Below are positions 1-64,000 of a DNA stretch of 64,000 nt, in pieces. The notes beneath the pieces are model-generated. The model searched no databases, was not told the DNA's origin, and saw only the letters and a program-made list of their open reading frames with translations. The stretch is taken from assembly GCF_000948985.2 (NCBI RefSeq), contig NZ_CP059733.1:1302001-1366000 (forward strand). The letters are read 5' to 3'. Position numbers and translations under genes: made by a program. Positions within the stretch are counted from its first letter, which is position 1, and the number at the start of each line of letters is the position of its first letter. The DNA comes from Thalassomonas viridans. GTDB taxonomy: Bacteria > Pseudomonadota > Gammaproteobacteria > Enterobacterales > Alteromonadaceae.

Positions 1-1797
1 ATAAGGTAAGGTATGCAGGAACTTCACCCCGGAGATCTGATCGGCAACTTCTACCACACCTAAGTTTTCATAGATGGGGAATTCAAATGCCGTGCCCCGG
101 TAGTTGGAGCCGCGGTTATCCAGCTGATAGACAATGTAACCCTGCTGCACCATATACTGGCTCATGGCGGCGCCCTGCCATTTGTTGGTTACCCTTTGCG
201 CATGCGGGCCGCCGTAGACATTGACGATAACCGGGTACTTTTTCCCCGGCACCATGTTTTTAGGTTTAAACAACTTGTAGTAAAGGGTAGCCTTACCGTC
301 ATCGGACTGCAGCGAGCCGAATTCCGGCATCACGATATCTTCATAATAAGGTTTAAGCGGATGGCTGTCGGTGATTTGGTTTTGCTCCAGCCAGGTAATG
401 TGTTCGCCGTTAACCTGGTGCAGGCTTACCTGCTGCGGCGTCTGGATATTGGAGAACTTGTCGATATAGGTGCGGTTGTCCCGCGAAAAAGTGATGCTGT
501 GGAAACCGTTGCGTTTGGTTACCCGTACCACATGCTCGGGGGCTTTGCCGTCCAGCGGCACTTTATATAAATGTCTTTCCAGCGGGGTATCGGCGCGGCC
601 GGTAAAATAAACCCAGCCATTTTCTTCATCGACGCTTTTCAGGGAGTCCACCACCCACTCGCCTTTGCTGAGTTGGGTGATGAGTTTGCCTTTGATATCG
701 AAATGGTAGAGGTGTTTAAAGCCGTCGCGCTCCGAGGCCCAGATAAAAGACTTGGAATCTTTTAAAAACTTGAGATCGTGATGCAGGTTGATCCAGTGAT
801 CTGAGTTTTCCGTCAGCAAGGTTTTCTGCTTGCGGCTTTTCAGGTTATAAAGGTTAAGCTTGAGGGTTTTCTGATCCCGGCTCTGCCACTGGTAAGACAG
901 GCTTTTGCTGTTGGGCAGCCATTTTACCCGCGGCAGGTAAATGTTTTGCTCTTTGCCGGTATCGATAAAGCGGATGTCCTGGTCTTCAAGATCTACCGTT
1001 GCCAGCTGGATCTTGACATTGTTGCTGCCGGTGGCGGGATATCTTTGTTCGATCAGCTTGATTTCTTCGGCGTAAATTTCATTGCGGATCACGGTTTGTA
1101 CCGGGGATTCGTCCACCCGTAAGAAAGCGATATGCTTTTCGTTCGGCGACCACCAGTAGCCGGTCATACGGTCCATTTCTTCCTGGGCGACAAATTCCGC
1201 CATGCCGTTTTTAATGGTGCCTTTGCCGTCTGTGGTCAGCTGGATTTCTTTCCCGCTTTTGATATTGATGGCGTAAATGTTCTGCTCGCGGATAAAAGAG
1301 ACGTATTTTCCTTTGGGAGAAAATTTGACGTCGGTTTCAAATTCCGGGGTTTTGGTCAGGCGCTTCGAGGTTTTGCTGGCCAGATCGTAATAATAGATAT
1401 CGCCGTTGAGGGGAAACAGCAGGGCGGTGCCGTCTTTTGAGAATTTATATTCCATGATGCCCTGGCCGTAGATGCGCTGGCGCTCACGGCGGGCTTTTTC
1501 TTCATCGGAAAGGACTTCTTTGCCGCTGAACAATTCCTGGGAGTCAACCAGCAATTTGTTTTCTTTGCTGGCCAGGTTATATTCCCACAGGTCATAACGG
1601 TTTAAATCTTCGGTTTTACCCTGCAGGTAGGTGACCCGGCTGCCGTCGGGAGAAAAAGTCAAGGACTTGGGACTGGGGCCGTTTAATGACGGGGAGCTGT
1701 AGATCCTTTCTATGGTTAACTGCTCTGCCTGGCTAGCTGAGATACCGGCGAGCGATAAAGCCGACGCGATTAAAGCCGTTTTTAGTATATTTTTCAT
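1..1797 (-). CDS. S9 family dipeptidyl peptidase IV-type serine peptidase (3' part outside window)
   Basis: This is the first 599 codons of a secreted prolyl dipeptidase; translation runs off the left edge still open. An N-terminal signal peptide (MKNILKTALIASALSLAGIS) is followed by a DPP-IV beta-propeller with WSPNEKHIAF-type blades. The motif EEMDRMTGYWWSPN contains the paired Glu that grip the substrate N-terminus in DPP-IV enzymes. The start of the alpha/beta hydrolase domain is visible (VNVYGGPHAQ, DNRGSNYRG, EVADQISG). The catalytic Ser motif (GWSYGG in the family) should lie just beyond position 1 and cannot be checked. The ATG at 1795-1797 is the only start that keeps the signal peptide. 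The likely role is periplasmic removal of X-Pro dipeptides. Confidence 0.9.
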   Translation of the reverse strand, partial: MKNILKTALIASALSLAGISASQAEQLTIERIYSSPSLNGPSPKSLTFSPDGSRVTYLQGKTEDLNRYDLWEYNLASKENKLLVDSQELFSGKEVLSDEEKARRERQRIYGQGIMEYKFSKDGTALLFPLNGDIYYYDLASKTSKRLTKTPEFETDVKFSPKGKYVSFIREQNIYAINIKSGKEIQLTTDGKGTIKNGMAEFVAQEEMDRMTGYWWSPNEKHIAFLRVDESPVQTVIRNEIYAEEIKLIEQRYPATGSNNVKIQLATVDLEDQDIRFIDTGKEQNIYLPRVKWLPNSKSLSYQWQSRDQKTLKLNLYNLKSRKQKTLLTENSDHWINLHHDLKFLKDSKSFIWASERDGFKHLYHFDIKGKLITQLSKGEWVVDSLKSVDEENGWVYFTGRADTPLERHLYKVPLDGKAPEHVVRVTKRNGFHSITFSRDNRTYIDKFSNIQTPQQVSLHQVNGEHITWLEQNQITDSHPLKPYYEDIVMPEFGSLQSDDGKATLYYKLFKPKNMVPGKKYPVIVNVYGGPHAQRVTNKWQGAAMSQYMVQQGYIVYQLDNRGSNYRGTAFEFPIYENLGVVEVADQISGVKFLHTLPY

Positions 1798-2305
1798 GTG
1801 TAAACCGTAATTGGGGTTCTGTTTTGCCTGCGCTTTACCTGTATCCGGAACAGGCCGGGCAAAAATTATTTTTAAATTCATTAAATAGTAACAAAAACTG
1901 CCGCCAATAGCAGTGACCATCAAGGTAAATTTGTTGCAAGATATAACTTTTAACGCCTGGCTCCTGATCTGTGTCATGCAAAAGTGAATTTGTCAGCCGA
2001 GCTGAAGCGTCAATAACTTGAACTTTCTCCCGCTCACTTCGTGAAAGTCTGCCGGCGGAAGAAAATGCCTTTACGGTAGCGGTATTCTTATCTTTATTTC
2101 CCTTCACCCCGGAGAATTAAAGGACTCTGGCCGCATTGGCACTAAAGGCTGTATCATTAAATGGCTTTTGCTATTATTTACCTAAAAGGGGCGTGAAAAT
2201 TGCTAGATTTTATTTTGCTTGCTTTTTAATGAATCAAATTATAATTAGCTTATGGTGTTAAAAAGACGTAAGCATTTGTTCCATTGTGATGATATATAAG
2301 CGTAA
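1798..2305. other. Intergenic region between divergent peptidase and PilZ genes
   Basis: This is about 500 bases of AT-rich sequence between two divergent genes. A 90-codon minus-strand frame (1835-2107) has no recognisable family, no good ribosome-binding site and skewed composition, so I do not call it. A possible promoter for the PilZ gene lies at the right end and is listed separately. Confidence 0.6.
2215..2245 (+). promoter_or_regulatory. Possible sigma-70 promoter of the PilZ gene
   Basis: A perfect TATAAT sits at 2240-2245, about 60 bases before the ATG at 2306. A TTGCTT lies at 2215-2220. The 19-base spacer is longer than the optimum, so only the -10 element is convincing. Confidence 0.35.
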
Positions 2306-4771
2306 ATGACAAAAGATTTTTCTCAGTACCAAAATATAATTGACCAGTTTCGCGGCCGGGTGGCTAATGCCGGCTTTGAGGCAGAATTTAATGCTGCCAC
2401 CGAACACCTTGCGAAAACAGAAAAATTCCTGCTTAAAATGGAACTGAAACGCCTGGCGACTCCCTGTACCCGGCTGATTGATTTACGCGGCCATGTAGAC
2501 GGCGACTGCCGTCCCTATGAGCATGACGGCAGCGTCCATTTCTTGGATCCCATCGCCATTAAAGTTTTTGAAGAAAACATCGGATTTTACGGCGCTTATA
2601 CCCTGGCTGTGTATGAAGCGGTTAATAACACCGAAAACAACTTTAGGGTGATCTACCAGAAAGAAAAGGCCCAGCTGCAGCTGGCTAAGAGCCAGGGAGA
2701 CAGTAAGGTTCTGGAAAAAAACCAGTATCCGGCAACTTTATATCGTTTAGGGGAATACCATAACCGGCGCGAAGAAAGGATGAATTTTGCGGTGCCTTTG
2801 CTGGTTACCCTGAATGAAGATAAGGTGGTGGAATCCACCAGTTCGGATATCAGTGTCCATGGCTGTAAATTCCGTTTGCCGGCGGTACATGAGCTGGAAC
2901 CCGGGCAGGTGGTGGCCATACGTTTTGTCGGCCTGGAGCAGGAGTTTCAGTTTGGCTTTGAAAACAGTTTTAATTATGAAGTGCTGCAGGTACAGGAAGA
3001 AAATAACCAGTTGCTGGTGTCCGTACAAAGGACGGATATTCCCGAAGATGACAGCTTTATCAAGTTTCTGCGCGGCTTTATCCAGGGCAATAAAAGGCGT
3101 TATAAAATTAACCTGGACAATACTATCAGCGCCCTCCAGGTACGGACCATGGAGCAGTTTGTTTTACCTAAATCCAATGAACTGCCGGTTTTTGTCGAAG
3201 AAGTGCAGGGACAGCTGCTGCCGCGTTATGTGCTGACTTCCCCCAACAATCGGCCCTGTTACCAGTACTGGCAGGATGAAAAACATCAGGTGACCCTGCA
3301 TTGCCTGATCAACAAGGACAGGATCGAGCGTTTGCAGAAAAAACGTCTGCTGGAAAACTCTTTACTGGTTTACAGCTTTATTCATTACAACCAGGGGAAA
3401 TCCTATTTTTACAGCGCCGACGAAGAGCAGCTTAAAGACGACAAAGACTTTATGAAGCGCTTTTTAGGTTTTGCTGCGGCAAGGGACTCTTTTGCCATCA
3501 CGGAATTAAGCTTTTTTGAGGTGGATGCCTCCCGGGCCTATTCGCCTTTTACTTTGTCAGACTCCCTGAGCAAAAAGGATGAATATTTAAACCTGCCGCC
3601 TTCACAGGAGGTGTTTGGCATTTTGGCTAAACTGCCCTATATAGTGGTGGCAAATAATATAACCGACGAACGCCTGATGGAAGATTACCGTTTGATTTCC
3701 TATGAAGGCATAGATATCAACCAATTGAAGAACTTTGGCCACAAGCGCTTGAGCAAATCTTATCCGGTGGACGAGCTGGGGATCAATTACCGTAACCAGC
3801 GCCAGGAGCCGAGGTTTTTTTATAAAACTCCTGTGGTGATCGAAAGCGACGGGGTGAGCTGGCAGGGGGTCTCCCGTGACTTTTCGGTATCAGGCTTAAT
3901 GGTTGTACTGGACAAACCCGCGGTATTGAAAAAAGGCGATGTTGTTCATTTAAGTTTCCCGAAACTGCAGAAAATCACCTCTTCTTTTGACCTTAAGTCC
4001 CTGCCTTATGAAGCCGTGAGTATCAATAAGAAAGATATGGTCATCCATTTGCGGGTTTATGTCGAGCAGCATCAGCATATCGGCCGCAGCTTCTTTAAGT
4101 TGCTGATCGAAAAAAACCGCGACAAATTAACGGCAGATGAATATGCCATGATAGTGCCGGGGTTAAGCAAGGCCCTGCGTAATGTTTACAGCCACAGCCT
4201 GAGTATTTCTTCTTTGGTGGTACAAACCAGCGGCAGCCGCTATAAGATAGAAGCGATCGCCTGTAGCAGCGAAAACAACGAGTTATTGTCTTTAATGCGC
4301 CGCTTAAGCGATCGTCAGCAATATTATAATTTGTATCCGCTGCTCAGTAACCTGCAGGCTGCCAACATCATGAACACCAGTTTGAAAAAAATGCAAACCG
4401 ATGATGAGCCTGTTACTGAAATCTTATATGTTGCCTTTGACCATGATGTCGAGATGATTGAAAAGGCAGTGACGACCAAGCTTGCCAGCGAATTAAAATC
4501 CCCCGAAGCCAGAAAAGCATTTATCCGCGATGCGTTAAAAGGCGGCAGCTTTTACTGTATCCAGGTGAAGCTGTCCCGGGCCGGTGCGCCGGATATGGAT
4601 TATTTAAACCCCGAACTTAGCTATATCGGCTCTTATGCCATCCACAGGGGCAAACAAATCGAGCAGGAAATCTGGAGCGTTGCCGGAGTGATACAGCTTT
4701 TGGATATTACCCATGAGGCGATGATCCGTTATAACTTTGTTCCGACCGAGACCCGGCAGCTGCACCACTAA
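2306..4771 (+). CDS. Large double PilZ-domain protein (c-di-GMP effector candidate)
   Basis: This 821-residue cytoplasmic protein has no membrane segment. Two PilZ-like modules can be read. The first, at about residues 154-235, starts RREERMNF and continues with SDISVHGCKF. The second, at about 499-585, has RQEPRFFY then RDFSVSGLMV. Both fit the PilZ c-di-GMP signature RxxxR followed by D/NxSxxG. The rest (N-terminal 150, middle 260 and C-terminal 230 residues) belongs to no family I recognise. It is convergent with serB, an arrangement I believe recurs in related marine gammaproteobacteria. The likely role is sensing c-di-GMP; the output is unknown. The ATG is preceded by a weak ribosome-binding site. 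Confidence 0.75.
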   Translation: MTKDFSQYQNIIDQFRGRVANAGFEAEFNAATEHLAKTEKFLLKMELKRLATPCTRLIDLRGHVDGDCRPYEHDGSVHFLDPIAIKVFEENIGFYGAYTLAVYEAVNNTENNFRVIYQKEKAQLQLAKSQGDSKVLEKNQYPATLYRLGEYHNRREERMNFAVPLLVTLNEDKVVESTSSDISVHGCKFRLPAVHELEPGQVVAIRFVGLEQEFQFGFENSFNYEVLQVQEENNQLLVSVQRTDIPEDDSFIKFLRGFIQGNKRRYKINLDNTISALQVRTMEQFVLPKSNELPVFVEEVQGQLLPRYVLTSPNNRPCYQYWQDEKHQVTLHCLINKDRIERLQKKRLLENSLLVYSFIHYNQGKSYFYSADEEQLKDDKDFMKRFLGFAAARDSFAITELSFFEVDASRAYSPFTLSDSLSKKDEYLNLPPSQEVFGILAKLPYIVVANNITDERLMEDYRLISYEGIDINQLKNFGHKRLSKSYPVDELGINYRNQRQEPRFFYKTPVVIESDGVSWQGVSRDFSVSGLMVVLDKPAVLKKGDVVHLSFPKLQKITSSFDLKSLPYEAVSINKKDMVIHLRVYVEQHQHIGRSFFKLLIEKNRDKLTADEYAMIVPGLSKALRNVYSHSLSISSLVVQTSGSRYKIEAIACSSENNELLSLMRRLSDRQQYYNLYPLLSNLQAANIMNTSLKKMQTDDEPVTEILYVAFDHDVEMIEKAVTTKLASELKSPEARKAFIRDALKGGSFYCIQVKLSRAGAPDMDYLNPELSYIGSYAIHRGKQIEQEIWSVAGVIQLLDITHEAMIRYNFVPTETRQLHH

Positions 4772-4825
4772 GGCTTGACGGCAGCCGTTACCGGACCGGT
4801 TTCCCGGCCCGGCGTGAGCAATTGT

Positions 4826-5899
4826 TTAAGCCAGCCAGTGTAATAGGCAGTCCAGCCCGCTGTGGTTGATGCTGGCGTCCGCCTGCTCCAATACCAGGGG
4901 TTTGGCTTTATATGCCACTCCCAGGGCAGCGCTGCCCATCATCAACAAATCGTTGGCGCCATCTCCCATGGCCACGGTTTGGCTGTGGCTGAGGGAAAAC
5001 TTTTGGCTCAGCAGATTAAGGGTTTCGGCTTTGACCTTGGCATCGACTATATCGCCGCTGACGTTACCGGTAAGTTTGCCGCCTGAGATCTCCAGCTCGT
5101 TGGCAAAGGCGCCGTCGAGCGCCAGCAGCCGGCACAGGTGATCGGAAAAATAGGTAAAGCCGCCGGAGGCGATGGCGATGCGCCAGCCGTGCTGTTTCAG
5201 ACCGGCAACCAGGGTCTCTAAGCCCGGCATTAACGGAATGTCCCGGGCAACCTGCGCGAGAATGCTTTCCGGCGCATCTTTTAGCCGGGCCACCCTTTGT
5301 ACCAGGCTTTGGGCAAAGTCGAGTTTTCCCTGCATCGCCAGTTCAGTAACCTCAGCCACCTGTTGGCCGACACCGGCCAGGGCGGCAATTTCGTCGATAC
5401 ATTCAATTTCTATGGTGGTGGAGTCCATGTCCATGACCAATAATCCCGGCTCGTTTAAACTGGGGGCGTCTTTGAGCAGTGCGGCTTCAAGCTGGTGTGT
5501 TAACGAAAATTGTGCCAGCAACTGCCGGGAAGTTTGCAGGTTTTCACATCTTACCGAAAAGCGGTAGCTGGAGAGCTTGTTACGTAAATTGATTCGGGTC
5601 AGGGCGTTAATATCAAGCCGGCAGCTATCGGCTAACCGGTAAAGCTGGTCGACAGTGGTTTGACCGAACACCACCAGCTCAAGTGTATCCTGACTGGCGG
5701 TAGTGGTTTGCTGCTGAGTCTCTTCGGTTTTTCCCCGGGCGATATCGGCGGCACAAACGGCGGCTTCCACTTTGAGATCTGTATCGGTGAGCTGGAAAAA
5801 ACAGAGGTTGCCGGTTATGGTCGCCGACGGCGGGATACACAGTTCCAGCGCCAGGTGATTGATACTTTCTAATGGTATTGAATATGTGGCAATTGACAC
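4826..5899 (-). CDS. serB: Phosphoserine phosphatase
   Basis: SerB performs the last step of serine synthesis, hydrolysing L-phosphoserine. The C-terminal HAD domain shows motif I DMDSTTIEIE, motif II with ASGGF and motif III/IV GDGANDLLMM. The N-terminal 130 residues are the regulatory region found in proteobacterial SerB, carrying a Gln/Thr-rich insert (ETQQQTTTAS). The longest frame begins at a TTG (5932) without a ribosome-binding site. The GTG at 5897-5899 is preceded by AGGGG at proper distance and gives 357 residues, so I prefer it. It is divergent from the smp homologue, as in E. coli. Confidence 0.92.
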   Translation of the reverse strand: MSIATYSIPLESINHLALELCIPPSATITGNLCFFQLTDTDLKVEAAVCAADIARGKTEETQQQTTTASQDTLELVVFGQTTVDQLYRLADSCRLDINALTRINLRNKLSSYRFSVRCENLQTSRQLLAQFSLTHQLEAALLKDAPSLNEPGLLVMDMDSTTIEIECIDEIAALAGVGQQVAEVTELAMQGKLDFAQSLVQRVARLKDAPESILAQVARDIPLMPGLETLVAGLKQHGWRIAIASGGFTYFSDHLCRLLALDGAFANELEISGGKLTGNVSGDIVDAKVKAETLNLLSQKFSLSHSQTVAMGDGANDLLMMGSAALGVAYKAKPLVLEQADASINHSGLDCLLHWLA

Positions 5900-6012
5900 T
5901 ATAAGCCCCTGTTTAGCTAACAAATAATACAAATATGTTCACGCCGGCATTTAAAATGAAGGGAGAACCCTCTATAGTGTAAGCAAACGTTAACTTCACT
6001 ATCTTGTTTTTT

Positions 6013-6660
6013 ATGAAGCGATCCGAACAGCCTTTATACCCTAAAATTTCATCGATTTATAATAAAATTCTGCAATTAGCTATCGCGATAGTCTTTATTA
6101 TTGTGTTGATGAATTTATGGCTGGCCCTTGGCAATCGTGGACAGGTCACTGTCGAGCAGCATTTTGAGCAGTTAGGGGATGTTTATCTGGAGCAGGTGGC
6201 TGTGGCCGTGCTGACATTATTAGAAGAAAATCAGCAGGAAAAGGGCAAGGCGCAAGAAAATAACCGGAAAGAGCTGCGGGCCTATATCGAGCAGCTGGGG
6301 CAAATACCTATGGTGAAGGACGTGTCTTTGTACGATGCCCAGGGACGTTTGCTGGCGCAATCGAGCGGGGCGGAAACCGTTAAGGGGCTGTTTGGTTTAA
6401 CCCCGGCAAGCAGCGACCGCAGCCGCCAATATGTGCCTTTTGTGCAGGAACTGCGCAATGATAAGCTATGGGGCTATTTACGCCTTTCCATCGAAAAGTC
6501 TGTGCTTACTGCCGGTCTAGATGCCACTAACTATGACAGCCAACGCCTTTTGGGCATCATGTTGTTGATGGCGGGAATGACAGGTTTCTTATTAACCCGT
6601 GGCTTTAGCCGTTTCAGCCGCCAGGGCTACCGGCTGGCAAAGGTAAATAACCGCAGTTAA
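6013..6660 (+). CDS. smp: Smp/YtjB (AhpA-like) inner-membrane protein
   Basis: This is a small membrane protein of about 215 residues. An N-terminal transmembrane helix (around LAIAIVFIIVLMNLWLAL) is followed by a periplasmic region. A second helix near the C-terminus (LLGIMLLMAGMTGFLL) precedes a basic cytoplasmic tail. This matches the E. coli Smp/YtjB layout, and the gene sits divergent from serB as it does there. The role is unknown; the fold resembles a truncated sensor module. The frame opens at a TTG at 6004 but the ATG at 6013 is the more likely start. Confidence 0.75.
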   Translation: MKRSEQPLYPKISSIYNKILQLAIAIVFIIVLMNLWLALGNRGQVTVEQHFEQLGDVYLEQVAVAVLTLLEENQQEKGKAQENNRKELRAYIEQLGQIPMVKDVSLYDAQGRLLAQSSGAETVKGLFGLTPASSDRSRQYVPFVQELRNDKLWGYLRLSIEKSVLTAGLDATNYDSQRLLGIMLLMAGMTGFLLTRGFSRFSRQGYRLAKVNNRS

Positions 6661-6679
6661 CCCCGGGGTTCCCGGTGCT

Positions 6680-7483
6680 TTAGTCCGGCAGCCGGAATAC
6701 CTCATTAATATTTTTTTCTATCTGCCTGGCGATAACCTCTGCCGGCTCCTGCCGTATGCGGGTTAAACATTCAAAGACATTGATTAACCTTAAAGGGCTG
6801 TTGCTTTGTCCCTGAAAGCCGGATAACGGCATCGAAGGGGCGTCGGTTTCCAGCACCAGCGCCGATAGTGGCAGGCGTTTAACCGTGTTGATGGTTTTTA
6901 CCGCCCTGTCATAGGTGATAGTGCCGCCTATCCCCAATTTAAAGCCGAGATCCAGATAGGTTTTTGCCTCCTGGTAGCTGCCGGAGAAGGCATGGATGAT
7001 GCCGCCATACGGGGATTTGTGCTGTTTCAGCAAAGGGATGATTTTATGGTGCGATTTTCTGTGGTGCACAATCACGGGCAGTTGCCACTCCCCGGCCAGC
7101 TGCAGCTGGTATTCGAAAAAGGCGATTTGCTTGCTAAGGTTGTCTTCTTTTTCGGCGATCACCCCGTCTATGCCGGTTTCCCCGATAGCGACGAGTTTGT
7201 TGCTATGTTGCCGGGTGAAAGCGGTGAGTTGCTCAAGGTGTTGTTGGCTTAATTCGGATAAAAACCAGGGGTGGATCCCCAGGCAGGGAAGCAAGCGGGG
7301 CCTCTGTGCCTGCCCGCTGTTGTTTTGTGCGCACAGCCCGAGAACCTTAAGCCAGTTGTCCGGCTCTGTGGCCGGTACTATGATGCGCTGAATGCCCGAG
7401 GCGGCGCAGTTAATCAATAGTTCCGTTAAGCTGGCGGAAAACTCATCAAAATCCAGGTGGCAATGGCTGTCGGTAAATCTCAT
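6680..7483 (-). CDS. TatD family metal-dependent hydrolase (YjjV-like)
   Basis: This 267-residue amidohydrolase-fold protein begins MRFTDSHCHLDFDEF, carrying the HxH metal site of TatD nucleases. GETGID, VIVHHRKSH, IHAFSGS and the late ETDAP supply the remaining metal and catalytic residues. TatD proteins are Mg-dependent 3'-5' DNases or RNA-processing nucleases; YjjV is the closest E. coli paralogue by position near serB/smp (inference). It is convergent with smp, only 19 bases apart. Confidence 0.88.
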   Translation of the reverse strand: MRFTDSHCHLDFDEFSASLTELLINCAASGIQRIIVPATEPDNWLKVLGLCAQNNSGQAQRPRLLPCLGIHPWFLSELSQQHLEQLTAFTRQHSNKLVAIGETGIDGVIAEKEDNLSKQIAFFEYQLQLAGEWQLPVIVHHRKSHHKIIPLLKQHKSPYGGIIHAFSGSYQEAKTYLDLGFKLGIGGTITYDRAVKTINTVKRLPLSALVLETDAPSMPLSGFQGQSNSPLRLINVFECLTRIRQEPAEVIARQIEKNINEVFRLPD

Positions 7484-7608
7484 GTCTAAATGTTTTTGTT
7501 GGCACGGGGACTTGCTGCCAGTGTATGTTTTTTTTTCAACCGGGGCGAGTTAAAGTGCGGTTTTGGCCGGGGGGAAAGATAAAGGCGGTTTGCTTATGGC
7601 GGCGAATG

Positions 7609-7632
7609 AAAAAAGCCAGCAAAAGTGCTGGC
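7609..7632 (-). terminator. Rho-independent terminator of argS
   Basis: Read on the minus strand, GCCAGC / loop / GCTGGC is followed directly by six T. It lies about 75 bases past the argS stop. Confidence 0.85.
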
Positions 7633-7650
7633 TCTGTATTTCTGTACCCG

Positions 7651-7674
7651 CCAGGGGCTGCGGGCAGCCCCTGG
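7651..7674. repeat. Perfect GC-rich 10-bp hairpin upstream of the argS terminator
   Basis: CCAGGGGCTG and CAGCCCCTGG are exact inverted copies separated by CGGG. No T run follows on either strand, so it is not itself a canonical terminator. It may protect the argS transcript 3' end or help the terminator next to it. Confidence 0.6.
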
Positions 7675-7706
7675 AAGATGAGGTCAACGGCAGATACGGC
7701 CTGGAA

Positions 7707-9446
7707 TTACATCCGCTCCATGACCTCTATGCCTAAGATATCCAGACCTTGTTTTAAGGTGGCGGAAATTTGTTTGCATAAGGCCAGGCGGGATTGCTTA
7801 ACCTCATCGGCAATGCCCTCTTTTAAGATAGGGCAGGCTTCATAGAAGCTCATATACAAACTGGCCAGCTCGTACAGGTAGTTACATAACAGGTTCGGGG
7901 TGCCCTCGGCGATAACCGCATCCAGGACATCTTCAAGCTGCAACAGTTTCAGCGCCAGTGCCTTTTCCTGCGGCTCGGCTATGGTGATCTCGCTGCTCAG
8001 GCTGTCGCTGTCGATACCGGCTTTAGTGAAAATGCTCTGGATACGGGCATAACCGTATTGCAGGTAAGGAGCGGTGGCGCCTTCAAAGCTGAGCATGGTT
8101 TTCCAGTTAAAGACATAATCACTGGTGCGGTTTTTCGACAGGTCGGCAAACTTGACCGCGCCTATACCGACTTTCTCGGCAATTTCTTTAAGCTGCTCGT
8201 CGCTGTAATCCGGGTTTTTCTCTTTGATCAGGTCACCGGCGCGGCTGACGGCTTCATGGAGTAATTCCGCCAGCTTAACCGTGCCGCCGGTACGGGTTTT
8301 AAACGGCTTGCCGTCATCCCCCATCATCATGCCAAACGGGCAGTGATGATATTCAACATGCTCCGGCAGGAAACCGGCCTTACGGGCGACGATTTCCACC
8401 TGCTTAAAGTGCAGCGCCTGACGGGCATCGGTGAAGATGATGATGCGGTCGGCATTTAGCTCGCCGCTGCGGTAGCGGCAGGCGGACAAATCTGTGGTGG
8501 CGTATAAATAGCCGCCGCCGGATTTTTGCACGATAAATACCGACGGCTCGCCGTCTTTATTGGCCATTTCGTCGATAAAGACCACCTTGGCCCCCTGATC
8601 TTCAACGGCCAGGCCCTTGGCTTCAAGTTCGCTGATGACATTGGCCAGATCATGGTTGTAGCTGCTCTCCCCCATGATATCGTCGCGGGTGAGGGTAACA
8701 TTTAACAGCTGGTAGATCTCCTCGCTGTGGGCGATAGAGATATCGATAAACTGCTGCCATAAGGCGGCGCACGCTTTATCGCCGCTTTGCAGTTTCACTA
8801 CATATTCGCGGGCACGGTCGGCAAAACCTTCTTCATCGTCAAAACGTACTTTGGCTTCGCGGTAGAAGTTCTCCAGATCCGACAGGGCGGTTTCCGCCAC
8901 TTCGTTGGCGGCTAATTTGTCGCTCAAATGGGCCAGCAGCATGCCGAATTGCGTGCCCCAGTCTCCCATATGGTTCTGGCGGATAACCTTGTCGCCGCGA
9001 AATTCCAGTGCCCGTACCACGGCATCGCCGATAATGGTAGAACGCAGATGGCCGACGTGCATTTCTTTGGCCAGGTTAGGGGCGGAATAGTCCACCACTA
9101 CCGTTTGCGGTTTTTCCCTTTGGCTGACGCCCAGCTTGGCGTCCTGGCCTGTTTTCGCCAGTTGGTCGGCAAGCCAGCTGTTGGCCAGCTTGATATTGAT
9201 AAAACCCGGGCCGGCTAATTCTATGTTGTCGGCAATGCCGGACAAGTCCAGCTGCTCCACCACTTTAGTGGCCAGCTCCCTGGGATTGGTTTTCAGCTTT
9301 TTCGCCGCGCCCATAACGCCGTTGGCCTGGTAGTCGCCAAACTCGGGACGGCTGGACAGGCTGACGGCAGGGTTAGTATCTTCGGGTAATCCGGCGGCGA
9401 TCATGGCCGCTTTTACTTTTTCACTTAAAAATTGACGGATATTCAT
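7707..9446 (-). CDS. argS: Arginyl-tRNA synthetase
   Basis: This class I synthetase charges tRNA-Arg. It has 579 residues, the normal length. The N-terminal Add1 domain is followed by [17 protein letters not shown], carrying the HVGH form of the class I signature. The catalytic core follows with [21 protein letters not shown] occupies the KMSKS-like position. The DALR anticodon-binding domain is at the end ([17 protein letters not shown]). The ATG at 9446 opens with [11 protein letters not shown], typical of the family. A terminator follows. Confidence 0.96.
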
Positions 9447-9551
9447 CTTGTTTGTCTCTTGCTGCCTGCCCGGCCTCTGTGCCTGCTCCCCCGTGTGTCG
9501 GGGCGGGGATTAAGGTCCGGGCAATAAATCTTGTTGTCTTAATGCCGGCGT

Positions 9552-11132
9552 TTAGTGTTCACGGGTTTTGTGGAACTCAACGTCCGGATGGCGTTCCTGG
9601 GCCAGGCTCAGGTTCACCATAGTCGGGGCGATATAAGTGAGGTTATCGCCGCCGTCCAGGGCCAGGTTGTCGTGGGCCTTTTTCTGGAACTGATCGAAGG
9701 TTTTGCTGTCTTCACAGCTTACCCAGCGGGCAGTCGCCACGCTGATTGGCTCGTACAGGGCATCGACATTGTATTCGGTTTTCAGGCGGTGTACGACCAC
9801 TTCAAACTGGAGTACCCCGACGGCCCCGACTATCATGTCGTTGGAATTCAGCGGACGGAACACCTGTACCGCGCCTTCTTCCGACAGCTGGATCAGTCCC
9901 TTTTGCAGCTGTTTGGTTTTTAGCGGATCGCGCAAACGGATGCGGCGGAACATTTCCGGGGCAAAGTTAGGTATACCGCTGAATTTCATCATTTCCCCGG
10001 CGGTAAAGGTATCCCCTATCTGGATACTGCCGTGGTTGTGCAGGCCGATAATGTCGCCGGCATAGGCCTGTTCGACGTTAGATCTGTCGCCGGCCATAAA
10101 GGTGACGGCATCGGCGATTTTAACGTCTTTGCCGATACGCACCTGTTTCATTTTCATGCCTTTTTCGTATTTGCCTGAGCAGATACGCATAAAGGCGATG
10201 CGGTCCCTGTGCTTGGGATCCATATTGGCCTGGATTTTAAAGACAAAACCGGAGAATTTTTCTTCCTCGGCCTTAACCGTCCGGGTGTCTGTTTCCCGGG
10301 GCAGGGGCTTAGGCGCCCATTGGGTCAGGCCGTCGAGCATATGGTCAACGCCGAAGTTGCCCAATGCGGTGCCGAAAAATACCGGCGTCAGTTCCCCTTT
10401 CAGGAACTCGTCCAGATCAAATTCATGGGACGCCCCTAATACCAGCTCCAGTTCGTCGCGCAGGTCTTCGGCGTAATGACCGATAGCTTCATCCAGCTCT
10501 GGGTTATCCAGGCCCTTGATGATGCGTTTTTCCTGTATGGTATGACCCTGGCCGGACTGGTGCAGGATAGTTTCGTCGGTGAGCAGGTTGTATACTCCCT
10601 TAAATTCCTTACCCATGCCGATAGGCCAGGTGATAGGCGCACATTTTATTTTTAAAATGTCTTCGACTTCGTCCATTACTTCAATGGGGTCACGGACATC
10701 ACGGTCCATTTTGTTCATAAAAGTAATGATAGGGGTATCCCGCAAACGGGTGACTTCCATCAGTTTAATGGTCCTGTCCTCAACACCTTTGGCGGTGTCG
10801 ATAACCATCAGGCAGGAGTCGACCGCGGTCAGGGTGCGGTAGGTATCTTCCGAGAAGTCTTCGTGGCCCGGGGTGTCGAGCAGGTTCACCAGGCAGTCGT
10901 TGTAGGGAAACTGCATCACAGAGGTAGTGATGGAGATCCCCCGGTCTTTTTCCATTTCCATCCAGTCGGACTTGGCATGTTGCCCGGATTTTTTGCCTTT
11001 AACCGTACCGGCTTTTTGCAAAGCCTGGCCGAACAGCAAGACTTTTTCTGTGATCGTGGTTTTACCCGCATCGGGATGCGAGATGATAGCGAAAGTGCGA
11101 CGTAGGTCGACTTCTTGCTGTTGTACAGACAT
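9552..11132 (-). CDS. prfC: Peptide chain release factor 3
   Basis: RF3 is the GTPase that removes RF1/RF2 from the ribosome after termination. G1 is [10 protein letters not shown]3 is DTPGHEDF and G4 is NKMDRD; EF-G-like domains II and III follow ([22 protein letters not shown]). The open frame extends 26 codons upstream, but [16 protein letters not shown] at 11132 matches known RF3 N-termini and has an AGGT ribosome-binding site. That gives 526 residues. Confidence 0.95.
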
Positions 11133-11331
11133 GCGAGTTACCTGATAAAAAAGACGAGAATAAATTTTTAAGCGCAGTAGTATAGCGAAAAGACGGCGAC
11201 GGGGCAGCAATTAATCGCCATCTTTCGCTGAAATTTTTATGGGGAAGCTGGCTTGCTTTTAGCGTTTTGATAGCAGCGGCAAACTGAAAAAGTTTTCTCC
11301 CGGACAGGGGTAATGAAAACAGCCGGTGCGA

Positions 11332-11793
11332 TCAGAGGGCTCTGGCCATCACTATGGCATCTTCATAACCTACGGCACTGGGGTAATAACCGGTGCGGCG
11401 GCCGATTTCGCTAAAACCGTTATTGATATACAGCATCTGGGCGCCGATATTGCGGGCCCTAACTTCCAGCAGGGCTTTTTCAGCCCCCAGGCTTTTCGCC
11501 TGTTCGAAATAGTGGTGCAGCAGGTGTTTGCCAAATCCTTGCCCCTGCTTGTCCGGATGGACACAGATATCCATCAGGGTACTTTCCCCGGCGATATGAT
11601 CGCCGATATAAAAACCTGTAATCACCTGTTGTTGCCGATCTCGGCCTGGTTCGAGCAGATAGTAGCCGAAATAACGTCCGCCGATGCAGGAGGCAAAAAC
11701 CTGCCTGCTCCAGGGATGGCTGTGGCAGGCATTTTCAATCGGCATTAAAGAGTCGACATCATCCGGGGTTACCGGTAAAAAACTTAAGGTCAT
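11332..11793 (-). CDS. rimI: Ribosomal protein S18-alanine N-acetyltransferase
   Basis: This GNAT acetyltransferase modifies the N-terminal Ala of ribosomal protein S18. The acetyl-CoA loop reads KQGQGFGKHLL (Q/RxxGxG/A). MDICVHPD supplies the central strand, and EVRARNIGAQMLYINNGF matches the RimI C-terminal half. The ATG at 11791-11793 overlaps the TGA of holD (ATGA), so the two are translationally coupled. Upstream in-frame starts lie inside holD and are less likely. Confidence 0.88.
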   Translation of the reverse strand: MTLSFLPVTPDDVDSLMPIENACHSHPWSRQVFASCIGGRYFGYYLLEPGRDRQQQVITGFYIGDHIAGESTLMDICVHPDKQGQGFGKHLLHHYFEQAKSLGAEKALLEVRARNIGAQMLYINNGFSEIGRRTGYYPSAVGYEDAIVMARAL

Positions 11794-12191
11794 ACGCTGT
11801 GTTCTTGCAGTAATTGCCAAAGTTGGCGTTTGAGTTTGCTGCTGGCGGCCAAGGTTTCTATGGGCGGTGTAATCAGGGTTTTACCGGTTAACTTCAGCCG
11901 GGCTTCGGGACTAAATTGCCAGCGCAGCAATCCCAAATCCAGATGGTCGCCGGATGCGCCTATCTCACCTAAAGAGAGCCCGATACTTTGGATGATATCG
12001 TGAAATAGGGGCTGTTTTTTTAACTGTGTAAAATCCGGTGGTGTGATTTTCTCCTGCTCTTTGCCCGTAGCGGCGTCCTGTATATTGTCTTTTGTACTCC
12101 CGGACAAATACCCGCTTGAGGCGGCCTTTGGCTGCCATAATGGGATGCCCATTGCATTGAGTCGTTGAAACTGATGTTTAGTTACGGCCAT
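11790..12191 (-). CDS. holD: DNA polymerase III psi subunit
   Basis: This 133-residue protein opens with KHQFQRLNAMGIPLWQPK, resembling the HolD N-terminus that contacts chi (E. coli QLQQLGITQW). A low-complexity linker follows, then a conserved tail LKRQLWQLLQEH. HolD diverges fast, so much of the call rests on the holD-rimI order, which is the E. coli order. Psi bridges the clamp loader to the SSB-binding chi subunit. The ATG at 12189-12191 is preferred over the TTG at 12200. Confidence 0.75.
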   Translation of the reverse strand: MAVTKHQFQRLNAMGIPLWQPKAASSGYLSGSTKDNIQDAATGKEQEKITPPDFTQLKKQPLFHDIIQSIGLSLGEIGASGDHLDLGLLRWQFSPEARLKLTGKTLITPPIETLAASSKLKRQLWQLLQEHSV

Positions 12192-12314
12192 TTTTATCAA
12201 ACAAACTTTTATGTCAGTGACGGATGATATAACAGATAAAGGATAATGACAGCATTATTAATCAAGTCTTGGGATTTGCTGAAGATTTTTAAGAAAAATA
12301 AAAGAAAAGAAAAA

Positions 12315-12391
12315 TGGCAGGGGTAGAGAGATTCGAACTCCCAACCGTCGGTTTTGGAGACCGCTGTTCTACCAATTGGAACTATACCCCT
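12315..12391 (-). tRNA. trpT: tRNA-Trp (anticodon CCA)
   Basis: The minus strand folds as a complete tRNA. The acceptor AGGGGTA pairs with TACCCCT and is followed by G and an encoded CCA. The D arm contains TTGGTAGAA. The anticodon loop CTCCAAA carries CCA. The T arm GGGAGTTCGAATCTCTC is intact. It closely resembles E. coli tRNA-Trp. One extra base in the D arm and a G-A pair at the end of the anticodon stem are minor oddities. Confidence 0.95.
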
Positions 12392-12485
12392 GCTGAGGGC
12401 TTCGCATTATACGCAAGCCGGACTAAAGGTAAAGGGGTAAATTAAAAAAATTTACCGTTCGCTTAAATATCGAGCAAATAGGGCG

Positions 12486-14258
12486 TTATTTAGGAATAAG
12501 GCCGTTTTTTCCGTTGTCTTTTTGTACCGCTTCGCTGCTCAGGTTGCAAAAACGTATTTTATCCGGGTAGGGAAAAACGTTCTCAAAAATGCCGTTGGCA
12601 ATATTTTGCTGGCATTGTTGCCAGAAGGCCGCTTCCAGCAATTCCGGGTGATGCTCCATAAAGGCATTGCGGTAGCGGGGATTGGCCAGGGCAAAGGTGG
12701 CCAGTTCTTCGGGAAAGACATCGCCGGGGTCCACCGAATACCAGGGCTCTGAGGCATAAATCTGCTCTTCGGTTTTCGGTTCGGGTTTTACCCGAAAGTT
12801 AACTTCATTCATATAGCTGATTTCATCATAATCGTAAAAAATCACCCGGCCGTGGCGGGTGACGCCGAAATTTTTCAGCAGCATATCGCCGGGAAAGATG
12901 TCGGCGGCGATCAGCTGTTTTATCGCTTTGCCGTAGCCATACATGGCATCGCTGACCTGCTGATCGTCGGCATCCGCCAGGTAGAGGTTAAGGGGGTTCA
13001 TGCGCCTTTCTATGTACAGGTGTTCAATGATCACCAGGTCTTCTTCCAGGCGGACAATGGAATCGGCAACCTTAGTCAGCTCTTCCAGCAATTCGTCGGA
13101 AAAGCGTGCCCTGGGAAAGGCCACTTCCGAATACTCCATGGTATCTGCCATACGGCCAACCCTGTCATGCAGTTTTACCAGGCGGTATTTTGCCTTCACA
13201 TCTTTTTTGGTGATGTTTTTACTGGGGGAGAATTTATCCTTGATGATTTTAAACACATAAGGATAAGAAGGCAGGGTAAACACCGACATCACCATGCCCT
13301 TGATGCCCGCCGCCAGTTCAAATTTATCTTCGCTGTTAGCCAGGTGGTTGAGAAAATCACGGTAAAACTGGGTTTTGCCCTGCTTGTGAAATCCTATCGC
13401 CGCATATAGATCCGCCCGGGTTTTGTGGGGGATCAGCCGGTGGAGAAATTCCACCAGAGCGTGGGGGTGCTGGCAATCGACAAAGAAATAGGCCCGGGCA
13501 AAGCCAAAAACCACCGCCATACTTTCCCCTTCGGTGAGCAGGGCGTCGATATAAAGGCCGCCTTTTTCATTGTTGAGTACGGCGACAATAAAGGGGGTTT
13601 GTCCCGCCGGGGACAATACCCGGCCGATAATATAGGCGCCTTTGTTGCGGTAAAAGATAAAGTCCAGGATATCAAACTGTAATTCTTCCAGGCGGAACAT
13701 GGTTTTTCTGGCCTGGTGGCGAAAGGCCTTGATCAGGGTGTCTATGTCCTGTTGCAGGTTTTCGTAGGGAATATCAAACTGGTGAAAGGTGAAAATCTCT
13801 TCTATGGTTTGCGCCAGGCCTTTTTCCGCCGGCAGGTAGCTGCGGTATATCTGTGGTGCAGGCCGGCTGTCGAGACGGGCGACTGTGCTTTCCACGAAGA
13901 TATAGGCATTATGGTAATACTTGCGCTCGAACAGGTGACAGAACACCGAATTATAGAAACTTTCCGCCAGTTCAGGCTGTTTGTGCTGGCTGAGCAATTC
14001 GATATAGAGGTTTTTGATGCTTTGCCATAAGGTATCGTCGAGGGAAGTGATGGAGAAGTCCCTGCGTATGGTGACTAAGGTTTCCGCCACCCTCTGGTCG
14101 TAATAATCGGTTCTGTCCCTGGCGGCTTTTTGTACCTGTGCCCACTGGCATGATTCGAATCTTTGTTTGGCGGAGCGGGTGATTTCGCTGAACAGGTGAA
14201 TATGGCGTTCAAAGCCGTTTAAAATGGTTTTCGCTATGGCAAAAGCGTGATTGTTCAT
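12486..14258 (-). CDS. aceK: Isocitrate dehydrogenase kinase/phosphatase
   Basis: AceK reversibly phosphorylates isocitrate dehydrogenase, sending isocitrate to the glyoxylate shunt. The unusual kinase fold is recognisable from the N-terminal AIAKTILNGFERH, the ATP-site region GIKGMVMSVFTLPSYPYVFK and the late VIFYDYDEISYMNEVNFR. The chosen ATG at 14256-14258 gives about 590 residues, close to the usual 580; the frame extends 31 codons upstream without family similarity. No aceA or aceB is adjacent, so this is an orphan aceK. Confidence 0.93.
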   Translation of the reverse strand: MNNHAFAIAKTILNGFERHIHLFSEITRSAKQRFESCQWAQVQKAARDRTDYYDQRVAETLVTIRRDFSITSLDDTLWQSIKNLYIELLSQHKQPELAESFYNSVFCHLFERKYYHNAYIFVESTVARLDSRPAPQIYRSYLPAEKGLAQTIEEIFTFHQFDIPYENLQQDIDTLIKAFRHQARKTMFRLEELQFDILDFIFYRNKGAYIIGRVLSPAGQTPFIVAVLNNEKGGLYIDALLTEGESMAVVFGFARAYFFVDCQHPHALVEFLHRLIPHKTRADLYAAIGFHKQGKTQFYRDFLNHLANSEDKFELAAGIKGMVMSVFTLPSYPYVFKIIKDKFSPSKNITKKDVKAKYRLVKLHDRVGRMADTMEYSEVAFPRARFSDELLEELTKVADSIVRLEEDLVIIEHLYIERRMNPLNLYLADADDQQVSDAMYGYGKAIKQLIAADIFPGDMLLKNFGVTRHGRVIFYDYDEISYMNEVNFRVKPEPKTEEQIYASEPWYSVDPGDVFPEELATFALANPRYRNAFMEHHPELLEAAFWQQCQQNIANGIFENVFPYPDKIRFCNLSSEAVQKDNGKNGLIPK

Positions 14259-14573
14259 ATCCGTATTGGTCTTTATCAGCATTAAGGGCTTTAGCCCAGC
14301 ATACCTGATAGTCGCCTCTGATGGGGATAATTCTTTGATGAATGGCGGCAATAACAGTTCTGAATCTGTTTTATATCAAGTCAGGTGCTTAGATGAAAAC
14401 TCTCGGAAAAGCAGCAGATTTATTTCCCGATAACGTCAGCAGCCGGTATGTGTGCAGTACGGTGTTAGCCTGAGTTTTTTCTGCATAGATCAGGGCAAGT
14501 CCCGGCTTGTTATTCCGGCGTAATTAGACTAAAATACTGCGCCTTTAAACTTGCCTATTCTTGTTGTAAATTC
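14259..14573. other. Divergent intergenic region between aceK and queA
   Basis: The right part holds a good promoter for queA (listed separately). I could not identify a convincing aceK promoter or an operator in the remainder. Confidence 0.5.
14507..14535 (+). promoter_or_regulatory. Sigma-70 promoter for the queA-tgt-yajC-secDF run
   Basis: TTGTTA (14507-14512) and TAAAAT (14530-14535) are spaced by exactly 17 bases. Transcription would begin around 14542, some 30 bases before the queA ATG. Confidence 0.6.
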
Positions 14574-15617
14574 ATGCGTGTAGCAGACTTCTCATTTGAC
14601 TTACCCGAAGAGCTTATTGCTCGTTACCCTAAAACCGACCGTAGCGCCAGCCGCTTGATGGCTTTGGACGGTGTCAGCGGCGATATCCAGGATCTTGTTT
14701 TTACCGATCTGGTTGATAAGCTGACGGCCGGCGATTTACTGGTGTTTAACAATACCCGGGTGATTCCTGCCCGTATGTTCGGCCAAAAAGCCAGCGGCGG
14801 TAAAGTGGAAGTCCTGGTGGAGCGTTTGCTGGATGATCGCCGGGCGCTGGCCCATATCCGGGCCAGCAAGGCGCCGAAAGAGGGCAGCGAGTTGTTATTG
14901 GAAAACCAGGTGAAGGCGACTATGGTAGCCCGTCATGATGCCCTGTTTGAACTGGAATTTCACGGCGAAAAATCTGTGCTGGAAGTACTGGATGCCATCG
15001 GCCATATGCCTTTGCCGCCGTATATCGACCGTCCCGACGAAGACAGCGACCGCGAGCGCTACCAAACGGTATACAATGAAAAACCCGGTGCGGTGGCGGC
15101 GCCGACCGCGGGCCTGCACTTTGATGAAGTCCTGATGGAAAAGCTTCGCGCCAAAGGGGTAAATTTTGCTTTTGTGACCTTACATGTCGGTGCCGGTACT
15201 TTTCAGCCGGTGCGGGTGGAAGAGATCAGCGAGCATGTGATGCATGCCGAATATGTGGAAGTGCCGCAAGAGGTGGTGGAGCAGATCGCCGAGACTAAAA
15301 AAGCCGGCGGCCGGGTGGTTGCCGTAGGCACGACTTCGGTGCGTTCACTGGAAAGCGCCGCGCGCGATGCCCTTGACAAGGGTACAGAATTAAAGGCCTT
15401 TTACGGGGATACCGATATCTTTATTACCCCGGGGTTTGAGTTCCAGCTGGTGGACGCCTTAGTAACCAATTTCCACCTGTCTGAGTCTACCTTGCTGATG
15501 CTGGTCAGCGCCTTTGCCGGCTATGAGCATATTATGCAGGCCTACCGGCAGGCGGTGGAAAAAGAGTACCGCTTTTTCAGTTACGGCGATGCCATGTTTT
15601 TAACCCGTAAAGCATAA
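14574..15617 (+). CDS. queA: S-adenosylmethionine:tRNA ribosyltransferase-isomerase
   Basis: QueA transfers and isomerises the ribose of AdoMet onto preQ1-tRNA, giving epoxyqueuosine. The protein has 347 residues. Family motifs are [12 protein letters not shown] at the start, [33 protein letters not shown] and the late [19 protein letters not shown]. It is first in the classic queA-tgt-yajC-secD-secF order and has a strong promoter upstream. Confidence 0.96.
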
Positions 15618-15652
15618 CCTGATGGGAGTTTCCGCGTCAGGGGGAAAATTAA

Positions 15653-16897
<1,245 letters not shown>

Positions 16898-16990
16898 AAT
16901 ATACCGTGCCGGAGTACAGCTTTCGGGTTAATAGAAATTCCGGTATGGTTCTCCTATTTAGCTATTGATAAAAAAAATTAAGAGGAAGTT

Positions 16991-17326
16991 ATGAGTTTAT
17001 TTATAAGTCAGGCGCATGCCGCAGCGGCACCGGCACCACAAAGTGGCGGTATGGAAATGGTGATCATGTTGCTGGTTTTCGGTCTGGTATTTTATTTTAT
17101 GATCTACCGTCCGCAGGCCAAGCGGGTAAAAGAGCATAAGAGTTTGATGTCGGCCTTGTCCAAAGGTGATGAAGTACTGACTCAGGGCGGTGTTGTCGGT
17201 AAGATCGTTAAGGTTTCCGATGAGAAAGACTTTATTGTCGTCAGCATTGCCGAAGGCACCGAAGTGACAGTGCAAAAAGGTGCGGTCACGGCGGTATTGC
17301 CTAAAGGCACCATGAAGTCGCTTTAA
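16991..17326 (+). CDS. yajC: Sec translocon accessory subunit YajC
   Basis: YajC is a 111-residue single-span membrane protein that associates with SecDF-YidC. The helix MEMVIMLLVFGLVFYFMIYR is followed by RPQAKRVKEHK and a small beta-rich domain (KGDEVLTQGGVVGKI) typical of the family. It is preceded by an AGAGGAAG ribosome-binding site and sits 23 bases before secD. Confidence 0.95.
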   Translation: MSLFISQAHAAAAPAPQSGGMEMVIMLLVFGLVFYFMIYRPQAKRVKEHKSLMSALSKGDEVLTQGGVVGKIVKVSDEKDFIVVSIAEGTEVTVQKGAVTAVLPKGTMKSL

Positions 17327-17348
17327 TCGCTAAAATAAGGACAAACTT

Positions 17349-19196
17349 GTGTTAAATAAGTCTCCACTATGGAAGTCACTGCTGGTGCTCTTTGTAGTCG
17401 CCTTTGGTGCATTATACGCTTCGCCGAACCTGTTCGGCGAAGACCCTGCGGTGCAGGTTTCCGGTTTGCGCGGCGTTGAAGCCGATAGCGCAACCTTAGA
17501 CAGTGTCCGGGCTCAGCTGGAACAGGAAAAAATAGACTTTGCCAGCATTGCCCTTGAAAAAGGCCAGGTACTGGTGCGTTTTCATGATACCGAATCTCAG
17601 CTTAAGGGCCGGGATTTGCTGGACGATAAACTGGGCAATCAGTTTTCCGTGGCATTAAACCTGACGCCGGCAACCCCTGACTGGCTGGCGAATATCGGCG
17701 GTACGCCGATGAAATTAGGCCTGGATTTAAGCGGCGGCGTTAGCTTCCTGATGGAAGTAAACATGAATGAAGCAATCGCCAAGGCAAAAGAATCCATGGT
17801 GGGAGATTTCAGGAATGACCTGCGCAACGAAAAAATACGTTACCGCAGCGTAAAAGAAGGCGCTAAAGGCATCAATATCCAGCTGCGTAATGCGGAAGAC
17901 CTGGCCAAAGCCGAGTCGCTGTTAAAGAAACGCTACCGTGATCTATTGTTCGTGGAGAACGAAGATACTTTGATGTTAACCGCCTCCATGACAGAGCAGA
18001 AGCTTAAAGAGACCCGCGAATATGCGTTGCAGCAAAACATTACCATTATCCGTAACCGGGTGAATGAGCTTGGTGTTGCTGAGCCGCTGGTACAGCGCCA
18101 GGGGCAAAAGCATATAGTGATTGAATTACCCGGCGTCCAGGATACTGCCCGGGCCAAGGAAATCCTTAATGCTACCGCGACCATAGAGTTCCGTATGGTG
18201 GATACCGAAGGGGATCTGGGCAATGCCCTTAACGGCCGTGTACCTGCCAGCTCTGAGTTGTTATACGACAGGGACGGCAAGCCCAGCCTGTTGAAAAAGC
18301 GGGTTATGCTTACCGGGGACCATATAGTTGACGCCGGTTCCAGCTTTGACGAGTACAGCCGCCCGCAGGTTAATATTACCTTGGATTCTCCCGGCGGCAG
18401 CAAGTTCTCCAACGCCACCAAAAATAACATCGGCAAGCCTATGGCTACGGTATTTATCGAGTATAAGGCCACCGACAAGCTAGATGCCCAGGGCAATACC
18501 GTTTTTGAAAAAGTTGAAGAAGTGATCAGTGTCGCCACTATCCAGGCGCGCTTAGGTAAAACCTTCCGCATTACCGGCGCAGGTTCGCAGGCGGAAGCCC
18601 ATAACCTGGCCTTGTTATTACGTGCCGGTGCCCTGATTGCCCCGATCCAGATTGTTGAAGAGCGTACCGTAGGTCCGACCCTGGGGGCTGAAAATGTTCA
18701 GTTGGGCTTCCAGGCAATCATGATGGGCTTTGGCCTGGTGTTTATCTTTATGATGATTTATTACCGCGCCTTTGGTGTGGTGGCAAACCTGGCGCTGGGG
18801 GCTAACCTGGTATTGATTGTCGGCGTGATGTCTATGATCCCGGGGGCGACCCTGACCTTGCCGGGTATGGCGGGCATAGTGTTAACCGTAGGTATGGCGG
18901 TAGACGCCAACGTGCTGATTTTTGAGCGTATCCGGGAAGAAATCCGCCAGGGTAAATCGGTTCAGCAGGCGATTCACCAGGGTTATGACGCGGCGTTTTC
19001 TACCATCCTGGATGCCAACATTACCACCCTGATTGCGGCCCTGATCTTGTTTGCCGTGGGCACAGGACCTATCAAAGGCTTCGCTGTGACCTTGTCAATC
19101 GGTATCGTCACTTCCATGTTTACCGCCGTTGTCGGTACCCGTACCGTGGTTAATGCGGTTTGGGGCGGTAAACGTCTTGAAAAACTGTCGATATAG
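17349..19196 (+). CDS. secD: Protein translocase subunit SecD
   Basis: SecD pairs with SecF to pull secreted proteins across the inner membrane using the proton gradient. It has 615 residues. An N-terminal helix is followed by the large P1 periplasmic domain containing [17 protein letters not shown], then five further helices ([20 protein letters not shown] onward) with [15 protein letters not shown]. The start is a GTG with an AAGGA ribosome-binding site. Size and motifs look complete. Confidence 0.97.
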
Positions 19197-19208
19197 GTTG
19201 GAATTAAC

Positions 19209-20156
19209 ATGCAAATTTTAAAATTAAAAGAAACCGTTAACTTCATGGCCTATCGCAAGTTTGCCATGGTGCTCAGTATTTTCCTTATGATCTCGGCTGT
19301 CAGCCTGTTAACGGTGAAAAAACTGAACTTCGGCCTGGACTTTACCGGCGGTACCCTGATTGAAGTGGGGTTCGAGGAAGCGGCTGATCTAACGAAAATT
19401 CGTCAGGTACTGGATGACAACGGCTTTGAAGATGCCGTGGTGCAGCTGTACGGCAGCAGCCGGGATATTGTTATCCGCCTGGCGCAACGTGAAGATATTA
19501 AGGCGGAAATGCTGGGTAACCAGGTATTGGAAGTCTTGCAGCAAAGCACAGATAAGAGCATAGATATGCGCCGTATCGAATTTGTCGGCGCCAGTGTCGG
19601 TGAAGAGCTGACAGAGCAAGGTGGCCTGGCTATGCTGACGGCCCTGATCTGTATCCTGGTTTATGTTGCTTTCCGCTTTGAATGGCGCTTTGCCCTGGGT
19701 TCGGTCGTGGCCTTGTTCCACGATGTGCTGCTGACTTTAGGTCTGTTTGCCTTGCTGGGGCTGGAATTCGATTTGACGGTATTGGCGGCCATCCTGGCGG
19801 TTATCGGTTACTCCCTCAATGATACTATTGTTGTTTCCGACCGTATCCGGGAGAACTTCAGGAAAATCCGCGAAGGGGGACCGGCGGAGGTTATCAATAT
19901 TTCCCTGACGCAAACCCTGAGCCGTACCTTTATTACCTCAATCACAACCTTGCTGGTATTGGCAGCCCTGTTCTTTAAAGGCGGCGCTTTGATACACGGT
20001 TTTGCTACGGCATTACTGTTCGGTGTTTTTGTCGGTACTTACTCTTCAATTTATGTAGCCAGTGCGGTTGCACTTGCCCTGGGTATTTCTAAGGAAGATT
20101 TGATCCCGGAAGTGATTGAAAAAGAAGGTGCAGAGCAAGAGCAGATGATGCCTTAA
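19209..20156 (+). CDS. secF: Protein translocase subunit SecF
   Basis: SecF is the partner of SecD and has 315 residues. It shows the SecF-type LNFGLDFTGGTLIEVGF in the first periplasmic segment. RIEFVGASVGEEL follows, then the helix block with VIGYSLNDTIVVSDRIREN and an acidic tail. It starts 12 bases after the secD stop and is followed by a strong terminator. Confidence 0.97.
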   Translation: MQILKLKETVNFMAYRKFAMVLSIFLMISAVSLLTVKKLNFGLDFTGGTLIEVGFEEAADLTKIRQVLDDNGFEDAVVQLYGSSRDIVIRLAQREDIKAEMLGNQVLEVLQQSTDKSIDMRRIEFVGASVGEELTEQGGLAMLTALICILVYVAFRFEWRFALGSVVALFHDVLLTLGLFALLGLEFDLTVLAAILAVIGYSLNDTIVVSDRIRENFRKIREGGPAEVINISLTQTLSRTFITSITTLLVLAALFFKGGALIHGFATALLFGVFVGTYSSIYVASAVALALGISKEDLIPEVIEKEGAEQEQMMP

Positions 20157-20186
20157 GCTTGTTTTGACATGGCGTCATAGTGATTC

Positions 20187-20213
20187 AAACCGGGCTTAAC
20201 GCCCGGTTTTTAT
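20187..20213 (+). terminator. Rho-independent terminator of the secDF operon
   Basis: AAACCGGGC pairs with GCCCGGTTT around the loop TTAAC and runs into a T tract (TTTTTATTT). The group IIC intron begins four bases after the end of this element. Confidence 0.9.
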
Positions 20214-20216
20214 TTA

Positions 20217-20864
20217 GTGTGCCAGGCATGGCGCATAGCGCCTTGACAGGCGCTGTTCCGGAAGTTGTGGTGGCAACCGGATGACTTGGCGGTGAAAGTC
20301 CGCTACTGGCCCGGCAAGGGGAACAGTTAGCCGAACGGCAAGGGTGCCCGTCGCGAGGCGGGATCTGAAGGAAGCCGAAGGCAAAACACTGGCCTGACGA
20401 ACAGAAATCACATACGAGGCGGCCGTATCGGGTAAGAAGGCTAATATCTTCAAAGCCCAATACTTGCACGGAAGGTGCGGTCGTAAATGTGGCAGGTATA
20501 AGTGGGAAGGTCGTGCGCATTACCCTGGGAGGTCTGCCATCCTGCCTCGGGCTACTGATACCGTGAGGTAACAGGATGGGATGGCAGAAGTCAGCAGAGG
20601 TCATAGTAGGTTTAGAAACCGTAAACTGAAGGACCGAACTTATGAGCAAAGCAAAGAGTGCGCTCTCTGAGCAGCTAGAGCAGATGCCCGAAAGGGGCCG
20701 TCACTGGAAGTAATGGACGGAATCCATGAGGTAAAGTGAGGCGCTTAATAGCTGGCAGGCGACGTGATTCAATAAACGTGGAGTTCATAGGAACCGCCGT
20801 GGTACGGAACCGTATGCCCGGTGGTGTGAGAGGACGGCGGGGGTAACCCCGCCTCCTACTCGAT
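20217..20864 (+). mobile_element. Group IIC intron lacking its maturase reading frame
   Basis: The 5' end GTGTGCCAGGCATGG matches the GUGYG rule and the start of the Oceanobacillus iheyensis IIC intron. Later blocks match it as well: GTGAAAGTCC, GTTAGCC, AAGGGTG, CTGAAGGAAGC, GGGAGGTCTG, AGAAGTCAGCAGAGGTCATA and GAAGGACCGAAC. Domain V is at about 20790-20828 (GAACCGCC ... GGTGGTGTG, CGC-type triad, 2-base bulge). Domain VI follows with the GAGAGGACGG hairpin, ending CTACTCGAT. Only a 23-codon remnant sits where the reverse transcriptase should be, so splicing or mobility would need a maturase in trans. Class C introns insert behind terminators, exactly as here. Confidence 0.9.
20642..20713 (+). 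pseudogene. Remnant start of an intron-encoded protein
   Basis: An ATG at 20642, placed where IIC introns begin their maturase, opens 23 codons ([20 protein letters not shown]...) before a TAA. The same frame continues after the stop with plausible coding sequence (EALNSWQAT) but meets further stops. No reverse transcriptase motif is present. I read it as the 5' end of a deleted maturase gene. Confidence 0.5.
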
Positions 20865-21201
20865 CAGGACGTAAAGTATGTCACGGGGTCATGGATGAAC
20901 AGGAGTGACGATTTACAGGACGTAAAGTATGTCACGGGGTCATGGATGAACAGGAGTGACGATTTACAGGACGTAAAGTATGTCACGGGGTCATGGATGA
21001 ACAGGAGTGACGATTTACAGGACGTAAAGTATGTCACGGGGTCATGGATGAACAGGAGTGACGATTTACAGGACGTAAAGTATGTCACGGGTTCATGGAT
21101 GGACAGGAGTGACGATTTACAGGATGTAAAGTAAGTCACGGGTTCATGGATGAACAGGAGTGACGATTTGCAGGACGTAAAGTATGTCACGGGTTCATGG
21201 A
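20865..21201. repeat. Tandem array of 51-bp repeats, about 6.6 copies
   Basis: Unit starts are at 20865, 20916, 20967, 21018, 21069, 21120 and 21171; the last copy is cut after 31 bases. The first four copies are almost identical. The later ones carry point changes such as GGGTTC for GGGGTC, GGACAG, and TAAGTC. Each unit contains two hairpins: GTCAC...TTCATGGATGAA...GTGAC, and TTTAC-AGGAC-GTAAA. Because 51 is a multiple of 3, both strands show open frames with 17-residue repeats, which I treat as a by-product. The array begins at the intron's 3' end and stops 33 bases before the end of the convergent kinase gene. Confidence 0.92.
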
Positions 21202-21234
21202 CGGGGTAAGCATACTAACCAGCGAACGACGGCC

Positions 21235-24210
21235 TTAAATCTCAGGATAGAGATGTTTTTCAATATACTCCAGTACCTGAGTCAGTTGCTGCTCGATATC
21301 ATAGATCTGGGCCTGACCCTTGTCGGACATATAAGCCTGATTATCTGTTTTTAGTTGCCGGTATAAGGTTTCGGCCTGCCGTGACAGGCTCAATGCCCCG
21401 ATATTGCCGGCAATGCCTTTCAGGTTATGCAGCAGGGTACAGGCCTGTTTGATATCCTGGTGTTTTAGTGCGTCTTTGAGTTGCCTGATGCTGTCCCTGT
21501 GTTTATCCGAAAACTGTTGCCACAAACTGGCGAGTAAGTCTTGTTTGCCGGCACAAACCTTTAACCCCGCTTCAATATCGATAACCTGGACATTATCTTT
21601 GGCGGGAGGCGGCGATAAAACCGGTGCAGGTGTATTTTGCTGCTCGCCTGCTAAATCACTGGCCCGGGCATCAATTTTGGGACTTTTTGCTCCGGCAGGA
21701 AAGTCGCCGCACCAGCGCACCAAGCTCTGATATAATTTATCGGAAAAGACCGGCTTGGTCAGGTAATCACTCATGCCTATTGCCAGGCCTTTTTCTCTAT
21801 CTCCCCGCATGGCGCTGGCGGTCAGGGCAATTATCGGGATGGCCTGCCACTGACTTTGCCGGCGGATTTGCCTGGTGGCTTCTATGCCGTCCATCACCGG
21901 CATTTGAATATCCATTAAAATGGCGTCAACCTTGTGCTCCGACAGTAACTCTATCGCCTGCTGGCCATTTTCTGCCAGGATGACATTGATGCCGACATCG
22001 GATAAAAGCTCTACTATGATTTGCCGGTTCATGGCATTGTCTTCTGCCAGCAGGATACGTTTGCCTCTGAGGTTATCTTCCAGGTTGACGATTTTTTCCT
22101 GGTGTAAAGCCTGCTCGGTCCTGAGTTGTTTGGCGGTTGTGCCTATGCCGGCTGCCAGGCAAAAGCTCTGCAGATGTACGGCTTTGGATAATATGGTTAA
22201 TTTTTCCCGTGTTAAGGTGGCAGGCAAGTTAGTGTTATTGGTGAGCAGGATGTTTGTGGTGTGCAGGTGTTGTTGCCCGAGCAGGCTGAGAAAATCGCTG
22301 ATATCCTGTGCCTTGAATTGATCGTTGATCAACAGGATTGTACCGTCTTTTATATGTCCAAGTGCCGATTTAAACCCGGTAACAGGCGTGATATCGGCGC
22401 CGTAACCGGCCAGGGTATGGGTGACGGCTAAAGCGAATTTATCGTCGCCGGCAATGACGATAATCTGCCTACCCGCCAGGGCTTCACTGACTTCACTGCT
22501 GGCGCGATCGCTTTTATTAAAGCTAATCTCGACGGTAATTTGGGTGCCTGTGCCTAGTTCACTACTCAGGCTGATTTGTCCTCCCATCAGCAAGGCCAGT
22601 TGCCGGGAAATGCTCAGGCCCAGGCCAGTGCCGCCATAACGGCGCGTGGTTGAGGGGTCTGCCTGAATAAATTCATCAAAAATATGCTCGGCGTTTTCTT
22701 CGGACATGCCTATACCGGTGTCTTCTACCGTGAAACGCAGGCTCACCTGCTGTTCGGTTTGCCCTGCCAGTTTGGCGGTGAAATAAATGGCCCCTTTTTC
22801 CGTAAACTTCAATGAGTTTTGTACCAGGTTTAATGCCACCTGCCCTAAACGCAGCAGGTCTCCCTTAAGCATAAAGGGAAGTTTGGCCCGGATATCAAAC
22901 ACTAAAGGCACGTTTTTTTCCCTGACTTTTTCGCAGGTGAGGCGGTCGAGATAACTTAAACAGTCGTCTAAGGTGAAATCTGTGATTTCCAGTTCCATTT
23001 TGCCTGCGTCAATTTTTGAGAAATCCAAAATGCTGTTAAGCAGACCGAGCAGGGAACTGGCGGTTTGGTAAATATTGTTGATATAGCGGGCCTGTTTAGG
23101 GGAAAGTTCGGTGCGCTGGCATAAGTAGGACATGCCGAGAATGGCATTCATCGGGGTACGGATTTCATGGCTCATATTAGCGAGGAAATCTCCCCTGGCA
23201 CGGTTGGCGGTTATCGCCTGCTCCCTGGATTTTTCGGCTTCGTCTTTGGCTTGTTCGGCTTCGTCTTTGGCGAGCCTGAGCTGAAAAGTGCGGTAGTCTA
23301 CTTCTTTTTTTATCTCCTGGTTTATCTTTTTTATTTTGGCGTTATAGATACAAAACAGGGCCAGCAAAGTGATGCCGAGCAGTAACAGGCTCAGTAAAAT
23401 TGTCGCCGAGGTCAGAAAGCTGGCATCTTTGCCGCGCATGGTGATATCGCGGGGGATATTGGCGTGTATTTTCAATACCGGTTGCCCGAAAATATCCCGG
23501 AGCAGGCCGTGGGCGACAAGCACATGCTTATTGATGGTGATCAGTTGTTGTTCTTTTTCCAGGGACGGGGCAGGCTTTAGCTTGTTTTTCTCAAGCGGCT
23601 CAACAAAAAAGTTAACCCGGGTTTGTTTGGATAACCTGCTGATGGTGTCCTGGCCGATAAAACGCCCCATGATTAAGGTGCCGTTAACCGGGCCTGAGCC
23701 GTCATCTTTGAGTACCGGCAAAGCACTGATCTGCATGGGACCGTATTCGCTCAGTATTATGCCCTGGAGCAGATCTTCGGCATCTGCCTGGAAAAAAGGG
23801 TGCTCTTTGGGCAGTAGCTTATGATCGAACAGACTTAGGGTAATGCTTTTCAGGTAAAGGGGATCAAAAATGTCTTCTTTGATTTTTTTTCCTGTCCGGT
23901 CATAAATTTGAAAAAGATGTACCTGGGTGATCTGCATTACTTCGGCGCCAAAGTTGTTTTTGATATAAGCCGGGTTGCTGTCCTCGGCAAATTCATAAGT
24001 ATCGATCCAGGAAGAAAAGGTATTGGCGACATTGGTTAAGTGGTCGGTATCCTGCCTGATGGCATCAAGCACCCGGTCGAGGTCTTTGACCGCCAGGGTG
24101 CGTTCGAGCTGGTAAAAACTCGGCAAGATAATCCATTGCTGAATGCCATAGCTTAATGCCGCCAGAAACAGGGTGAAGAAAATAATGAGCGGGACTATTT
24201 TGTTTGCCAA
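21235..24210 (-). CDS. CHASE4-type hybrid sensor histidine kinase with receiver and Hpt domains
   Basis: This is a 991-residue membrane phosphorelay kinase. An N-terminal helix and a periplasmic CHASE4-like domain (SSWIDTYEF) are followed by a second helix at about residues 275-295. HisKA follows with the phosphorylated His348 in [12 protein letters not shown]. The HATPase has DTGIGMS and [10 protein letters not shown] degenerate receiver-like stretch (about 570-690, without the acidic pocket) precedes a true receiver (Asp767 in [11 protein letters not shown]). The C-terminal Hpt has His928 in [13 protein letters not shown]. The short gap to the response regulator upstream on the same strand (24261) suggests they act together. 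The ligand is unknown. Confidence 0.88.
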
Positions 24211-24260
24211 AGCTGGTGACTCCAGCCACAGGCCAGGCTGCCAAAAACTGGCAGTTTGGC

Positions 24261-25376
24261 TCAGTGAACAAATTTTTGCAGTTTGGTGAGAATGAGATTA
24301 AAGGCCTTAGTGATCATGCTGGTTTTATCTATGGCTTCAAAGGCCCGCTCTGTATGGCTGTTGATAATTTCATTAAGCTGCTCTTCCTGCTCTTCGGTTA
24401 ATGCCAGGAACTGCAGGCTTTTTTCCATGTCTTTGGTCATATCAAACATGGCCGCTTCAAACACACTGTGATTGACTTTTAATTCCCGTTCGATAACGAC
24501 GAATTGTTCGCTGACTTCCTGGACGGTTTCCCGCAGCAGCTTTTCCTGCTTGCTCAGTTGAAAGCCGATATCCAGGTTTTTTAAGTAGCCGTCGGTGAGC
24601 CTGAGCATAAAAGGCAAATGGTCTTTTAAGCGGCCGTATTCTTCCGGATCTTCCGGCATATTATTGACCAGCACGCTTACCCGTTGTTCATTGATTTGCG
24701 AGCGACGTTCAAAATCATAAATCCGCCCCCTGTCCTTCAATAAGATTAGGATTTCCTGCTCCATGGGGGAGCATTGGCCACGGTCGGAATAAAAGCCTTC
24801 ACCGTATTCCGCCCGGATATGTATTGCGGCATTGACATTAAACAAGCCTAAGGTGCGCAACATGGTTTCTGCAACCTGGGAGTAGCTTTTGGCCTGGTAG
24901 ATTTCCAGGGCAAAATCGACAACATAACCGAACTCGCTGCTGAAGCTTAACGCATTCATAAAAGCGCTGGTGGTTTCCTGGGCGGTTTGCTCCAGGGCCT
25001 TTTTTTCTGCCTGATGTTCGAGGATAAGCTTGATTTTGGCCAGCAGTTCATAACCGTCAACGGGCTTGACGATATAATCATAACCGCCGGCGGCATAGCC
25101 GGCTAAACGTTCTTCCAGGCTGCCTTTGGCGGAAACAAAAACTATCGGGGACTGGGCGATGATTTGCAATTCGCGTGAAACCTGTAGCCCGTCCATTACC
25201 GGCATTTCGACGTCGAGCAAGACAATGTCAGGGTCTATGGACAGGAACTGTTCCAGGCATTGTTCGCCACTGGTTAAGGCTATCACTTCATAATCATCTT
25301 CGAGGATGCCGGTTATCAATGAAAGATTGAGCTCTTCATCGTCGACAACTAAAATGCGTTTTTTTTCGGTCATCAT
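24261..25376 (-). CDS. Response regulator with uncharacterised C-terminal domain
   Basis: The 371-residue protein has an N-terminal receiver ([11 protein letters not shown], Asp55 in [28 protein letters not shown]). A coiled segment ([12 protein letters not shown]) and about 230 residues matching no output domain I know follow; there is no DNA-binding, GGDEF or HD-GYP motif. [17 protein letters not shown] followed by an [13 protein letters not shown] region looks like a GAF-like sensory fold (inference). The gene precedes the hybrid kinase by 50 bases on the same strand, so it is probably a two-gene signalling unit beside the chemotaxis operon. Confidence 0.75.
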
Positions 25377-25744
25377 AACTTCTCATGTCTTGAATTAAAG
25401 CAATAATGATTTGACCCGATCTTTGTTCCCTCTGCGAAAATGTTTCCCTAGCCAGGGCCGTATTTTGCCTTTTCAGTATAAGTAAAAATATGATTTTTGC
25501 TGCGTTTGGCGGTAAAAACTCTGTCTGATTTATGCCTGGTTCAGGCAGCTGGCTTAGCCGTTTATCCCGGCTGAAGTGACATAAAGCGTTTTGGTAATAA
25601 GGCCGGGGTAAGCTTTTCGGAATGAGACTTTAATTAAAAAGGAAAAATATCGGCTTGTATCTATAATTGATTAAGCAAAACTTATGATTCATTGACGAAT
25701 GCCTCATCCATAAAAGGAATTCTAAGTGAATAATAGGTGTACAG
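25377..25744. other. Divergent intergenic region upstream of the chemotaxis operon
   Basis: This AT-rich region must carry promoters for the response regulator (leftward) and the receptor-cheY operon (rightward). I see no clear sigma-28 or sigma-70 pair and no operator that I can name. Confidence 0.5.
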
Positions 25745-26917
25745 GTGACAGACAACAGCAAGAGCAAATGGTTAAACGCTTCACCTCTAATGATCTCTGT
25801 ACTGGCTGCCGGCATTATTTTATCCAGTGAACCCTCTTTTTTCTCCTGGCTGGGTATTGCCGTATTGCTGATTTTGGCCTTAGTGTCCAGTTTGCAACTG
25901 GATGCAGGCTATAAAGCGGCCAAACAGCAGAGACAAAACCCGCAAGAGCGGTCGCAAAGCGAAAAAGAGAAACAGGCCTACCGTCATTTAAATCAAGCCA
26001 TATGTACCCTGATGCCGATATGGTGCCGCCAGATTACTTATTCCAGGGATATCACCGAAGAAGCTATTACTCAGCTAAGCCGCCAGTTTACCTGTATTGC
26101 CGAGCGCTTAACGGCTGCTACGGAAAGCACAAATAATATGGGGGCAGAAGGAGAGCCAGGGAGCTCAGGTTATATTCAGGATGATAATGAGGAGTTAAAG
26201 CAAATTCTTCATACCCTGGAAAATGTTTTTGCCGGCCAGGAACAGGCCCAAAAAGCAATGGATGTCCTGGTGCATTTAACCGAAGAGCTGAAAAACATGG
26301 CGGTTGAGGTTTCGGCTATCGCCGAGCAGACCAATATGCTGGCGCTTAATGCCGCCATTGAAGCGGCACGGGCGGGAGATACCGGCCGGGGTTTTGCCGT
26401 TGTTGCCGAGGAGGTGCGTAATTTATCCATACGTTCATCCGAAACCGGCAGTAGCATGTCACGGAAAGTGGATGATATCAATGTTGCCGTGGAAACGGCA
26501 TTGGCGGTAGTTCAAAGCGGAGCAGGCGAGGCTGAAACCGTATTGGAGGATAGCCGGGAGAAGCTAGGCAAAATGATCGCCGGTTTTCAACAGGCCACCG
26601 GGAAAATGTCCGGGCCCACTGAGCCGGTTCAGCATGATAAGGCAGCATTGCTTAAAGATATTGCTGATATTTTGGTGTCATTGCAGTTTCAGGACAGAGC
26701 CAGCCAGGTATTAACGCACACCAGCGACTTTATGCAGCGGATAGGTCAGGAATTGCCCGGCTATGATGCCGGCCTGTTTGATGAGGGCATTTTGCAGAAA
26801 TGGCTGCAGGAAAGTGAAGCTACCTACACTATGGCAGAGCAAAAACAGCTCCACCATAACCATAAAACCGGGCACAGCCGGCATTCAGGCGAGAATGATG
26901 AGGTTGAATTTTTTTAG
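25745..26917 (+). CDS. Short HAMP-less membrane receptor-like protein with a CheZ-like D-x3-Q motif
   Basis: This 390-residue protein has two hydrophobic N-terminal segments ([13 protein letters not shown] and [19 protein letters not shown]) with no sizeable periplasmic domain and no HAMP. A methyl-accepting-type signalling hairpin has its tip at about residues 192-230 ([32 protein letters not shown]). Near the C-terminus [11 protein letters not shown] places Asp317 and Gln321 four residues apart, as in the CheZ phosphatase site FQDLTGQVI. The start is GTG at 25745. The gene ends 11 bases before cheY, whose product could be its partner. The receptor-like fold is solid; the phosphatase role is inference. 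Confidence 0.75.
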
Positions 26918-26928
26918 TGGGGGATATT

Positions 26929-27294
26929 ATGGCAAAAACGATTCTTATTGTGGATGACTCGGCGTCACTTCGCCAGATCGTCAAAATGACCTTAACGGGG
27001 GCAGGCTACCAGGTGATTGAAGGAGAAAATGGTCAGGATGCCCTGGATAAGCTGGCGGGACAGAAAATCAACCTGGTGGTCAGTGATGTCAATATGCCGG
27101 TTATGGACGGCATTACCTTTGTCACTGAGCTGAAGAAGCTACCTCTGTACAAGTTTACGCCTGTGATCATGCTGACGACCGAGTCTGAGCAGGAAGTAAA
27201 AGAAGCGGGCAAAGCGGCCGGCGTCAGGGCATGGATGGTTAAGCCCTTTAAACCGGCGCAAATGCTCACGGCGGTGCAAAAGCTGGTGATGTGA
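26929..27294 (+). CDS. cheY: CheY-type single-domain response regulator
   Basis: This receiver-only protein has 121 residues. The acidic pair is in ILIVDDSAS, the phosphorylated Asp53 is in VVSDVNMPVMDG, the Thr switch is in VIMLTTESE, and the Lys is in MVKPFKPAQ. The ATG at 26929 follows GGGGGATATT; the GTG at 26917 that extends the frame is rejected. As the only CheY in this operon it should be the main phosphoacceptor of the CheA below. Whether it acts on the flagellar motor or another output is not visible. Confidence 0.9.
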   Translation: MAKTILIVDDSASLRQIVKMTLTGAGYQVIEGENGQDALDKLAGQKINLVVSDVNMPVMDGITFVTELKKLPLYKFTPVIMLTTESEQEVKEAGKAAGVRAWMVKPFKPAQMLTAVQKLVM

Positions 27295-27304
27295 GTGCTT
27301 TAAA

Positions 27305-27607
27305 ATGTTGTCGGTAATTACATCAGAAAATAACAAGGAGATTGTTTTTGAGGGGGATATGACCATTTATGAAGCGGCACTGTTATATCAGGAAATAACC
27401 GAAAAAATCATTTTGGATATGGATATCGCCGTTAACTTGAGCCAGGTGCCTGAAATCGATACTTCGGGGATCCAGCTTGTCCTGCAGTTGTTTTTTCTTG
27501 CCCAAAGCAGCAATTTCACCCTGACGGATATTATTCACGGCGAAGCCAGTGCCCGGGCATTTGAACTGCTGCAACTCGATGTTGACGCTTTTAATGAATT
27601 CCTTTGA
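27305..27607 (+). CDS. STAS-domain protein of the chemotaxis operon
   Basis: This 100-residue protein has a STAS fold. The strand-helix pattern ends in LSQVPEIDTSGIQLVLQLF, where DTSG is the site phosphorylated in anti-sigma-factor antagonists. It lies between cheY and cheA with short gaps (10 and 15 bases). Accessory chemotaxis clusters of other gammaproteobacteria, such as Vibrio cluster III, carry a similar small STAS gene; its role there is unclear. Whether the Ser is phosphorylated cannot be seen. Confidence 0.82.
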   Translation: MLSVITSENNKEIVFEGDMTIYEAALLYQEITEKIILDMDIAVNLSQVPEIDTSGIQLVLQLFFLAQSSNFTLTDIIHGEASARAFELLQLDVDAFNEFL

Positions 27608-27622
27608 TGTTAAGGTTTGCCC

Positions 27623-29836
27623 ATGGATCTAGATCCTGTCATACAGACATTTCTTGTTGAAGCGAAAGAGCAGCTGGAAGAAATGGAAGAAAACCTGTTA
27701 TCGCTGGAGCAAGACTTGGGAGATATTGAAGCGGTAAACGCGGTTTTTCGTGCCGCCCATACCATTAAAGGCAGCGGCGGTATGTTTGGCTTTGAGCATC
27801 TGGTTGCCTTTACCCATGAGGTAGAGTCCGTGCTGATGCGTATGCGCAAGGGAGAGATAAGCATAGACAGCGAGCTTATTTCGGTACTGCTTAGCTGCAG
27901 CGATCATATTAAGGTGCTGGTGGAGTGCACCGGCGGCGATGGTGAAAAAACTTCCCGGGAGACGGAGCAGGCCAGCCGGGAGCTGATAAACAGGCTGATG
28001 CCTTATGGCGGCATAGCCGGACAGGAAGAAGGGCAAAGCGATAAAGTTGCGGCCGGGCAGGGGGCTGTTGCCGCCATCCCTGAGTCAGGTCTACAAGATG
28101 ATGCCTTGGCTACGGCTTCGGAGAACTGGCATATTTCACTCAGATTTACCCCGTCCGTGCTAAAGAACGGCATGGACCCCTTGTCTTTTATCCGTTTTCT
28201 CTCCACTGTCGGTGATATCAAATCGGTGCATACCTTAACCGATAAGCTGAAGGTTGCCGCTAAGACTTTCGATCCTGAGGACTGCTATCTCGGCTTTGAG
28301 GTGCAGTTATATTCCCGGGCGGAAAGGAAAGATATCGAAGAGGTTTTTGAGTTTGTCCGTGACGACTGCACCCTGACCATAATTGCTCCCCATAGTAAGA
28401 CCGAAGAGTATATTTCCCTGATCAATTCCCTGGAAGACGAGGATGCCAAGCTGGGACAGATTTTATTGCGGGTGGGGGCCCTGACACCGAAAGAGCTGGA
28501 AAGTGTTTTACAAATACAAATGGCCACGCCGGCTGAAGAAGCACAGGTAAAAGTCGGGGAGCTGATCCCCGGGCAGGGAGTGGATCAGCAGGTGGTTGAT
28601 ACCGCCCTGAGCAAGCAAAAACAGTCCCGGGAACGGCAGGCAAAAGCCAAAGCGAGTGAAAGCTCCAGCATGCGTATCGATGCCGAAAAGCTCGATAGCC
28701 TGATCAACCTGGTGGGGGAGCTGGTTATTGCCCAGGCCAACAGCGCCTTGCTGGCCAGACGGAGCCGTGCCGGCAATCTGATTGATGCCATGGCATCGAC
28801 CTCGAACCTGATCGAAAGCATACGGGACAATTGCCTTAAGCTGCGCATGGTGCCTATCGGACAAACCTTTTCACGCTTTCAGCGCGTGGTCCGGGATATC
28901 AGTTTGGAGCTGGATAAAGATATTCGCCTGACCACTTCCGGGGAAGATACCGAACTGGATAAAAGCATGGTGGAAAAACTGGTGGACCCCCTGATGCATT
29001 TGGTCAGAAACTCCATGGATCACGGTATTGAAACTGCCGAGCAAAGAATCGCTGCCGGAAAACCCGAATACGGGCAACTTGCACTGCGTGCTTATCATGA
29101 CTCCGGCCATATAGTGATTGAGGTCAGTGACGACGGTCAGGGGATCATCAAAGAGAAAGTTATTAGAAAAGCAGTAGAAAACCGCCTGATTGAAAGCAGC
29201 GAAGGCATGGCGGATTATGATATTTACCGTTTGATTTTTGAACCCGGGTTTTCCACCGCAGAAACCATCAGCAATATCTCCGGGCGCGGCGTCGGCATGG
29301 ATGTGGTGAAGCAGAATATCGAACAGCTCAAGGGCAGCATTGAAATCGATTCCCGTCCCGGGCAGGGGCTGACCATGCGCATCCGGGTGCCGTTAACTTT
29401 AGCCATAATCGACGGCTTCCTGATGGAAATCAGCAACAGCCAGTATGTATTGCCGTTAAGCAGTGTTATTGAATGCCTGGAGCTTTCCGAGTCGAGCGAT
29501 ATTAAAGAAATCACCAATAACCTGATTAATCTGCGGGGTGAGGTTCTACCTGTCATCCGTCTGCGGGAATTGTTTGTCTGCCGGGACCGGCCGCCTCCCA
29601 GGCAAAATATTATCGTGGTGCGCTATGGCAACCGTAAAGGCGGGGTGGTGATTGACAGGTCCCTGGGGGAATATCAAACCGTGATCAAGCCCCTGTCCAG
29701 CATTTTTCAGGGGCTGGAGTGGCTTGCCGGCTCGACCATCCTTGGCAGCGGTGAAGTGGCGATGATCCTCGATGTCGCCGGTTTGTTTAAAAATGCTGAT
29801 TCGCTGGCGGGTTCTCAAAATTCAGGCCTGCATTAG
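27623..29836 (+). CDS. cheA: Chemotaxis histidine kinase CheA
   Basis: CheA is the kinase of the operon and has 737 residues. The Hpt domain carries His46 in AAHTIKGSGGMFGF. A long middle region has no clear CheY-binding P2 but includes a segment with LKNGMDPLSFIRFL. The dimerisation helices begin at LDSLINLVGELVIAQ. The HATPase has HLVRNSMDHGIE, VSDDGQGI and GRGVGMDVVKQNI. The C-terminal CheW-like domain contains LPLSSVIECLE and LRGEVLPVIRL. The ATG at 27623 follows TTAAGG. Confidence 0.95.
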   Translation: MDLDPVIQTFLVEAKEQLEEMEENLLSLEQDLGDIEAVNAVFRAAHTIKGSGGMFGFEHLVAFTHEVESVLMRMRKGEISIDSELISVLLSCSDHIKVLVECTGGDGEKTSRETEQASRELINRLMPYGGIAGQEEGQSDKVAAGQGAVAAIPESGLQDDALATASENWHISLRFTPSVLKNGMDPLSFIRFLSTVGDIKSVHTLTDKLKVAAKTFDPEDCYLGFEVQLYSRAERKDIEEVFEFVRDDCTLTIIAPHSKTEEYISLINSLEDEDAKLGQILLRVGALTPKELESVLQIQMATPAEEAQVKVGELIPGQGVDQQVVDTALSKQKQSRERQAKAKASESSSMRIDAEKLDSLINLVGELVIAQANSALLARRSRAGNLIDAMASTSNLIESIRDNCLKLRMVPIGQTFSRFQRVVRDISLELDKDIRLTTSGEDTELDKSMVEKLVDPLMHLVRNSMDHGIETAEQRIAAGKPEYGQLALRAYHDSGHIVIEVSDDGQGIIKEKVIRKAVENRLIESSEGMADYDIYRLIFEPGFSTAETISNISGRGVGMDVVKQNIEQLKGSIEIDSRPGQGLTMRIRVPLTLAIIDGFLMEISNSQYVLPLSSVIECLELSESSDIKEITNNLINLRGEVLPVIRLRELFVCRDRPPPRQNIIVVRYGNRKGGVVIDRSLGEYQTVIKPLSSIFQGLEWLAGSTILGSGEVAMILDVAGLFKNADSLAGSQNSGLH

Positions 29837-29871
29837 TGTAAGTCACAGCTATACGTTTGTGGAGAGCAGCT

Positions 29872-32208
29872 ATGAAAATGTCGCTTCATTTGAAATTAGG
29901 CAACAAGGTGATCATCGCTTTTGTTATCGTGACCCTGATCGCCATTATTTCTACGGCTATTATCAGTTATAACGCCGCACGTGATGCCCTGGTTTCCAGT
30001 GCTTTTTCCCGGCTGGCCTCGGTGCGGGAAATCCAAAAATCCCGGATTGAAGACTATTTTAAAAAGATCCGGGCCCAAATCATCACCTATTCGGAAGATC
30101 GCATGATAGTGGATGCCATGAAGGCCTTTAAAAAAAATTTCTACAGCATAGAGAAAGAACTGGCACTGGACAATAAAGCACTTGAAAGCCTGGACATTAA
30201 ACTGCGCGTTGAATATCAGAATGAATTCTTAAAGCGGGTTAATGAAAACCTGGAAAATAAGGTCGGGCTCAGCCGGTATTTGCCTAAGAACAGTACCACC
30301 CGGTTGTTACAGCACCTGTATATTGTTGAAAATCCGCAGGCAACCGGCGATAAACACAGCCTGGATGCGGCACCCGACGGCAGCAGCTATAGTAAAACCC
30401 ACGCCGGTTATCACCCGATAATGCGCAATTTCCTGAAAAAATTCGGTTACCACGATATTTTCCTGGTGGACAATAAAACCGGTTATATCGTCTATTCGGT
30501 ATACAAGGAAATGGACTATGCAACATCATTATTAACCGGTCCCTATAAGGACAGCAATATTGCCGAGGTTTTTCGCAGCACCCGGGATGCGGCCGAAGCA
30601 GATGAAATAAAAGTTGCCGACTTTCAGCCTTATATACCTACCTATAATGCCCCGGCTTCCTTTATCGCTTCGCCTGTTTTTGACGGGGGGGAGCAGATAG
30701 GCGTGCTTATTTTTGAGATGCCGGTGGATCGTATTAACAGCATAATGACAAACAATAGCCGCTGGCTGGAGGCGGGGTTTGGCGAGTCGGGGGAAACTTA
30801 TCTGGTCGGGGATGATTCGACGTTGCGCAACCAGACGCGTTTTCTGATTGAAGATCAAAGCGCCTATATCGAGGCGCTCAGGCAGGCGGGCCTGGAAACC
30901 CGGCTTGTCAATAAAATCGATAATATCAGCAGTGCCATAGGCTTGCAGCCGGTTAAAACCAAAGGGGTCGAAGCGGCCCAAAGGGGAGAAACCGGCCTGG
31001 ATATTTTTAACGATTACCGCGATGTCCCTGTGTTGTCCGCTTATGCGCCACTTGATATTACCGGTGTTGATTGGGTGATTTTAAATGAAATCGATGAAAG
31101 CGAAGCTCTGGCGCCGGCTTACCAACTGAGGAATACTATTCTAATGTCGGCTTTGTTTCTGCTGGCGGTTTCTATCCTTATTGCCCTGTGGTTTTCCCGC
31201 ACCATCATTATCCGCCCTATCAACGCCATGTTGACTGCGGCGGAAGACTTGCGCTCCGGCGAAGGGGATCTAACGGCAAGGATACCCGACTTCGGCCGGG
31301 ACGAATTAGGGCAAACCGCCCGCTCCTTTAACGGCTTCCTGGAAAAACTGCACGATGTGATTTACGAGATACGGGATTCGGTGCAGGTGCTGACGGTGGC
31401 CTCCAGTGAAGTGAAAAGCACGGCCCATTCCGTTAGCGACGGCGCTTCGCAGCAGGCCAGCAGTGTCGAAGAAACCAGTGCCGCGCTGGAGCAGATGACG
31501 GCTTCCATCGGGCAAAATGCGGAAAGCTCTAAGATTACCGATAATATTGCTTCCAAGGCCGCCACCGATGCCCGCGGGGGCGGTAAAGCCGTGGAGCAGA
31601 CGGTTTCTGCGATGAAAGAAATTGTCGAAAAGATCAGCATTATTGATGATATTGCTTACAAAACCAATTTATTATCGCTAAATGCGGCTATCGAAGCGGC
31701 GCGTGCCGGGGAGCACGGCAAAGGCTTTGCCGTGGTTGCGGCAGAGGTCAGCAAACTGGCGGAACGCAGCCAGGTTGCAGCCAAGGAAATCGGTGAACTG
31801 GCGAAAAAAAGCACGGCAACGGCAGAAGGGGCGGGGGAATTACTCGATGCCATAGTGCCGGGTATAGAACAAACGGCTGATTTGGTGCAGGAAATTGCCA
31901 ATGCTTCCGATGAGCAGGCTGGCGGGGTCAGCCAGATCAGTGAAGCCATGAACCTGGTGGATCAAACCACGCAAAAAAATGCCGCCGCCGCCGAGGAGCT
32001 GGCCGCCACCTCCGAAGAAATGAGTAACCGTATCGTTCAGGTGAGTCGCCTGGTGTCTTATTTTAAAGTCAGCGAGCAGGGCAAACCTGCCGGCTCGTCC
32101 CGTGCTTCTGAAGGGACTGCTGCCACTTTGACGACGGATACCGTAAAAGATATGCCGGTAGCCGCCTCGCCGAAAATCAATAAACAAGACTTTGAGCCCT
32201 TTGAATAA
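29872..32208 (+). CDS. Methyl-accepting chemotaxis protein with large periplasmic sensor
   Basis: This 778-residue transmembrane receptor has its first helix at about residues 10-30 ([20 protein letters not shown]). A periplasmic domain of roughly 390 residues follows, probably double-Cache-like: [14 protein letters not shown], then [20 protein letters not shown]. The second helix is [24 protein letters not shown] domain and the signalling hairpin follow (tip [20 protein letters not shown]). No CheR-tethering pentapeptide is at the end. The start at 29872 follows GGAGAGCAG. It lies between cheA and cheW, so it is probably the cognate receptor. Confidence 0.9.
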
Positions 32209-32218
32209 GGAGCAAGCC

Positions 32219-32791
32219 ATGTCTGAGCATGAAAGCCATCAGGGGGAAGAAAAAGTTGTCGGTTGCGATCAGTTTCTTACTTTTAGCCTGGGAGGGGACA
32301 AATACGGGCTGGATATACTTTCGGTAAAGGAAATTATTGAATATGCCGAGTTAACCAGAATCCCCCTGATGCCCGACTTTATTCGCGGTGTGTTAAACCT
32401 GCGCGGTTTGGTGGTGCCTATTATCGATTTGCTGGCCCGCTTCGGCGGTGAACCGGCTGAAATTACCCGGCGCTCCTGTTTTGTGATTGTCGAAGTGGAA
32501 AGCGATGAGGGGGCGATAGAAATCGGCATGCTGGTAGATGAGGTTAATGATGTGGTTGAAATCAGCAGAGATAATATCGAACCTACGCCTTCATTCGGTA
32601 ACCAGATCCGGACAGACTTTATTTCCGGCATGGGAAAAATAAGCGGCCATTTTATCGTATTGCTGCAAATTGCTAAGGTTTTGTCTATTGATGAACTTTC
32701 CCTGCTCAGTGAAGTAAACCGGTCGCTTGACCAGGCCTGTAAGGCTGGTAACTCCGAGCCGGCGCCGCAGCCGGATCCTGAGCAGGAATAA
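32219..32791 (+). CDS. cheW: Chemotaxis coupling protein CheW
   Basis: CheW links receptors to CheA. This 190-residue version has the SH3-like CheW fold: QFLTFSLGGDKYGLDIL, VKEIIEYAELTRIP, FIRGVLNLRGLVVPIIDL and IGMLVDEVNDVVEI. It has a poorly conserved C-terminal tail rich in Pro and Glu. The ATG at 32219 is preceded by AAGGAG; in-frame starts overlapping the receptor gene are rejected. cheR begins 1 base after its stop. Confidence 0.94.
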   Translation: MSEHESHQGEEKVVGCDQFLTFSLGGDKYGLDILSVKEIIEYAELTRIPLMPDFIRGVLNLRGLVVPIIDLLARFGGEPAEITRRSCFVIVEVESDEGAIEIGMLVDEVNDVVEISRDNIEPTPSFGNQIRTDFISGMGKISGHFIVLLQIAKVLSIDELSLLSEVNRSLDQACKAGNSEPAPQPDPEQE

Positions 32792-32792
32792 T

Positions 32793-33605
32793 ATGCTTGA
32801 TACCAATAAACTCACACTCAGTGATTATGTTTTCAATCAGTTTAAGAGCCTGATGTTTAAAGAGTCCGGAGTGATGTTAAGCAATGACAAGCAAGTCATG
32901 GTTAAAGCCCGTTTAGCCAAGCGTTTGCGCCAGTTGAACCTGGATAGTTTTGAGCAATATCTGCATTTAGTGCAGTCGCCGGATAATCGTTTGGAAATAC
33001 AGCAGCTAATCGATGCGCTGACCACTAATGAAACCAGCTTTTTTAGGGAGGCGCAACACTTTGAATTTTTGCGTGCCCGGCTGGCATCTTTCTCTGTTAC
33101 CGTGCCGATAAGGATCTGGAGTGCCGCCTGTTCTACCGGGGAAGAGGCTTATAGTCTGGCGATGACAGTTGCCGATAGCCGCTGTCATCCCGACTGGCAA
33201 ATACTGGCAAGTGATATCAACAGCCAGGTGTTGGCCTGCGCCGGACTGGGTATGTATGATATCGCCCGGGCCGCCGCCATTCCCCGCCGCTATCTGGTCA
33301 AATATTGCCTGAAAGGGGTACGCAGCCAGGCCGGGCAGTTGTTGCTCAGCGAGCAGTTAAAGCAACATATACGTTTTGTTTTATTGAATCTCGATGGAGA
33401 ACTGCCGGAGATAGGACAATTTCATTTTATTTTCCTGCGCAATGTTCTTATTTATTTCAATGAAGTGAAAAGAAAGCAGATTATCGACAAAATTACCGGC
33501 AGGCTGGTGCCCGGAGGTTATTTGTTTATCGGGCATTCGGAAAGTCTCAGGGGGATAACTGAGCTGTTAAAGCCGGTGCAGGCAACTATTTATCAAAAGT
33601 GCTGA
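32793..33605 (+). CDS. cheR: Chemotaxis protein methyltransferase CheR
   Basis: CheR methylates receptor glutamates using AdoMet. It has 270 residues. The N-terminal helical domain is followed by TTNETSFFREAQHFEFL, the AdoMet motif IWSAACSTGEEAYSLAM, LASDINSQVL and FIFLRNVLIYFNEVKR, all typical. The ATG at 32793 follows GAGCAGG; the longer frame would overlap cheW by 65 bases. Confidence 0.94.
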   Translation: MLDTNKLTLSDYVFNQFKSLMFKESGVMLSNDKQVMVKARLAKRLRQLNLDSFEQYLHLVQSPDNRLEIQQLIDALTTNETSFFREAQHFEFLRARLASFSVTVPIRIWSAACSTGEEAYSLAMTVADSRCHPDWQILASDINSQVLACAGLGMYDIARAAAIPRRYLVKYCLKGVRSQAGQLLLSEQLKQHIRFVLLNLDGELPEIGQFHFIFLRNVLIYFNEVKRKQIIDKITGRLVPGGYLFIGHSESLRGITELLKPVQATIYQKC

Positions 33606-33607
33606 TC

Positions 33608-34123
33608 ATGCTTTATCTCGATAATAAGGTGGTGCTCTTACCCGGGGATTTTTATTTTGGCGCCCGGCAGGAGTATCAGTACATACAAACTCTGCTCGGC
33701 AGTTGCGTTGCCCTGACCTTTTGGCATCCGGCCGATAAAAACGGCGGCATGTGCCATTTTGTTATTCCCAAGGATGTCAACCGGGAGCCGCAGGAACCGG
33801 GCTTTTCCGGTTCATTAAACGGCCGTTATGGCGACCAGGCAATCAAATTGTTTCAGCAACATATTGCCGCCTGTGGGGGAGATATCCAGGAATACAGGCT
33901 GGGGATATACGGCGGCATGCAGGCAGTGAATATCGCTGATGCGGGGACTATGGGGCGGGTGGCGAAAATGAACCTGGACTTTGCCTTGAACGAAATACGG
34001 GCAAACAACTGGTTGATTGCCCACAGTTATACTTGCGGTAAAGGCGCTTTAAAAATCCTGATGAACCTGGCTAACGGCCAGGTGGAATATACCAGGGTGG
34101 CAGAGCCGCTTTCCCCGGACTAA
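33608..34123 (+). CDS. cheD: Chemoreceptor glutamine deamidase CheD
   Basis: CheD deamidates receptor glutamines so they become methylation sites. The catalytic Cys is in TLLGSCVALTFW, the His in GGMCHFVIP, and the conserved Thr is expected in the later TMGRVAKMN stretch. It has about 171 residues. It begins at the cheR stop: a GTG at 33599 overlaps, whereas the ATG at 33608 does not; neither has a strong ribosome-binding site, so the start is uncertain. Confidence 0.9.
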   Translation: MLYLDNKVVLLPGDFYFGARQEYQYIQTLLGSCVALTFWHPADKNGGMCHFVIPKDVNREPQEPGFSGSLNGRYGDQAIKLFQQHIAACGGDIQEYRLGIYGGMQAVNIADAGTMGRVAKMNLDFALNEIRANNWLIAHSYTCGKGALKILMNLANGQVEYTRVAEPLSPD

Positions 34124-34242
34124 GGCGGCAATTATTTTCGGGTTACAGGGTGGCAAGGCGGGTTTTTACTTTTGGCGGACAGCGGATAAGCCGCTATTTA
34201 TAAAGGTTGCCTGAGGCATTAGCCAGGTAAAATGAGGTAAAA

Positions 34243-35322
34243 GTGTCGAAAATTAAAGTATTGATCGTTGATGATTCGGCTACGGTGAGGACAGTAATCG
34301 CCAATATTTTATCCCGGGATCAGGACATAGAAATTGTCGGGGCGGCGGCAAATCCTGTTTTTGCCCGGCGTAAGATGGAAAAGCTTTGGCCTGATGTCAT
34401 CATACTGGATCTCGATATGCCGCAAATGGACGGTTTGACTTTTTTGAAAAATATCATGTCTACCCGGCCAACGCCTGTGATTATTTGCTCCGCCCATGTG
34501 GAAGCCGGCGCCCGGGATGCGATCAAGGCCTTATCTTTAGGGGCGGTGGAAGTAATCGGTAAGCCTGCCTTGGGCATACAGTCTTTTTTGACGGAAAATG
34601 CCCTAAGTTTTATCCGCTCGGTTAAGGCGGCGGCTAGTGCCAATATCACGAAACTAAGCGTCGGCACCTCAGCAGCCGGCAAGCAAGAGGCGACGGAAAA
34701 ATTAAGCGCGGAGGTTATTTTGCCTTTGAAGCCCCGGGAAAAAACTATTGTGGCCAGCGGCCCTAAAATTGTTGCCATCGGCAGCTCGACCGGGGGGACT
34801 GTCGCCATTGAAAAGATTCTCAGCCGGTTAGCCGCTGACAGCCCGGCAATACTGATTGTTCAGCATATGGCGGGGAAATTTACCCAGGCCTTTGCCAACC
34901 GGTTAAACACTGCCTGTTCCCTGAAGATCAAAGAAGCCGAAGACGGGGATTTGCCTGAGACAGGTTGTGTCTATATCTCGCCCGGTGACCGGCATATGCT
35001 GTTAAAATACCAGGATAATCATTATTATATCCGGTTAAAGGACGGCCCCCCGGTCAGCCGCCATAAACCTTCGGTGGATGTCTTATTCCGCTCGGTTGCT
35101 TCCTGCGCCGGAAAAAATGCCCTGGGGATCATTCTTACCGGCATGGGCAATGACGGCGCACAGGGCATGCTGGAAATGCGCAAGGCCGGTGCTTCGACCC
35201 TGGCACAGGATGAAGCCAGCAGTATTATTTTTGGGATGCCAAAAGAAGCCCTGAAAAATGGCGGCGCCATGCGTGCCGCCGATTTGGCGGATATTCCGGA
35301 AATTATCCGCCAGTTCAAATAG
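34243..35322 (+). CDS. cheB: Chemotaxis protein-glutamate methylesterase CheB
   Basis: CheB removes receptor methyl groups when phosphorylated by CheA. The N-terminal receiver has LIVDDSATVR and Asp56 in ILDLDMPQMDGL. A linker joins it to the esterase, whose triad lies in GSSTGGT (Ser), VQHMAG (His) and GMGNDGAQG (Asp). It has 359 residues. It starts at GTG 34243 after GAGG, 119 bases after cheD, and is the last gene of the operon. Confidence 0.95.
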   Translation: MSKIKVLIVDDSATVRTVIANILSRDQDIEIVGAAANPVFARRKMEKLWPDVIILDLDMPQMDGLTFLKNIMSTRPTPVIICSAHVEAGARDAIKALSLGAVEVIGKPALGIQSFLTENALSFIRSVKAAASANITKLSVGTSAAGKQEATEKLSAEVILPLKPREKTIVASGPKIVAIGSSTGGTVAIEKILSRLAADSPAILIVQHMAGKFTQAFANRLNTACSLKIKEAEDGDLPETGCVYISPGDRHMLLKYQDNHYYIRLKDGPPVSRHKPSVDVLFRSVASCAGKNALGIILTGMGNDGAQGMLEMRKAGASTLAQDEASSIIFGMPKEALKNGGAMRAADLADIPEIIRQFK

Positions 35323-35347
35323 CCGGGGGGTGAATAAAGAGTTGTCC

Positions 35348-35384
35348 CGGCTGTATTGATAACAGCCGAGCTTACCGGCTTTTC
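35348..35384. terminator. Possible bidirectional terminator between cheB and the convergent receptor
   Basis: CGGCTGT and ACAGCCG form a hairpin (35348-35368). The overlapping pair AGCCG / CGGCT (35364-35380) is followed by TTTT on the plus strand. The T run is short, so the call is weak. Confidence 0.35.
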
Positions 35385-35385
35385 C

Positions 35386-37104
35386 CTAGACTTTGAACTG
35401 GCTGACCAGCTGTTCCAGCTGCCGGGACAAGCGCAACAGATTTTCCCCGCATTCTACCGTGGCTTTTACCGCCTCCGTGGTGGTGGTGGAGGTATCGTTG
35501 ATATCCACCACATTACGGTTGATCTCGTCGGCAACAACCCGTTGCTGCTCCGCCGAGGTGGCGATCATGGTATTCAGTTCGTTGATTTCCCCCACCTGGT
35601 GGGCAATTTGCAGCAGGGAGCTTTCGGCATTTTCCGCCTGGTTGGCGACACTTTTTACCTCTTCATTGCCTTTGCCCATCAGGCTGACCGCCTGGGCTGT
35701 CCTGGCCTGTAGGCTGGAGATCATGGTATCTATCTCTTCGGTGGACTCCTGGGTTCTTTGCGCCAGGGTCCTGACTTCGTCGGCGACCACGGCAAAGCCC
35801 CGACCGGCTTCGCCGGCCCTGGCGGCTTCTATGGCGGCATTTAATGCCAGCAGGTTGGTTTGCTCGGAGATGCCGCGGATCACATCCAAAACGCCGCCGA
35901 TTTCCTTGCTGTATTTCTCCACCAGGGTTATGGAGTCGTTGGTTTCGTTAAACAGGCTCGCCAGCCCCTGGGTGGCGGTCACCGAATTTTGCACCACTTC
36001 ACGGCTTTCTTCTGCGGTGAGCTTAGCCGAAGCGGTGGATTTACTGGCGGTTTCCGTATGGCCGGCCACTTGCTGCACCGTGGTGGCCATTTGATTGATG
36101 GCGGTGGCCACCTGGTCTGTGGCTCTTTCCTGGGAAACCACGCCTTCCTGAGTTTTTTGCATTAAATCAACCAGGTAGGTTGTTGCATTTTCCATCTCAT
36201 CGCAGGCGGTTTTCACCTTTAAAATGATGTCGGAGAACTGGGTCATCATTTCATTAAATGAGCTGCCGGTAACGCCGATTTCATCCATGCTGACGACTTT
36301 AAACCTTTCCCTGAGATCCGAATTGAGCTGAATTTGTTCCACCGTAGTGCGCAACCTTTGGATGGGGTTGCAGATCTCCCGCCTGAGTATGACGCTAAAG
36401 GCAATACTGAGCAGGCTGGATAATACCAGGATGACGATAGTGATGTCCCACATGCCGGAATTCTCCGAGACTATGGCATCGGACGCCAGCTTGACCTTAT
36501 TGGCAGAGTCCGCCACCGACTGACCCGCCTGGGTGACCTGCTGGTTTGCCCGTTTCAGGGTTTCGTCGATATTGGCGGAAAATTCCCGGATAAGGTAATC
36601 GACTTCCGAAGCGAGCTGGCGGGCATCTGCCGTTAACGAGTTGCCTTTTACGCGGTTTTCATCGACATAGGCGTCAACGGCATCGAGCATGGTCTGATAA
36701 AACAGCTCTGACTTTTCCCTGATGGCCCGGCCGCGGTCATTGTCTATGGCGGCGAATTTTTCTAACTGGCTGTTGAGTTTTTGTTGGGAGAGTTCGGCAT
36801 TTTCTTCCGCTTCATTTAACCAGCTGACGGTCAGATCCAGCAGCCATACCCGCATATCGGTAAAATGCCTGTCTATGGCGAGGATCACCATTTGTTCGTT
36901 AACGGCCTGTCGCTGGTTCTGCAGCTGATTGCCCTGGTTGGTGACCGCTGAAATTTGCTGGCTCACCAATCCCTGCTGCTGTTCGATAATGCTTGAAGTT
37001 GAGTTGACAGTGATCAGTATATACACAAAGGCTATGGTCACCAAAGCCGAGAAACCGCCACTGGACAGGTTGAGTTTAGTGGCGATCGTCATGTATTTAA
37101 ACAT
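35386..37104 (-). CDS. Methyl-accepting chemotaxis protein with helical periplasmic domain
   Basis: This 572-residue receptor has its first helix at about residues 10-33 (GFSALVTIAFVYILITVNS). An all-helical periplasmic region to about 210 lacks a Cache fold (QQQGLVSQQISAV... ANQQVTQAGQSV). The second helix is WDITIVILVLSSLLSIAFSVI, followed by HAMP and a signalling hairpin with tip [20 protein letters not shown]. It begins 20 bases after the stop of the haem-c protein gene upstream on the same strand. The two look like an operon in which the secreted protein may feed signals to this receptor (inference). Confidence 0.9.
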   Translation of the reverse strand: MFKYMTIATKLNLSSGGFSALVTIAFVYILITVNSTSSIIEQQQGLVSQQISAVTNQGNQLQNQRQAVNEQMVILAIDRHFTDMRVWLLDLTVSWLNEAEENAELSQQKLNSQLEKFAAIDNDRGRAIREKSELFYQTMLDAVDAYVDENRVKGNSLTADARQLASEVDYLIREFSANIDETLKRANQQVTQAGQSVADSANKVKLASDAIVSENSGMWDITIVILVLSSLLSIAFSVILRREICNPIQRLRTTVEQIQLNSDLRERFKVVSMDEIGVTGSSFNEMMTQFSDIILKVKTACDEMENATTYLVDLMQKTQEGVVSQERATDQVATAINQMATTVQQVAGHTETASKSTASAKLTAEESREVVQNSVTATQGLASLFNETNDSITLVEKYSKEIGGVLDVIRGISEQTNLLALNAAIEAARAGEAGRGFAVVADEVRTLAQRTQESTEEIDTMISSLQARTAQAVSLMGKGNEEVKSVANQAENAESSLLQIAHQVGEINELNTMIATSAEQQRVVADEINRNVVDINDTSTTTTEAVKATVECGENLLRLSRQLEQLVSQFKV

Positions 37105-37124
37105 TTGAACTCTCCGTTAATCCA

Positions 37125-37859
37125 TTAGTGGAAGATAGTCAGACTAATGGCTCCGCCTAATTCGTTCAGTACCCCACCTTCTTTTTTGCCGCCCGTGATA
37201 TCCCGTTCTCCTTTAGGGCTGCCGTGACAGCCGAGACAGGAAGGGCCGTAATATTCAGGTAAGATAAAGCGGAAGGCGTTTCTTCCCTTGACTGTGGTCT
37301 CCTCATAAAAAGATTTGCCTTTCTCATAGTCCGGGCTTTTAAACACGGTTTCGACCACATTGTTTTCCCATTTATCCGGCCGGTTGGCCCGGTTTCTGAC
37401 ATATTTTTTCGGTGCGGTGAGTTTGATGTTCATTTTGCCTTTCATGTCCTGGCTAAACTTGGTTGCCACCTGGCGGGCAAAAATGGCGGGTAAAAAACCT
37501 TTTAAACCTGTACCTTTTTCATTGATCAAGTCCTGGTTTTCATCCATGACCTGTTTGACGGCATTAAGCATGGCGGTTTGTGCCAGGGTCATATTGCCCT
37601 TGTTGATGTTTTTTCCTGTAACCGCCTGATAATTTTCCAGGGTTTTTTGCGCGACGACTTTCCCGGACAGGCCTTTGTCACCGATAGCGGCATTGTTGAT
37701 ATGCCCCTGGTTATCGGAAATAACTTTCCTTGCGGCCCGGTATAGCGTAGTCAGCTCTTCACTGATTTCGACATAGGTGGCGGCGTATAGCGGCGCAGGG
37801 GTCACAAAGGTTAATAGGGGGAGGCATAGCAGGAACCTGGCAATAAGGGCATTCATCAT
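37125..37859 (-). CDS. Secreted Tll0287-like (DUF3365) haem-c protein
   Basis: This 244-residue protein has a signal peptide (LIARFLLCLPLLTFVTPAPL). A domain with FARQVATKF, RNRANRPDKWE and the single haem-attachment site GPSCLGCHGSPKGE is diagnostic of the Tll0287-like family. In other proteins this domain is the extracytoplasmic sensor part of kinases and receptors, thought to sense redox or gas ligands through haem. Here it is free-standing and co-transcribed with a receptor that has no haem domain. ATGATG at the start follows GGAGAGAG; either ATG could be used. Confidence 0.85.
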   Translation of the reverse strand: MMNALIARFLLCLPLLTFVTPAPLYAATYVEISEELTTLYRAARKVISDNQGHINNAAIGDKGLSGKVVAQKTLENYQAVTGKNINKGNMTLAQTAMLNAVKQVMDENQDLINEKGTGLKGFLPAIFARQVATKFSQDMKGKMNIKLTAPKKYVRNRANRPDKWENNVVETVFKSPDYEKGKSFYEETTVKGRNAFRFILPEYYGPSCLGCHGSPKGERDITGGKKEGGVLNELGGAISLTIFH

Positions 37860-38168
37860 CTCTCTCCATAAGATAGGTTTAAAGAGTAAAAGCTGTTATA
37901 AAATGAGTGGTTTTACTACTTAGGTATCCGAAATATTTTGTATTGATAAATGTGGTAAACAATGTAGTTTCTGTCAAATTTTGCGTGAAAAAATCACTGG
38001 GCAACCGACTTTTATTATTCCATATCTGGCGGCTAATCTTATTGATAAACAAACAGCTAAAATTGCCGGAATAACCTCCCTGCATTGCCCTGGCCGGTTA
38101 AATCCTGTATGCTGCACCGCCGCTGTTCGGGCGGTAATATCAAAGCCAATGCAAAAAGAGACATATCT
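37860..38168. other. Divergent intergenic region before rhlE
   Basis: This region is about 300 bases and AT-rich in the first half. No ORF with family similarity and no clear hairpin is seen. It may include a long leader for the RNA helicase mRNA, but nothing specific supports that. Confidence 0.5.
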
Positions 38169-39572
38169 ATGAGTTTTTCCTCACTGGGCTTATCGGACCC
38201 TATTGTTAAAGCCGTTACGGAACAAGGTTATGAGACGCCGTCTCCGATACAGGAGCAGGCGATCCCTGCGGTTATTCAGGGGAAGGATGTCATGGCGGCG
38301 GCGCAAACCGGTACCGGCAAAACCGCGGGCTTTACCCTGCCGCTGCTGCAAAGGTTGAGTCAGGGGGGGCAGGTCAAGGCCAATAATGTCCGCGCCCTGG
38401 TATTAACGCCTACACGGGAGCTGGCCGCCCAGGTGAGTGACAGTATCAGCACTTATGGCCAAAACCTGCCACTGCGCTCTACCGTGGTGTTTGGCGGGGT
38501 GAAAATAAACCCGCAAATGATGCGCCTGCGCCAGGGGGTCGATATCCTGGTGGCTACCCCGGGACGCTTACTGGATTTATATAACCAAAATGCCGTCCGT
38601 TTCAGCCAGTTGGAAGTGCTGATTCTGGATGAAGCCGACCGCATGCTGGATATGGGCTTTATCCGGGATATTAAAAAAATATTGGCCCTGCTGCCCAAGC
38701 AAAGGCAGAACCTGTTGTTTTCAGCGACCTTTTCCGACGAGATTCGCGATCTGGCCAAAGGCCTGGTGCATAACCCGGTAGAAATCTCCGTGACCCCGCG
38801 CAACACCACGGCAGAAAAAATCAGCCAGTGGGTGACGGCGGTTGATAAAAAGCGCAAACCGGCGCTGCTGACACATCTGATTAAAGAAAACCAATGGCAG
38901 CAGGTGCTGGTGTTTACCAAAACCAAGCACGGCGCCAATAAATTAACCCGGCACCTGGAAGCCGAGGGTATCAAAGCGGCGGCCATCCACGGCAATAAAA
39001 GCCAGGGGGCGAGAACCAAGGCGCTGGCGGCTTTTAAAGACAAAAGCATTGAGGTGCTGGTGGCAACCGATATTGCCGCCCGCGGTATAGACATAGATTT
39101 ATTGCCCCAGGTGGTGAATTTTGAACTGCCGAACGTGTCTGAAGACTATGTGCACCGTATCGGCCGTACCGGACGGGCGGGCAGCAGCGGACAGGCGGTC
39201 TCCCTGGTGTGCGCCGACGAGCATAAATTATTATGTGATATCGAGCGTTTGATCCAGCAGCATATTCCCCGTAAGGTCATCGACGGTTATGTGCCGGTTA
39301 ATGAACTGCCTGAATCCAGGCCCTTGCGTCCTTTGAAAAAGAAGAAACCGAAAAAGCCGAAAAAACCTAAGCTTGAACATAAAGACGGGCAAAGGTCCGG
39401 CGAGAATGCCCGGGGCCATAAACCGGCAACAGGCCGCCAGGGAGACAGGAAACCGGCAAACAGCAGGCCTTCAGGCAATAAACGCCCCTTGAATAAGGGC
39501 TCTGTGAATAAAGGCTCCGTGAATAAGGGCAGTAACCGCAGGACGGAAAGCAGCCGGCGTAAACCGGCATAA
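38169..39572 (+). CDS. rhlE: DEAD-box RNA helicase RhlE
   Basis: This ATP-dependent RNA helicase has 467 residues. All core motifs are present: Q motif region [30 protein letters not shown] (I), PTRELA (Ia), [19 protein letters not shown] (II), FSATF (III), then [11 protein letters not shown] and [10 protein letters not shown]. The RhlE type is suggested by the start [16 protein letters not shown]. The basic C-terminal tail has KKPKK and NKGSV repeats and probably binds RNA. The ATG at 38169 is preferred; the upstream frame encodes no conserved sequence. Confidence 0.92.
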
Positions 39573-39616
39573 AGGGCTGCAAGAGCCGGGAATTGGCGTT
39601 AAGAACCGGCCGGCAG

Positions 39617-40414
39617 CTAACTGGCCGATAAGTAACCTAAATTCTTCAGGTACTCTTCATTAAAAGTGTCCACCACATCGCCGATCACTATCAGGGTCGG
39701 CGGCTTGATATTGTGGGCAGCCACCAGCTGGCTAAGGCGGCCGAGCTGGCCGCGGATCACCTGCTGGTCTGCCTGGGTGCCTTTGCGGATCAGGGCGGCC
39801 GGGGTCGACGGCAAGCGCCCGGCCTCAATAAGTTTGCCGGCTATAATATCCAGGCTTTTGACTCCCATGTAAAATACCAGGGTTTGTTTGGCATCATTGA
39901 GGATCTGCCAGGGCAGATCCAGATCGCCGCTGCGCTGCAGGTGGCCGGTAATAAAGGTACAGCTTTGGGCGACCTGGCGGTGGGTGAGGGGGATGCCGAC
40001 ATAACTGGTGCAGGCGGAAGCTGCCGTGAGCCCGGGGATTATATGGACCGGGATTTTATGTTCCAGCAGGTATAAGGCTTCTTCACCGCCGCGGCCGAAC
40101 ACAAAAGGATCCCCGCCTTTAAGGCGTACGACTTTTTTCCCCCGCCCGGCATGCTCCGCCAGCAAGGCATTGATGCCTTCCTGCGGCACCCTGTGATCCG
40201 CCTGTTTTTTACCGACATAAATCTTTTCACAGCTGCCAGGAAGCAGGGCCATGATGGCTTGGCTGACCAGGCGGTCATAAATAACGACTTCCGCCTGCTG
40301 GATAAAGCGGTAGGCCTGCAGGGTCAGCAGATCAGGATCTCCCGGGCCTGCCCCCACCAAAGCGACTTCGCCGGCTAAAAAGGGCTGTTTATTGGGATTT
40401 AAGCTGTTGATCAT
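39617..40414 (-). CDS. cobA: Uroporphyrinogen-III C-methyltransferase (SUMT)
   Basis: SUMT methylates uroporphyrinogen III at C2 and C7, giving precorrin-2 for siroheme or cobalamin. The 265-residue protein shows VALVGAGPGDPDLLTL, RLKGGDPFVFGRGGEE, IPGLTAASA and LVFYMGVKSL. It lacks the CysG dehydrogenase/ferrochelatase half, so those steps must come from elsewhere. No siroheme-enzyme gene is adjacent. The ATG at 40412-40414 follows GGCGGAAAAC. The gene is convergent with rhlE. Confidence 0.93.
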   Translation of the reverse strand: MINSLNPNKQPFLAGEVALVGAGPGDPDLLTLQAYRFIQQAEVVIYDRLVSQAIMALLPGSCEKIYVGKKQADHRVPQEGINALLAEHAGRGKKVVRLKGGDPFVFGRGGEEALYLLEHKIPVHIIPGLTAASACTSYVGIPLTHRQVAQSCTFITGHLQRSGDLDLPWQILNDAKQTLVFYMGVKSLDIIAGKLIEAGRLPSTPAALIRKGTQADQQVIRGQLGRLSQLVAAHNIKPPTLIVIGDVVDTFNEEYLKNLGYLSAS

Positions 40415-40568
40415 GAGTTTTCCGCCGCAGGCCATGCATTTTTCGGGATAAAAATGCTACTTCTGCTGAATATTCTAGCCGGTTTTATGTATAACATACC
40501 AGTTAACTATTTAGCTTTGTTATTCTAAATGGTTATATGCGGAAGGGGCTTTAGAGGTTATTGATTTT

Positions 40569-40589
40569 GTCCCCGGACGGGCCGGGGAC
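40569..40589. repeat. GC-rich hairpin after the M16 peptidase pair
   Basis: GTCCCCGG pairs with CCGGGGAC around ACGGG, about 10 bases beyond the stop of the downstream peptidase gene. On the minus strand it is followed by AAAATC rather than a T run, so it is not a standard terminator; it may stabilise the transcript end. Confidence 0.45.
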
Positions 40590-40598
40590 GGGGCAAGC

Positions 40599-41987
40599 TT
40601 ATTCGGAATCTTTAATGTCGACTTCTGTCACCGGTCCGTATTTGGCAAGTTTATCCCGGATCTTGTCGGCCTTGCCTATCACGACAAACTGCAGGTTTTC
40701 CCTGGGAAAATATTTGTTTATCAGCTGCCTGGTTTTAGCCAGTGTCAGGGAGTTAACCTGATGTTCGAAGCGGTTGATATAGTTTTCATCAAAGCCGTAA
40801 CCGTACATGTTCACCAGCAGGTTGGCCAGCTGGCTTGAGGTTTCAAATTTTGGCGGAAACTGGCCTTTGACATAGGCCTTGGCGGAAGCCAGGGTGGCTT
40901 CGTCTATACCCTGCTGCCATAACCTGCGATAGGTTTTTAGGGCCAGGTCCATGGCTTCTTCCGTGGTTTCGGTTTTGGTAAAGGTGGCTATGGTGAATTT
41001 CCCGTCTTTACTGTAGGAGGTAAAGCTGCTGCCGGCGCCATAGGTCAGGCCGGCATTGACCCTGAGCTCATCGTTGAGCCAGGAGGTGAAACGGCCGCCG
41101 AGTATGGTATTGATCACGGAAATGCCGACCCGGTCCGGGTTGCTGCGGCTGATGCCCTTGCCGCCGATCAGGAAAGTGCTTTCAATGGCATCTTCCTTAT
41201 TCACCAGCAATACCTTTGAGCCGGTCAGCGTTTTTTCTCCTGTGCCGGTTGTGGTGGGGACCGGGCTATGGTTTTTCCACCGGGAAAAGAGTCCGGTCAG
41301 CTGTTTTTTCATGTCTTCGGCGGTGAAGTCCCCGACAACAATCAGGGCGGCATTTTTCGGTTGGTACCACTTGTGATGGTAGGCCTTTATGTCTGCCAGG
41401 GTGATGGCGGAGATACTGGCGGCATTGCCCATGGCATTGGCGCCGTAACCGGAAGGGCCGAACAGTAACTGGTTGAAGTAAAAATCTATGACAGATTTCG
41501 GGCTTTCCTTGTTTTGTTCGATTTCCAGCAAATGGCGCTTTTTGAAACGGTCAAATTCCTGGCTGTCAAACCTGGGACTGACGGCCAGGTCCCGCAACAG
41601 GGTTAATACCAGCTCTTTGTCTTTCGAGGCAAAAGACGCCCCCAGTTGGGAAAATTCCAGGTTAGTGGTGTTATAGAGATCGGCGCCGATAAAATCCAGT
41701 TTGTTTTCCAGCTGGCTTTTGCTTAGTGCCCGGCTGCCCATGGCGATGTTTTCTGTGGTCAACCGGGTCAGCCCCGCCTGTTCGCCGTCATTGACCGCGC
41801 CTGTTTTTACCACCAGGCTGACATCTATCAGGGGCACTTCCCGCTGGCTCATCAGATACAGGGTTAGGCCGTTATCCAGCGTCAGCTTTTCGTATTCTGG
41901 CAGCTGGTAGGCGGCAAAAGCCTGCAGGCTGGTGAGGCTGAGCAGTAAAAGAATCAATGTGTTAACTGATGTGTTAACTATAGCCAT
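40599..41987 (-). CDS. M16 family peptidase homologue lacking the zinc motif
   Basis: This 462-residue exported protein has a signal peptide (TLILLLLSLTSLQAFA). It has the M16 two-half fold (KLTLDNGLTLYLM ... GGRFTSWLNDELRVNAGLTYG). At the position of HxxEH it reads LTRLTTENIA, so zinc cannot be bound. The R/Y pair that holds substrate in the C-terminal half (NAGLTYGAGS) is present. It is encoded just downstream of an M16 protein with an intact zinc site, the usual active/inactive heterodimer arrangement. The ATG at 41987 follows AAGGAT. Confidence 0.85.
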   Translation of the reverse strand: MAIVNTSVNTLILLLLSLTSLQAFAAYQLPEYEKLTLDNGLTLYLMSQREVPLIDVSLVVKTGAVNDGEQAGLTRLTTENIAMGSRALSKSQLENKLDFIGADLYNTTNLEFSQLGASFASKDKELVLTLLRDLAVSPRFDSQEFDRFKKRHLLEIEQNKESPKSVIDFYFNQLLFGPSGYGANAMGNAASISAITLADIKAYHHKWYQPKNAALIVVGDFTAEDMKKQLTGLFSRWKNHSPVPTTTGTGEKTLTGSKVLLVNKEDAIESTFLIGGKGISRSNPDRVGISVINTILGGRFTSWLNDELRVNAGLTYGAGSSFTSYSKDGKFTIATFTKTETTEEAMDLALKTYRRLWQQGIDEATLASAKAYVKGQFPPKFETSSQLANLLVNMYGYGFDENYINRFEHQVNSLTLAKTRQLINKYFPRENLQFVVIGKADKIRDKLAKYGPVTEVDIKDSE

Positions 41988-42045
41988 GAAAACAATCCTT
42001 ATGTTAGGGAAAAAGCGAGCCGGCAGGCGATAAAAAGTGAACGGA

Positions 42046-43386
42046 TTAAATATCATCTTCACGGGTATCCTGCTCGGAAGACAATATGCCGACGGTGCGG
42101 TTGGACTTTATCAGATAGCTTTTGGCGACCCGCCGGATATCCTCGGTGGTAACTTTATTGTATTCCTGCGGCGCCAAAAATAACTTTCTGTAGTCATCGA
42201 AATAAAGCTCATAGGTGCCTATGGCATCTGACTTGCCGTCTATGGTGGACATGCTGCGGTAAAAATCCACCAGTTTGCGGTTTTTAACCTTTTGCAGCTC
42301 CTGCGTGCTTACCCCTTCGCGTATGATGCGGTTAACCTCCCTGATCAGGGCTTTTTCCAGTGCCTTTGCCGAAATGTCCCGGGCGGCAACCCCGTAGAGG
42401 TAGAAGAGGTTGGCATCCAGGCTTTTGGGGAAATAGGTAAAGACATCGCCGGCGATTTGCTGTTCATTCACCAGGGCGTGGTATAAGCGCGAGCTTTTGC
42501 CTGTGGCCAGGATATCGCTGAGAATGTCCAGCGCATAAAAGTCCGGGTGGCGGGTATTGGGGACATGGTAGGCCATCATGATATTGGGGGTGGTCACCGA
42601 GGCTTTTTGTACATAAACCCGGCGTTCGCCGGTCTGTTCGGGCTCCCGGGTATGGACTTTTTTCGGCTCGGCCTGCGCCGGGATTGGCGCGAAATATTTT
42701 TCCGCCAGGGCTTTGACCCGTTCAAGCTTTACATCGCCGGAAATAACCACCACGGCGTTATTCGGGGCATAATAGGTTTTATGGTATTGCCTGAGATCGG
42801 CTATGCTCCAGTTTTCTATGTCGGAAGCATGGCCTATGACCGGCCAGCTGTAGGGGTGTGCCCGAAAGGCCGCCCCTTTGACCTCCTGCCAGATGGCGCG
42901 GAAATTGGAGTTCTCCAGCCCTGTGGTGCGCTCCGAACTGACCACACCGCGTTCACTTTCTACCATGGCCTCATCAATGGCCAGATCGGCTATACGGTCG
43001 GCTTCCAGGGCAAAAATGGTTTCTATGGCCCCCGCCGGGAACCAGTTGGTATATACGGTTAAGTTTTCCGTGGTATAGGCATTGTTGCTGCCGCCGGCCG
43101 CTTCCATGGTGCGGTCAAACATTTTCGGCCCGTATTTTTTCGCGCCGTTGAACATCATATGCTCAAAAAAGTGGGATAAGCCGGTAATGCCCGGATATTC
43201 GTTACGTGAGCCGACTTTCCAGAACAGGTACATATTGGCATTGGGGATAGAGCTATCCGGCAGTACCATGATCTTCATGCCATTTTTAAGGGTAAATGTT
43301 TGTATATCTGCTGCCGTTGTTGCCGCCTGCGTGCCTGAAGCAAGCATAATGGCGGCTAACAGGACTCCTTTTAAAAAAGGCTTCAT
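42046..43386 (-). CDS. M16 family zinc peptidase (catalytic subunit)
   Basis: This 446-residue exported protein has a signal peptide (FLKGVLLAAIMLASGTQAAT). The inverted zinc motif HFFEH is in LSHFFEHMMFNGAKKY. The distal Glu is expected in the EADRIADLAIDEAMVESERGVV stretch. It degrades short peptides in the periplasm together with the inactive partner encoded 58 bases downstream. The ATG at 43386 is the natural start; a promoter must lie in the 170 bases before it. Confidence 0.9.
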   Translation of the reverse strand: MKPFLKGVLLAAIMLASGTQAATTAADIQTFTLKNGMKIMVLPDSSIPNANMYLFWKVGSRNEYPGITGLSHFFEHMMFNGAKKYGPKMFDRTMEAAGGSNNAYTTENLTVYTNWFPAGAIETIFALEADRIADLAIDEAMVESERGVVSSERTTGLENSNFRAIWQEVKGAAFRAHPYSWPVIGHASDIENWSIADLRQYHKTYYAPNNAVVVISGDVKLERVKALAEKYFAPIPAQAEPKKVHTREPEQTGERRVYVQKASVTTPNIMMAYHVPNTRHPDFYALDILSDILATGKSSRLYHALVNEQQIAGDVFTYFPKSLDANLFYLYGVAARDISAKALEKALIREVNRIIREGVSTQELQKVKNRKLVDFYRSMSTIDGKSDAIGTYELYFDDYRKLFLAPQEYNKVTTEDIRRVAKSYLIKSNRTVGILSSEQDTREDDI

Positions 43387-43556
43387 GCCTGACTCCTAGG
43401 TTATTAAGCATGGTATGCTCGGGGATAAAATTAAACGGACGGCTGAGTGTTGGCTGCGCAGCGGCCACAGGTGGCTGACAGGCAAGGCATCAGATGTCCG
43501 GGGTAATTGTAAACTTTAATCTTGTTTGTGTAAAAAAATTGTAATCAAGTTGGTTT

Positions 43557-46500
43557 TTATTTGCCGGCGGCGGAAGGCGTTGCCAGATGGGACTTTTGCG
43601 GCTGCGATTGCTTGCCCAGCTGTAACAAACTGGGTAAAAACAACAGGGTAAACAGGGTGCTGACGCTCATGCCGCCGACGATAACCGCGGCAATACCCCG
43701 GTAGAGTTCGGCGCCGGCGCCGGGGATCAGTAACAGCGGCAACATGCCGCAAATGCTGGTTAAGGTGCTCATCAGGATAGGGCGTAGCCGTAGACGCACC
43801 GCCTGCCTTACCGCCTCGTGACGGCCCAGGCCCGTTTCCTCGCCAATACGGGTCTGGTAGACCAGCAAGATGGCATTATTGACCACCAGGCCCAGCAAGA
43901 TCACAAAACCTATCATGGTTAAGAGATCCAGCGGCTGGAAGATCACCAGATTCGTTAACTGCAATAGGCCTATGCCGCCGACGGTGGCCAGGGGTATGGT
44001 CAGCACGACCAGCAAGCTATCTTTAAAGGATTTGAACAAGGCGGACATCAACAAATAAAGGATCACCAGCGCCAGGATAAAACTCTGGCTCATATTGGCC
44101 AGGGCTTCTGTCAGGGCCTCGGCACTGCCGCGAAACGCGATGGCGCCATTGTCGGTCAGGTGTGACAGTATCGCCGGCTCTGCCCGGGTTTTGAGCCTGG
44201 CAATGGCTTCTTCCAGGCTTAAATTGCCCGGCGGGGTGACTTCCAGGGTAATGGTGCGTTTGCGGTTGATGCGCCGGATAGAGCTGGGTCCGGCGGTACG
44301 TTCGAGTTCCACCAGCTCCCCCACAGGCTGTATGCCGGCTTCTGGGGTAAATAAGGGCAGGGCGGCCAGCTCTTCCGGCGTCTGCCATTGCTGTACCCGC
44401 AAAAAAACATTCAGGCGTTTCTGGCCGTTAAAAAAATCCCCGACGTACAAACCTGTGCCTAAGGCACGCGAAATCGCCGAAACCTCTTGCCGGGTCCAGC
44501 CGGCTTCAGCCACCCGCCGCTCATCGGGGATCAGGCGCAGTTCGGGTTCTGCCAGGGTCAGCCCGGGTACCGGCCGGATTCGCGCTTCAGGTAAGGTTTC
44601 CTGGATCACGCCGTAGCCGATGCGCGCCGCCTGCAATAACTCATCCACCCGGTTGCCCTGGATATCGATATCTATGCGCCGGCCGCCCCCCAGGTTACGG
44701 AATAACTGCGCCTGGGTGGCAAAGGCCATGGTATCGGGAAAACCTGCCAGTAATTCGCTGTTGACTACCTGGACGATTTTCTGGATGTCGCCGGCATTTT
44801 CGCCGCGTCCCCCCATAAAGCCGAAGCTGCCGAAAAAACCCATCCAGGTATGGGCTATTTTCGGCTGTTTTTCGCCGGTGAGATAAGGCATCAGCCTCTG
44901 GTTGACCTTGTCGCTTAGTTCGATGCGTGCCGCCGGGTAGCTCAGGCCCGGCGGCGGCATAATAAAGGCCTGGAACTGGTTCTGGTTTCCTTTAGGCAGG
45001 TAATCCACTTTCGGAAACAGCAGATAACTGCCGGCAGCGGAAAAAAGCAATAACCCCAGGATCCAGCCATAGCGCCTGGCCGGGGTGGCGGTCAGCAGCA
45101 TCACGGCCTGGGTGATATTGTGCCACCAATGGCTATGGGGATCTTTGCTTGATACCCGGGCCAGCAATTTGCGTGCGGCAGCCGGCAAGACGGTAACGGC
45201 GATCACCAGGGAAGCAAAGATAGCCACGGCTATGGTGATGGCCAGATCGGCAAACAACTGGCCCGAAACCTCCTCAAGGAAAGCTATCGGCAGGAAAATG
45301 GCTACTGTTGTGACCGTCGAGGCCAGCAAGGCCCCCCAAACCTGGGTTGCCCCCTGCAACGAGGCCTTTTCCGGGGGCAGTCCCTGCTCCCGTAAGCGCA
45401 CTATGTTTTCCAGCACGACAATGGCGGCATCCAGCACCATGCCGACGGCAAAGGCCAGCCCGGCCATGGAAATAATATTCAGGCTACGCCCGCTGGCAAA
45501 CATCACCGTGACTGTGATGATGATGGAAATGGGAATGGCGACGGCGACGATCAAGGTGGCGCGGAATTTACGCAGGAACCACCACAGGACACTGATGGCG
45601 AGCAGGATGCCCAGCAGCAGGTTGTTCTGGACCAGGGTCATGGCGCGGCCGATATAGACGGTTTCGTCATACATCTGGATAAGCTCCAGGCCTTCGTGTT
45701 TCAGGGCTCCGCGGTTTAATTCCGCCATGGCCGCCTTAAGGCCCTGCATCACCTGGATAACGTTTACCCCCTGTTCCGCCTGGGCATTCATGGCTATTGC
45801 CGGTTCGCCGTCCAGGGTTAATATGCCGGTTCTGTCGGCGAAGGTCATTTCCACCCGGGCGATGTCCCTGAGCAGTACCGGTCGGCCGTCGCGCCATTCC
45901 AGCACCATTTGTTCCAGTTGTTCTATGCCGTATTTTCCGGAAAACCTCAGGGTATATTTTCGCCTGCCGATGTCGTTAAAGCCGCCTGAGCTGTCGGTGT
46001 TGCTGGTGAGCTTGTCTGCCAGGTCTGGGACGTTTAACCCCAAGGCCGCGGCTTTATAGGGATTAAAGGTAACCCTTAATTCGCTGGACAGGCCGCCGAA
46101 GGCATTGGTTTGCGAGATCCCCGCCACCCGCTCCAGCCGGGGCTGGATCACTTCTTCGACATAATCCTGGTAAAAGGCGATATCCCGCTTGTTGCCGGGC
46201 AAGGGCTTGAGGGCAAACCAGGCGATGGCGGTAAAGGTGCTGCTGCCGCCGACGGCGATCACCGGCTCGTCGGCGTCGGGAGGGTAGCTGGGCACCTGGT
46301 TCAGGGCATTCATCACATCGATTAAGGCCCGCTCCAGGTTGACGCCGGTGCGGTAGCGCAAGGTGATGCTGCCTCTGCCCTGGCTTGAGTCGGACTCCAG
46401 GGAAACCAGGCTTTGCAGCCCCTTTAACACATCTTCCTGGCGTTCGATGATTTCCGCTTCCATTTCTTCCGGGGCGGCGCTGCGCCAGTTGGTGGAGATA

Positions 46501-46637
46501 GTGATTTTCGGCTGGCTGATATCCGGGGTCAGCTGCACCGGCAGCTTGAACAGGCTGATGCCGCCGAACAGGGCGGCAAGCAGGATCCCTACCATAACCG
46601 CCGTGGGGTTTTTCAGGGAAAGTGCGGTCAGCTTCAT
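43557..46637 (-). CDS. RND family efflux permease
   Basis: This 1026-residue inner-membrane proton antiporter has twelve helices in two repeats, each followed by a large periplasmic loop. The N-terminus ALSLKNPTAVMVGILLAALF, PDISQPKITIS, the proton-relay helix region (SMAGLAFAVGMVLDAAIVVLE) and the second repeat (IGFVILLGLVVNNAILLV) are typical of the HAE-1/AcrB-like branch. The DAAIVVLEN motif favours drug or organic substrates over heavy-metal CzcA pumps (inference). It follows its adaptor gene by 11 bases. No outer-membrane channel gene is adjacent, so TolC is presumably shared. Confidence 0.92.
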   Translation of the reverse strand: MKLTALSLKNPTAVMVGILLAALFGGISLFKLPVQLTPDISQPKITISTNWRSAAPEEMEAEIIERQEDVLKGLQSLVSLESDSSQGRGSITLRYRTGVNLERALIDVMNALNQVPSYPPDADEPVIAVGGSSTFTAIAWFALKPLPGNKRDIAFYQDYVEEVIQPRLERVAGISQTNAFGGLSSELRVTFNPYKAAALGLNVPDLADKLTSNTDSSGGFNDIGRRKYTLRFSGKYGIEQLEQMVLEWRDGRPVLLRDIARVEMTFADRTGILTLDGEPAIAMNAQAEQGVNVIQVMQGLKAAMAELNRGALKHEGLELIQMYDETVYIGRAMTLVQNNLLLGILLAISVLWWFLRKFRATLIVAVAIPISIIITVTVMFASGRSLNIISMAGLAFAVGMVLDAAIVVLENIVRLREQGLPPEKASLQGATQVWGALLASTVTTVAIFLPIAFLEEVSGQLFADLAITIAVAIFASLVIAVTVLPAAARKLLARVSSKDPHSHWWHNITQAVMLLTATPARRYGWILGLLLFSAAGSYLLFPKVDYLPKGNQNQFQAFIMPPPGLSYPAARIELSDKVNQRLMPYLTGEKQPKIAHTWMGFFGSFGFMGGRGENAGDIQKIVQVVNSELLAGFPDTMAFATQAQLFRNLGGGRRIDIDIQGNRVDELLQAARIGYGVIQETLPEARIRPVPGLTLAEPELRLIPDERRVAEAGWTRQEVSAISRALGTGLYVGDFFNGQKRLNVFLRVQQWQTPEELAALPLFTPEAGIQPVGELVELERTAGPSSIRRINRKRTITLEVTPPGNLSLEEAIARLKTRAEPAILSHLTDNGAIAFRGSAEALTEALANMSQSFILALVILYLLMSALFKSFKDSLLVVLTIPLATVGGIGLLQLTNLVIFQPLDLLTMIGFVILLGLVVNNAILLVYQTRIGEETGLGRHEAVRQAVRLRLRPILMSTLTSICGMLPLLLIPGAGAELYRGIAAVIVGGMSVSTLFTLLFLPSLLQLGKQSQPQKSHLATPSAAGK

Positions 46638-46648
46638 GGCGGCAGGCC

Positions 46649-47731
46649 TTACTGTCCGGAAATCAAATCTTGGTTATCGGGATTAATGGTTACCGCCTGC
46701 CCCGGTGTCAGGCGTTCGGCCCCGCGGATCACTATATTGTCTCCTTCACTGATATCCCCTATCACCTCCACCAGGTTCCCGGCGCCTATGCCTATTTCTA
46801 CCGGGATTTGTTCGGCATGGTTCTCGCCGTTGATCCTGAAAATGCTGGAGCCCTCGCGCCTGAGCACCAGGGCGTCGCGGGGCACCGCCAGCACGGCCTT
46901 GCTTTCTCCGTAGGCCACGGCCGCCTTGATATCCAGCCCTATCGGCCAGTCAAAGGCGGACATGTCCAGGCGCACTTCCATCAGGTGGGAGCGCCGGTCT
47001 GCGACGGGGATCAGGCTTTTTACCGCCGCCATGCCGGTGCCCAGCGGCGACTCTACCGCCAGGTTTTCGGCTTTTTGCAGATAACGGTAGGCGGTGAGGG
47101 GGGCAAATACCGAGGCCTCGATATTCTCGGTTTCCACCAGGCGGACAATGGCGGTGCCGTCTTTGACATATTCACCCAGGTTGCTCAGCCGCTCCACCAC
47201 CAGGCCGTTAAAAGGGGCCTTTAAACGGGTAAAGGCCAGGTTCTGCCTGGTTTGTGCCAGCTTGGATTCGGCAACCGTCAATTCGCCCCGGGCAATGTCC
47301 CGCTGGGAGATGTTCTCGTCGAGATCTGTGATCGCCGACAGGTTTATTTTCGCCAGGGTTTTTTTCCTTTCGACTTCCGACTGTAAAAAAGCCAGTTTTG
47401 CCTTGGCGCTTTCTATCACCGCAAGGTCCTGTTGCTGTTGGAGCAGCAGCTGGCTGTCGTCTATCCTGGCTATAATATCCCCTTTGCGCACCAGGGCGCC
47501 GAGGCCGGCCAGGGTTACCAGGCGTCCGGATACCTCGGCGGCGATTTGCGAGTTGTTGGGACTGACTACGGTGCCGGAAACCCAGGCAACCGGAGATAAA
47601 GCTGTGATTTTTGCCGGAACGACATTGACACTGGCGGGAGGAAAGCCCTGAGGGGCCAACGTTAACGGCATAAGGAGCATGGCAGCAATAGTGGTAAAAG
47701 CTAATCTGTGTAGATAGGGTCTTCTTCTCAT
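46649..47731 (-). CDS. RND efflux periplasmic adaptor subunit
   Basis: This 360-residue membrane-fusion protein has an N-terminal signal anchor (LAFTTIAAMLLMPLTLAP). The lipoyl halves (VSGTVVSPNNSQIAAEVSGR and RLKAPFNGLVVERL) flank an alpha-helical hairpin (DLAVIESAKAKLAFLQSE ... TVAESKLAQTRQN). Beta-barrel and membrane-proximal domains follow. It bridges the permease encoded downstream to an outer-membrane channel. The ATG at 47729-47731 lies after a plausible spacer. Confidence 0.92.
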   Translation of the reverse strand: MRRRPYLHRLAFTTIAAMLLMPLTLAPQGFPPASVNVVPAKITALSPVAWVSGTVVSPNNSQIAAEVSGRLVTLAGLGALVRKGDIIARIDDSQLLLQQQQDLAVIESAKAKLAFLQSEVERKKTLAKINLSAITDLDENISQRDIARGELTVAESKLAQTRQNLAFTRLKAPFNGLVVERLSNLGEYVKDGTAIVRLVETENIEASVFAPLTAYRYLQKAENLAVESPLGTGMAAVKSLIPVADRRSHLMEVRLDMSAFDWPIGLDIKAAVAYGESKAVLAVPRDALVLRREGSSIFRINGENHAEQIPVEIGIGAGNLVEVIGDISEGDNIVIRGAERLTPGQAVTINPDNQDLISGQ

Positions 47732-48108
47732 AAGCGCATATGCCGGTTTTGCCTAATCGATGACGGGGCTTGTTTATCAGCCTTTAATCTCTTTATGCCG
47801 GAATCTTTTTTGACGAAAACTTATGCTAAAGCTGGGGTGATGCTGTTATTTACAGCCAGAGGCAGCCAAGGAAAAGGCCCTGTTGAAGCGCTGGCCTACT
47901 GCAAGCTGCTGGTTATATTAAACATGTTCCTGAGTTATTTTCGACTTTATTCTTTTCGGCTCTATCACTATGAGCCAGATTTGTAAAAACTTCAAATTTA
48001 AGGATTTATTCCCGGCTTTTATATCGGCGATTCGCCGTTCTTTTGTACGCAAAACACAGGCTTATCATCTAGGATTACTATTGATGTAACCTGAAGAGGA
48101 GATAACAA
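47732..48108. other. Divergent intergenic region between RND adaptor and bacterioferritin genes
   Basis: A 63-codon plus-strand frame here (47795-47986) has no family similarity and is not called. The AGGAG ribosome-binding site of bfr lies at the right end. I see no Fur-type palindrome in this stretch. Confidence 0.5.
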
Positions 48109-48591
48109 ATGAAAGGTAATGATAAAGTACTCGCCAGCCTTAACGGCTTACTGCATAACGAACTGGCGGCAATTGACCAGTATTTCATCCATTCGAGAAT
48201 GTATGATGACTGGGGCCTGGGTAAGCTGTATCACAGGTTAGATCATGAGATGCAGGAGGAGATCACCCATGCGGATGCCCTGATCAAGCGAATTCTGTTT
48301 TTGGAAGGGACGCCGAATTTAAAAGATCGCCGGGATCTGCTTATTGGCAATGATGTTCCCAGTATGCTGAAAAATGATCTGGTGCTGGAAATGGAAGTTG
48401 TCGACGCCTTAAAAGCTAGCATTGAAGTTTGCGAACAGGAAAATGATTTTCAAAGCCGGGAAGTTTTAGAGAAATTACTGGAAGATACCGAAGAAGATCA
48501 TGTGTACTGGCTGGAAAAACAGTTGGGTCTGATTGATAAGGTCGGGCTGAAAAACTATATCCAGTCGCAAATGTCGTCCGATAGCGAATAA
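48109..48591 (+). CDS. bfr: Bacterioferritin subunit with intact ferroxidase site but no haem Met
   Basis: This 160-residue four-helix subunit stores iron in 24-mers. Ferroxidase ligands are present: Glu18 (LLHNELAAIDQYF), Glu51 and His54 (QEEITHAD), Glu94, and an ExxH pair Glu128/His131 (TEEDH, shifted by one residue from E. coli Bfr). The residue matching the haem-ligating Met52 is Ile52, so this subunit alone should not bind haem. It starts after AGAGGAG. A second bfr lies 9 bases downstream with the opposite pattern. Confidence 0.92.
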   Translation: MKGNDKVLASLNGLLHNELAAIDQYFIHSRMYDDWGLGKLYHRLDHEMQEEITHADALIKRILFLEGTPNLKDRRDLLIGNDVPSMLKNDLVLEMEVVDALKASIEVCEQENDFQSREVLEKLLEDTEEDHVYWLEKQLGLIDKVGLKNYIQSQMSSDSE

Positions 48592-48600
48592 GGGGGAGTT

Positions 48601-49074
48601 ATGAAAGGTGATAGCAAAGTCATATCCCTGTTAAACAAGGCATTAGGTATTGAACTGGTAGCGATCAACCAGTATTTCCTCCATGCCCGTATGTATAAAA
48701 ACTGGGGGCTGGAAGAGCTGGATGAGGCGGATTATGATCAGTCGATTCTGAAAATGAAGCATGCCGATAAACTGATCGAAAGGGTTTTATTTTTAGAAGG
48801 TTTGCCTAATTTACAGGACCTGGGACGCTTGTTTATCGGGGAAGAAACCACCGAGATGCTGAAAAGCAACCTGGACCTGGAACACAGGATGAGGGAAATT
48901 TTCCTGGAGCTTATTCAGGAGTGCGAACAGCTAAAGGATTATATCAGCCGGGATCTGGGGGAAGGTATCCTTAAAGATATCGAAAAGCAAATCGACTGGC
49001 TTGAAAGCCAGCATTACCTGATAGACCATGCCGGTCTGGAAGATTACTTACAATCGAAAATGGGGGATGACTAG
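48601..49074 (+). CDS. bfr: Bacterioferritin subunit with haem Met but degraded ferroxidase site
   Basis: This 157-residue subunit is very close to E. coli Bfr in sequence (INQYFLHARM, ERVLFLEGLPNLQDLG). Met52 in LKMKHAD is kept, so haem can be shared across a subunit pair. Ferroxidase ligands are lost: Lys51 for Glu, Ile127 for Glu, Gln130 for His; Glu18, His54 and Glu94 remain. Together with the first subunit this resembles the two-subunit bacterioferritins of Neisseria and other proteobacteria. Confidence 0.92.
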   Translation: MKGDSKVISLLNKALGIELVAINQYFLHARMYKNWGLEELDEADYDQSILKMKHADKLIERVLFLEGLPNLQDLGRLFIGEETTEMLKSNLDLEHRMREIFLELIQECEQLKDYISRDLGEGILKDIEKQIDWLESQHYLIDHAGLEDYLQSKMGDD

Positions 49075-49171
49075 CGAAATAGGCTATTTTGGCTGTTTGC
49101 TATAGATATTATTTTTAAATCTAGCTAACAGTTTTATTAATATTTATTGTTATTAGCTGCCCGACCTGGAG

Positions 49172-49366
49172 TCAGGCTACGTCTGCTTGTGCCTCAGCAA
49201 TTTGCAACAGCTTATTGTTGAGGATTTTTTTCGTACACTGGCAGCACTTTCCGCACTGTGAGCCGACCTTCAGCTCAGCAGTGAGCTCTTTTATCGTCTG
49301 CGCACCATTATCTATGCTTTCTACAATTTCATTGTCGGTCACGCCGTGACAAATACATACGTACAT
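49172..49366 (-). CDS. bfd: Bacterioferritin-associated ferredoxin
   Basis: Bfd is a 64-residue [2Fe-2S] protein that delivers electrons to the haem of bacterioferritin to release stored iron. The four cysteines sit as CICHG near the start and CGKCC later, the BFD-type fold. It is convergent with the bfr pair and preceded by a Fur-like box, fitting expression under iron starvation. Confidence 0.93.
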   Translation of the reverse strand: MYVCICHGVTDNEIVESIDNGAQTIKELTAELKVGSQCGKCCQCTKKILNNKLLQIAEAQADVA

Positions 49367-49420
49367 AACTTCTCTTTGCCGGTTACTGCTTTCTCTGTAT
49401 TACTACATACTAATCTAAGT

Positions 49421-49439
49421 GAGAATGATTATCAACATT
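49421..49439 (-). promoter_or_regulatory. Fur-like box upstream of bfd
   Basis: GAGAATGATTATCAACATT matches 14 of 19 positions of the consensus GATAATGATAATCATTATC. It lies about 55 bases before the bfd start, a suitable place to repress it when iron is plentiful. The channel-like gene on the other side ends nearby and is unlikely to be the target. Confidence 0.6.
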
Positions 49440-49470
49440 GTTGGTCGATTTAACGAAAATTTTTGTTCTT

Positions 49471-50721
49471 TTATTGCCCGCTGGTCCAGCCCGGCGGGAT
49501 GTTTTCTTTGACCAGCTGGGTGATGCTGACATTGGTAATATTGTGCTCTTTTCCCACTTCCTGAGCAAATTCAGAGGGTTGGTGGCTGCGGGCAATGATC
49601 ATGGCTTTAGGGTACTTGCCCCTGAGCCATAAGGCGGTGCGCAAATTATCTTCTGCCGAACCTGTACCTAAAATGATCACCGGCTCCACCTGGGTTAAAT
49701 CGACTTTAGTGCTGAGCTGCTGCCAGACTTTCGGATGGGAAATATTGCCTTCAAAGACTTCGCGCCGCTCGAAATTGGACAGGTGCAGCTGTTCATCCAC
49801 CACCAGCACCCGGCGGTTGGCATCGACATCGATAATGGCCAGGGTATCTATTTCCTGTTTGGCATGCTGCTGCAGCTCTTCCAGTATGGTCTGACCGAAC
49901 AGGCCGAATCCGGCCAGCACCACCACATCCTTAGGCTGGGTCTGCTGAAAATGCTGGATCAACTTATGCCTGACCAGGCCGGCAGCGGCAAGCTGGTAGG
50001 AGTTAAAGTTGATGCATTGCTGCGCCACATGGGAGTTTGCCATGGAACGCATAAAGCGTATGCTGGAGCAATGGATAATGATTTTTTGCGCCAGTTTCGG
50101 CTCCAGCTTGAGAATCTTATTGGCGGTTTCATAGCTTTGAAAGTTATCCGCCCCCAGGAGTAAAACCCTGGCCGCCTGGTTCAGGCGCAGGCGCTTAAGA
50201 AAAAACGTATGGTTGATATCCCCTAAGATCACTTTGGCATTAAATTGTTGGCGCAGTTCATCCCGTCTCAGGGGCTCCATGGCATGGTCTATGATCAGCA
50301 CAGGCACTTTAGGGGAATGCTCGCGCAGGGCTTTGAGATAGCTTATGGTCAGGTCGTCAGAGCCGATAATCACCAAATGGTTTTTAATGCGTTTCAGGCG
50401 CCACCTGTGGGGCTCCAGGGTTTTGATCAGGGCTTCAATCAGGGTTGAGGCAGTCAGGATAGGGGCACCGAAATAGCCTATCCAGAGCAGAAAGCGGCCG
50501 ATAACAGGTCCCCCCTGGGGCAAGCCTACGTCCAGCCCCCCCATAACAAAAAAGCCCAGGCTGTAATAGGCCTTGGTCAGTATGCCGGCATTAACCGCAT
50601 CCGGACGTTCGCTCAGGGTAACCCCGAGATGCAGGCCGATCAGCGGGCATAAAAAACAAAAGAGCGCCGCCGGCCAGCGCCAGCCGATATTTAACAGGGA
50701 AAAACTCGCAAAATGTTGCAA
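49471..50721 (-). CDS. Ion-channel-like membrane protein with two RCK/TrkA-N domains
   Basis: This 416-residue protein has an N-terminal membrane part of about 100 residues with a re-entrant-like segment (GFFVMGGLDVGLPQGGP). Two Rossmann-type RCK_N domains follow: HLVIIGSDDLTISYLKAL with VILGDINH, and VVVLAGFGLFGQTI with VFEGNISHPKVW. The pore signature of K channels (TVGYG) is absent, so the ion is uncertain. The start is TTG at 50721 with GGAG upstream; no ATG fits. It is monocistronic by appearance. Confidence 0.75.
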   Translation of the reverse strand: MQHFASFSLLNIGWRWPAALFCFLCPLIGLHLGVTLSERPDAVNAGILTKAYYSLGFFVMGGLDVGLPQGGPVIGRFLLWIGYFGAPILTASTLIEALIKTLEPHRWRLKRIKNHLVIIGSDDLTISYLKALREHSPKVPVLIIDHAMEPLRRDELRQQFNAKVILGDINHTFFLKRLRLNQAARVLLLGADNFQSYETANKILKLEPKLAQKIIIHCSSIRFMRSMANSHVAQQCINFNSYQLAAAGLVRHKLIQHFQQTQPKDVVVLAGFGLFGQTILEELQQHAKQEIDTLAIIDVDANRRVLVVDEQLHLSNFERREVFEGNISHPKVWQQLSTKVDLTQVEPVIILGTGSAEDNLRTALWLRGKYPKAMIIARSHQPSEFAQEVGKEHNITNVSITQLVKENIPPGWTSGQ

Positions 50722-50774
50722 AAACTGGCTCCACTAATTAATAACTTCCTGTCGGGATATCCGGCAGGCCGGTT

Positions 50775-51740
50775 TTATTTTTGCTCTTTAGTATCCGGAT
50801 TAGCATCCGGGTTAGTATCCGGCACTGTCGCCGCTGGCTGAATTTGTTTGCTGGTGCCGTATACCTGGTTGTAATACCTGACCATATCCTGCCTGGCGGA
50901 CTCACTGACCCAGTTGATATGGCTGTTGAAATATTTGTCTTCCCGGCTGATTTTTTCAATGACTTTATCGATTTTATTTACCAGGGCAAGGCCCTGCGGC
51001 GTTTTTGAGCAAAGGATATAACCGAGCACATAGGGAGGGGATTCTGCGATGGCAAAACTGGCGATTAAGGGGCTTTTACCGTCATCGGGACGGTAGCGGT
51101 CGAAAATGTTCGGGTATTCAAAGATAAAGTCCACCCGGCCGGCAAACAGCATACCTATCATGCCGCTGGCCATGTCTGCGCCAGAACGTATCCAGAAATG
51201 CCTTTTCCAAGCCGGTTCTGAGATCAGTTTATCCAGTTCTCCTGTATAGGATCTGCCGTCTACGACGCCGAATTTTCCGCCTTTGATTTGCGCCAAAGCC
51301 TGCGTCACCGGAATTTCCTGGTTTTTATCCAGCAGCTCCTTAACCTTATTGAAATGAATGGAGTCTTTCCTTAAGTAAAGGCGCAGCCCAGGATAAATGG
51401 ACTGGGGATATTTGCTGGCATAGCTGAAAGTCAGCCTTTGCTTGGAAATGGTTTTATTGCCGGTACAGGCATGACCTTTACTTTTGAGCAGGTTAAAGGC
51501 GCTGTTGGTGTTGGCGTAAAGCACCCGGGTTTTGTATTCCGGCAGGCCGTCTAAAATCATGGTCATGGTTTCCCCCATGATATCTATGCCTTGTGCGTGC
51601 CTTTCTGTGGGATTAAAAAAGCTGGAGTGGGTCAGCCACAGCAGTTCCTGGGCGCTGCCGTTAAAGCTGAATACGGCTATCAGGGCGGTAGCAAGGCGCC
51701 GAATCAGGCATTTCGCCATCAAAAAGGTGAAAAAAGACAT
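50775..51740 (-). CDS. Periplasmic substrate-binding-like protein (TIGR02285-like)
   Basis: This 321-residue exported protein begins with a hydrophobic signal (RRLATALIAVFSFNGSAQ) and has a type II periplasmic-binding fold. GVVDGRSYTGEL and FAGRVDFIFEYPNIFDRY are typical of the SBP_bac_3-like proteins that are not linked to a transporter. The central CTGNKTISKQRLTFSY fits the TIGR02285 group. There is no permease nearby, so it may be a sensor or orphan. The C-terminal tail holds a 12-bp triplicated repeat. Confidence 0.65.
   Translation of the reverse strand: MSFFTFLMAKCLIRRLATALIAVFSFNGSAQELLWLTHSSFFNPTERHAQGIDIMGETMTMILDGLPEYKTRVLYANTNSAFNLLKSKGHACTGNKTISKQRLTFSYASKYPQSIYPGLRLYLRKDSIHFNKVKELLDKNQEIPVTQALAQIKGGKFGVVDGRSYTGELDKLISEPAWKRHFWIRSGADMASGMIGMLFAGRVDFIFEYPNIFDRYRPDDGKSPLIASFAIAESPPYVLGYILCSKTPQGLALVNKIDKVIEKISREDKYFNSHINWVSESARQDMVRYYNQVYGTSKQIQPAATVPDTNPDANPDTKEQK
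50788..50823. repeat. Three 12-bp direct repeats in the 3' end of the binding-protein gene
   Basis: TTAGTATCCGGA, TTAGCATCCGGG and TTAGTATCCGGC lie in tandem and encode the DTNPDANPDT tail. Length is a multiple of three, so copy changes keep the frame. Confidence 0.8.
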
Positions 51741-51888
51741 AAATAAAGCTTATTCCGGAGCAGAGTTTTCGTCGCCTGGTTATGCCAGGGCACAGCTAAA
51801 ATTCATTTGGCGGATAAGTCTACCATTATCCTGCCCTAACGCAAAAGCGGTAAAAGCAGGATAATGAACGGGATATGTAAGCAACACC

Positions 51889-53427
51889 TTATTTAAAGGT
51901 GGTGCTTAAGGCGTCTATTTCAGCCGCACTCTGGTGAACCCCCAGGCCATGCTCGTTGACCTGCTGCGCCCTGTGGGTGTTCTCGCGCGAGATATCGTCT
52001 ATGGTGTGAATGCTTTGGGTGATCTGGCCGGCAACAAGGTTTTGCTGCTCGGTGGCGGTGGCGATTTGTGCGGTAATATCGCCGACCCCATTCATCATTT
52101 CCGTGATATCTGCCATGGCCTGCTTGATTTGGCTCGACTCCTGGCTGCATTCTTCGGCGTTGTCTTTGCTGGTCAGCATGGCCACGCTCCATTTTTTCAG
52201 GGTGCTTTGCAGCTCAACCACAGAATCCTGGATTTGTACCGCGGCATCCTGGGTTCTGTTGGCCAGGGTTCTGACTTCGTCTGCCACCACGGCAAAGCCG
52301 CGCCCCTGCTCTCCCGCCCGGGCTGCTTCAATGGCGGCATTCAGGGCCAGCAGGTTGGTTTGATCGGCAATGCCCTGAATTTCCGCCATCAGGGTGGAGA
52401 TCTTGTCTGCGTCCGAGACCAGTTCATTGGCACTGACCGAAGCGTCACCGACCTCTGAGCTCAGGGTGGTAATTTTATCCTGGCTGGCGTTGATCACCTT
52501 AATCGCCTGCTGGCATTCGTTTTGTACTTCCTGCACCTTATCATGGGCATAGGTGGTGTTTTTACTGACATCCTCAATAGTGGCGCTCATTTCGGTAATG
52601 GCGGTGGCCAGTTGCTCCAACTGGTTGTTTTCATCGAGCAAACCTTCGAGTGATTTTGAAGAGTTCTGGGTTAAGGTGGTTGATAAATCGAATATTTTTT
52701 TGCCGGTATCATGACTTCTGCCCAGAATGGTCCTGACCTTGGCCTGCAATAATTTCAGGGAATAATCGGCTATGCTGCTGGCCCCTTTGCCGGAATAGAT
52801 ATAGCGGGAAGGGCTGTCAAAGGATGTTTGCAGCTCTTTGATATATTTGGGCAGGCGGAACAATTCGTCAAAATAGATGGCAAACAGGCCGGCGATCAGT
52901 ACCAGCTGTATCAGGGCGGTGGCGACATTCTCACCATAGAGCCAGGTCAGCAAAAAGGTGAATAAGAAGAGTAAAATGGCTAATGTTCTTTTCAGGGAAA
53001 AGTTGGCGCCGAAGTCTGAAATCGTCTTGCCCTGGTTGATTTGTTCATAGACTTTTTGTGCCTTGATTTTCTGCTCTTGCGTCGGACAGCAGCGCACCGA
53101 CTGATAGCCGATGATTTTATTATGTTCATACAGAGGGGTTACGTAGGCATCAACCCAGTAATACTGGCCGTTTTTGCAGCGGTTTTTCACCATGCCGCGC
53201 CAGGAGTCGCCGCGCTTGAGTTTTTGCCATAAATCATAAAAAGCCGCCTTGGGCATATCCGGGTGGCGTACGATGTTGTGGTCCTGGCCGACCAATTCCT
53301 GATAAGTGTAACCGGCTACCCGGCAGAAGCTTTCGTTGGCGTAGGTGATTTTGCCCTGGATGTCTGTGGTAGAAACGAGCTGTTCGGATTCGGGAAATGT
53401 GACTTCACTGTCAACTGAATGATTCAT
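51889..53427 (-). CDS. PAS-domain chemoreceptor (Aer-like)
   Basis: This 512-residue receptor has an N-terminal cytoplasmic PAS domain at about residues 15-125: [55 protein letters not shown]. This matches the FAD-binding PAS of Aer. Two membrane segments follow ([35 protein letters not shown]), then the signalling hairpin with tip [20 protein letters not shown]. It probably steers energy taxis. FAD binding is assumed from the family, not seen. Confidence 0.9.
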
Positions 53428-53697
53428 AATATGTTAAATAGCAAAGAGCGGAATAATAAAGATAGCGCATTCTTACTATTTTTGATTTAAATACAAGAAG
53501 TTTAAAATAATTATGCGCTTTTATTGATTAAGATCAAGGTTTTTATTTGTGGTTGTGGCATAGGGATAAGCCCAGGTAAACATGACCTTAACTTTTTGTT
53601 AATTCATAACAGGAAACCGCCGGTGAATATAATAGTCCCTTTTATGGATTTCTCTGTATTATAGGCGATAAATTTTATTTTATGTGGCGGTTTTATT

Positions 53698-55155
53698 ATG
53701 GAGCAGTTAAAAGACCAGGCTTTATTTAAGCGGGCTTCTTTTATTAATGGCGAGTGGGTGCCCGGGGATGCCTTTTTTCCGGTAATTAACCCGGCCAGCG
53801 GTCAGGTGATTGCCGAGGTGGCGGATGCCGGTGTTGCCGAAGCCGGGCAGGCGATAGAAGCGGCAAAAAATGCTTTTAACGCCTGGTCATCGCTTACGGC
53901 GAATGCCAGGGGCGGCCTGCTGCGCCGCTGGTTTGATTTGATCAACCAGCACAGGGACGATTTAGCCAGGATACTGACGCTGGAACAGGGCAAGCCTTTG
54001 GCCGAGGCGGAAGGAGAGATCGGTTACGGCGCCTCTTTTATCGACTGGTTTGCCGAGGAAGGCAAGCGGGCTTACGGGGATGTTATTCCCATGCCGTCCG
54101 GCGACAAGCGCCTGGTGACCATTAAACAGGCGGTGGGTGTGGTGACTGCCATCACCCCGTGGAATTTTCCCCATGCCATGATTGCCCGTAAGGCGGCAGC
54201 GGCGCTGGCGGCAGGCTGCACTTTTGTGGTCAGGCCGGCGACCCAGACTCCCTTATCGGCCCTGGCCATGGCCGAACTGGCCCAAAGGGCAGGCATACCT
54301 GCCGGGGTTTTTAATGTCGTTACCGGAAGCGATGCCCGGGCAATAGGCCGGGTGCTTACCGAACATCCGGATGTCGCCAAGTTTACCTTTACCGGTTCAA
54401 CCGAGGTGGGTAAGCAGCTGATCCGCCAAAGCGCAGGCACGGTGAAGAAGGTGTCGATGGAGCTGGGAGGCAATGCGCCCTTTATTGTTTTTGATGATGC
54501 CGATCTCGATGCCGCCGTGCAGGGGGCGATCATTTCCAAGTACCGCAATGCCGGGCAAACCTGTGTCTGTGCCAACCGTATTTTTGTTCAGGAAAAAATC
54601 GCCGCGGCCTTTACCGATAAGTTCGTCAGGGCGGTGGCGGTCCTGAAAGTGGGGGACGGCCTGGCGCCGGAGAGCGAAATCGGTCCTTTGATTTCTCCGG
54701 AGGCGGCGGCTGAGGTTGATCGGCTGGTGCACAGCAGTTTGCAGGCCGGCGCCCGCTTGCTGCTCGGCGGGGAGCACCATCCGCTGGGGGCGGCTTTTTA
54801 TCGGCCCACCGTGGTGGCTGAGGTGACACAGGAGATGGCCCTGGCGCAAAACGAAATCTTCGGCCCGGTATCTCCGGTTATTACCTTTAAAGATGAAACT
54901 GAAGTGCTGGCCATGGCCAATGATACCGACTACGGGCTGGCGGCTTATTTTTATGCCCGGGATATCGGCCGTATCTGGCGGGTGGCGGAAGGGCTGGCTT
55001 TTGGCATGGTGGGCATCAACGAAGGCATTATTTCCAATGCCGCGGCGCCTTTCGGCGGCATCAAGCAATCTGGCAACGGCCGGGAAGGTTCGCGTTATGG
55101 TCTGGATGATTATATGGAAATCAAATATTTATGTTTTGGCGGCGTGGACCGCTAA
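53698..55155 (+). CDS. gabD: NAD(P)-dependent succinate-semialdehyde dehydrogenase
   Basis: This 485-residue aldehyde dehydrogenase oxidises succinate semialdehyde to succinate. The start LFKRASFINGEWVPG, the catalytic Glu in VSMELGGNAPFIVFDDADLD, the Cys in NAGQTCVCANR, and the C-terminal GGIKQSGNGREGSRYGLDDY are typical of GabD. The core VGVVTAITPWNFPHAMI binds the cofactor. Related enzymes acting on other semialdehydes cannot be excluded, and no gabT is adjacent. Confidence 0.88.
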   Translation: MEQLKDQALFKRASFINGEWVPGDAFFPVINPASGQVIAEVADAGVAEAGQAIEAAKNAFNAWSSLTANARGGLLRRWFDLINQHRDDLARILTLEQGKPLAEAEGEIGYGASFIDWFAEEGKRAYGDVIPMPSGDKRLVTIKQAVGVVTAITPWNFPHAMIARKAAAALAAGCTFVVRPATQTPLSALAMAELAQRAGIPAGVFNVVTGSDARAIGRVLTEHPDVAKFTFTGSTEVGKQLIRQSAGTVKKVSMELGGNAPFIVFDDADLDAAVQGAIISKYRNAGQTCVCANRIFVQEKIAAAFTDKFVRAVAVLKVGDGLAPESEIGPLISPEAAAEVDRLVHSSLQAGARLLLGGEHHPLGAAFYRPTVVAEVTQEMALAQNEIFGPVSPVITFKDETEVLAMANDTDYGLAAYFYARDIGRIWRVAEGLAFGMVGINEGIISNAAAPFGGIKQSGNGREGSRYGLDDYMEIKYLCFGGVDR

Positions 55156-55309
55156 CCGTCAGGTATTCTGTTTTCATGTCGACGAAGTTTTTCGTATTTT
55201 ATCTTGCCCATGTCTTGAAATATGAGATTTGTTGGGTAATGATGCTTGGGCGAAAGCAAAATAATAAAAACTATTAAACATAAAATTAACAAGTCGGAGC
55301 GTGTTGAGG

Positions 55310-56659
55310 ATGACCAAAAGAATGAAAAAAAGTCTTAAATATTATCTTGTTGCTACCGTTGTTGCCGCCGTGAGCAGCTTTTCCTTTGCCGAAAACCTGG
55401 CCCAAAACACGGATAAAACAGAAATCGAGACCGTGGCCCGGAGCATAGGCGGGATATTAAAGTCGAACTATGTCTTCCCGGAGCAGGGGGATAAAATGAA
55501 TGCCCTGCTTGAGCAAAACCTGCGTTCGGGCAAGTACTATGATATTAGCCGTGCACAGCAGCTGGCTCAGGTGCTGACGGAAGATCTGCAAAGCATCAAC
55601 CAGGACTTGCATTTACGCGTGATGTTCCGTCCGGAAACCGTTGCCGAAATCAGGAAGCAGCAGAGCGAGGGTTCAGAGGGGGAGCTCCTGCCGAGTGAGT
55701 TGAAAAGCGGACAGAGGGATAACTACGGCTTTAAAGAGGTAAAGATCTTACCCGGCAATATCGGTTACCTCAAACTGGATAGTTTTTATGATACCACCTT
55801 AGGGGGAGAGACTGCGGTTGCGGCGATGAATTATTTAAGCAACAGCGATGCCCTGATTGTCGACCTGCGGGATAACGGCGGCGGCTCGCCGTCTATGATC
55901 CAGCTGATCACCAGCTATTTCTACGACGAACCTGTTTTGCTCAACAGCTTCTACAACCGCCCTGAAGATGAAACGACCCAAAGCTGGACTTTGCCCCATG
56001 TACCGGGGAAACGCCGTCCGGATATCGAGCTTTATGTGCTTACCAGCAAGCGCACCTTTTCCGCAGCGGAAGAGTTCAGCTACAACTTAAAACATTTAAA
56101 GCGCGCCACCCTGATAGGGGAGACAACCGGCGGCGGAGCGCATCCGGGAGGCACTGAAATTGCCAGCGACAGGTTCCTGGTATGGGTGCCCAGCGGCCGG
56201 TCAATCAATCCTGTTACCAAAAGCAACTGGGAAGGTGTCGGTGTGAAGCCGGATATTGAAGTCGACCAGGAGCAGGCGCTGGCCACGGCGCGTAAGTTGG
56301 CGCTGGAAACCCTGGTAAAAAACAGCAACCAGGATAAAAACCGGGAAGACAGTGTCTATTACCAGTGGCACCTGGATACCGTCAAAGCCAAGTTATCCCC
56401 GGTAGCTGTGCCGGCCGAAGTGCTGCTGTCTTATGCCGGTAACTTTGGCCCGCGCAAACTAACGGTTAAAGACGGGGTATTATTCTACCAGCGGGACAAG
56501 GGACCAAAAAATGAGCTGCAGGCGCTGGCGCAGGATCTCTTTGTGATCCCCGGCGTGGATTACTTCCGCCTTAAGGTGGTTGTTGAAGACGGCAAGGTCA
56601 CCGCCCTCAAGGGGCTTTATGATAACGGGCGTACGGATATCAATTATAAAGAGAGTTAA
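55310..56659 (+). CDS. S41 family exported peptidase
   Basis: This protein of about 449 residues has a signal peptide (YYLVATVVAAVSSFSFAENL). An N-terminal helical domain is followed by the S41 core: GNIGYLKLDSFY, ALIVDLRDNGGGSPSM, and LTSKRTFSAAEEFSYNL with the nucleophile Ser, then GETTGGGAHPGG. About 110 residues after the core form a beta-rich tail (YAGNFGPRKLTVKDG). There is no PDZ domain of the Tsp/CtpA type. The ATG at 55310 sits close to GTTGAGG; ATG 55322 is an alternative. Confidence 0.88.
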   Translation: MTKRMKKSLKYYLVATVVAAVSSFSFAENLAQNTDKTEIETVARSIGGILKSNYVFPEQGDKMNALLEQNLRSGKYYDISRAQQLAQVLTEDLQSINQDLHLRVMFRPETVAEIRKQQSEGSEGELLPSELKSGQRDNYGFKEVKILPGNIGYLKLDSFYDTTLGGETAVAAMNYLSNSDALIVDLRDNGGGSPSMIQLITSYFYDEPVLLNSFYNRPEDETTQSWTLPHVPGKRRPDIELYVLTSKRTFSAAEEFSYNLKHLKRATLIGETTGGGAHPGGTEIASDRFLVWVPSGRSINPVTKSNWEGVGVKPDIEVDQEQALATARKLALETLVKNSNQDKNREDSVYYQWHLDTVKAKLSPVAVPAEVLLSYAGNFGPRKLTVKDGVLFYQRDKGPKNELQALAQDLFVIPGVDYFRLKVVVEDGKVTALKGLYDNGRTDINYKES

Positions 56660-57037
56660 TTTAAAGACATAAAGCTAAGGGGGAGTATCAATACCGGCTC
56701 CCCGTGAAGCTGTCTGGTTATTGCTTGTGTTATTTTGCCAGCGAGTTTGAAAATATCCGGATGCTGAAATCCCGGCGGGGCTCCAGGGCTTTACTGTTTT
56801 TTCCCGATGCCGCAGATGCCCCCGAAACACTCAAATTAATAAGGCATCATCCCTACCGGGCGAGCTTTAGTTTCCTGCTCCCTTGCGCCGCAAATTATTT
56901 CCCTGCTTATATTAAGTTACATTTGATTTCCCTTGTTTGCTTGTTCCCCCAGGCATAGCTTTGTAGGATCTTGCCATAAAACCTCTCCGGTATGGGCCCG
57001 CCATTACCGGCTTAACAACATAATCAATGGGGGCAAT
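56660..57037. other. Gap between the S41 peptidase and the lipoprotein gene
   Basis: GGGGAG / CTCCCC (about 56680-56704) could form a hairpin but no T run follows. An 84-codon frame (56704-56958) looks like chance. Nothing else is apparent. Confidence 0.45.
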
Positions 57038-57586
57038 ATGGGAAAAAGGGCGGTTGTTGGCGTGCTGCTGGCACTGAGTGTTATGTTTGGCGGTTGTAGC
57101 AGTATTCCCCTGAGTACTATGATGAAGTTCAGTACTTTTGATGAAAGTGACTTTCTTGAAATCGACCCGCGCCAGCTCAGGGCCCGGGTGCGGCTTGAGC
57201 AGGGATTTACGTTGTCGGCAGAAAAATCCAAGCTGGAAATTGAAATCGACACCCTGAAAGGGCGCATTAACTATTTGTTTCCCCTGCAGGAGCTGTCGGC
57301 CAAGGTGGTGACACAAGAAGCCTCACTTTTCTTTACCCCTGAGCCTGTGACCGAATACCAGCTGAAATTAACCGGGCAGGCGGTCAGCGCCTTTTTGGCC
57401 CTGCAGCAGGAAATCAAGGCGAAAAAGCCCGGCAGCTACTCCCTGTCGGTGAGCACCAGCCTGGGAGAAAGGCCTGAAAATGCCGAGGAGGTGACTATGT
57501 CGGTGTTACTAAAGCTCAGTGAAGGTGACGATTATTTCACCCTAGTGGACAATGCGACCCTGGCGCTGGGAAAAGCCAGCGAATAA
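57038..57586 (+). CDS. Lipoprotein of unknown function (DUF1439-like layout)
   Basis: This 182-residue protein has a lipoprotein signal peptide ending in the lipobox SVMFGGC. The mature part is a single beta-rich domain: GFTLSAEKSKLEIEIDTLKG, ALQQEIKAKKPGSYSLSV. It is reminiscent of small periplasmic lipid-binding-like lipoproteins such as YceB/DUF1439, but I am not certain of the family. The ATG at 57038 follows ATGGGGGCAAT. The frame can be read 35 codons further upstream without a signal peptide, so I reject that start. Confidence 0.65.
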   Translation: MGKRAVVGVLLALSVMFGGCSSIPLSTMMKFSTFDESDFLEIDPRQLRARVRLEQGFTLSAEKSKLEIEIDTLKGRINYLFPLQELSAKVVTQEASLFFTPEPVTEYQLKLTGQAVSAFLALQQEIKAKKPGSYSLSVSTSLGERPENAEEVTMSVLLKLSEGDDYFTLVDNATLALGKASE

Positions 57587-57638
57587 GCCAAGCAATTGTT
57601 ATCACTTGCCTGAACAGAGGTCGCATTTTTGCTGGCTG

Positions 57639-57668
57639 AAAAAAGCCCGGGAGAAAATTTCCCGGGCT
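57639..57668 (-). terminator. Rho-independent terminator of the copper/nirK operon
   Basis: On the minus strand AGCCCGGGA and TCCCGGGCT pair around a 7-base loop and run into TTTTTT. It lies about 20 bases past the original stop codon of the interrupted barrel gene, and so is now cut off from its operon by the insertion sequence. Confidence 0.85.
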
Positions 57669-57689
57669 GGCTGGGAGCCTGCTTTACCA

Positions 57690-57788
57690 TTAGAAGGCTT
57701 TTTGCCAGCCGAATATAAAGACGGTGCCTGAGTCCATGCCGATACCGGCGTAATCTTCATAAAGATCCCGGCCAACCTCCGCAGCCAG
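57690..57788 (-). pseudogene. Severed 3' end of the outer-membrane barrel gene
   Basis: Read on the minus strand this encodes ...AAEVGRDLYEDYAGIGMD... and ends GWQKAF then TAA, the final beta strand with the terminal Phe typical of outer-membrane barrels. It joins in frame to the main part at 59059-60130 when the insertion and one copy of the duplication (57779-57788) are removed. It has no start of its own. Confidence 0.88.
57779..57788. repeat. Target-site duplication, left copy (right copy 59059-59068)
   Basis: CCGCAGCCAG occurs immediately outside both ends of the insertion sequence. Ten bases fits the ISAs1 family range. Confidence 0.92.
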
Positions 57789-59058
57789 CAGGGCGAACGG
57801 GTCTAATTTAATCAATTAGCTTGTTTTGAAGTATTTATTCCGTGATCATTTGACTGATCATTATGATCGTGGTTTATAGTAGCCTTTGCTTGAATAAAGA
57901 CAATGACAGAGACGACTATCAGCCAAGTATTTAGTGATCTAACCGACCCTCGTGTAACTCGAACTCAGCGCCACCCCCTGGTTAATATATTAACCATTTC
58001 AATATGCGCCATTATCTGTGGGTGCGATGATTTCTGCGCAATTGAAGAATATGGCAAATCTAAGCAAGATTGGTTTAGTGAATTTTTAGATTTATCTCAT
58101 GGCATTCCAAGCCATGATACCTTCGGTGATGTATTAAACCGATTAAATCCCAAAGAATTTGGTGAGGCATTCATCCGTTGGGTTAGCCAGTTAGGTCACT
58201 TAAATGATGATATTGTCGCCATTGACGGTAAAGTGATGCGCAGTACGCTTGATAAAGCTTCTGGTAACCCTGCAATACATATAGTCAGTGCTTGGTCTGT
58301 AAAGAATAATCTCTGTTTTGGTCAGGTTAAAGTTGCAGATAAGTCTAATGAAATTACAGCCATCCCAATCTTGTTAAAGCTATTAGATATTAAAGGGGCA
58401 ACCATCACAACAGATGCCATGGGTTGCCAGTATAAAATTGGTGACCAAATAGTTGATAAAGAGGCGAATTATTTATTGGCACTTAAGGGGAACCAAGGGG
58501 AATTTCATGATGACGTGAAGTTTTTCTTAGAAACTCAGTTAGCTAAGCACTTCAGCACAGTAGAACATAGCGTTCATAAAACAGTGGATGGTGAGCACGG
58601 TCGTGTTGAACAGCGGGATATTTGGTTAACAACAGATGTGGACTGGCTTATAGAGCGCCATCCTAAATGGAATACCGTCAAAGCGATAGCTGTGGTGGAT
58701 TCAACGAGGGAAAGTGGTGGCAAGGTATCGAGAGAGAAACGCTATTACATAACGAGCCATGCAGATAAAAGTGCCGAATTTTTGGCAATGGCGATACGTA
58801 GTCATTGGCACGTTGAGAATAAGCTGCATTGGCAATTGGATGTTAGCTTTAACGAAGACCAAAATCGGCTTCGTAGCGGACATGCTGCTGAAAATATAGC
58901 ATTGATGAATAAAGTAGCGCTTAACCTACTTAAAAATGAGCTCAGTGCCAAAGTTGGCGTAAAAAATAAGCGTCTAAAGGCCGGTTGGGATAATAATTAT
59001 ATGATGAAAGTATTAACCGTTGGATTTAAAGCTGTATGATTTAGACCCGTTTGCCCTG
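57789..59058 (+). mobile_element. ISAs1-family insertion sequence, complete, 1270 bp
   Basis: The ends are imperfect inverted repeats: CAGGGCGAACGGGTCTAATT on the left and, reversed, CAGGGCAAACGGGTCTAAAT on the right (18 of 20 identical). One transposase gene fills the inside. A perfect 10-bp duplication flanks it, so it arrived by simple, fairly recent transposition. It is clearly richer in A+T than the surrounding operon. It lies opposite to and inside the outer-membrane barrel gene. Confidence 0.95.
57903..59039 (+). CDS. ISAs1-family DDE transposase
   Basis: This full-length 378-residue transposase has the N-terminal associated domain (SQVFSDLTDPRVTRTQRHPL, ISICAIICGCDDFCAIEEYG). The catalytic residues follow: Asp in IVAIDGKVMRST, Asp in ATITTDAMGCQ, and Glu in HWHVENKLHWQLDVSF. 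There is no frameshift, so it is probably functional. Its TGA overlaps the last inner base of the right inverted repeat. Confidence 0.95.
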   Translation: MTETTISQVFSDLTDPRVTRTQRHPLVNILTISICAIICGCDDFCAIEEYGKSKQDWFSEFLDLSHGIPSHDTFGDVLNRLNPKEFGEAFIRWVSQLGHLNDDIVAIDGKVMRSTLDKASGNPAIHIVSAWSVKNNLCFGQVKVADKSNEITAIPILLKLLDIKGATITTDAMGCQYKIGDQIVDKEANYLLALKGNQGEFHDDVKFFLETQLAKHFSTVEHSVHKTVDGEHGRVEQRDIWLTTDVDWLIERHPKWNTVKAIAVVDSTRESGGKVSREKRYYITSHADKSAEFLAMAIRSHWHVENKLHWQLDVSFNEDQNRLRSGHAAENIALMNKVALNLLKNELSAKVGVKNKRLKAGWDNNYMMKVLTVGFKAV

Positions 59059-60130
59059 CCGCAGCCAGCCTGTGGCCTTTTAAACTGCCGCCGGTAAAGA
59101 GATAGTTGGCGCCCAGGAAGAGGGAGGTTTTTTCCTGCTCATAGTTGGCGCTTACGGCGGTGGAGACCATCATAGGATTGAGGCGGCTGTCGCTGCCTTT
59201 GATGGCGTCTTTGTCGGTATGGTTCAGCCTTAACGAAAGCGACAGCTGGTGGGATAACCTGTAGGCCAGCCAGGTATTGAGGGTGAGTTTGTCCCCCGCC
59301 CTGTAGCCCTGGTCGTTGTTTTCCAGTGCAGTTTTCCATAACAGCTGGCCACCCCAGGAGAAGTCGCCCCTGGCCTGGTTGCCGCTATAGGTGATGCCGG
59401 TTTCCAGCTGCCAGCTGTCGAAGCCGGTTTGCATGCCGTAGGGCAGCAGGGCATTTGCTGACATCGGGGTTGTATCCCGCTCTGAAGTTTCGTCGGTTGG
59501 CAGGGTAAAAGTCACATTGGCATGTAATCTCTGGTTTCTGCTGTCCAATACCGACCCCGGCCAGGGCAGTTTAAGTAAAGCGCCGAGCGTGATATCGCCT
59601 AAAGCTGAGGCTTGGGTGCTAAAGTTGTGCACAGCCATAGTGCCTGAATCCATGGCATTTGCAGCCATATCGCCTGTGTGCATGTTATGAGCGTCCATGT
59701 TATCCGGGGCCATCGACATGGCGCTTATGGCCAGATCCATTTCGTTATGGACAAAAGGCACCATGGCCATCAGGGTAATGTCATCACTGGGGGCATACAT
59801 CAGCCCCAGCATGTGCATCTGCATGGTCATTTCTTTCGGCCGCACCATAAAGCTGGTACCGGCACTGTAGTCGGCGGCAGAGAGTTTGTTGCTGCCGCGT
59901 AGCAGGCCGTCCATTTCCATGTGCATATAGCGGTACGACAGCATCCACTCGCCGGTTTTGTGCATATGGTCCGCCATTACGCCTATGGGGGCATGGGCAT
60001 CCGGTAAGCTGCTGAAACTGGGATGGTCGGCGCCGTGGCCAAAAGAGGTGACCGGTAACAGGGCTGTAGCAGCAAGCGACAGGGTAAAGGCCCCGGCTTT
60101 ACCTTTGGCCGGTATCAGGTTGTTTTTCAT
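59059..60130 (-). pseudogene. Met/His-rich outer-membrane barrel protein gene, disrupted by the IS
   Basis: The product has a signal peptide (GAFTLSLAATALLPVTSFGH), an extracytoplasmic loop rich in Met, His and Asp (MAPDNMDAHNMHTGDMAANA), and repeated amphipathic strands (HANVTFTLPTDE, LSLSLRLNHTD, TSLFLGANYLF), suggesting a transporter-like barrel (MetA/phenol-degradation type). The loop could bind Cu. The insertion replaces the last 30 or so residues, including the terminal Phe, with IS-derived residues ending at 58997. It lies 150 bases downstream of the multicopper oxidase gene on the same strand, with a hairpin between them. Confidence 0.85.
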
Positions 60131-60195
60131 GAGAGTGTCATCCTGGAATTAATGTTTTAAGCTGTGCCCGGCAGCCGGGCACATGGTTGGGGAAA

Positions 60196-60230
60196 GGGAT
60201 AGCGCTAAGCCAGAGGAATAGCGCTATCCC
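60196..60230. repeat. Perfect 12-bp inverted repeat between multicopper oxidase and barrel genes
   Basis: GGGATAGCGCTA and TAGCGCTATCCC are separated by 11 bases. On the minus strand only TTTCCCC follows, so this is at best a weak terminator. It could act as an attenuator or processing site that sets expression of the barrel lower than the enzymes. Confidence 0.75.
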
Positions 60231-60280
60231 TGAGCCTTCTCTGAGGCTTATCTAAGATTTATCTGGGACTTATCTAAGAC

Positions 60281-61357
60281 TTAGTTGGCCTTGGACTTTT
60301 TCTTACGCTTCTTCTTTTTCCGGGCTGAGCGGTCTGACTCGGGGGCCTTGCCTCTGAACAGGTCGATATTGTGCAGCCCTGAGCCTTTTTTCATGGTTTC
60401 GCTCATGTAAAAGTCCGGCTGGTATTGCTTGTCTTTCCAGCTATACCAGTCTTCGGTTTCTACGCCTTCGTACTCTATGATAGTGACCGCACCGCCGGGC
60501 ATTTTTCCCGCGTTGGAGGTATGGTGCTCGATATGGTCATGGTTGATCCAGATCCCCGGGTTGTCCATACGGGCAATAAGGTCTACCCGGCCTCCCATAG
60601 GCACATGGACGACATCCGCCCAGTAGGGGCTTTCCAGCGGCAAACCGTCTTTATGGGTCACCAGGACGTCATGGCCGTGCAGGTGATAGGCAACCTCCGA
60701 GCTGGCGGCATACAAGCGGATCCTCAGTACGTCGCCTTCTTTGACCCTCAGCGGCTGGGTGATCGGGAAGGACTTGCCGTTGATGGAGAAATAATCGCTT
60801 TTCTCCGTGGGGTGGCCGCCCTTGCCGTATTCCATGGCCACTTCCGAGTTCCAGCCGGAGAACATCATAATGGCTTCCTTAGTGACTTCTTTTTCTACCT
60901 CTGCCGGTTCTTTCGGGTCGATGATCATAGGGCCCCACATGCCGCGCAGGCCCACATGCTCGGGCACATTTACATGGCAGTGATACCAGAGGCTGCCGGG
61001 GCGGTCGACGATAAAGTCGTAAACAAAGGACTCGCCCGGCTCTATCGCTTTCTGGGTGACATTGGGCACGCCGTCCATCTTCCAGCTGTTGGTTTGCAAC
61101 GTGCCGTGCCAGTGTACGGTATGGGCCAGGGTTGAGTTATTGATCACCTTAACCTTTAACCTGTCGCCTTCTTTGGCGCGGATCAAAGGCCCCGGCACCT
61201 GGCCGTTGAAGGCCCAGACCTTGTTTTTGAAGCCGGGGGCGACATCTACGGTCATTTCGTCTATGGTCATTTCAAATTCCAGGGTTTCCGCGTTTGCCAG
61301 CCCGCTCATCAGCATGGTCAGCGGCAGCAACAGGTATTTGAGGTGTTTGAATTTCAT
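60281..61357 (-). CDS. Two-domain multicopper oxidase (NcgA-like)
   Basis: This 358-residue periplasmic oxidase has a signal peptide and two cupredoxin domains. Domain 1 has a type 1 site (His79, Cys127, His134, Met140) and trinuclear ligands HWHG (His82, His84) and His126/His128 in YHCHV. Domain 2 supplies His225/227 (YHLHGH) and His273/275 (NHDH) and has no Cys. This is the type C arrangement known from Nitrosomonas. The tail is strongly basic (KKKKRKKK). It starts 3 bases after the upstream cytochrome gene's stop, so the pair is probably coupled. Confidence 0.85.
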   Translation of the reverse strand: MKFKHLKYLLLPLTMLMSGLANAETLEFEMTIDEMTVDVAPGFKNKVWAFNGQVPGPLIRAKEGDRLKVKVINNSTLAHTVHWHGTLQTNSWKMDGVPNVTQKAIEPGESFVYDFIVDRPGSLWYHCHVNVPEHVGLRGMWGPMIIDPKEPAEVEKEVTKEAIMMFSGWNSEVAMEYGKGGHPTEKSDYFSINGKSFPITQPLRVKEGDVLRIRLYAASSEVAYHLHGHDVLVTHKDGLPLESPYWADVVHVPMGGRVDLIARMDNPGIWINHDHIEHHTSNAGKMPGGAVTIIEYEGVETEDWYSWKDKQYQPDFYMSETMKKGSGLHNIDLFRGKAPESDRSARKKKKRKKKSKAN

Positions 61358-61360
61358 CTA

Positions 61361-61729
61361 TTATTCCCCTTTTTCACAGCAGATGGTTCTGACATAGGCC
61401 ACCAGGTCATGGATCTCTTCGTCCGTCATATTGGCGTCCCAGTTGGGCATCAGGTTGGATTTGCTCACTGCCTTGCCGCCTTCTTTAATGGCTTTAAAAA
61501 TATCGGCATCGGTACGGGTGATCATTTCTTTGGTTTCGGTATGGTCTTTGGGCAAGACGTCCATCATGGCGGCATTCACCCCCCAGCCGTCGCCGTTGAC
61601 GCCATGGCACTGGGTACAATAGGCCTGGTAAAAGACTTCGCCTTTACTTGCGTCCGGTGCATTGGCGGCTAATGCCTGGCCGGTTCCCGCCAGCAGGCAG
61701 AGTAAGGGAATTATCTGAAGTAATTTCAT
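61361..61729 (-). CDS. Monoheme c-type cytochrome
   Basis: This 122-residue protein has a signal peptide (LLQIIPLLCLLAGTGQALA) and one haem-attachment site AYCTQCHGVNGDG. Met ligand candidates are SNLMPNWD; the domain ends EEIHDLVAYVRTI. It is of the class I cytochrome type. It begins 13 bases after the diheme cytochrome gene's stop and has a strong AGGAG site. It is a likely electron donor to NirK or the oxidase (inference from context). Confidence 0.9.
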   Translation of the reverse strand: MKLLQIIPLLCLLAGTGQALAANAPDASKGEVFYQAYCTQCHGVNGDGWGVNAAMMDVLPKDHTETKEMITRTDADIFKAIKEGGKAVSKSNLMPNWDANMTDEEIHDLVAYVRTICCEKGE

Positions 61730-61742
61730 GTCCTGCTCCTTG

Positions 61743-62447
61743 TTATTGTGAGATGACACTAAGGTAATTCAGTAATTTCTTTACTGAATTGTCGTTTAGG
61801 TGGCGGTTGGGCATTAGGGTTTTCGGATCCCATTTCTCCGGCGCCTTGGTATAGGAAGCGATAAACTCCGGTTGCAGGCGTTTTACCGAGGTGTAAAGCT
61901 CTGGCCCGGATACGCCGCCGTAACCGTCTTCGTCCTGGTGGCAGGAGCCGCAGCCCTTGAATTTATGGAAGTCTTTCTCCCCCAAAGTGCGGTTGGTTTT
62001 GCCTAAGGTAACCTTTTCCTGCCGGATCAGCTCTGTTTTCGGCGTTTGCGCCATCAGGTAGCCGGTCAGCTGTTTGGCCTGCTCGGCGTTAACCGCTATA
62101 TGCTTGCCAAGTTTGCTTTCATCGATAATGTCGCCGTCATCGGTGACTTTGACATTGTCCATAAAGAAATGGCCGCCGGGGCGGATGCGGGTGGGGGCCG
62201 TCAGCCAGCTTTGCAGCCATTCCCTGTTAAACTTGTTGCCGGCATAATAAAGGGTCGGGGCCTTTTCTTTTAACCTTTGTTCCAGGGTGATGTTGTCGTT
62301 GCTGGTGATGCTGTGGCAGTCGGCGCAGCTTTTTTCAAATAATTGCTTGCCGGCTTCATTGCCTGTTGCGCTAAAGGCGTTGCCACTTAACAGCAGGGTT
62401 GCCGATAACAGCGCCAGGCTGTTTTTTTTCAATCTGCTAGGTTTCAT
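61743..62447 (-). CDS. Diheme c-type cytochrome
   Basis: This 234-residue protein has a signal peptide (NSLALLSATLLLSGNAFSAT) and two haem sites, SCADCHSIT and GCGSCHQDE, each within its own cytochrome-c-like half. The late LMPNRHLND contains a Met that may ligate the second haem. It matches the diheme member of Nitrosomonas ncgABC in size and context. It is translated from the ATG at 62447 after GGGAG. Confidence 0.88.
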   Translation of the reverse strand: MKPSRLKKNSLALLSATLLLSGNAFSATGNEAGKQLFEKSCADCHSITSNDNITLEQRLKEKAPTLYYAGNKFNREWLQSWLTAPTRIRPGGHFFMDNVKVTDDGDIIDESKLGKHIAVNAEQAKQLTGYLMAQTPKTELIRQEKVTLGKTNRTLGEKDFHKFKGCGSCHQDEDGYGGVSGPELYTSVKRLQPEFIASYTKAPEKWDPKTLMPNRHLNDNSVKKLLNYLSVISQ

Positions 62448-62553
62448 TTTATACTCCCGAAATAGCTTTTTGTGTCCGTCTCTGTTGTGTAGGGAGGAAA
62501 AAGAGCGTCCCTGCTCAGTCTCTCCACACACATTTACATCCGGTTAGCCGGAT

Positions 62554-63498
62554 TTACCGTACGACCAGGTTGCCGTTTCGGCCCAGTTCCGGGTTGGCGT
62601 CGGACTTGTTCATCAATACCGTGATGGCGCCGTTGAGGGCGGATTTCATTCTGTGGTCCACCAGGGCGTTATTGGTATCGCGGTCGCTCGGGCTGACGAT
62701 GTCGGCAATCACGCCGTGGGCGGGAGCAACGTCTATGGTTTGCAGGCCGTGTCTCAGGTTTTTCGGATGGCCGTTATCCCACACCTTGTCCCAGATACCG
62801 GCAATCGGGTGGAAAGCGGCGTTTTCGTTGATCTTGGCGTTAACGAAGTAAATGCGCACCCGCTCGCCCGGCTTGGACTCAAGCACCATAGAGGCATTCT
62901 GGTCATGTACCGGGTCGTAGTGGAACTGCTTGCCGTTGATTAACGCGCCTTTCCATTTTTCGTTATTGGTCATTTCGCTCGGGGTGGCGTCATCTTCAAA
63001 CAGATCCCCCTCGACGATGACATATTCGCGATCCGGCTTAGGGAAGTTTTTGCTGTAGCCCTCTTTGGGATCGACTATGATCACCCCGTACATGCCGCGG
63101 GAAATATGCTCAGACATGGAATCGGCGCCGCAGTGGTAAATGAAAACCCCCGGGTATTTGGCTTCAAACTTGAAGTCTTTTTTCTTGCCCGGCCTGACCG
63201 CTTCAAACTCGTCCAGGACATCGACAATGGCGGCGTGAAAGTCCATGGAGTGGGACTGCTTGTTGCCTTTTTTATTGAGCAGGGAAAAATCAACCACGTC
63301 CCCTTCGGTCACCCGTATTACAGGGCCGGGAATGGTGCCGCCGTAGGTCCACATATTATGCTTGGTGCCGGCGTTATCTATGGCCACTTCCTTTTCAATC
63401 ACGGGAATTTCCACCTTGACGATTTTGGCATTGGCGCTAAAGCCGGTGGTGATGGTTAAGGCGGCCAGCAGGCCTGTGGCTAATTTAGATAGTTTCAT
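62554..63498 (-). CDS. nirK: Copper-containing nitrite reductase, NirK type
   Basis: NirK reduces nitrite to NO in the periplasm. The 314-residue protein has two cupredoxin domains. Type 1 Cu ligands are His83, Cys123, His131 and Met136 (HSMDFH, YHCGADSMSEH, GMYG). Type 2 ligands are His88, His122 and, in domain 2, His282 (VDHRM). Catalytic Asp86 and His230 (AAFHPIAG) are also present. The ATG at 63498 follows GGAGAAG and gives a clean signal peptide. It is first in the operon. Confidence 0.88.
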   Translation of the reverse strand: MKLSKLATGLLAALTITTGFSANAKIVKVEIPVIEKEVAIDNAGTKHNMWTYGGTIPGPVIRVTEGDVVDFSLLNKKGNKQSHSMDFHAAIVDVLDEFEAVRPGKKKDFKFEAKYPGVFIYHCGADSMSEHISRGMYGVIIVDPKEGYSKNFPKPDREYVIVEGDLFEDDATPSEMTNNEKWKGALINGKQFHYDPVHDQNASMVLESKPGERVRIYFVNAKINENAAFHPIAGIWDKVWDNGHPKNLRHGLQTIDVAPAHGVIADIVSPSDRDTNNALVDHRMKSALNGAITVLMNKSDANPELGRNGNLVVR

Positions 63499-63886
63499 AT
63501 ACTTCTCCGATAAATGATTTATTTGTTTCATGTGCTTTTGAAAATTGATTTTTTATCTTGCTTTTAATTGATCTGGTTAAAGATTGTTCCTTGCATTTTC
63601 TGTTAAGACTTGGATGATGCCTGAGCTATAACATTAAGCGTGCCAAGTTTTTTATTTGTTGTTTATCTGTTGTTTGTGTGGTTTTGTTGTGTTTTCTTGT
63701 TCCGGGGAGAAGTGCCGGCCCTGTACTTTTAACAGTGAAAATGTCATTAGGACATCCGGGGAAAATGGGGCTTATTTATGGCAAGTGTCAGCTAAGGAAG
63801 GAATAAGCCGGCTAATGGAGAAACACCGGCTAGAGGCGGGAAAATTATCGCCTAAAGCCGGCTAAAGTCGGTATATGCGTGGGCGG
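63499..63886. other. Region upstream of nirK
   Basis: This AT-rich region is the likely promoter of the nirK operon. TTGAT-N4-TTAAA (about 63568-63581) is a weak FNR-like site. TGCATTT at 63592-63598 could be half of an NsrR site, but I see no matching second half. A 69-codon plus-strand frame (63656-63865) looks like chance. Confidence 0.4.
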
Positions 63887-64000
63887 TCAGGCACCTTTGG
63901 TTTGCAGGTCCTGAGGTCTGCAAAAAGTCAGCAGGGCATAAGCATAAGAAAGGCACAATAAAAGCAGCGGGCAAAGCTGGTAAAACAGGGCCGTGATACT
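63887..64000 (-). CDS. C-terminal end of a membrane protein (cut by the window edge)
   Basis: The last 37 codons of a minus-strand frame are present, ending TGA. Most are hydrophobic (ALFYQLCPLLLLCLSYAYAL) then a short polar tail (CRPQDLQTKGA). This looks like the last transmembrane helix of a multi-span protein. Placement upstream of nirK would suit an NnrS-like haem-Cu membrane protein, but the fragment is too short to assign. Confidence 0.5.
   Translation of the reverse strand, partial: SITALFYQLCPLLLLCLSYAYALLTFCRPQDLQTKGA

Follow-up and report, generated by a model that had tools for sequence, protein, structure and literature searches.

A NorR-linked, nirK-first variant of the ncgABC-nirK gene cluster in Thalassomonas viridans

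The analyzed window (64,000 nucleotides, positions 1,302,001 to 1,366,000 of contig NZ_CP059733.1 of T. viridans) carries on its minus strand, from position 63498 to position 60281, one operon encoding a NirK, a diheme cytochrome c, a monoheme cytochrome c and a type C two-domain multicopper oxidase (MCO). The four reading frames are open and the successive intergenic gaps are 106, 13 and 3 bp, which confirms that these four gene types form a single operon, as claimed in a preliminary description of this DNA. A scan for sigma-70 promoters and terminators gave no result above chance. The features of the locus are:

63887..64000, minus strand: 3′ end of a gene encoding a 310-aa membrane protein, the remainder lying beyond the window
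63743..63753, minus strand: NorR-type box 1, GT-N7-AC, within GATGT-N7-ACAT (motif as in PMC1274295)
63723..63733, minus strand: NorR-type box 2, GT-N7-AC, 20 bp from box 1
63629..63646, minus strand: sigma-54 type promoter TTGGCACG-N4-ATGTT upstream of nirK, with a perfect -24 box and an imperfect -12 box
62554..63498, minus strand: nirK, Nitrosomonas europaea-type copper nitrite reductase, 314 aa from the ATG at 63498
61743..62447, minus strand: diheme cytochrome c, 234 aa, CxxCH at residues 41 and 166
about 61361..61729, minus strand: monoheme cytochrome c with one CxxCH, its start being the ATG behind AAGGAG, read from the sequence
60281..61357, minus strand: type C two-domain MCO, 358 aa, kin of the N. 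europaea blue copper oxidase and mgLAC
60190..60245, minus strand: hairpin between the MCO gene and the barrel gene (-27.1 kcal/mol, z -3.85)
58997..60130, minus strand: Met/His-rich outer-membrane barrel gene (PF13557), whose 3′ end is replaced by insertion-sequence DNA in this strain
57789..59058, plus strand: ISAs1-family element with 15-of-16 inverted-repeat ends

A divergent norR gene lies just past the window edge, about 1.7-1.8 kb upstream of nirK. Between them sit the 310-aa gene and a gene for a 139-aa membrane protein, both without match in Pfam and NCBIfam searches and mostly located outside the window (C1:1365887-1367242).

The best PDB match of NirK is 4kns (E 2.3e-97, 329 bits; 143.5 bits for the runner-up), which we take to be the N. 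europaea NirK, the PDB listing itself reading "Multicopper oxidase type 1"; against the TIGR02376 equivalog, NirK reaches 177 bits, under the cut-off of 296.3. The MCO matches the two-domain laccase mgLAC (2zwn; E 6.6e-133, 447 bits) along its entire length and also matches 3g5w (E 1.3e-106), presumably the N. europaea blue copper oxidase (BCO). The motif columns were compared after removal of mispicked rows (L017, L018 and L020, where an MCO had been taken as NirK; L021, L033, L049 and L060, where a NirK had been taken as MCO). Those of NirK (type 1 His, Cys, His and Met, three type 2 His, and the equivalents of Asp98 and His255) and those of the MCO (eleven His, one Cys and one Met) agree with the reference proteins, so the copper ligands of both enzymes are intact, as previously proposed; the assignment of these columns as copper ligands and the residue numbering are assumed here. 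Read from its sequence, NirK has the catalytic residues of a nitrite reductase. The eleven His columns of the MCO are invariant across 72 other loci and both references; a twelfth His that was tested (278) is variable and is replaced by Thr in both references. The single Cys of the MCO, Cys127, is located in domain 1, which corresponds to what we take to be the type C layout. The MCO therefore shares with mgLAC and BCO the same eleven His, Cys and Met columns and the single domain-1 Cys, but differs from them by a Lys-rich C-terminal tail.

The barrel gene had been described as joined to the cluster. Its membership of the operon is not clear, since the hairpin, a possible terminator or attenuator (absent from the terminator-like matches of the terminator scan), intervenes and since the ISAs1 element, flanked by a duplicated 10-bp target (57779-57788 and 59059-59068), truncates its 3′ end. 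Together with its detection at only three of 26 nirK-first loci (see below), these features rule it out as a firm member of the operon. One relative of the barrel protein is a NosL fusion.

Among 191 loci found, 80 were kept, each holding at least part of the cluster. The arrangement, assigned from the genes present in the case of truncated contigs, is nirK-first in 26 of them and ncgABC-nirK in 52, and L057 shows a third order. The exact order nirK-diheme-monoheme-MCO is found in 24 of the 80. The same pair of diheme and monoheme cytochromes is present in both arrangements, which offers indirect backing for reading them as putative NcgB and NcgC. NirK and both cytochromes are retained in nearly every untruncated locus. 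No kept locus is named after a known ammonia-oxidizer genus (one is a "Nitrosomonadales bacterium"). The preliminary description had noted that nirK comes first here and had called for subunit trees. These were run for NirK and the MCO, and the nirK-first proteins form well-supported clades in both (100/100 for NirK; SH-aLRT of 100 for the MCO), L057 included. Three rows of the NirK tree (L017, L018 and L020) are actually MCO genes and a later tree was run without them and without L066 and L077; L070, a NirK fragment, is in no NirK tree; four rows of the MCO tree (L021, L033, L049 and L060) are actually NirK genes from contigs without MCO match. Judging from these trees, the nirK-first arrangement is a second lineage of the cluster, and the clade supports rule out a local rearrangement. 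The N. europaea NirK falls outside both lineages, its grouping with the ncgABC-order rows not being rejected (AU p 0.317), and in three Zetaproteobacteria loci (L033, L049 and L071) NirK clusters with that of the ncgABC-order lineage.

The neighborhoods of the two lineages differ. NorR GAF-domain matches are found near 13 of the 26 nirK-first loci versus none of the 54 others, and an Rrf2 gene is located near eight further nirK-first loci. RND efflux pump and adaptor genes accompany 26 and 25 of the 52 ncgABC-order loci, mostly downstream, versus one and none of the 26 nirK-first loci. The NorR linked to the window cluster scores 646 bits (equivalog cut-off 476); a scan covering it and three of the 13 locus NorRs placed all of them above this cut-off. 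The second norR of the genome adjoins the gene of a globin-FAD-NAD protein; this is flavohemoglobin (hmp), which the literature lists among NorR targets (PMC1274295). The scanned Rrf2 proteins (six of the eight from nirK-first loci and one from an ncgABC-order locus) are all under the NsrR equivalog cut-off and those of L045 and L073 match RirA better; they are therefore only termed NsrR-like.

The sigma-54-type promoter of the window lies 148 bp before nirK and is conserved in two congeners; both this promoter and the GT-N7-AC boxes are located in spacer blocks conserved in three species. A sigma-54-like site with at most three mismatches out of 12 was found upstream of nirK in all 13 NorR-linked loci, always between -52 and -87. 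Among the readable control loci, it was present in one of seven Rrf2-linked ones (at -335) and in 15 of 43 with the ncgABC order (scattered from -90 to -368). With at most two mismatches, these counts become 12 of 13, none of seven and two of 43. Three loci without NorR in view (L006, L007 and L009) also carry such a site. Shewanella salipaludis has one without any norR within its 20-kb locus. In the 150 bp preceding 17 sigma-54-type sites, which were picked as best matches before the count and include the window and the three loci without norR in view, 42 GT-N7-AC boxes were observed versus 7.9 expected from shuffles preserving single-base content only, many of them at about -53, -79 and -99. 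This spacing is the one published for hmp of Pseudomonas stutzeri, whose NorR sites are at -192, -173 and -148 and whose sigma-54 site is at -91 (PMC1274295). For the window taken alone, a relaxed form of the promoter pattern is expected 0.51 times per shuffled window, and two boxes in 502 bp are no excess (1.7 expected). On the NirK tree, three regulator changes and five site changes give one independent pair on well-supported branches, without formal significance.

The locus resembles the members of the NorR regulon (norVW, norB, hmp, hcp, dnrN, nnrS) by its nearby norR, its tandem boxes, its sigma-54 site and their published spacing. It differs in being a nirK-cytochrome-MCO operon, a type of operon that the available excerpts of PMC1274295 do not name as a NorR target, nirK appearing there under NsrR or DNR; nor do the available excerpts of this paper, PMC5710167 and PMC11526790 describe such a NorR-linked operon. 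In the open-licence literature, we found no paper joining NorR, nirK, sigma-54 and a multicopper oxidase.

The content of the operon had been compared to that of ncgABC-nirK of N. europaea (NE0927-NE0924). The PDB matches, trees and conserved ligand motifs back this homology: the four gene types are the same, the N. europaea proteins rank first or near the top among the known structures matched by NirK and the MCO, and both clusters have a link to NO or nitrite sensing, through NsrR in N. europaea (PMC2844404). However, nirK is last in N. europaea; NorR and sigma-54-type elements, with no adjacent Rrf2 gene, are found here where N. europaea has NsrR; and T. viridans has a separate NirK beside norCB. 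Since its order is nirK-diheme-monoheme-MCO, the window cluster is a variant rather than a copy of the N. europaea one. Its location outside ammonia oxidizers, put forward in the preliminary description, is correct but not novel: earlier papers reported nirK-ncgABC in Nitrobacter winogradskyi (PMC5080386) and in Zetaproteobacteria (PMC3603346) and suggested that it serves to consume NOx or to detoxify nitrite. As stated above, the NirK of the three Zetaproteobacteria loci analyzed here groups with the other, ncgABC-order lineage. No ammonia monooxygenase match was found in the T. viridans genome or in the 19 cluster genomes that a survey of the class covered; as the same search gave no match in control genomes either, absence is not demonstrated.

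The absence of nor and nos genes, also noted previously, holds for the window, which contains none of the five COX1-family matches of the genome nor its single NosZ match, but not for the organism: the genome encodes a second NirK with a cytochrome domain adjoining norCB, a qNOR and nosZ, which rules out an organism devoid of nor or nos. NorB was detected in two of the 19 surveyed cluster genomes (E <= 1e-20; 17 without match), a figure that concerns mostly ncgABC-order genomes and whose threshold a divergent qNOR could miss (E 2.6e-23 for the T. viridans qNOR). The survey and the set of 80 loci share some genomes (e.g., G113 and L010) and therefore do not count as independent samples. NorB-family matches (E <= 1e-10) are present in 16 of the 26 nirK-first genomes; therefore, the nirK-first lineage is not remote from denitrification.

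We consider, with a probability of about 60%, that the cluster is an NO-inducible periplasmic nitrogen-oxide defense module, apart from the respiratory chain leading from nitrite to N2. The operon is apparently switched on by NO: genes, sites and their conservation are observed, and from them we infer the action of NorR at this promoter. NO would be sensed by the divergently encoded NorR, which would bind the tandem GT-N7-AC boxes and activate the sigma-54 RNA polymerase, so that NirK, the two cytochromes and the MCO would be produced together. In the periplasm, electrons would pass between NirK and the two cytochromes, with O2 reduction by the MCO completing the circuit. NO would thus be converted to nitrite at NirK, electrons passing through the cytochromes to the MCO and O2 ending as water. 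Within this defense reading, such NO oxidation is the likeliest net flow, at somewhat below even odds, its direction and wiring being conjectural; alternatively, NirK would reduce nitrite and the Ncg proteins would remove the resulting NO. A role in defense is suggested by the link to one norR while the other lies beside hmp, by the NO sensors near nirK-first loci and the sigma-54-type sites and boxes at NorR-linked nirK genes, by the NirK2-norCB, qNOR and nosZ that the genome already has, and by the scarcity of NorB in the surveyed cluster genomes. Furthermore, PMC1274295 assigns NorR regulons to NO detoxification, and NO scavenging was already proposed for NcgABC (PMC10781756). Arguments against it are the imperfect -12 box and the chance expectation of the relaxed pattern, the lack of box excess in the window, the few independent regulator/site events, and the loci having a site without NorR in view. 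The NorB-family matches in nirK-first genomes also weigh against it, as do the control of denitrification genes by NorR and DNR in Ralstonia (PMC1274295) and the full ammonia oxidation that persists in ammonia oxidizers without nirK (PMC13170337). More specifically, the operon might be a self-contained periplasmic NO oxidase (NO + H2O to nitrite at NirK, then cytochromes, then O2 reduction by the MCO), an aerobic pathway induced by NO via NorR or an NsrR-like repressor in heterotrophs; this is a tentative and rather unlikely proposal. If true, it would account for the association of four dissimilar proteins, one seen in many genomes where no NO reductase was detected, and would provide a candidate for the NO-to-nitrite step of ammonia oxidizers, whose enzyme is unidentified (PMC6967387, PMC13170337).

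The nitrite-reductase residues of NirK, the norCB, qNOR and nosZ of the genome, the NorB-family matches of the nirK-first genomes and the role of NorR in Ralstonia would also suit a second dissimilatory nitrite reductase, in which the cytochromes would feed NirK, the resulting NO would go to NorCB or qNOR, the MCO would guard against O2 or copper and NorR would act as a denitrification regulator. We regard this as somewhat unlikely, since a NirK with its own cytochrome domain is already present beside norCB, since an NO producer switched on by an NO-responsive activator would reinforce its own induction, since no NorB match (E <= 1e-20) turned up in 17 of the 19 surveyed genomes and since the conserved MCO is left without clear role. 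A copper handling or resistance operon, with the MCO as cuprous oxidase, the barrel moving copper out or in and NirK as a bystander, is improbable. It would agree with the efflux genes of the ncgABC-order loci, the Met/His-rich barrel and its NosL-fused relative, and copper_res_A as top NCBIfam match of the MCO, albeit below the cut-off (131.7 versus 478.95 bits). However, NO sensors take the place of efflux genes at nirK-first loci, the barrel is rare there, the match of the MCO to 2zwn covers its full length, and NirK and both cytochromes are almost always kept in untruncated loci. Lastly, a search of 78 genomes recovered the diheme protein in three, which belong to a single genus, and one congener lacks it. 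This distribution and the insertion sequence cutting the barrel gene could evoke a horizontally acquired, vestigial cluster without present function in this strain. This appears most improbable given the open reading frames and intact ligand motifs of the core genes, the 97% identity between this NirK and that of two congeners, and the conservation of the promoter blocks. On plasmids, the diheme protein gave no tblastn match.

In nitrifiers, this cluster is found in the company of central nitrogen enzymes, and PMC6967387 describes the function of ncgCBA as not yet fully understood. These four proteins are also present in heterotrophs, for example Thalassomonas, whose cluster has norR close by, and S. 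salipaludis, which carries a sigma-54-type site. As the Thalassomonas genome encodes another NirK next to norCB, the function of the cluster can be tested by deletions outside energy metabolism, and the long-standing question of the role of the ncg genes thus becomes testable outside nitrifiers. A further caution is that metagenomic counts of nirK also cover a lineage whose gene neighborhood and control point to NO defense.

The four core genes, whose names match the Pfam and NCBIfam results, and the features around them are as follows (window positions unless contig C1 or C2 of the genome is named; L084 and L134 are stretches of the same genome):

63498-62554, minus strand: nirK, copper nitrite reductase
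62447-61743, minus strand: diheme cytochrome c
about 61729-61361, minus strand: monoheme cytochrome c
61357-60281, minus strand: two-domain multicopper oxidase (MCO)
60130-58997, neighbour of the MCO gene: PF13557 outer-membrane barrel gene
57789-59058 (57779-59068 with its 10-bp target duplication): ISAs1-family element in the 3′ end of the barrel gene
63753-63743: predicted NorR-type box 1, GATGT-CCTAATG-ACAT
63733-63723: predicted NorR-type box 2, GTTAAAAGTAC
63646-63629: sigma-54-type promoter, TTGGCACG-CTTA-ATGTT
L084:1887-3242 = C1:1365887-1367242 (partly window 63887-64000), between norR and nirK: genes for two membrane proteins, of 310 aa and 139 aa
C1:1367236-1368936, past the window edge, opposite strand to nirK: norR (ORF, true start uncertain)
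L134:3587-6514 (C2): another norR, transcribed divergently from a gene encoding flavohemoglobin with its globin, FAD and NAD domains

The core genes are separated by 106, 13 and 3 bp. NirK scores 177 bits, under the 296.3-bit cut-off of the NCBIfam NirK equivalog; its nearest solved structure is 4kns (329 bits; runner-up 143.5 bits), which we take to be N. europaea NirK. For the MCO, the nearest structures are 2zwn and 3g5w, of which 3g5w is presumably the N. europaea blue copper oxidase. The copper ligands of both enzymes, described as intact from the sequence, are indeed so: alignment with 73 NirK sequences from other loci shows no variation at the ligand and catalytic positions of NirK, and alignment with 72 MCO sequences none at eleven His, the Cys and the Met of the MCO (positions that we assume to be copper ligands), one gapped cell aside. 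The twelfth His considered in the MCO is variable. The single Cys of the MCO is located in domain 1. Five MCO relatives of about 500-590 aa (P0083, P0086, P0092, P0093 and P0118) carry a fused cytochrome c domain, an architecture that suggests direct electron transfer from cytochrome to MCO.

Genome contigs were scanned using 29 aligned diheme cytochromes, and 191 loci were retrieved. Among the best 80, the order MCO-diheme-monoheme-NirK, which is that of ncgABC-nirK, is exact in 42 and assigned to 52 with truncated contigs (including Nitrotoga, Gallionella, Nitrospirota and Zetaproteobacteria). The order NirK-diheme-monoheme-MCO is exact in 24 and assigned to 26, L008 with its MCO in second place included; members comprise Alteromonadaceae, Shewanella, Haliea, Thiogranum, Sneathiella, Denitromonas and a Campylobacterota MAG. 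One locus (L057) has a third order and one is undecided. The nirK-first arrangement noted in the preliminary description is therefore shared, and it corresponds to a separate branch: nirK-first rows and L057 group on one side of a branch in the NirK tree (support 100/100), in a second NirK tree (SH-aLRT 99) and in the tree of genuine MCO rows (SH-aLRT 100). In the NirK trees, the N. europaea sequence sits in neither of the two lineages, but the data do not reject a clade uniting it with the ncgABC-order loci (p-AU 0.317). One Zetaproteobacteria MAG (L071:936-6795) carries two divergent cytochrome sets and two tandem nirK genes. The cluster had been presented as lying outside the ammonia oxidisers; it does so in Thalassomonas, but passages of PMC5080386 and PMC3603346 already report this for Nitrobacter and Zetaproteobacteria. 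In the open-licence literature, we found no description of the nirK-first lineage as such, nor of its link with NorR, sigma-54-type promoters or NsrR-like genes.

This lineage is associated with NO sensors. The product of the norR gene near the cluster reaches 646 bits versus a 476-bit NorR equivalog cut-off. Among the best 80 of 191 loci, a NorR GAF-domain match occurs at 13/26 nirK-first loci (11 upstream and divergent, two downstream, L004 and L005) versus 0/54 others. By neighbour clustering, a NorR-like protein accompanies 11 of the nirK-first loci and, of the ncgABC-order ones, L076 alone; the three of these proteins that were scanned all exceed the NorR cut-off. An Rrf2-family gene is present at eight further nirK-first and four ncgABC-order loci of these 80; six proteins from nirK-first loci best match NsrR (four) or RirA (two), all under cut-off. 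Five nirK-first loci have neither regulator, three of them being contigs of 3-5 kb (L006, L072, L079). The 310- and 139-aa membrane proteins, retained with norR in both congeners, belong to no known family and have no match in the 80 loci. At the ncgABC-order loci of this set, the neighbours, mostly downstream, include an RND efflux pump (26/52) and an adaptor (25/52), named from one scanned example of each. The pump and the adaptor with a heavy-metal-binding domain (L010, L012, L023-L027 and others) lie mostly downstream of nirK, hardly ever at nirK-first loci, and a copper link is possible.

Upstream of nirK, a match to the sigma-54 consensus with at most 3/12 mismatches lies at -52 to -87 in 13/13 NorR-linked loci, versus 1/7 readable Rrf2-linked loci (at -335) and 15/43 readable ncgABC-order loci, at scattered positions; with at most two mismatches, the counts are 12/13, 0/7 and 2/43. 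Compared to shuffles, scores of at least 9/12 are found at 12/13 NorR-linked (2.5 expected; the miss, L016, used a wrong start), 3/5 other nirK-first (0.65), 0/7 Rrf2-linked (1.0) and 12/46 ncgABC-order loci (7.6). Furthermore, 42 GT-N7-AC boxes, versus 7.9 expected, occur within 150 bp before 17 sigma-54-type sites, recurring at about -53, -79 and -99. According to PMC1274295, NorR sites are three tandem GT-(N7)-AC elements preceding a sigma-54 promoter, GATGT-(N7)-ACATC in Vibrionales; those of P. stutzeri hmp (-192, -173 and -148; sigma-54 at -91) have the spacing seen at nirK-first loci. In T. viridans, both boxes and the promoter lie in spacer blocks conserved with two congeners, and the promoter-to-nirK stretch is likewise fairly conserved. 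Taken alone, the window promoter has an imperfect -12 box (0.51 relaxed matches expected per shuffled window), and with 1.7 GT-N7-AC boxes expected in 502 bp the two observed are not an enrichment. The regulator-promoter link draws on about three changes of regulator along the tree, with one independent pair on well-supported branches.

The barrel gene, described as joining the cluster, does adjoin it here, as it does in both congeners, and is Met/His-rich (of the 377 residues encoded, 27 are Met and 16 His). Between it and the MCO gene lies a stable hairpin, and it adjoins the cluster at only 3/26 nirK-first loci among the best 80 of 191. Its relatives are widespread; one from Tenacibaculum (P0325) has a copper-chaperone domain, NosL, fused to it. 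The ISAs1 element replaces the last codons of the barrel gene, with loss of the C-terminal Phe that four aligned relatives have, a residue important for outer-membrane barrels; this end is kept in two congeners.

The absence of nor and nos genes from the window (C1:1302001-1366000) does not extend to the genome (7.95 Mb, two contigs). Matches at 87-88% to Thalassomonas actiniarum and T. haliotis agree with its placement in this genus. A second NirK (476 aa, C-terminal cytochrome c domain) is encoded next to a sulfatase-modifying-factor-like gene and within a few kb of cytochrome c, COX1-family (read as norC and norB) and NorQ-family genes. The genome also encodes a 756-aa qNOR with a NorB cytochrome-c-like domain, nosZ with NosD, NosL, ABC and 4Fe-4S (read as nosR) genes, and NnrS. 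By gene content, all nitrite-to-N2 steps are thus encoded elsewhere and the window NirK is an additional one. No ammonia monooxygenase family match was found in this genome, in a search without positive control. Of 78 genomes searched, those of T. viridans and 2/3 congeners encode the diheme protein, as do 0/74 others; given this patchy presence, the cluster was probably acquired. Plasmid records searched gave no match. In a Gammaproteobacteria draw, 22/369 genomes, T. viridans included, match the diheme profile; 19 of the other 21 comprise 17 with ncgABC order, one nirK-first and one with cytochrome matches only.

NO scavenging has been proposed for NcgABC (PMC10781756), and oxidation of NO to nitrite by NirK has been proposed and, through cited work, reported (PMC10999283, PMC13170337). 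In such a scheme, NirK would oxidise NO while the two cytochromes and the O2-reducing MCO would dispose of the electrons. Since these are the parts needed for electron disposal, we tentatively favour this direction within a defensive role, at somewhat less than even odds. Against it, PMC13170337 states that NirK-less ammonia oxidisers convert ammonia fully, and a NorB-family match (E <= 1e-10) occurs in 16/26 nirK-first genomes, 12 at 57-90% identity and four at 25-31% only, genome completeness not being given. In a class survey, mostly of ncgABC-order genomes, NorB matches (E <= 1e-20) occur in 2/19 cluster genomes and NosZ in 1/19. NorR regulons, as outlined in PMC1274295, serve NO detoxification (norVW, norB, hmp and others), NorR sharing in the control of denitrification genes in Ralstonia. 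Because this NorR-linked NirK operon resides in a genome with another NirK beside norCB, it is best read as a defence against NO and nitrite.
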